22,372 nt of DNA from Oscillospiraceae bacterium (GTDB lineage Bacteria; Bacillota; Clostridia; Saccharofermentanales; Saccharofermentanaceae). Each line of letters opens with the position of its first letter. Position 1 is the first letter of the stretch. Shown in pieces: positions 1-22,372 of this stretch. A program made the position numbers and the translations under genes. The notes under the pieces were generated by a model. It was not told where the DNA came from, did no database searches, and saw only the letters and a list, made by a program, of their open reading frames with translations. Where the stretch lies: contig CACXGG010000184.1 in assembly GCA_902767145.1 (NCBI GenBank), positions 1-22,372 of the forward strand, written 5' to 3'.

Positions 1-1
1 C

Positions 2-784
2 GCACAGTTCGGTATCTCATTCGCATTTGTTGTTGCAACTGCACTTAGCTTTACAGGCCCCGAGGCAGCTTCCATCGGTATCATAGGCGGAGCTGACGGC
101 CCTACAGCTATCTACCTCACATCCAAGCTGGCTCCCCAGCTCCTTGGCCCCATCGCAGTTGCTGCTTATTCTTACATGGCGCTGATCCCCATGATCCAGC
201 CCTTCATAATGAAGCTTATGACTACAGAGAAGATGAGAAAGACAAAGATGGAGCAGACAAGACCCGTCTCCAAGACAGAGAAGATCTGCTTCCCCATCAT
301 CGTTACAGTAGTATGTGTCCTTATCCTTCCCACAGTTGCACCCCTCATTGGATGCCTCATGCTGGGTAACCTCTTCCGCGAGTGTGGAGTTACAGACAGG
401 CTTTCCGACACAGCTCAGAACGCAATGTGTAATATCGTAACCATCTTCCTGGGAACATCTGTAGGTGCTACAGCAGTAGGAACAACATTCCTCAGCTGGG
501 AGACACTTAAGATCATCGGCCTCGGACTTGCAGCTTTCTCATTTGCTACAGTCGGCGGACTTCTTATCGGTCTCCTTATGTACTGGCTCTCCAAGGGAAA
601 GATCAATCCCCTTATCGGAGCTGCAGGAGTTTCCGCAGTTCCCATGGCAGCCCGTGTTGCCAGCAAGGAAGGACAGAAGGCAAATCCCTCCAACTTCCTT
701 CTCATGCACGCCATGGGTCCCAACGTTGCAGGTGTTATCGGTTCCGCAGTTGCAGCAGGTGTTCTGCTCTCCATCTTCGGCTGA
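2..784 (+). CDS. oadB: Na+-translocating decarboxylase beta subunit (OadB/GcdB/MmdB family), 5' partial
   Basis: This integral membrane subunit couples decarboxylation of a biotin-bound carboxyl group to Na+ export. The frame is open from base 2, so the N-terminus lies outside the window and the ATG at 176 is an internal Met. The visible 260 residues include the family hallmark GGADGPTA (bases about 80-103), a loop near the Na+ and carboxybiotin site, then hydrophobic helices and the conserved C-terminal stretch [17 protein letters not shown] followed by [17 protein letters not shown]. These match the C-terminal two thirds of OadB-type proteins and the end looks intact. The substrate (oxaloacetate, glutaconyl-CoA or methylmalonyl-CoA) cannot be told from the beta subunit, so the symbol stands for the family. 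The gene is probably last in its operon because a strong terminator follows 22 bases after the stop. Confidence 0.93.
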
Positions 785-806
785 TAGCCTTAAAGATCCA
801 AACACC

Positions 807-836
807 AAGAGCCGTCCCATCCGGGGCGGCTCTTTT
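807..836 (+). terminator. Rho-independent terminator of the decarboxylase operon
   Basis: The arms AAGAGCCG (807-814) and CGGCTCTT (827-834) pair perfectly. The stem extends inward through TCCC/GGGG with one T-G pair, giving 12 bp and a 4-base loop. It is followed by TTTTATTT. It starts 22 bases after the stop codon at 782-784. Confidence 0.93.
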
Positions 837-1010
837 ATTTCTCTATTTTTTCTCTTCCGGATATATCAGAGAGAAAGTTTAGGGAATAACGGCGGGATTT
901 CTCTATCTTTTCTCCCTAAAGGCCGGCTGAGAGAAAGTTTAGAGAAAACTGACCCATTTTCTCTATCTTTTCTCTCCGGGAGCCGGCTGGAAGAAAAATA
1001 AGAGAAATAA
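837..1010. repeat. Three tandem 60-bp palindromic repeat units
   Basis: The motif CTCTAT(C/T)TTTTCTC begins at 841, 901 and 961, an exact 60-bp period. The second arm GAGAAAGTTT begins at 871 and 931, with a decayed copy AAGAAAAATA at 991. AGGGAA or AGAGAA recurs at 881, 941 and 1001. Within a unit the arms are inverted: in copy 2, bases 898-914 are complementary to 929-947 except for a 3-base internal loop, leaving a GC-rich apex containing CCGGC. Copy 3 is the most decayed in its right arm. The array fills the gap between the decarboxylase terminator and the terminator of the convergent hemolysin III gene. It contains no credible coding sequence. Its function is unknown, and a REP/BIME-like extragenic element is one possibility. 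Confidence 0.85.
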
Positions 1011-1034
1011 AAGGGCCCGGTACGATCCGGGCCC
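1005..1034 (-). terminator. Rho-independent terminator of the hemolysin III-family gene
   Basis: GGGCCCGG (1013-1020) and CCGGGCCC (1027-1034) form a perfect 8-bp GC stem with a 6-base loop. On the minus strand the hairpin is followed by TTTTATTT. It lies 26 bases after the stop codon of the gene at 1061-1864. Confidence 0.9.
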
Positions 1035-1060
1035 TGTAAGTCATTATCAGTTACTGTTCT

Positions 1061-1864
1061 TTATCTGAAGAAGTAAACGTATGCCAGGATGTGGCAGACG
1101 GAAGCGGCGACCACCATGAGGTGCCATACCATGTGGGAGAACTTGAACTTCTTGCCGGAGTAGAAGAAAAGGCCGAAGACGTAGACGGCGGTGCCGGCGA
1201 TGAGAAGCCAGAAGCAGGGCTTGGTCGCTGCTGCATAGAAAGGCTTCAGCATGAAGAGGAACAGGACGCCCATGACTCCGTAGACGGAGATGGCAAACTT
1301 GGATCCTGTCTTGTTCTCGGGATACATGAAGATCATGAGGAACATTCCCAGAAGGGCCAGGGCCAGCTCGGCGATGAGGATGCCGATACCAAGACCGCCT
1401 CCGATAAGAGAGAGACATGCGGGAGTATATACACCCAGGATCGCGAAGTAGACCATGATGTGGTCCAGCTTTCTGAAGACTCTCTTATGGACTGTTCCGT
1501 GCTTAAGGAAGTGATATATCGTGGTGAAGAGATTGGCGATGAACATGGTGACCAGGAAAGCGGATATACCGAATGAATCAGTAAGTCCCATTCCTTCAGG
1601 TGCATGGATATATGCATGGACAGATGCAAAGGGGATAAGACCCAGAACATAGAACGCAAGGATGCCGGCGGTGATGGAATTTCCGACTTCCTCACCAAAG
1701 GTCTCTCTGGTCTTCTGGATATTCCTCTTGACTATCCTCTTCTGATTCTCGAGCCAGGACAGACCCTCCAGACCTTCCTCAAGGGGATCTATACCCTCCT
1801 TGGCGGCCTTGCGGTCAGTATCGCTCGCCATCATTCTTTTCCAGTGCTTATTGTTCTTTGCCAT
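1061..1864 (-). CDS. Hemolysin III / PAQR-family seven-helix membrane protein
   Basis: The 267-residue protein has a charged N-terminal segment of about 65 residues (basic and acidic, predicted cytoplasmic) followed by seven hydrophobic helices. Family landmarks are visible: TIYHFLKHG in the second helix region, KLDHIMVYFAILGVYTP in the third, and HMVWHLMVVAASVCH near the C-terminus. The His of TIYH and the HxxxH of the last helix are the expected metal ligands in PAQR proteins. The usual NxITH of helix 1 reads NSITA here, so that His is lost. The N-terminal extension is longer than in typical family members of about 210-220 residues. AGAGGA lies about 8 bases before the ATG. Family members were named for hemolysis in one Bacillus protein, but the physiological role is uncertain and membrane homeostasis is a common suggestion. 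Confidence 0.88.
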   Translation of the reverse strand: MAKNNKHWKRMMASDTDRKAAKEGIDPLEEGLEGLSWLENQKRIVKRNIQKTRETFGEEVGNSITAGILAFYVLGLIPFASVHAYIHAPEGMGLTDSFGISAFLVTMFIANLFTTIYHFLKHGTVHKRVFRKLDHIMVYFAILGVYTPACLSLIGGGLGIGILIAELALALLGMFLMIFMYPENKTGSKFAISVYGVMGVLFLFMLKPFYAAATKPCFWLLIAGTAVYVFGLFFYSGKKFKFSHMVWHLMVVAASVCHILAYVYFFR

Positions 1865-1937
1865 TTTTCTATATTTCCTCTAAAGTATTCTTCATTTGAC
1901 AGATTTCATTCTACAAGGAAGGAAGTCTTATTGCAAA

Positions 1938-2768
1938 TCAGGCATCAGGCATCCTGGGCGGAAGCTGGATCACATCATCCTTAGGCTTAGGAGCGCCAAG
2001 CTGGATAACTTCCTCCTTGGGCTTAGGTGCGCCAAGCTGGATAACTTCCTCTTTCTTCCGGGGTATAGCCTGCTTTGTCTCCTGCTTCGGGATCTCCTTG
2101 GAAGGATATCTGGGCACCTTCACATTAGGTGTTCCGGGAGATCTGACATTCTGTCTCGTGGGAGCTGAGATAACTGTTCCCAGAACCTCAGGCTTGGGCT
2201 GCTCCTTCTTCTCGGGAGAAGTGAAGGTACTGTGCTCCCTGGCTGTCTTATCAACTACGGAAGCGGGATCCAGCTGCTCTGCCACATAGGCATTTCTGTA
2301 GAATCTGTAGATCTGGAATGCAGCATAGATTATGAGTGATACGGGAAGTATCCTCATGGGGAGCATCCTGGCACGGTCGTCTCCAAGAGCCGTGGAAAGT
2401 GAGGCAAAAGGCGCCTCTGCCATTCCGTAAATAGCCTTAAGGACAAAGCCTCCGATGACCGTAAAGATATCCACATCTTCTGCTCCCAGCTTCTCTGCCA
2501 TTCCGGGAAGGATCCAGTGGGGGAGAAGGCATACAACGCCATAGACGGCAAGACCTGCCGTTATCCAGAACTTCTTCCTGTATGCTGCATATACCGGGAT
2601 GATGAGGAGTACGCTCAGGGCGAAGAGCCATCCGCAGAACTTCTCAAGCCCTCCGAACTCCCTGGGAATGATCATGTCATATGTAAAATACAGGGGCAGG
2701 AAACATACGAAAAAGAGCGATGCACATATACACGCAAGAAAGACACATGTAAAGTAATCTCTTCTCAT
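1938..2768 (-). CDS. Unrecognised membrane protein with a Pro/Lys-rich repeat tail
   Basis: I do not recognise a family for this 276-residue protein. It starts at an ATG preceded by AAAGGAG with 10 bases spacing. The N-terminal half has about four hydrophobic helices: residues about 6-29, about 43-60, about 68-86 and a last one near 140-155 (LPVSLIIYAAFQIYRFY). The second half is hydrophilic and probably disordered, rich in Lys, Pro, Glu and Gln, and ends in a tandem repeat. EEVIQLGAPKPK occurs twice in succession and is followed by a third, altered unit DDVIQLPPRMPDA. The DNA under the repeat (about 1975-2055) is nearly identical between units, which suggests recent duplication. The gene is separated from the GH3 gene upstream by a terminator and is 73 bases upstream of the hemolysin III gene, with which it could be co-transcribed. 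Confidence 0.75.
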   Translation of the reverse strand: MRRDYFTCVFLACICASLFFVCFLPLYFTYDMIIPREFGGLEKFCGWLFALSVLLIIPVYAAYRKKFWITAGLAVYGVVCLLPHWILPGMAEKLGAEDVDIFTVIGGFVLKAIYGMAEAPFASLSTALGDDRARMLPMRILPVSLIIYAAFQIYRFYRNAYVAEQLDPASVVDKTAREHSTFTSPEKKEQPKPEVLGTVISAPTRQNVRSPGTPNVKVPRYPSKEIPKQETKQAIPRKKEEVIQLGAPKPKEEVIQLGAPKPKDDVIQLPPRMPDA

Positions 2769-2794
2769 TGATCCCTTTCTCCTTTAAGATCTCA

Positions 2795-2826
2795 AAAAAT
2801 AAAAGCCGGCATCAGCCGACTTTTAT
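2795..2826 (-). terminator. Rho-independent terminator downstream of the GH3 gene
   Basis: AAAAGCCGGC (2801-2810) pairs with GCCGACTTTT (2815-2824) with a single C-A mismatch and an ATCA loop. On the minus strand the stem is followed by a T-rich run. It lies 28 bases after the GH3 stop and before the RBS of the next minus-strand gene. The A/T-rich flanks could also let it work in the plus direction. Confidence 0.82.
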
Positions 2827-2852
2827 TCTATCATTATTTGCCCCAGACTGCA

Positions 2853-5651
2853 TCAGAATTCAAAACCGGTAACTTCCTCCAAGGGACAGATATATGTAAA
2901 CTTCAATGATTTAAGGGTCAGGCCGGTACTTGTAAAGTGCGTCCTCATTATGGAATATTTTGAATGGAACAGCATCTCGCCTTCGATGACCGCATCCTTT
3001 CCCTCTGTTCCGTTCCATGTGATCACACGGATGGGAATGCTGTTAAAGAAGACCGTCATGGGTATCTGGGCCAGCGGATTAAGATCGGAGCATCCTGTCA
3101 TCTCGACCTTATACAGACCGTGCTTATCGCAGTTGATCCCGAAGAGGAAATCGTTCCCGGCGCTCGTATCCACATTTACATTGATAACAGGATCCTCGTT
3201 GATGCTGTAGTAGCAGTCGACCTTAGTCTCGATCGCCTCTCCCTCGAAGGGACAGTCGATCTGGACTATCTTCTCAGCCTGGCCGTTCTCGCGCTTCATG
3301 GCATATGTATCCATGGCAAATCTTATGATATTCTTCGCATTTCTCTGAAGTTCCGCCCTGGTGATAAGGGCAGTATTGCCATTCTTTATATTTTCGTAAG
3401 TATCGCTCTCAAGAAGATTCTTTTTCTCCACGCCGGAACATACCATATAGACGTCGCACTGGGCGCGTGCCATAAGGGAATGTTCAGTGAGAACGTGTCC
3501 ATAGGGATCATCGGGGACCTCATTTATGAAGGCCCACCAGTCGGTCATGACCATTCCTGTATAGCCCCACTGCTCTCTCAATATAATGGTATTGAGATCA
3601 TAATTGGCTGTACCATATTCTCCGTTGATCCTGTTATAGACCGACATTATGCTCCTGGCTCCACCCTCCTTGACAGCGATCTCAAATCCCTTGAGATAGA
3701 TCTCGCGGAGAGCTCTTTCAGAAACGACGGAATCCATGAACCTTCTGTTCGTCTCTCTGTTATTGGCACAGAAGTGCTTGATGGTGGCAGTGACATCATG
3801 CCTGTGAAGGCCCCGGAGCTGGGCACATGCCATACGTCCGGTAAGGAGAGGATCCTCCGAAAAGTACTCGAAGTTCCTTCCGTTAAGGGGATTTCTGTGG
3901 ATATTGATACCGGGGCCGAGAATGACATCTACTTCATTAGTCATCATCTCGATACCGAAATATCCGAAGAGCTCCTCGGTAAGCTCCTCATTATAGGAGC
4001 AGGCGATACATGTTCCGTTGGAAAGGGCAAAAGCCTTCTTGCCGCTGTCGAGCCTCATTCCTGAAGGGCCGTCATCACAGCAGACGGCAGGGATCCCGAG
4101 CTGCTGAAGTTCCTTGCTGATACCGCAGAAGGCTGCGGCAGTTCCCGTGGTTACCTTAGGGCTGCTCATTCCCTCACCTCTGATGATGAGAGCGAGGTCT
4201 TCATCAGTAAGCTGGGCCACGAACTCATCGAGGGTATTCTTACCTTCCTTTACATCAGAGAGCTTTATATCCCTTCTTCCGCTCTGAGGGATCTCAGGAG
4301 AGACAAGATCGAGCCTTGAATCCACATTCTCCACTTCCCTTACGGGAACCTTCTCATATATAAGATTTCCGTCAGCATCAGAAGTCATCCTGTCAAAGGA
4401 CTCCACAGGTCTCAAGGCAGACTTAAGACCCTCAAGAAGTGTATCTTCAGAAACAGATATCTTACCTGCCTCAGTATTATCAACTACATCAAAACCTGCG
4501 CTGAATACATAGTCACCCTTTTCCAGCACCCAGCCCGTTCCGAGACCAAGTCGTCCGTCATCATCGTAAGATGCATAGCGGAAGGCATCAGCACTTATCT
4601 TAAGGGTCTGGTCCTGACCGGGAAGAAGTTCTTCAGTCTTGGTAAAACCCACCAGCACTTTTGACGGCTTTCCTAAAACTCCCTTAGGTGCGGAAGCGAA
4701 AAGAAGGACTGCTTTCTTACCCTTATAGACACCTGTATTCGTTACCTTAAATGAAGCGGTAACAGAAGTGCCCTCCGAAGCAAGAGATACGTCTGAGATC
4801 TTAAAGGATGTATAACCCAGTCCGAAACCGAAGGGATACATCACCTTCTCAGGTGCAAAGGTGGAAAAATATCTGTAGCCTACATAGATATCCTCACAGT
4901 AAAGATCCTTCATGGGATCAACGTTTCCGAAGTTGGCAGTGGAAGGATAATCCTCAAAGGAATAAGCGATGGTATCTGTAAGTGATCCTGAAGGATATGC
5001 CCTTCCGGCGATAAGATCGGCACAGGCATCTCCTCCCACAAGTCCTGCCTGCCAGATATACATGACGGCAGAGGGATCATATTTCTTAACAAAGGACATG
5101 TCGATGATGTTTCCCACATTGAGAAGGACGATGGTCTTCTCAAAGGACTCGCAGACGATCCTTATCATCTCCTCCTCACCGTCAGACAGGAAGAAGGATC
5201 CCTTCTCGGGAGTATTATCCCTGTCCTCTCCGGCAGTCCTGGCGATGACTATGATGGCAGCATCGTTATTTGATGCAGCTGTCCTTACAAAGTCAGGATC
5301 GAGAGCCATCTCATCCTGGGACCATCTCTCCTTGCCCCAGCCAACACCGGGATCAACGGGATTACTTTCCTCCCAGTCGATATAGGCCTGCTTTACACTC
5401 TCATCGATGATGATGTCGGAATCCTTTTCGAGAGCTTCCTCCACAGAAGGAACGTGGGCTGTATTTACCATACCTCCCGAGCCTGTTCCGCTCTTGTAGT
5501 AGTGAAACTGCATGCGTCCGAAGACTGCAGCCTTTGAACCTTTCCTTAAAGGAAGAGTGCCATTGTCATTTTTCAGAAGGACTGAACCCTCCTGTGCTAT
5601 CTTAAGTGCCGCATCGCGGTATCTATTCCAGTCAAATATGATATCGGGCAT
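2853..5651 (-). CDS. GH3 beta-glucosidase-like enzyme with permuted domain order
   Basis: A 932-residue glycoside hydrolase family 3 enzyme in which the usual C-terminal part comes first. Residues about 1-245 form the alpha/beta sandwich (IIVIARTAGEDRDN, then QAGLVGGDACADLIAGRAYPSGSL). About 285-400 is the fibronectin-III-like domain (YPFGFGLGYTSF, VTNTGVYKGKKAVLLF). The TIM barrel begins near 475 (LTDEDLALII at 481) and contains DDGPSGMR, the conserved KH pair K625/H626 and the nucleophile D704 in VMTDWW. About 790-932 is an extra beta-rich region I cannot name. The reversed order is known from rumen Ruminococcus and Butyrivibrio enzymes. No signal peptide is visible, so it probably hydrolyses imported oligosaccharides in the cytoplasm. 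Exact substrate is unknown (beta-glucosides are likeliest). GGAGGTG precedes the ATG and sits inside a hairpin described separately. Confidence 0.93.
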   Translation of the reverse strand: MPDIIFDWNRYRDAALKIAQEGSVLLKNDNGTLPLRKGSKAAVFGRMQFHYYKSGTGSGGMVNTAHVPSVEEALEKDSDIIIDESVKQAYIDWEESNPVDPGVGWGKERWSQDEMALDPDFVRTAASNNDAAIIVIARTAGEDRDNTPEKGSFFLSDGEEEMIRIVCESFEKTIVLLNVGNIIDMSFVKKYDPSAVMYIWQAGLVGGDACADLIAGRAYPSGSLTDTIAYSFEDYPSTANFGNVDPMKDLYCEDIYVGYRYFSTFAPEKVMYPFGFGLGYTSFKISDVSLASEGTSVTASFKVTNTGVYKGKKAVLLFASAPKGVLGKPSKVLVGFTKTEELLPGQDQTLKISADAFRYASYDDDGRLGLGTGWVLEKGDYVFSAGFDVVDNTEAGKISVSEDTLLEGLKSALRPVESFDRMTSDADGNLIYEKVPVREVENVDSRLDLVSPEIPQSGRRDIKLSDVKEGKNTLDEFVAQLTDEDLALIIRGEGMSSPKVTTGTAAAFCGISKELQQLGIPAVCCDDGPSGMRLDSGKKAFALSNGTCIACSYNEELTEELFGYFGIEMMTNEVDVILGPGINIHRNPLNGRNFEYFSEDPLLTGRMACAQLRGLHRHDVTATIKHFCANNRETNRRFMDSVVSERALREIYLKGFEIAVKEGGARSIMSVYNRINGEYGTANYDLNTIILREQWGYTGMVMTDWWAFINEVPDDPYGHVLTEHSLMARAQCDVYMVCSGVEKKNLLESDTYENIKNGNTALITRAELQRNAKNIIRFAMDTYAMKRENGQAEKIVQIDCPFEGEAIETKVDCYYSINEDPVINVNVDTSAGNDFLFGINCDKHGLYKVEMTGCSDLNPLAQIPMTVFFNSIPIRVITWNGTEGKDAVIEGEMLFHSKYSIMRTHFTSTGLTLKSLKFTYICPLEEVTGFEF

Positions 5652-5703
5652 AAAAAAACACCTCCGGTAGTCAACTAATAAGATTTTAAACTATCCGGGG
5701 TGT
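5652..5703 (-). terminator. Terminator-like hairpin that also contains the GH3 ribosome binding site
   Basis: On the minus strand ACACCCCGGATAG (5703-5691) pairs with CTACCGGAGGTGT (5670-5658), giving 12 bp with two single-base bulges and a 20-base loop. The stem is followed by a run of T and then the GH3 ATG. The 3' arm contains the GGAGG Shine-Dalgarno. It may end DEAD-helicase transcripts (stop at 5728), or may act as an attenuator or RBS mask for the GH3 gene. The pairing is seen directly, but the function is inferred. Confidence 0.55.
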
Positions 5704-5727
5704 GATTTGTTAGCAGAATTATTGTTT

Positions 5728-6861
5728 TTATGTAAAATCGATCGTTATCTTTACGGGATCACAGGCGGTATATCTTATGATCTCATCCATCCTGGGTCTC
5801 TCCTTGTAGGAGACAAGGGAATAGGCACATCCCTTTCTTCCGGCTCTTCCCGTTCTTCCGATCCTGTGAAGGTAGAACTCGTTCTCGTTGGGGATCTCAT
5901 AATTGAAGACCGCCTCAACGTCGTCCACATCTATTCCGCGGGCGATGACGTCAGTGGCAACCAGTACATCGAACTTGCCTTTTCTGTATGCGTCCATGAC
6001 ACGGTTCCTGGTACCCTGTCCGATGCTTCCGTGAAGGAGCCTGCAGGATACGCCGGAGGCCTCGAGCTTTGATGCCACCTTCTCGGTCTGGACCTTCGTA
6101 TTACAGAAGACGATGGCCTTCTTTATAGAACTGCTGTCCATGATGCGGATTATCGCATCCACCTTATCCTTCTCCGGGATCTCGATGAGATACTCGTCTA
6201 TGTCGGGATGGTCCTCAGCCTTGGGCATAACATCGATCTCGGCTGCACCCTCCATGAACTGCCATGTGATATCCAGGATCTCCCTGGGCATGGTGGCGGA
6301 GAAAAGAGCCATCTGCTTATCATTGGGAGTAGCTGCGATTATCTTCTTGATATCCCTGATAAATCCCATCTTCAGCATCTCATCTGCCTCATCCAGGACC
6401 AGGGTGTAGATATCTCCGATGTCGATCATCTTCCTGGAGACAAGATCAAGGAGTCTTCCGGGAGTAGCGACTACAACCTGGGGCTTCTTGGCGATCTTCT
6501 CGCTCTGGATCTTCATGGACTGACCGCCGATGATGGCACAGACACGGAATCCCTTGATGTTCCTGCCGAGGCCCTTGATCTCAGATGTTATCTGAAGTGC
6601 GAGCTCTCTGGTGGGACAGAGGATAAGGGCCTGTACGAAGTCAGCCTTCATGTTCAGATATTCAAGAATGGGTATAGAAAACGCAAAGGTCTTTCCCGTT
6701 CCGGTGGGAGCCTTTGCGATAAGTGACATATTATCCATAAGAAGAGGTATAGCCTTCTGCTGTACCGTAGTGGGGCGTTTTACACCCATCTTCTTAAGTG
6801 CCCCCATTATCTCCGGGGACAGGTCCATATCGTTAAAAGTTATCTCATTATTATCTTCCAT
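5728..6861 (-). CDS. DEAD-box ATP-dependent RNA helicase, minimal core
   Basis: A 377-residue helicase that unwinds RNA duplexes using ATP in ribosome assembly or mRNA turnover. The motifs run in order: F9 with Q34 (Q motif), APTGTGKT at 51-58 (motif I), PTRELA (Ia), DEAD at 157-160 (II), SAT (III), ARGID (V) and HRIGRTGR at 332-339 (VI). The protein stops about 38 residues after motif VI. It therefore lacks the basic or RNA-binding C-terminal extension found in CshA, DeaD or DbpA, and a specific subfamily cannot be assigned. The ATG has no convincing Shine-Dalgarno upstream (see the promoter entry). Transcription diverges from the DeoB-DeoC gene across a 70-base gap. Confidence 0.95.
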   Translation of the reverse strand: MEDNNEITFNDMDLSPEIMGALKKMGVKRPTTVQQKAIPLLMDNMSLIAKAPTGTGKTFAFSIPILEYLNMKADFVQALILCPTRELALQITSEIKGLGRNIKGFRVCAIIGGQSMKIQSEKIAKKPQVVVATPGRLLDLVSRKMIDIGDIYTLVLDEADEMLKMGFIRDIKKIIAATPNDKQMALFSATMPREILDITWQFMEGAAEIDVMPKAEDHPDIDEYLIEIPEKDKVDAIIRIMDSSSIKKAIVFCNTKVQTEKVASKLEASGVSCRLLHGSIGQGTRNRVMDAYRKGKFDVLVATDVIARGIDVDDVEAVFNYEIPNENEFYLHRIGRTGRAGRKGCAYSLVSYKERPRMDEIIRYTACDPVKITIDFT

Positions 6862-6868
6862 AAGGGCT

Positions 6869-6893
6869 ATTATAATTCATAATCGGTTATAAT
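6869..6893. promoter_or_regulatory. Back-to-back -10 elements between the helicase and deoB-deoC
   Basis: ATTATAA (6869-6875) and TTATAAT (6887-6893) form a perfect inverted repeat 11 bases apart. Each arm holds a consensus TATAAT -10 box reading outward: 6888-6893 for the plus strand and 6869-6874 for the minus strand. With normal spacing the -35 of each promoter would fall on or beside the -10 of the other. No good -35 is seen for either direction. The minus-strand start would lie within a few bases of the helicase ATG at 6861, giving an almost leaderless mRNA. Confidence 0.5.
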
Positions 6894-6931
6894 TTAAGAA
6901 GATTATTACAGACTAAATGACGGAGGCATCT

Positions 6932-8764
6932 ATGGATAAGCGCGTTTTTCTTGTGGTTCTTGACAGTTTCGGAATAGGAGGCGCACCCGATGCCGCGGAT
7001 TTCGGGGATGAGGGCAGCAACACACTGGCTGCCGTTTTATCCCATTCGGACGAAGCCTTCCCCAACCTGGCTAAGATGGGTCTTTTCGACATAGACGGCA
7101 ACGATGATCCCAGGATCAAGGACTACCTGAAAAAGCAGGAGCGCCTGACCTATCCCTGGGGCTGGTATGGAAGGATAAGAGAGCTTTCCAAGGGCAAGGA
7201 TTCCGTCATCGGTCACTGGGAGATGGCAGGTGTCTATTCCTCCTCCCCCCTTCCCACTTACCCGGAAGGATTTCCTGAAGAGATAATATCAGCTCTTAAG
7301 GAGGCAACCGGAAGGAACATCCTCTGCAATAAACCCTACAGCGGCACAGAGGTCATAAAGGACTACGGTGAGGAGCATATGAAGACAGGAGCTCTCATCG
7401 TTTATACCTCTGCTGATTCCGTTCTTCAGATCGCCGCCCACGAGGACGTTATCCCCGTGGAGGAGTTGTATGAAATCTGCGAAAAGGCAAGAGAGATAAT
7501 GACGGGAAAACACGGTGTCGGCAGGGTCATCGCCCGCCCCTTCGAAGGCACCCCGGGAAACTTTGTAAGGACATCCCGCCGCCACGACTATTCACTGGCA
7601 GCTCCCTCGGACACCATGCTGGACACCATAAAGGCCCACGGCCTGGATGTAATATCCATCGGTAAGATCAGGGACCTGTTTGCCCAGAGAGGCATAACCG
7701 AAGCTATACCCACCTCGGGAAATACAGAAGGTATAAAGATCTGGCTGGAGAAGGAAGAGACAGACTTCGGCGGTCTGTGCTATCTGAACCTGGTGGACTT
7801 CGATATGAAATACGGCCACAGAAATGATATCGAGGGCTACAACAGGGCAATGCATGAATTCGACGACGCCCTGGGAAAGTTCCTGGAATATATGCGTCCC
7901 GATGATCTTCTCATCATCACCGCCGACCACGGCTGCGACCCTTCCACCGAGTCCACTGACCATTCCAGGGAATGCGTACCCCTTCTGATCTACGGCGATA
8001 AGTATAATGTCCCCCACAATATGGGCACCACCGCAGGTTTTGGCATCGTGGCACAGACAGTATATGACTACCTGTTCGGAGACTCGCTCAAGAGGGACTT
8101 CGAACCCGCCACAGCTTCACATGTCCCTGATAAGGACAATATCATGAGCTATGTGGATATGACAAACCTCAAGAACACCGCCACCACTAAGGATATCAAG
8201 GACCTGGTGGAAAGGGCCATAAGCGAAAATGCGGCCTCCGTATGTGTCCAGCCCTGCTTTGTAAGGACAGCCAGGGAAGCAGCAAAGGGCAGGCTCAATA
8301 TCTGCACCGTCATCGGATTCCCCATGGGATACCAGACCACCGCCGTCAAGAAGTTCGAAGCAGAGGAGGCCTGCGACAACGGAGCATCTGAGATCGACAT
8401 GGTGATCAATATCAATATGGTCAAGTCGGCCGCCTTCAATGTGGTAGCCAATGAGATCCATGTGATCGCCGAGGCAGTCCACAAAAAAGGAGCCATCCTC
8501 AAGGTAATAATCGAGACATGCGCTCTCACGGAAACAGAGAAGAAGGTCCTCTGCCAGATAGTTACGGTCCAGGGAGCTGACTTCATAAAGACAAGTACCG
8601 GCTTTGGATCTGCCGGTGCCACCGTGGAGGATGTAAGGCTCCTGAGAAGATACACAGGCAGCACCATCGACGTCAAAGCCGCCGGCGGCATAAGGACAAA
8701 GGAAGATGCCCAAAAGATGATAGAGGCAGGAGCTTCCAGGATCGGAGCATCTAATCTCAAATAA
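6932..8764 (+). CDS. deoB-deoC: Fused phosphopentomutase / deoxyribose-phosphate aldolase
   Basis: One 610-residue frame encodes two consecutive enzymes of nucleoside catabolism. Residues about 1-388 are phosphopentomutase, which moves phosphate from C1 to C5 of (deoxy)ribose. The metal ligands expected from the Bacillus enzyme are present: D11, D291, H296, D332, H333 and H344. The phospho-acceptor Thr of the GKDT..GHWE motif is Ser (S91 in GKDSVIGHWE). Residues about 403-610 are DERA, which cleaves deoxyribose-5-phosphate to acetaldehyde and glyceraldehyde-3-phosphate. It has D489, Schiff-base K553 in FIKTSTG and K582 in VKAAGG. About 14 linker residues join them. The start at 6932 is preferred because GGAGG (6922-6926) lies 5 bases before it, and the ATG at 6917 has no such site. 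A second Shine-Dalgarno and ATG lie at the junction (8132-8146). Both halves look active. Confidence 0.95.
   Translation: MDKRVFLVVLDSFGIGGAPDAADFGDEGSNTLAAVLSHSDEAFPNLAKMGLFDIDGNDDPRIKDYLKKQERLTYPWGWYGRIRELSKGKDSVIGHWEMAGVYSSSPLPTYPEGFPEEIISALKEATGRNILCNKPYSGTEVIKDYGEEHMKTGALIVYTSADSVLQIAAHEDVIPVEELYEICEKAREIMTGKHGVGRVIARPFEGTPGNFVRTSRRHDYSLAAPSDTMLDTIKAHGLDVISIGKIRDLFAQRGITEAIPTSGNTEGIKIWLEKEETDFGGLCYLNLVDFDMKYGHRNDIEGYNRAMHEFDDALGKFLEYMRPDDLLIITADHGCDPSTESTDHSRECVPLLIYGDKYNVPHNMGTTAGFGIVAQTVYDYLFGDSLKRDFEPATASHVPDKDNIMSYVDMTNLKNTATTKDIKDLVERAISENAASVCVQPCFVRTAREAAKGRLNICTVIGFPMGYQTTAVKKFEAEEACDNGASEIDMVININMVKSAAFNVVANEIHVIAEAVHKKGAILKVIIETCALTETEKKVLCQIVTVQGADFIKTSTGFGSAGATVEDVRLLRRYTGSTIDVKAAGGIRTKEDAQKMIEAGASRIGASNLK
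8132..8146 (+). promoter_or_regulatory. Possible internal ribosome binding site and start for DERA alone
   Basis: AAGGA (8132-8136) lies 7 bases before an in-frame ATG at 8144, exactly where the DERA domain begins (MSYVDMTNLK). Just upstream, out of frame, are consecutive stops TGA TAA (8128-8133). Initiation here would make a free aldolase of 206 residues from the same mRNA. The sequence is seen directly. Use of the site is inferred. Confidence 0.4.
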
Positions 8765-8828
8765 CGGGATATTTGTTCTGTTTTGTTCGTTTTTGGCTGA
8801 ATTGTACCATTAATATACCTAATCAGGT

Positions 8829-8880
8829 GATATACTCCCCTCATAAAAGAACAAACGATCTTTTGTGAAAGGAGTATATC
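8829..8880 (+). promoter_or_regulatory. Inverted repeat covering a possible promoter and the RBS of the small membrane protein
   Basis: GATATACTCC (8829-8838) and GGAGTATATC (8871-8880) are perfect inverted arms. An inner pair AAAAGA (8845-8850)/TCTTTT (8859-8864) could continue the fold. The right arm contains the GGAG of the Shine-Dalgarno AAAGGAG (8868-8874). The left arm overlaps TGATATACT (8828-8836), which fits an extended -10 promoter element. If transcription starts upstream, the RNA hairpin would mask the RBS. If it starts just after this -10, the arms, 42 bp centre to centre, are better read as paired operator half-sites. Confidence 0.55.
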
Positions 8881-8882
8881 TT

Positions 8883-9095
8883 ATGTCACCTTTTGATATG
8901 GCAGTTATCTTTTTCTTTGTAATGGCAGTGGTAAAAGCAGCCCATGAGGCATATCTCTTCTGGAAGGAAGACGAAGAGATCGAGGAGTATATCAGGAGCA
9001 TTTCCGTTCAAAGAAGGCCCCGTCCTGAGAGAAGGGCTGACGTAAGGCCCCTTCCCGTAAGAAAGCCCCCGGAGGATCTTCCGAGGGCTGCATAA
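8883..9095 (+). CDS. Small single-helix membrane protein, function unknown
   Basis: A 70-residue protein starting at the ATG with AAAGGAG 8 bases upstream. The GTG at 8865 lies before this Shine-Dalgarno and is not used as the start. Residues about 4-22 (FDMAVIFFFVMAVVKAAHE) form one hydrophobic helix. A short acidic stretch (KEDEEIEEY) follows, and then a Pro/Arg-rich tail with repeated RP pairs ending in LPRAA. No family is recognised. The strong ribosome site, its own upstream inverted repeat and a frame fitting the intergenic space support a real gene. It lies 118 bases after deoB-deoC and converges on the diguanylate cyclase gene, with only 24 bases between their stops. Confidence 0.65.
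   Translation: MSPFDMAVIFFFVMAVVKAAHEAYLFWKEDEEIEEYIRSISVQRRPRPERRADVRPLPVRKPPEDLPRAA
9064..9089. terminator. Weak candidate terminator hairpin between convergent genes
   Basis: AGCCC (9064-9068) pairs with GGGCT (9085-9089), and CGGA (9070-9073) with TCCG (9080-9083), across one C-A mismatch and a 6-base loop. On the minus strand it is followed by TTTCTT, so it could end the diguanylate cyclase transcript. It lies inside the end of the small plus-strand gene. The T tract is poor. Confidence 0.35.
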
Positions 9096-9119
9096 GATCT
9101 TCAGTTGTTTTCGAAGGGA

Positions 9120-10073
9120 TCAGAAGGATACCTGATTCTTTCCGTTTCTCTTGGACTTGTAGAGCTTTCTGTCTGCAAGGGAGATAAGCTCAGAGATATC
9201 ATTTCCCTTCTCATATGAGGCGATACCAAGGGAGATGGTAACCTTCTCCGACTTGCCGTCACCTACGGGAACGGGGGTGGACTGGACAGCTTCGGCGATC
9301 TTCTTGGCGATACCGAGAGCCTGCATCTTATCACAGTCGGGGAGCATTACCATAAACTCGTCACCGCCGATCCTGAAGCAGGTATCAGTCTTTCTGGCAG
9401 CCACCAGCATGGAGCTGGCCACATGGCGGAGGACATCATCTCCGTGGGGCTGGCCGTACTGGTCATTGATGAACTTCATGTCGTCGATATCGATCTCGAT
9501 AAGGGCAAAGGTGCTGTCATCAGACCTGCTCTCATAGATATTGATGGTCCTCTCCAGGGTCTCATAGAAATAACGTCTGTTATAAAGGCCACACAGGTCG
9601 TCCACTCTTGCGAGCCTCTGGACCTTCTGATAGGACTTCTCAAGTTCCTTGGCTATCTTCTTCTGCTCAGTAACGTTCTTGGACATTCCCCAGGTTCCGA
9701 TGATCTCGTGATCCTTGTTATAAAGGGGATACTTGGAGGCGAAGAAATACTGGACCTCATCATCATCGTCCCTCTTCAGCTCCTCCTCTACATTGAGGAT
9801 GGGCTTTCCGGTCTTGATGATCTCCTGTTCCACTTTCCTTGCAGCCTTGGCAAACTCCTCAGGGAAGTAGTCAAAGTCTGTCTTTCCTATGAGCTCATCA
9901 GGTGATGATGCGCCCAGCTGGTTGGCATGCTCTTTACTATTCCAGAGGAATCTTGATTCCAGGTCTTTGAAATAAACTGTATCAGATGAAAACTGGCGTA
10001 TCGTCTCAAGGACAAGGCTGTCAAGTTCGAGCCTCTCTTCGGGGGTCATATTTATCGGTTCGCGCACACTCAT
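9120..10073 (-). CDS. Soluble PAS-GGDEF diguanylate cyclase
   Basis: A 317-residue protein that should make c-di-GMP from two GTP. Residues about 25-140 are a PAS domain (VYFKDLESRFLWNSKEHA, ending WGMSKNVTEQKK), a short helix (KELEKSYQKVQRLARVDDL) links it to the output, and residues about 155-317 are the GGDEF domain. The active site is the intact GGDEF at 236-240. RKTD (227-230) lies exactly five residues before it and fits the inhibitory I-site, so product feedback is expected. There is no transmembrane segment, so the PAS input is cytoplasmic and its ligand is unknown. GGAGGT lies 8 bases before the ATG. The gene follows the histidine kinase on the same strand but has a 77-base A/T-rich gap of its own, and probably its own promoter. 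Confidence 0.94.
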   Translation of the reverse strand: MSVREPINMTPEERLELDSLVLETIRQFSSDTVYFKDLESRFLWNSKEHANQLGASSPDELIGKTDFDYFPEEFAKAARKVEQEIIKTGKPILNVEEELKRDDDDEVQYFFASKYPLYNKDHEIIGTWGMSKNVTEQKKIAKELEKSYQKVQRLARVDDLCGLYNRRYFYETLERTINIYESRSDDSTFALIEIDIDDMKFINDQYGQPHGDDVLRHVASSMLVAARKTDTCFRIGGDEFMVMLPDCDKMQALGIAKKIAEAVQSTPVPVGDGKSEKVTISLGIASYEKGNDISELISLADRKLYKSKRNGKNQVSF

Positions 10074-10150
10074 GACTAGTACCTCCGATGTATCAAAAAT
10101 ACCTTATATGCTACCTATAATGATAACACCTTAATGTATAAAAAAACAAC

Positions 10151-11053
10151 TCAGATCGAAGGAAGCCTCATTTTGATACCGAAGACTTCTCCCTCCACGT
10201 AGGCGTCGATGGTACCGTGCATGGAATCCACCAGTTTCTTTGCCACGGAAAGGCCTATTCCGCTGGAGCTTACATGCCTTGAAGGATCACCCTTGTAGAA
10301 GCGGTCGAAGACCTTGGTGGGATCCGGGATACGGTCGGGATCCACGGAGTTGGAGATGGTGAAAGCCACATGCTTTTCGCCTTCGCTCTTAAGGCTGATA
10401 TTGACATCTCCCTTGCCGTGCACAAGGCAGTTCTTTACCAGGTTCTGGAGGATCCTCTTTACGGACTGCTCATTTCCAATGGCATTAAGTCCTTCCTCTA
10501 TGTCGATGTGGGGGTCCATCCCGGCCTTTTCGAAATCCTCATAATAGGAGAAGAGTGTCTGCATGGCGATGTCGGAGAATGGGATCTTGTCCACCGAGAC
10601 ATTGTAGTTGATATTGGAGACCTTGGTATAGAAGAACATCTCCTCCAGGATCTCTCCCAGTGAATCTATCCTCTCAGAGATGATATTTCTGTATTTTTCC
10701 TGCTCGGCAGGATCATCCGACTCGCTCAGGAGCTCGAAGTATCCCTTCAGGGATGTCAGGGGAGTCCTTATATCGTGGGACATATTGGTCAGGGTGTCAC
10801 GGATCTCATTATCCTGCTTCATGACCTCCTGCTCCCTTTCCCTGCAGGAGAGGATGACCTCATTTATATCCTTGGAAAGAGTAGTCATCTCCCTGGATTT
10901 ACCGTAGAAAGTGACGGTCTTGTTGGTCCTGTTCTTTGCGATGAAATGCACCTGGGACTGAAGGTTCTTTACCTGCGAAAAAAGTGAAATGAGCATCATG
11001 GTAAGAGCCAGGACAACAGCTATAAGTACGATGGCGATTATTTCCCAGATCAT
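10151..11053 (-). CDS. Sensor histidine kinase of the peptide-antibiotic ABC cassette
   Basis: A 300-residue kinase that would phosphorylate the regulator at 13895-14602. The start at 11053 is chosen because its ATG overlaps the permease stop as ATGA and AGGAGG lies 10 bases before it. The longer frame to 11098 would run 49 bases into the permease. One N-terminal helix (about residues 3-27) is followed by a short linker and the H box with H93 (NMSHDIRTPLTSL), an N box (NLVKNCLVHG), an F box (VFDRFYKGD) and a G2 box (SSGIGLSVAKKL). The usual DxGxG of the G1 box reads ISNSVDPDRI, a substitution also seen in some kinases of lantibiotic systems. There is almost no extracellular domain, so the signal may come through the adjacent transporter. 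Confidence 0.92.
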   Translation of the reverse strand: MIWEIIAIVLIAVVLALTMMLISLFSQVKNLQSQVHFIAKNRTNKTVTFYGKSREMTTLSKDINEVILSCREREQEVMKQDNEIRDTLTNMSHDIRTPLTSLKGYFELLSESDDPAEQEKYRNIISERIDSLGEILEEMFFYTKVSNINYNVSVDKIPFSDIAMQTLFSYYEDFEKAGMDPHIDIEEGLNAIGNEQSVKRILQNLVKNCLVHGKGDVNISLKSEGEKHVAFTISNSVDPDRIPDPTKVFDRFYKGDPSRHVSSSGIGLSVAKKLVDSMHGTIDAYVEGEVFGIKMRLPSI

Positions 11054-11904
11054 ATCTCTGAATCCCTCCTGGAAGCCAGCACGGAGAGAGCTGACCATAC
11101 TATTATATTAACTAACACGGACACCACGATAAGCGAGAAAGGCACATCAGTAGGCGTACCGGTGGCAGCTGAGAAAAGATGGGTCCCCGGGAAAAGGAAA
11201 CATCCCACTATCTCCAATGAGGAAATTGCAGGTGCTGCCTCCACCTCCAGCTCTACAACAGCGCCGGACTCGAGGGCTTTTCTGACTCCGATATCAAAAC
11301 TGGCGGAGAAACCGATGATGAACATACTGACCGCATAGATAACTCCATAGGCCACTATGGATAACACCTTTTTTCTGAAGAGCTTACAGCAGAAAAATAC
11401 CGGCAGGCTCATAAGGAAGATCATCATGCCCCCTGCCAGAGTGGTATACAGGAATGTGAGAGGGTATTCAACAATAAGGATCCTTTCAAAACCGCTCTCG
11501 ATAAGTCCGAGAAAACTTACTGCCGGTCCGAAAAGTCCCAGTGTCATGGAAAAGATAAACAGGGCACAGATCTCCGACAGGCAGATCTTTGACCTGCTCC
11601 TGATCATACCCTCGATATTGATCTTCTGTCTGTTCTTATAGTAGTCACAGACAAAGCAGACTGTGCTGTACATACAGAAAAGAAGGCCTGCTTCCACACC
11701 TATGGTAAAACCGGAATACTGCTCCACCATTGGAGCGTTAAAGACCTCCATCATATCCGCGTCCGTTATTACTTCCTCCACCAGGAGCAGTTCACGGAAC
11801 AGAAAGACAGTGAAGATCATACCAAGAGCAAGCACCGCTCCAATAATGAAGCGGCTGCCCTTAAATAATCTCAATAATCCTATTCGTACCAGGTTAACAA
11901 ACAT
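11050..11904 (-). CDS. ABC-2 type permease of the lantibiotic-immunity kind, second subunit
   Basis: A 284-residue membrane protein with about six hydrophobic helices: a basic N-terminus (VNLVRIGLLRLFKGSRF), helix 1, a loop of about 40 residues (VEEVITDADMMEV onward), then helices 2-6. The layout fits the LanE/LanG or BcrB type of ABC-2 permease. It begins 3 bases after the stop of the other permease and ends in the ATGA overlap with the kinase, so all three should be translated from one mRNA. It probably forms a heterodimeric channel with the 321-residue permease, energised by the ATPase at 12892-13812. The transported compound is not visible from the sequence. A peptide antibiotic is an inference from the cassette layout. 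Confidence 0.85.
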   Translation of the reverse strand: MFVNLVRIGLLRLFKGSRFIIGAVLALGMIFTVFLFRELLLVEEVITDADMMEVFNAPMVEQYSGFTIGVEAGLLFCMYSTVCFVCDYYKNRQKINIEGMIRSRSKICLSEICALFIFSMTLGLFGPAVSFLGLIESGFERILIVEYPLTFLYTTLAGGMMIFLMSLPVFFCCKLFRKKVLSIVAYGVIYAVSMFIIGFSASFDIGVRKALESGAVVELEVEAAPAISSLEIVGCFLFPGTHLFSAATGTPTDVPFSLIVVSVLVNIIVWSALSVLASRRDSEI

Positions 11905-11907
11905 CTG

Positions 11908-12873
11908 TTAATTGATATCTCTTTTTTTATCTGTCACTAATCCGGCAGTATATGCAAGGCCGCCATATATTAGGGAACACATAAGGGCTCTTACTACCAC
12001 ATGGCCTTCTGAGTGAAGGTTAAGGACTGCCAGGTTCTGGGTAAGTGTGTAATCAGCCAGACTGAAATTAGAATCCAGACCAAACTTTCTTACCAGTATC
12101 ATATTGGCAATAGAGATGGCCATTGTCAATAATCCGGATGAAAGGATAACGCCAACGGTGATACCTGCCGCCTTACTTCTGGTAAGGGTGGTAACTGCAG
12201 CAACAACGAAGCAGAATGCCATGACGATGATCCAGGAGAACAGGAAATACTTAAAGAACGCTCCATCCATATTCAGCTTAACGCTCTCAGCCATAAGGGC
12301 CACATTTATAAGTGTCCAGATATAGGTGATGATATGGAAGATGAAGGTGTAGGCCGCAATGACTATCATCCTTGCAGTGAACAGATGTCCTCTCTTCCTG
12401 TTTCCTATAGTGATATTCTTAGTAACTCCCGTGGAATAAACATCACCCACGAAAAGTCCCGTAAAGATGGCAAGAAGAAGGATATTACTGAGGGAGCACA
12501 CATTCTGGTAGAAAAGCTCCGGCACATCCTCTCTGTAAAGAAGGCCTTCGCCAACGATCTTAACGGGAGGCCTTTCCTCCTCCTCTTCTTCCTCATCTTC
12601 GATACCGGTGGTAGCGGAAGCCATATCCGATCCCATATCCACGCCTGCATTAAAACCGGCTCTGAAGGAATCCTCAAGGCCTTCAGCTGAAGCACCCTGC
12701 TCGGAGATGGCATCCATGTCCTCCCTGGACATGCCCATCATTCCCAGCATATCTACTTTGAGGAGTACAAAGCTGGTGATCATTACGATAAAGAACATGA
12801 CTATGGGAAGGATCCAGATGCATTTCATCTTTGAGGCCCTGTAGCCTTCCGCCTTTAAAAAATTCAATAACAT
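11908..12873 (-). CDS. ABC-2 type permease with an acidic extracellular insert, first subunit
   Basis: A 321-residue membrane protein. Helix 1 (about 18-40) follows a basic N-terminus (FLKAEGYRASKMK). The loop between helices 1 and 2 is long, about 90 residues, and includes a Met/Asp-rich section (MGMSREDMD, AGVDMGSDMA) and a run of seven Glu at 94-100. Five further helices follow, including VYSTGVTKNITIGNRKRGHLF before helix 3, typical of ABC-2 permeases of the LanE/BcrB kind. The ATPase gene ends 18 bases upstream and the second permease begins 3 bases downstream. The loop is predicted extracellular and is the most likely substrate-contact region. This is inferred from topology. Confidence 0.86.
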   Translation of the reverse strand: MLLNFLKAEGYRASKMKCIWILPIVMFFIVMITSFVLLKVDMLGMMGMSREDMDAISEQGASAEGLEDSFRAGFNAGVDMGSDMASATTGIEDEEEEEEERPPVKIVGEGLLYREDVPELFYQNVCSLSNILLLAIFTGLFVGDVYSTGVTKNITIGNRKRGHLFTARMIVIAAYTFIFHIITYIWTLINVALMAESVKLNMDGAFFKYFLFSWIIVMAFCFVVAAVTTLTRSKAAGITVGVILSSGLLTMAISIANMILVRKFGLDSNFSLADYTLTQNLAVLNLHSEGHVVVRALMCSLIYGGLAYTAGLVTDKKRDIN

Positions 12874-12891
12874 GACTGATCTGTTCCTCCC

Positions 12892-13812
12892 TTAAACCTT
12901 ATCTCCGGCAATAGTTCCTGTTACCTTCAGGAAGTACTCTTCCAGATCGGAGGAAACGACTCCGATAGAATCTACGGGGATACCTGCCTTTGCGATTTCC
13001 ATGTTGAGGGTCGAGACATCCGTAAGTCTCTCGAATACGTAAACAGTATTCTTATCTATTACCTGATATTCCGTGAAGCCCTTCTCGTCGAGAAGGGGAA
13101 GGATGACTGATGTGTCAGCTGACTTGATGACGATCTTGTCGCGGCACTTCATCTTAAGTTCGTCGCTTGTAGACTCCTCGATGATCTTTCCGTTATTGAT
13201 GATCGCATAGTCCGTTGCGATCTTGGAAAGCTCCTCAAGGATATGGCTGGAGATCAGGATGGTGATACCGTTCTCCTTGTTGAGCTTGGCGATCATATCT
13301 CGGATCTCAACGATACCCTGGGGATCAAGACCATTGATGGGCTCGTCCAGAAGAAGAAAATCCGGTTCTCCTACCAAAGCCAGAGCTATCCCTAATCTCT
13401 GCTTCATACCGAGGGAGAACTTGCCGGCCTTCTTCTTTCCTACATTTCCCAGGCCTACCAGCTTGAGCTTCTCATTGATATATTCTGCATCTCCGATACC
13501 ATATGCAAGACACTTGATCTTGAGATTGTCGAAGGCTGTGAGATTAGGCTGAAGGGCGGGGGACTCGATGAGAGCACCTATCCTGGAGAAAGCCTGATCG
13601 TTATCTCCACCGAATCCTACATATTCAAAACTGCCTGAGGTAGGCACAGCCATACCGGCCAGCATCTTCATGATGGTGGTCTTACCTGCGCCGTTCTTTC
13701 CGATAAGTCCGTAGATGGAACCTTTTCTGATGTGAAGGTCAACGTTGTCGACCGCCACTGTATTCTTATACTTTTTGGTCAGTTCATTTGTGACCAGCAA
13801 TAATTCTTCCAT
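12892..13812 (-). CDS. ABC transporter ATPase of the bacitracin/lantibiotic-resistance type
   Basis: A 306-residue ATPase. Walker A is GKNGAGKT (38-45), the signature is FSLGMKQR (132-139), Walker B is FLLLDEP (D156, E157) and the H-loop is SSH with H190. The position of the usual Q-loop reads IGALIESP with E83, the E-loop reported as a feature of LanF immunity ATPases, and this places the protein in the BcrA/LanF group. The C-terminal 90 residues are a variable domain. AAGGAG lies about 7 bases before the ATG. It is followed by two permeases and a kinase, so it is the first gene of the transporter part. A promoter may lie in the 82 bases between the regulator and this gene. Confidence 0.94.
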   Translation of the reverse strand: MEELLLVTNELTKKYKNTVAVDNVDLHIRKGSIYGLIGKNGAGKTTIMKMLAGMAVPTSGSFEYVGFGGDNDQAFSRIGALIESPALQPNLTAFDNLKIKCLAYGIGDAEYINEKLKLVGLGNVGKKKAGKFSLGMKQRLGIALALVGEPDFLLLDEPINGLDPQGIVEIRDMIAKLNKENGITILISSHILEELSKIATDYAIINNGKIIEESTSDELKMKCRDKIVIKSADTSVILPLLDEKGFTEYQVIDKNTVYVFERLTDVSTLNMEIAKAGIPVDSIGVVSSDLEEYFLKVTGTIAGDKV

Positions 13813-13834
13813 AGATTTCTCCTTTTTCGGGATC

Positions 13835-13886
13835 TTATGGAGACATTATGGTCTGTCATTATTCATTCATCGCAAATAAAAGTTAA
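13835..13886 (-). promoter_or_regulatory. Candidate promoter and regulator site for the ABC/kinase operon
   Basis: On the minus strand TTAACT (13886-13881) and AATAAT (13863-13858) are 17 bases apart, a plausible -35/-10 pair with 4/6 and 5/6 matches. Just downstream, CCATAA occurs twice 11 bases apart (13851-13846 and 13840-13835), a direct repeat of one helical turn like those bound by OmpR-type regulators. The repeat would sit at or just after the start of transcription. Confidence 0.4.
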
Positions 13887-13894
13887 AGAAATGA

Positions 13895-14602
13895 TTAAGC
13901 TTTCTGTTTTGCAAGCCTGAAACCGATGCCCCAGATGGTATCGATATACTCATCTTCGGTGATCTTCTTCATCTTGGCCCTGATATTGCTTATATGGACA
14001 TTAATAGTCTTATCTTCACCTATATAGTACTCATTCCAGGCATATTCGAAGATCTCCTGCTTAGAGAATACCTTGGAGGGATAGAGCATAAAGAGCTCCA
14101 GGATCTTATATTCCTGTCTGGTGAGGGTCAGCTCCTCTCCCTTGAGTGTTGCTTCGAAGGTATCCTTGTTGAGGACCAGGTCCTTGAAGGAAAGGACATT
14201 CTTCTCATCGGAAGCCTCCTCCCTGCCGCCGTAGGACAGGTGGCGGAGCTGGACATCGACCCTGGCGATGAGCTCCTTGACCTCAAAGGGCTTTGCCAGG
14301 AAATCATCGGCACCCATGGCAAGAAGGTCGACCTTGGAATCGGTGGAACACTTGGCGGATACGACGATGATGGGAATCTTGGAAGTCTCCCTGATGGTCT
14401 TTGTAAGGGACTCGCCTGTCATACCGGGCATCATGAGGTCCAGGATTGCAAGATCGAAGGTATCATTCTTAAAATTTAGAAGTCCCTCAGATCCTGAATA
14501 AGCCTGGGTACACTTAAGTCCGTGCTTTGTCAGGGTATCGCAGATGAGGTTGTTGATATCTGCATCATCCTCTACTATAAGGACCTTTGCCTGGTCTTCC
14601 AT
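13895..14602 (-). CDS. OmpR/PhoB-type response regulator
   Basis: A 235-residue regulator. The receiver domain (about 5-117) has the acidic pair D12/D13, the phosphorylation site D55 in ILDLMMPG and K104 in LAKPF. The C-terminal winged helix (about 140-233) has LTLTRQEYKILELFMLYPSKVFSKQEIFEYAW and VHISNIRAKMKK, the recognition helix region. It is the natural partner of the kinase at 10151-11053 and probably controls the transporter genes. It begins 5 bases after the stop of the saccharopine-dehydrogenase-like gene, with AAGGAG 8 bases before its ATG, so those two are co-transcribed. The order regulator - ATPase - permeases - kinase separates regulator from kinase, which is less usual than an adjacent pair. 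Confidence 0.93.
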   Translation of the reverse strand: MEDQAKVLIVEDDADINNLICDTLTKHGLKCTQAYSGSEGLLNFKNDTFDLAILDLMMPGMTGESLTKTIRETSKIPIIVVSAKCSTDSKVDLLAMGADDFLAKPFEVKELIARVDVQLRHLSYGGREEASDEKNVLSFKDLVLNKDTFEATLKGEELTLTRQEYKILELFMLYPSKVFSKQEIFEYAWNEYYIGEDKTINVHISNIRAKMKKITEDEYIDTIWGIGFRLAKQKA

Positions 14603-14607
14603 ATCCT

Positions 14608-15867
14608 TTACTCCTTATCCTTTGCCTTATCGTTATCTTTGTCTTTAGTTTTGCCCTTTCCCTTGCCTGAAGAGATCTTAAGAGGCTCAGCATCCTTTAT
14701 CTCATATCTGAAGCCTTCCTTCTTCATAGCATCCAGGAACTGTTCAGGATCGAAACCGCAGACGGAGAATACGCCGGCCTTCTTCCACTTGCCCCTGCAG
14801 ATGAGCTTAACGCCTGCAAGAAGGGCGATGGCATCGAAGAAGGATGCTACGCTGACGCCGTTCTGCTCAAAGCACTCGCTGTTGTCCATGCTGACGTGGA
14901 TCATGATGGTCTTTTCGGAACCCTTATGGGTACCGGAGAGAAGGACTGCTGTCTCACTGATGCCCTGGGGAACGCTCTTCTTGTGGTCCACAGGCATTAC
15001 CTTGGCAAGGAAATCGATGGGAGCGATCTTAACGCCCTCGGCGATCTCGATGGGGTCCTTGGAGAGCATACCGGTCTCCCTCAGAAGTTCGATCCTCTCG
15101 TCAGTCTTCTTCTCGAAGGTGGAGAAAAACCTGACATTGGGTACTTCCGGGATCTCCATGATGAAATCTTCTACAATGGGGTCGTTCAGGATCACAAGAT
15201 CCTTCTTTCCGCAGCCGGGAAGATCTGCTTCTGCCTTAACGGACAGGGGATCGACCTCCTTCTTCTTTCCGTCCTCGATGAGGATAGCCTTCTCAGTCTC
15301 GGCCTGGAAATCCATGGAATCAACGATATCCCTTATATCGGATACCTCATTTGAGGACTTCATGTTGACCTCCAGGATATCTGCAGAAGTGATCTCGTCA
15401 AATCTCTTCTCCTGGGCCAGCCTTACAAAGGAAGTGATGGCGGAAGGGTTAAATGCGCATCCGCAGATAGCCATCAGGTTCTTTACCCTGAAGTTCGTAA
15501 AGTTCTCGAACTGCTTGGACAGGAGATTGGACTGGTTCCACTCATAGAGCTCGTTGTCGATATAGTCGGCTCCGATCTCCAGTGCCAGTTTCATGACCGT
15601 AGGGGCCAGTTCCGGAGGTGTAAGGTTGATGATCAGCTCAGGCTGGGTGATGGAGAGCATCATCTTGGAGCCTGCTGCATTCTTGACATCCATCCTGGCG
15701 GTGGTGATCCTTACGGGACCTCCTGCGTATTTCTTACGATATTCATCGCATTCTGCCTTATCGAGTGAAGCGATATTCAGTTCGCTCACCGAAGCAGGGT
15801 CTTTGCACAATAAAGGGACAATAACATCCGTTACTTCGGTACAACCGATTATCAGTATCTTTTTCAT
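14608..15867 (-). CDS. Saccharopine-dehydrogenase-like protein with degenerate nucleotide-binding loop and Lys/Asp tail
   Basis: A 419-residue protein whose layout matches the saccharopine dehydrogenase / carboxynorspermidine dehydrogenase group. It has an N-terminal Rossmann-like start (MKKILIIGC), a middle CGCAFNPSAIT stretch matching the usual GxxPG segment, and a C-terminal FSVCGFDPEQFLDAMKKEGF matching the family ending. The glycine-rich dinucleotide loop, normally GxGxxG, reads GCTEVTD, so NAD(P) binding is doubtful. The last 20 or so residues are almost only Lys, Asp, Gly and Glu (GKGKGKTKDKDNDKAKDKE). The start at 15867 is chosen because AGGTG precedes it and the upstream ATG at 15921 lies inside a terminator. 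The reaction is unknown. It may be an active homolog of altered specificity or a non-catalytic one. Confidence 0.8.
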   Translation of the reverse strand: MKKILIIGCTEVTDVIVPLLCKDPASVSELNIASLDKAECDEYRKKYAGGPVRITTARMDVKNAAGSKMMLSITQPELIINLTPPELAPTVMKLALEIGADYIDNELYEWNQSNLLSKQFENFTNFRVKNLMAICGCAFNPSAITSFVRLAQEKRFDEITSADILEVNMKSSNEVSDIRDIVDSMDFQAETEKAILIEDGKKKEVDPLSVKAEADLPGCGKKDLVILNDPIVEDFIMEIPEVPNVRFFSTFEKKTDERIELLRETGMLSKDPIEIAEGVKIAPIDFLAKVMPVDHKKSVPQGISETAVLLSGTHKGSEKTIMIHVSMDNSECFEQNGVSVASFFDAIALLAGVKLICRGKWKKAGVFSVCGFDPEQFLDAMKKEGFRYEIKDAEPLKISSGKGKGKTKDKDNDKAKDKE

Positions 15868-15903
15868 TGCATAACACCTAATAATAATATTTACATAGGA
15901 GAT

Positions 15904-15918
15904 TTTAACATTGTTAAA
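15904..15918. promoter_or_regulatory. 15-bp palindrome upstream of the saccharopine-dehydrogenase-like gene
   Basis: TTTAACA (15904-15910), a central T and TGTTAAA (15912-15918) form a perfect palindrome. On the minus strand it includes TTAACA, a 5/6 match to a -35 box, 37 bases before the chosen start at 15867. It may be an operator over the promoter, or may only extend the neighbouring terminator's T-rich tail. No clear -10 is seen. Confidence 0.35.
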
Positions 15919-15956
15919 CAAAAAAAAGAACTGTCGGAATGACAGTTCTTTTTGTT
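15919..15956. terminator. Bidirectional terminator after the uracil permease
   Basis: AAAAAGAACTGTC (15923-15935) and GACAGTTCTTTTT (15941-15953) pair perfectly over 13 bp with a GGAAT loop. A and T runs on both sides make it work in either direction. It lies 23 bases after the permease stop (minus strand) and separates that gene from the next operon. Confidence 0.93.
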
Positions 15957-15975
15957 TATTTCATCAAATCGGGGA

Positions 15976-17307
15976 TCAGGCCTTGGAAGGCTTATCTCCT
16001 TCGGTAACCACCGACTTGTCCAGGCCCTTGTATTCCCTCTCCTCCATGGGAAGGACTGCATTGAGGATGATACCTACCAGGGCACCAACTGCAAGACCGG
16101 AAAGTGAGATGGTAACAGAGCTGATGGTGAAAGAAATGGCACCGCTGTAGTTGATACCGATGGCAAGACCAAGGATCAGTGCGGCGATGATGATATTTCT
16201 TGACTTACTGAAGTCTGTCTTGTTCTCCACCACGTTCCTTACACCGACTGCTGAGATCATACCGTAAAGGACGATGGAAACACCGCCGATGGTAGCAGCA
16301 GGGATAGAAGAGATAAGGGCAGCGAACTTAGGTGAGAAGGAAACTGCAACTGCGAAATAAGCGGCGATCCTGATTACTCTGGGGTCATAGACCTTTGTCA
16401 GGGAAAGAACGCCTGTGTTCTCACCGTATGTGGTATTGGCGGGAGCTCCGAAAAGGGAAGCCAGGATAGTTGCGAGACCGTCACCCATAAGGGTCCTGTG
16501 AAGTCCGGGATCCTCGATGAAGTTCCTGTCAGTGGTGGAGGAGATAGCGGAGATATCTCCGATATGCTCGACCATGGTAGCCAGTGCGATGGGCATGATG
16601 GTCACGATAGCCGTGATGATAAGGGACTTGTCAGGGTTTGCGAAGATGGAGAATACCGTATCGCTGCCGCTGAAGGGAAGTCCGACCCATGCTGCCTCAG
16701 AAACAGGAGTAAAGTCCACAAGACCTACCAGGACTGCTGAGATATATGAAGCAATAACTCCAAGGATGATGGGAACGATCTTGACCATACCCTTACCGTA
16801 GATATTGCAGATGACTACTACGAAGATGGCTATCAGGGCTACGATCCAGCTCTGCTTACAGTTGTCGATGGCAGAAGATGAAAGCGTAAGTCCGATGGCA
16901 ATGATGATGGGGCCAGTAACGATGGGCGGGAAGAATCTCATTACCTTCTTCTGTCCGAATGCCTTGATAAGACCGGCAAGGATAAGGTAGAGAACGCCTG
17001 CACAGGCAACACCGAGACATGCGTAAGGAAGGAGTTCCTTCTCTCCGTTGGGAGCTATGGCAAAATAACCTCCCAGGAAAGCAAAAGAAGAACCAAGGAA
17101 AGCGGGAACCTTACCCTTGGTCAGAAAGTGGAAGAGCAGAGTACCAAGACCTGCGAAAAGAAGTGTGGCTGAAACGGAAAGTCCCGTAAGAGCGGGAACC
17201 AGCACGGTGGCGCCGAACATGGCGAACATATGCTGAAGTCCCAGTACGATCATCTTGGGAGTTCCAAGCGTTTTGGCATCATAGATGCCTCCTTTTTGAT
17301 CACCCAT
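15976..17307 (-). CDS. uraA: Uracil permease (NCS2 / UraA family)
   Basis: A 443-residue H+/uracil symporter with about 14 membrane segments, full length for the family. Substrate-site glutamates are present: E247 in VEHIGDISA and E296 in TTYGENTG, equivalent to E241 and E290 of E. coli UraA. The N-terminus reads LGLQHMFAMFGATVLVPALTG, typical for uracil transporters rather than xanthine permeases. AGGAGG lies 7 bases before the ATG. The 93-base gap upstream contains A/T-rich DNA with TATAGT (minus strand) but no convincing -35. The gene is transcribed alone, ending in the terminator at 15923-15953. It would salvage uracil, the base released by nucleoside phosphorolysis. The pentose phosphate left over is handled by the DeoB-DeoC fusion elsewhere in the window. 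Confidence 0.94.
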   Translation of the reverse strand: MGDQKGGIYDAKTLGTPKMIVLGLQHMFAMFGATVLVPALTGLSVSATLLFAGLGTLLFHFLTKGKVPAFLGSSFAFLGGYFAIAPNGEKELLPYACLGVACAGVLYLILAGLIKAFGQKKVMRFFPPIVTGPIIIAIGLTLSSSAIDNCKQSWIVALIAIFVVVICNIYGKGMVKIVPIILGVIASYISAVLVGLVDFTPVSEAAWVGLPFSGSDTVFSIFANPDKSLIITAIVTIMPIALATMVEHIGDISAISSTTDRNFIEDPGLHRTLMGDGLATILASLFGAPANTTYGENTGVLSLTKVYDPRVIRIAAYFAVAVSFSPKFAALISSIPAATIGGVSIVLYGMISAVGVRNVVENKTDFSKSRNIIIAALILGLAIGINYSGAISFTISSVTISLSGLAVGALVGIILNAVLPMEEREYKGLDKSVVTEGDKPSKA

Positions 17308-17400
17308 AACTAACCTCCTGGATCAATAAAATATAGAATGCTGTCTATTTGACTATAGCACTCATTTTCGAAATATTTTATTACAATTTTTCAGGAAGGG

Positions 17401-20400
17401 TCACTTCTTTTCGGGATCGTCTCCGTCTCCCATATGGAACTTCTTATGGATGTTGTCGATATCCTCCGTGGAGCCGCCGCCCACGTCGTCAGGAGCCCTG
17501 AATCCGCCCCTTGCCACGATCCTCAGGAATGCATCTACTACATCGGCAGTAAGCTGGGTACCGGATGCCTCGGTGATGATGTTAACCACCTTGTCAAAGT
17601 TCATCCTGCCCCTGTAGGGACGGTTGGAATACATGGCATCAAAGGCATCTGCAACGGCGATGATCTGGGCAGCCCTGGGGATCTCATCCCCCTTGAGACC
17701 GCTGGGATATCCCCTGCCGTCAGGTCGCTCATGGTGGTACTTGGCTCCCGTGGAGAGCTCGGGCATGATGCTTATATCCTTAAGTACGTTATAGCCCAGA
17801 GTGGTATGGGATTTTATGGCGGCAAACTCATCGTCGTCGAGTCTTCCCTGCTTGTTCAGTACCTCTCCCGGAACACCGATCTTTCCGATGTCATGGAGGA
17901 GGGCGATGTCGTAATACTTCTCCACAGTATCCTCGTCATATCCCAGTTCCTTTGCCAGCATGACCGTATATTCGGCAACTCTCGTGGAGTGGCCGTTGGT
18001 GTATTTGTCCTTCATATCGATGGTTCGGGCAAAGGCCTCTACGATCTCCCTGGTGAACATCTTGTTCTCCTCCTGCTTTTTGAGAAGGGCACGTGTCTTG
18101 TGCTTAGCGTATAGGATTACGATCTCAGCGATGAGCAGGATAAAGAGTGCCGACATGAGGAGCCTGAACCAGGTCTGTTCGAAGATGGACTTCTGCTTGA
18201 CGATGGTGATGGAGAACTCATTGCTGCCGTGGCCCATGGAATCGGAGATCACCATGGTGAACTTATATGATCCGCCGCCCAGGTTCGTATAATCCACCGG
18301 GCTCATCTCGCTCCTTCTGAGAGTGGTGGAGCCAAAGCCCTCAAGTGTATATGTCACCGTGGGATCCATAAGAGAATATGTGCATACATAAGGGTAGATG
18401 GTGATCTTCTTTACATCGCTGGGCACGTTGATGGTACCTGTCTCGTCGGGATAATATCTCACACCGTCAGCCTCTATGTAGGGAACGGTCATCTTGATAT
18501 CATCAACAGTCTCGAAGGGCTCTTCGATATTGACCTTTGCCACACCGGTGGAGCCTGCGATATAAAGGACTCCTTCGTCGGTCACGGAGCTGTAGGAATT
18601 TGATGTCGCTATGACAGGAAGGCCGTTGGCAAAGCCGTAGTAAACGGGATCGATATCCCCGTTCTCCATGAGCTCCTCTGCAGTAGCCACATATATTCCG
18701 TTACTTGAAAGGATCCACACCTCTCCCTGTGAGTTCTCATATAGGTCGAAGTTATTTGAGTAAGGGAACTTCTCTATGGTGGTGATCTCATAATCTGATG
18801 TCATATATGCGATGGAATTACTCGTGACGATCCAGTAGACATCCAGGTTGACGTCCTTCTTGATCCTCATTACCACCTCGGAGGTAAGACCTTCATCAGT
18901 ACTCAGTTCCCTGACCACCTGTCCGTCATTCATTACATAGATGCCGTCGCCGTCAGTTCCCACCAGGATGTCACCATTCTCACCGTCGGCAACTGTCAGT
19001 ACCTCGGTATTGCTCATGCCGGATGATTCATCATAAACCTGGGTGATCTCATCTCCGTCGATGATCACCACGCCGCCGGTACAGGCCACCATAACGGTGC
19101 CATCCTCCCTTTCAAAGACAGTCCTGATCCTGTCGGAAGGCATTCCGTCCTCGGGAGTGAAGCAGACCGCACGTCCGTGGTCGTACCTCACCAGGGCATA
19201 ATCGCCATAAGTGGAGAACCACAGTCTGTCCTGGCTGTCGGCCACGATGGACCTGATCCTGATGCCGTCCAGCATGGTGATCATATCGCTCTGGTGAAGA
19301 TCTGTTCCCGATGCTGTGAAGCAGCTCATGAGAGGGAAGGAAGGTGCAACACCTACCCTGTTGATGGCTGTAAGTCCGTTGTCACGTCCGATGATAAGGA
19401 GGTTGTTGAAATAACATGTGGTATTTACCACCGTCTCCTCCAGCCCGTACTGCTCAAATACATCCGTGAACATATCGGGTACGATCTTCATTACACCCTG
19501 TCTTGAGGAAACGAACCACAGGTTGCCCTGATAGTCTGAGGTAACGCCTTCGATATTGGAAGTCATGGGAACATTTTCCAGAAGCTCCAGCTTTCCATGC
19601 TTATAGACGCCGACGCCGTTGTTGGCACATACCCAGAGATCGCCTCCCATGGGCTTAAGGGCATTTATGTACTCCAGAGGCTCGACATCGATGACATCCT
19701 CCGAAGGGAAGCCCGTCTGAAGGCTTCCGTAGTATATCTCCGTACCCTTTGTACCGAGATAGATATATCCGGGATTTTCCGGATCCACTGCAAAGGCATG
19801 GACATCTTCGATGCCCGTGTCAGAACTGCTGTAAAAACCGGTAAGAGATCCGTTCTCAAAAGTGAGCAGGTCACCGTTCATGGTGAGGCCGTAGATCACT
19901 CCGTCAGCGCCCTTATCCAGGCGTCTTACATATTCGTCATTGATCCTGGGATCATCGAGAAAGGAGATGCTTCCGTCGGGATCGATAAGTGCGACGCCCT
20001 GGGTGGTGGCAACATAGATATTGCCCGCATCATCCTCCGAGAATGATCTGACAGAAGATGCAGGAAGGCCGTCGGACTTGCCGAACATCTCGATATTTCC
20101 TTCCCTGTCCATGCAGGCAGCACCGCTGTCATTCGTTCCGATCCAGAGTCTGTCGGTACTGTCAACGAAGAGACTTACAACGCTGGCGATACCGGTGGTG
20201 GAATCCATTCTCTCAAAGGTATTTCCGTCGTATCTTATAAGACCGCCGTAGCTTCCTATCCAGATAAAGCCATCAGAGGTCTCTGTTATGGCATTGGCCT
20301 CGGATGTGGGAAGTCCGGTGGTGTTGTTATAAAGAAAAGCCGCGTATCCCTCTCTCTTTCCGGTGGGATCCGCGACGAAATCATCATCATCCGCATAAAG

Positions 20401-20496
20401 GGTAAAAGGCACACAGGTAAAGATGACGGCGGCTGCCAGCAACGCGCCGATGACAGTCCTTATTAAACTGATCTTACCTCTAACCATGTTCCCCAT
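17401..20496 (-). CDS. Secreted beta-propeller / Y_Y_Y sensor with cytoplasmic HD-GYP output
   Basis: A 1031-residue receptor. Residues 8-35 are a signal peptide (LLAAAVIFTCVPFTLYA). About 36-660 consist of two-component-regulator propeller repeats (such as DGFIWIGSYGGLIRYDG, DRLWIGTNDSG, GNIYVATTQGVALID), enough for two propellers. About 665-765 is a Y_Y_Y-like domain (YTLEGFGSTTLR onward) and about 776-795 a transmembrane helix. A short cytoplasmic helix leads to an HD-GYP domain with H836, HD at 868-869, HHE at 921-923 and GYP at 929-931. This domain normally degrades c-di-GMP. The start at 20496 gives a clean signal peptide. It has no evident Shine-Dalgarno and lies 13 bases after the YfhO stop, so translational coupling is likely. 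The longer frame from the TTG at 20571 overlaps YfhO and spoils the signal peptide. The ligand is unknown, and sugars are bound by similar Bacteroides sensors. Confidence 0.9.
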   Translation of the reverse strand: MGNMVRGKISLIRTVIGALLAAAVIFTCVPFTLYADDDDFVADPTGKREGYAAFLYNNTTGLPTSEANAITETSDGFIWIGSYGGLIRYDGNTFERMDSTTGIASVVSLFVDSTDRLWIGTNDSGAACMDREGNIEMFGKSDGLPASSVRSFSEDDAGNIYVATTQGVALIDPDGSISFLDDPRINDEYVRRLDKGADGVIYGLTMNGDLLTFENGSLTGFYSSSDTGIEDVHAFAVDPENPGYIYLGTKGTEIYYGSLQTGFPSEDVIDVEPLEYINALKPMGGDLWVCANNGVGVYKHGKLELLENVPMTSNIEGVTSDYQGNLWFVSSRQGVMKIVPDMFTDVFEQYGLEETVVNTTCYFNNLLIIGRDNGLTAINRVGVAPSFPLMSCFTASGTDLHQSDMITMLDGIRIRSIVADSQDRLWFSTYGDYALVRYDHGRAVCFTPEDGMPSDRIRTVFEREDGTVMVACTGGVVIIDGDEITQVYDESSGMSNTEVLTVADGENGDILVGTDGDGIYVMNDGQVVRELSTDEGLTSEVVMRIKKDVNLDVYWIVTSNSIAYMTSDYEITTIEKFPYSNNFDLYENSQGEVWILSSNGIYVATAEELMENGDIDPVYYGFANGLPVIATSNSYSSVTDEGVLYIAGSTGVAKVNIEEPFETVDDIKMTVPYIEADGVRYYPDETGTINVPSDVKKITIYPYVCTYSLMDPTVTYTLEGFGSTTLRRSEMSPVDYTNLGGGSYKFTMVISDSMGHGSNEFSITIVKQKSIFEQTWFRLLMSALFILLIAEIVILYAKHKTRALLKKQEENKMFTREIVEAFARTIDMKDKYTNGHSTRVAEYTVMLAKELGYDEDTVEKYYDIALLHDIGKIGVPGEVLNKQGRLDDDEFAAIKSHTTLGYNVLKDISIMPELSTGAKYHHERPDGRGYPSGLKGDEIPRAAQIIAVADAFDAMYSNRPYRGRMNFDKVVNIITEASGTQLTADVVDAFLRIVARGGFRAPDDVGGGSTEDIDNIHKKFHMGDGDDPEKK

Positions 20497-20509
20497 ACAT
20501 ACGATAGTA

Positions 20510-22372
20510 TCATGTTTTTGTGATTTTTTCTCTTTTTTTAAAAAATTTGACCTCCCCGGCAAATAAGACAAGCCCGAAAAGGGATGAGATCTCTCCCGCC
20601 GCGAACATTGGCGTATGGTAGGAAAGCACTATATCGTGGTGTCCCGAAGGAAGATCCAGGGCCATATATTTGACGTCCGCTCTTATAAGCTCCGCCTTCT
20701 CCCCGTCAACGCTGGCAGTCCAGCCTGTGGAATAGGGTATGGTAAATACCAGCATCTGAGGCGAGGAAAGATCCACCGAGCAGGTGACCTCATCAGTTCC
20801 TATGGCCACATCAGAAGGGGCCTCCGACTTAAGTTCATCTATCCTGTCAAAGGTTCCGTCCATGGGGATACATGATACGGAGATGCTGTCATAGGAATAG
20901 CTGCCCTTCTCCGTAAAGGCAAATACCACCCACTCCTGGGGATCGTCACAATACCCCAGATCGATGGTGAAATCATGCCTGCCGTTATAGTACTCATAAC
21001 CGTCCTCATGAAGATCCAGGACCTTAAGGATGCCGGAGGATGACTTGACCACTACAGCCGTGTCCATTCCGTCGTTATATGTAAGGCCTTTGAAGGTGAT
21101 GTGTGTCTCGCTTCCGGGGATACCGGAAAACTCCAGCCTGACGACTGCCGCATCCCCCGTCACATCTATGGATCCGCCTCCTATGGAGACTTCACTCTCA
21201 TCGCAGGAATACGTGAGATCCGGTTCCACTGTGGAAAGATCGGGTGTTATGACGGGAAGTCCGGAAGAGATATCCTCCTCCACCACTACGCCATGAAGGA
21301 GCGCCTCCTCTTTCATGGAGGGAGAAAGGCCGTCCCAGTAAGACCTTGAGATCAGACTGTCCGACGTAAAGCATAGACCTATGGGATCCTCATTTACGTA
21401 TATATCATGACCCGGGTAGATACTGCTGTCAGTAAGGGCATATCCGTAAGGCACCGCTTCATATCCCTCCGGGACTATGTAGTAAAGGACAGATCCCAGA
21501 TCCGTCATGACAGTCCTGTCATCAAAGTTGGGATACTTGTTCATATCATAGATCCCCAGGCAGAGCTCATTATTAAACTCTATGCAGTAGGGGTTTGATA
21601 TGGTCCAGTAGTAAAGGACGGATGAGACATCCTTGTTGAGGGCGGAATTGAGCTGCACCCCGGATCCGGAATAGCGGTAGAAGGATCCTTCATCCTTAAG
21701 GAGCTCATAAGCCGCTGTTCCGTCATCATCATAATAATCGGATATCTCCGAGGGGCGTCTCGTCTCAGCGGCATAGTTATCACCTGCGGCGCTGAAGAGA
21801 TAGAATGCAGACACAAGGACAGAGATGATGGTAAAGGCCAGTATTATGCCTGCCCTTGTTTTCGGGCTGTCATATCTTTTGGGAAGGAAGGCCATGAGCA
21901 GGATGAAAAGTCCCAGCACCACAAGGGATGCGATGACATCGGGATCACTGATATGTCCTGTAAGTGCGCAGGACATGATGAGCACCGCAAGGATCACCGG
22001 GGCACCCTTTCTGTAAAGACTTCCGGCCTCCAGGAGAAGATCGAATTCGGACGCCAGGACATAAGAAACCAGAAGGGCCACGGAGAAGCTCCATCTGTTG
22101 GACATATAGGACATGCCGTTAAACATCTGTCCGAAGAAAGGTATCAGCATGAATACAAGACAGATCACAGCGAAGACCTTGGCGCTCTTAAGCTCCCCTT
22201 TTCTCAGGAACAGCAGAAGAAGAGCCACCACAGCCGTGGATGTAAAGCAAAGGCAGAGCCAGAAAGTGTTATCCGGGGTAAGGATCAGCCCGGGAAGATC
22301 AGCATAGTAGGACATGGGATAGATAAGCCTCAAGGCATTGACTCCCGAACTTCTTCCGTCACCTGTAAAAGC
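20510..22372 (-). CDS. YfhO-family membrane protein, 5' partial
   Basis: The frame is open through the right edge without a stop, so the N-terminus lies outside and the TTG at 22333 is not taken as the start. The visible 620 residues begin in the membrane part (NALRLIYPMSYYADLPG, about six helices), continue as a large extracytoplasmic beta-rich domain (VLYYWTISNPYCIEFNNELCLG, then DLGSVLYYIVPEGYEAVPYGY, a YfhO hallmark region) and end in one last helix (MFAAGEISSLFGLVLFAG) with a basic tail. YfhO proteins are large membrane proteins implicated in glycosylating lipoteichoic acid or other surface polymers. The substrate here is unknown. It precedes the propeller/HD-GYP gene with a 13-base gap and is very probably in one operon with it. 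Confidence 0.85.
   Translation of the reverse strand, partial: AFTGDGRSSGVNALRLIYPMSYYADLPGLILTPDNTFWLCLCFTSTAVVALLLLFLRKGELKSAKVFAVICLVFMLIPFFGQMFNGMSYMSNRWSFSVALLVSYVLASEFDLLLEAGSLYRKGAPVILAVLIMSCALTGHISDPDVIASLVVLGLFILLMAFLPKRYDSPKTRAGIILAFTIISVLVSAFYLFSAAGDNYAAETRRPSEISDYYDDDGTAAYELLKDEGSFYRYSGSGVQLNSALNKDVSSVLYYWTISNPYCIEFNNELCLGIYDMNKYPNFDDRTVMTDLGSVLYYIVPEGYEAVPYGYALTDSSIYPGHDIYVNEDPIGLCFTSDSLISRSYWDGLSPSMKEEALLHGVVVEEDISSGLPVITPDLSTVEPDLTYSCDESEVSIGGGSIDVTGDAAVVRLEFSGIPGSETHITFKGLTYNDGMDTAVVVKSSSGILKVLDLHEDGYEYYNGRHDFTIDLGYCDDPQEWVVFAFTEKGSYSYDSISVSCIPMDGTFDRIDELKSEAPSDVAIGTDEVTCSVDLSSPQMLVFTIPYSTGWTASVDGEKAELIRADVKYMALDLPSGHHDIVLSYHTPMFAAGEISSLFGLVLFAGEVKFFKKREKITKT

Follow-up and report, generated by a model that had tools for sequence, protein, structure and literature searches.

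A conserved, predicted bifunctional fusion of phosphopentomutase and deoxyribose-phosphate aldolase in a Saccharofermentans-type genus

Does one gene of this Oscillospiraceae contig encode both phosphopentomutase (PPM, DeoB) and deoxyribose-phosphate aldolase (DERA, DeoC), and if so, does the joining of the two enzymes do more than keep them together? One chain joining these consecutive steps of nucleoside-sugar breakdown would also offer a natural starting point for reverse cascades that make nucleosides. The features concerned, numbered along the window (the whole stretch of 22,372 nucleotides that was analysed), are as follows:

5728-6861, minus strand: divergent neighbour, DEAD-box helicase (Pfam DEAD and Helicase_C); context, not part of the enzyme
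6922-6926, plus strand: GGAGG, ribosome-binding-site-like, 5 nt 5' of the ATG at 6932
6932-8764, plus strand: deoB-deoC fusion gene, 610 aa plus stop
6932-8074, plus strand: PPM (DeoB) domain, residues 1-381
7202-7204, plus strand: Ser91 codon, aligning with the nucleophile Thr85 of B. cereus PPM
8078-8140, plus strand: linker (residues 383-403); its sequence varies, and its length a little
8141-8761, plus strand: DERA (DeoC) domain, residues 404-610, with a short C-terminal tail
8588-8590, plus strand: codon of Lys553, to which family alignment points as the Schiff-base lysine
8675-8677, plus strand: codon of Lys582, which by family alignment is the second lysine of the active site
9120-10073, minus strand: convergent neighbour, PAS-GGDEF protein (Pfam); context, not part of the enzyme

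The open reading frame at 6932-8764 translates into a single chain of 610 residues without internal stop. A second in-frame ATG lies upstream at 6917, but the start at 6932 is favoured because GGAGG sits 5 nt ahead of it; in related loci, 54 of 64 starts have an SD-like word ahead of them. Both halves scored above the curated cut-offs of their family models: residues 3-381 for PPM (NF003766, 489.6 bits, E 5e-147, cut-off 256 bits; TIGR01696, 453.3 bits, E 6e-136, cut-off 341.2) and residues 405-608 for DERA (TIGR00126, 229.6 bits, E 3e-68, cut-off 117.3). The nearest solved structures were B. cereus PPM and bacterial DERAs, and the DERA part has the TIM-barrel fold. Thus a preliminary description of this DNA was right in placing a complete PPM and a complete DERA in one uninterrupted frame, an architecture that relatives keep. 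The linker, put there at about 14 residues, is nearer 21-23, as the family models end at 381 and begin at 405 and residues 383-403 lack secondary structure in the predicted model. In a thinned set of 52 genus rows, entropy was 2.18 bits over the linker region (residues 378-403), whereas the two domains had 0.84 and 0.93.

The source genome is fragmented (291 contigs, 78% complete), which would suit an artefact of assembly or binning, and an assembly error at the junction had been raised as a possibility. Relatives refute this reading, which we consider next to impossible: the fusion runs stop-free, from residue 1-3 to 608-610, in 63 of 68 genomes of the genus (Saccharofermentans-type; own genome included). 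Four of them (KHP2, AB4001, YRB3002 and YAD3003, all Ruminococcaceae bacterium) come from records not labelled MAG and are presumably isolates; neither these four nor the source genome gave any DeoB or DeoC match besides the fusion. As for the five exceptions, two are cut at contig ends (G010, G029), one is split over two contigs (G034), one (G118) has its DeoC apart from a DeoB that lies at the end of a contig, and one (G083) carries deoB and deoC as separate genes.

Beyond the genus sample, 7992 database matches were obtained, of which the best 120 listed (P0002, the fusion's own protein, among them) are all 607-652 aa long, carry both Pfam domains and are at least 67% identical; some entries already bear both enzyme names. 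The fusion is therefore not the rarity that it had been taken for: it is near-universal in the genus, its architecture is shared by the best 120 of the 7992 matches, and it has at least five apparent origins (below). A search of open-access literature (titles and abstracts, with subscription journals mostly outside its reach) found no experimental study of a DeoB-DeoC fusion, and within that literature the earlier statement that no well-described fusion of this pair exists holds. The preliminary description had also named a widespread, already characterised family as the case that would overturn it; the family is indeed widespread, and some entries are doubly named, but none of it appeared in characterised form in the open-access literature. 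Thus both parts are known and the architecture has been named in databases, and the fusion is real, conserved and widespread, apparently without laboratory study.

The catalytic residues are intact. The six PPM metal ligands (D11, D291, H296, D332, H333, H344) and the DERA residues D489, K553 and K582 stand where the preliminary description had put them, and each is kept in all 197 distinct genus fusions (226 before removal of exact duplicates; near-duplicates were retained, which leaves the rows non-independent). Loci that were partial or frameshifted (L082, L086, L091-L093) were excluded from the fusion set. The roles of the six metal ligands and of the DERA aspartate are those known for the two families. 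The two lysines correspond, by family alignment, to the active-site Lys167 and Lys201 that PMC6244999 gives for E. coli DERA.

The nucleophile of the PPM domain, on which the preliminary description is silent, departs from its family. At the position of Thr85 in B. cereus PPM, which we take to be the phosphorylated residue there, the fusion carries Ser91, and it thereby lacks the threonine usual in PPMs. PDB titles that include phosphorylated PPM and the T85Q and T85E variants fit Thr85 phosphorylation, and PMC11641776 locates Thr85 at the bound substrate. Serine occupies position 91 in 196 of the 197 distinct genus fusions (L079 has Thr). Threonine is found in 7/7 Lachnospiraceae fusions, in 20/20 DeoBs of the sister genus and in 106 of 107 other DeoBs not fused to DeoC (Lys in the remaining one), a set that includes L132, of the genus, and L137 and L138, DeoBs fused to other partners. 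Among 39 extra DeoB loci, of which L153-L155 come from genomes already within the 107, 37 have Thr, one has Ser and one was unread (L158); L194, a seemingly unfused DeoB, is a further Ser case. Related enzymes, alkaline phosphatase for one, use serine as their nucleophile. Since serine serves there and also occurs in two other DeoBs, Ser91 marks a PPM variant and no exclusion from the family, and from the alignment we infer that Ser91 is the phosphorylated residue. Because a serine nucleophile is unusual for PPM, the enzyme could work at another rate or differ in a phosphatase side reaction.

Ser91 was rejected as a signature of fusion: it occurs in 0/7 Lachnospiraceae fusions, is missing in L079, and is found in a fusion of DeoB to cytidine deaminase (DeoB-Cdd; L164/L193) and in L194. 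It may instead have been acquired after the fusion event, because L079 and the DeoB of G083, both outside the main genus group in trees, retain Thr. In any case, so nearly complete a change from Thr to Ser is odd for a mutase family that has been studied well, and it can be tested on its own.

We also considered whether one domain is a relic, or whether DERA is made alone from an internal start. By dN/dS both domains are under purifying selection, which argues against a relic: in the 10 listed of 12 independent close pairs, the ratio ranged from 0.025 to 0.082 in PPM and from 0.016 to 0.093 in DERA. An internal start drew on Met405, the commonest residue at its position (36 of 52 genus rows), and on an AAGGA ahead of it in the source sequence. 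However, an SD-like word precedes this site in only 1 of 53 loci, while such words stand before 54 of 64 starts and before 45 of the 531 Met codons at other internal places; an internal ribosome-binding site before DERA was thus not found in these loci, and the internal start was rejected, its signal lying below the background for internal Met codons. We hold either version of this alternative to be very improbable.

The C-terminal tail of DERA, important for catalysis to judge by the title of a reference in PMC6244999, is short in the genus. Past the GAS motif it counts 2-5 residues in the genus fusions, 4 in 17/17 unfused sister-genus DERAs, 8-17 in the seven Lachnospiraceae fusions and, among nine other separate DERAs, 8-20 in all but that of G118, which has 4. 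A loss of helix alpha-8 from the barrel was entertained and dropped, because the unfused sister-genus DERAs share the short tail and the model aligns with solved DERAs through residue 610; many of the aligned ranges finish near the end of the resolved chain. The model of a Lachnospiraceae fusion has a C-terminal helix at 601-610, so the tails do differ.

Where, then, did the fusion arise? In the 30 other genomes of the family, no match covered both domains without a stop. In the sister genus (g18), deoB and deoC lie adjacent as separate genes in 21 loci and share a frame in some; six g18 loci aligned over both genes as one piece, and the long 'open frames' that had made them candidate fusions were rejected, as the DNA of all six holds one to three stops between the genes. 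Among the matches listed from 391 genomes of the class and 398 of the phylum, which end at weaker matches so that a very divergent fusion could escape, no stop-free span of both domains was seen outside the genus. The genes are thus normally separate, as had been stated, in nearly all relatives seen outside it. A second fused set consists of L088, L089 and P0122-P0126 (the last five 59-96% identical to L088); two of its genomes (G886, G887) have other DERA-like genes, and therefore the fusion is not the sole copy there.

In DeoB trees built from 67 and 53 chosen rows, fusions of the Lachnospiraceae type fell in four places among other DeoBs, apart from the genus fusions, with starred branches forcing four changes. 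Constraining the 18 fused rows of the 53-row tree to one clade was rejected (log-likelihood 291 lower, p-AU 4.5e-5). These trees indicate that the DeoB-DeoC fusion arose at least five separate times, genus included, if each change is a gain. In a DERA tree of 43 chosen rows the genus fusions cluster, with the G118 DeoC inside (support 94, not starred), and the separate DeoC of G083 groups with Lachnospiraceae-type DERAs (support 95, starred). G083 (L132, L133) has a separate deoB with Thr that stops where the linker of the fusion begins, and its Lachnospiraceae-type deoC is on a different contig; its separate DeoB could be either ancestral or a later split. In the separate DeoC of G118 (L134:917-1534) an ordinary N-terminus is followed by a C-terminal part of the genus type. 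The PAS-GGDEF gene known from near the fusion lies on this piece of DNA too, so either the fusion would have split where it stood or the assembly would be chimeric.

DeoB was met with other partners as well. One 838-aa frame joins it to pyrimidine-nucleoside phosphorylase (PyNP; L155:111-2624, the same DNA in L138), and in two genomes it is joined to cytidine deaminase, with Ser at the nucleophile position in one (L193:516-2147, minus strand) and Thr in the other (L195:350-1849, minus strand). In a 626-aa open frame (L137:336-2213) a Nudix-like domain, below the cut-offs of that family, precedes DeoB. Fusion in the deo pathway is therefore not limited to DeoB-DeoC, which makes the present case less surprising.

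The structure of the genus fusion was predicted with mean pLDDT 93.2 and pTM 0.91 (alignment A1, 106 rows, 75 fused), the linker at pLDDT of about 90-94; residues 291-300, which hold the metal ligands D291 and H296, averaged 61, with 293-295 below 50. For the Lachnospiraceae fusion P0122 the values were 92.2 and 0.66, with residues 391-394 below 50 (A2, 70 rows, 29 fused). By these models, the chances are about even that the two domains of the genus fusion hold one fixed arrangement, and those of the Lachnospiraceae fusions are probably just loosely tethered; the contrast in pTM (0.91 vs 0.66) may stem from the make-up of the alignments, with fused rows 75 of 106 in A1 and 29 of 70 in A2. A flexible tether as the sole reading for the genus was suggested by linker variability but weakened by the pTM of 0.91, and both are reported here.

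The gene does not stand beside others of its pathway: no other deo gene was found among the window genes scanned. Relatives of its two neighbours, the helicase and the PAS-GGDEF protein, were each met near 54 of 59 related loci, within the flanks examined but in some cases not directly beside the gene. Farther off on the minus strand, the window encodes a glycoside hydrolase of family 3 with the C-terminal domain before the N-terminal one and an Fn3-like part between them (2853-5651), a permease of the xanthine/uracil type (15976-17307), downstream of the fusion by about 7 kb and with a possible link to nucleobase uptake, and a 1056-aa protein with two-component-regulator propeller repeats and an HD (HD_5) domain (17401-20571). 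Elsewhere in the genus, matches of the PNP family exceeded the cut-off in 30 of 30 genomes and those of PyNP in 26 of 30 (G000 and G014 have fragments, G018 a weak match only, G016 none); therefore the upstream steps are present in the genus. The source genome, 78% complete, had a weak PNP match and a PyNP fragment. Of 20 genus genomes just one had AdhE over the cut-off, and AdhE as a general acetaldehyde sink is thus unsupported.

Taken together, the family-model scores far over the equivalog cut-offs, the invariant catalytic residues, the purifying selection and the recurrence of the pair make it very likely that the fusion is a bifunctional enzyme converting deoxyribose-1-phosphate to glyceraldehyde-3-phosphate and acetaldehyde. 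Weighing against it are the serine nucleophile, the short DERA tail (although the unfused sister-genus DERAs have it too), the scarcity of AdhE, the poor PNP and PyNP matches of the source genome, those of G016 and G018 for PyNP, and the low pLDDT at residues 291-300. The earlier claim that a complete PPM and a complete DERA are joined in one chain and act on consecutive steps is supported. In the proposed mechanism, nucleoside phosphorylases encoded elsewhere in the genome would release (deoxy)ribose-1-phosphate; the N-terminal domain, with Ser91 replacing the usual Thr, would shift the phosphate to give (deoxy)ribose-5-phosphate; and the C-terminal domain, through a Schiff base on Lys553, would cleave deoxyribose-5-phosphate into glyceraldehyde-3-phosphate and acetaldehyde. 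The fusion would hold both activities at 1:1 where the gene is not beside other deo genes.

What the joining adds to such an enzyme is less certain. It is rather probable that two neighbours fused simply by loss of a stop codon, which would bring co-expression only and leave the sites kinetically uncoupled: the g18 genes are adjacent, stop-separated and in frame in some loci, DeoB has also been joined to PyNP, Cdd and Nudix, so that fusion of neighbours is common here, and the linker is variable. Such an origin sits less well with the near-universal presence in the genus and with the one confident arrangement predicted there (pTM 0.91, linker pLDDT about 90-94). That arrangement, and the recurrent fusion of consecutive enzymes, would instead suit a fixed two-domain body in which deoxyribose-5-phosphate is channelled directly between facing active sites. 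Channelling is nevertheless unlikely in our estimate: the linker sequence is not conserved, which argues against a finely tuned channel built by the linker, and the model of the Lachnospiraceae fusion is without such an arrangement. The predicted fixed arrangement makes transfer of the intermediate easier to test and does not demonstrate it.

A bolder and likewise doubtful reading of the models is that the old fusion of the genus has matured into a rigid enzyme with its own interface, a Ser nucleophile and facing sites, in which deoxyribose-5-phosphate stays inside, while the independent fusions elsewhere are loose tethers. If it were true, there would be a natural series from early to late stages of enzyme fusion for a single pathway step, and the release of toxic acetaldehyde would also be handled without leaving the protein. 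For the bifunctional enzyme itself, at least five apparent fusions and the surviving tandem genes of the sister genus allow split, loosely fused and long-fused forms to be compared like with like.

The fusion can be set against several known systems. B. cereus PPM (3m8w, 3twz, 3un2; TIGR01696/NF003766) has Thr85 where the fusion has Ser91. Separate DeoBs possess a C-terminal segment that, by eye, the linker replaces in the fusion, which is in addition joined to DERA. From L. brevis DERA (4xbs; TIGR00126) the fusion differs by its very short C-terminal tail and by an N-terminus joined to PPM. Gene clusters of the deo type encode the same two reactions in separate genes: by eye, deoB, PNP, deoC, cytidine deaminase and PyNP stand in a row at L098, with the PNP-like gene between deoB and deoC, and deoB, deoC and cytidine deaminase follow one another at L141 of the sister genus. 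Closest in architecture and length, at 68-69% identity, are the database proteins named by their sources 'phosphopentomutase/deoxyribose-phosphate aldolase' (P0058, P0079 and P0089, from JGI) and 'deoxyribose-phosphate aldolase/phosphopentomutase,TIGR01696' (P0084, from Ruminococcaceae bacterium R-25).
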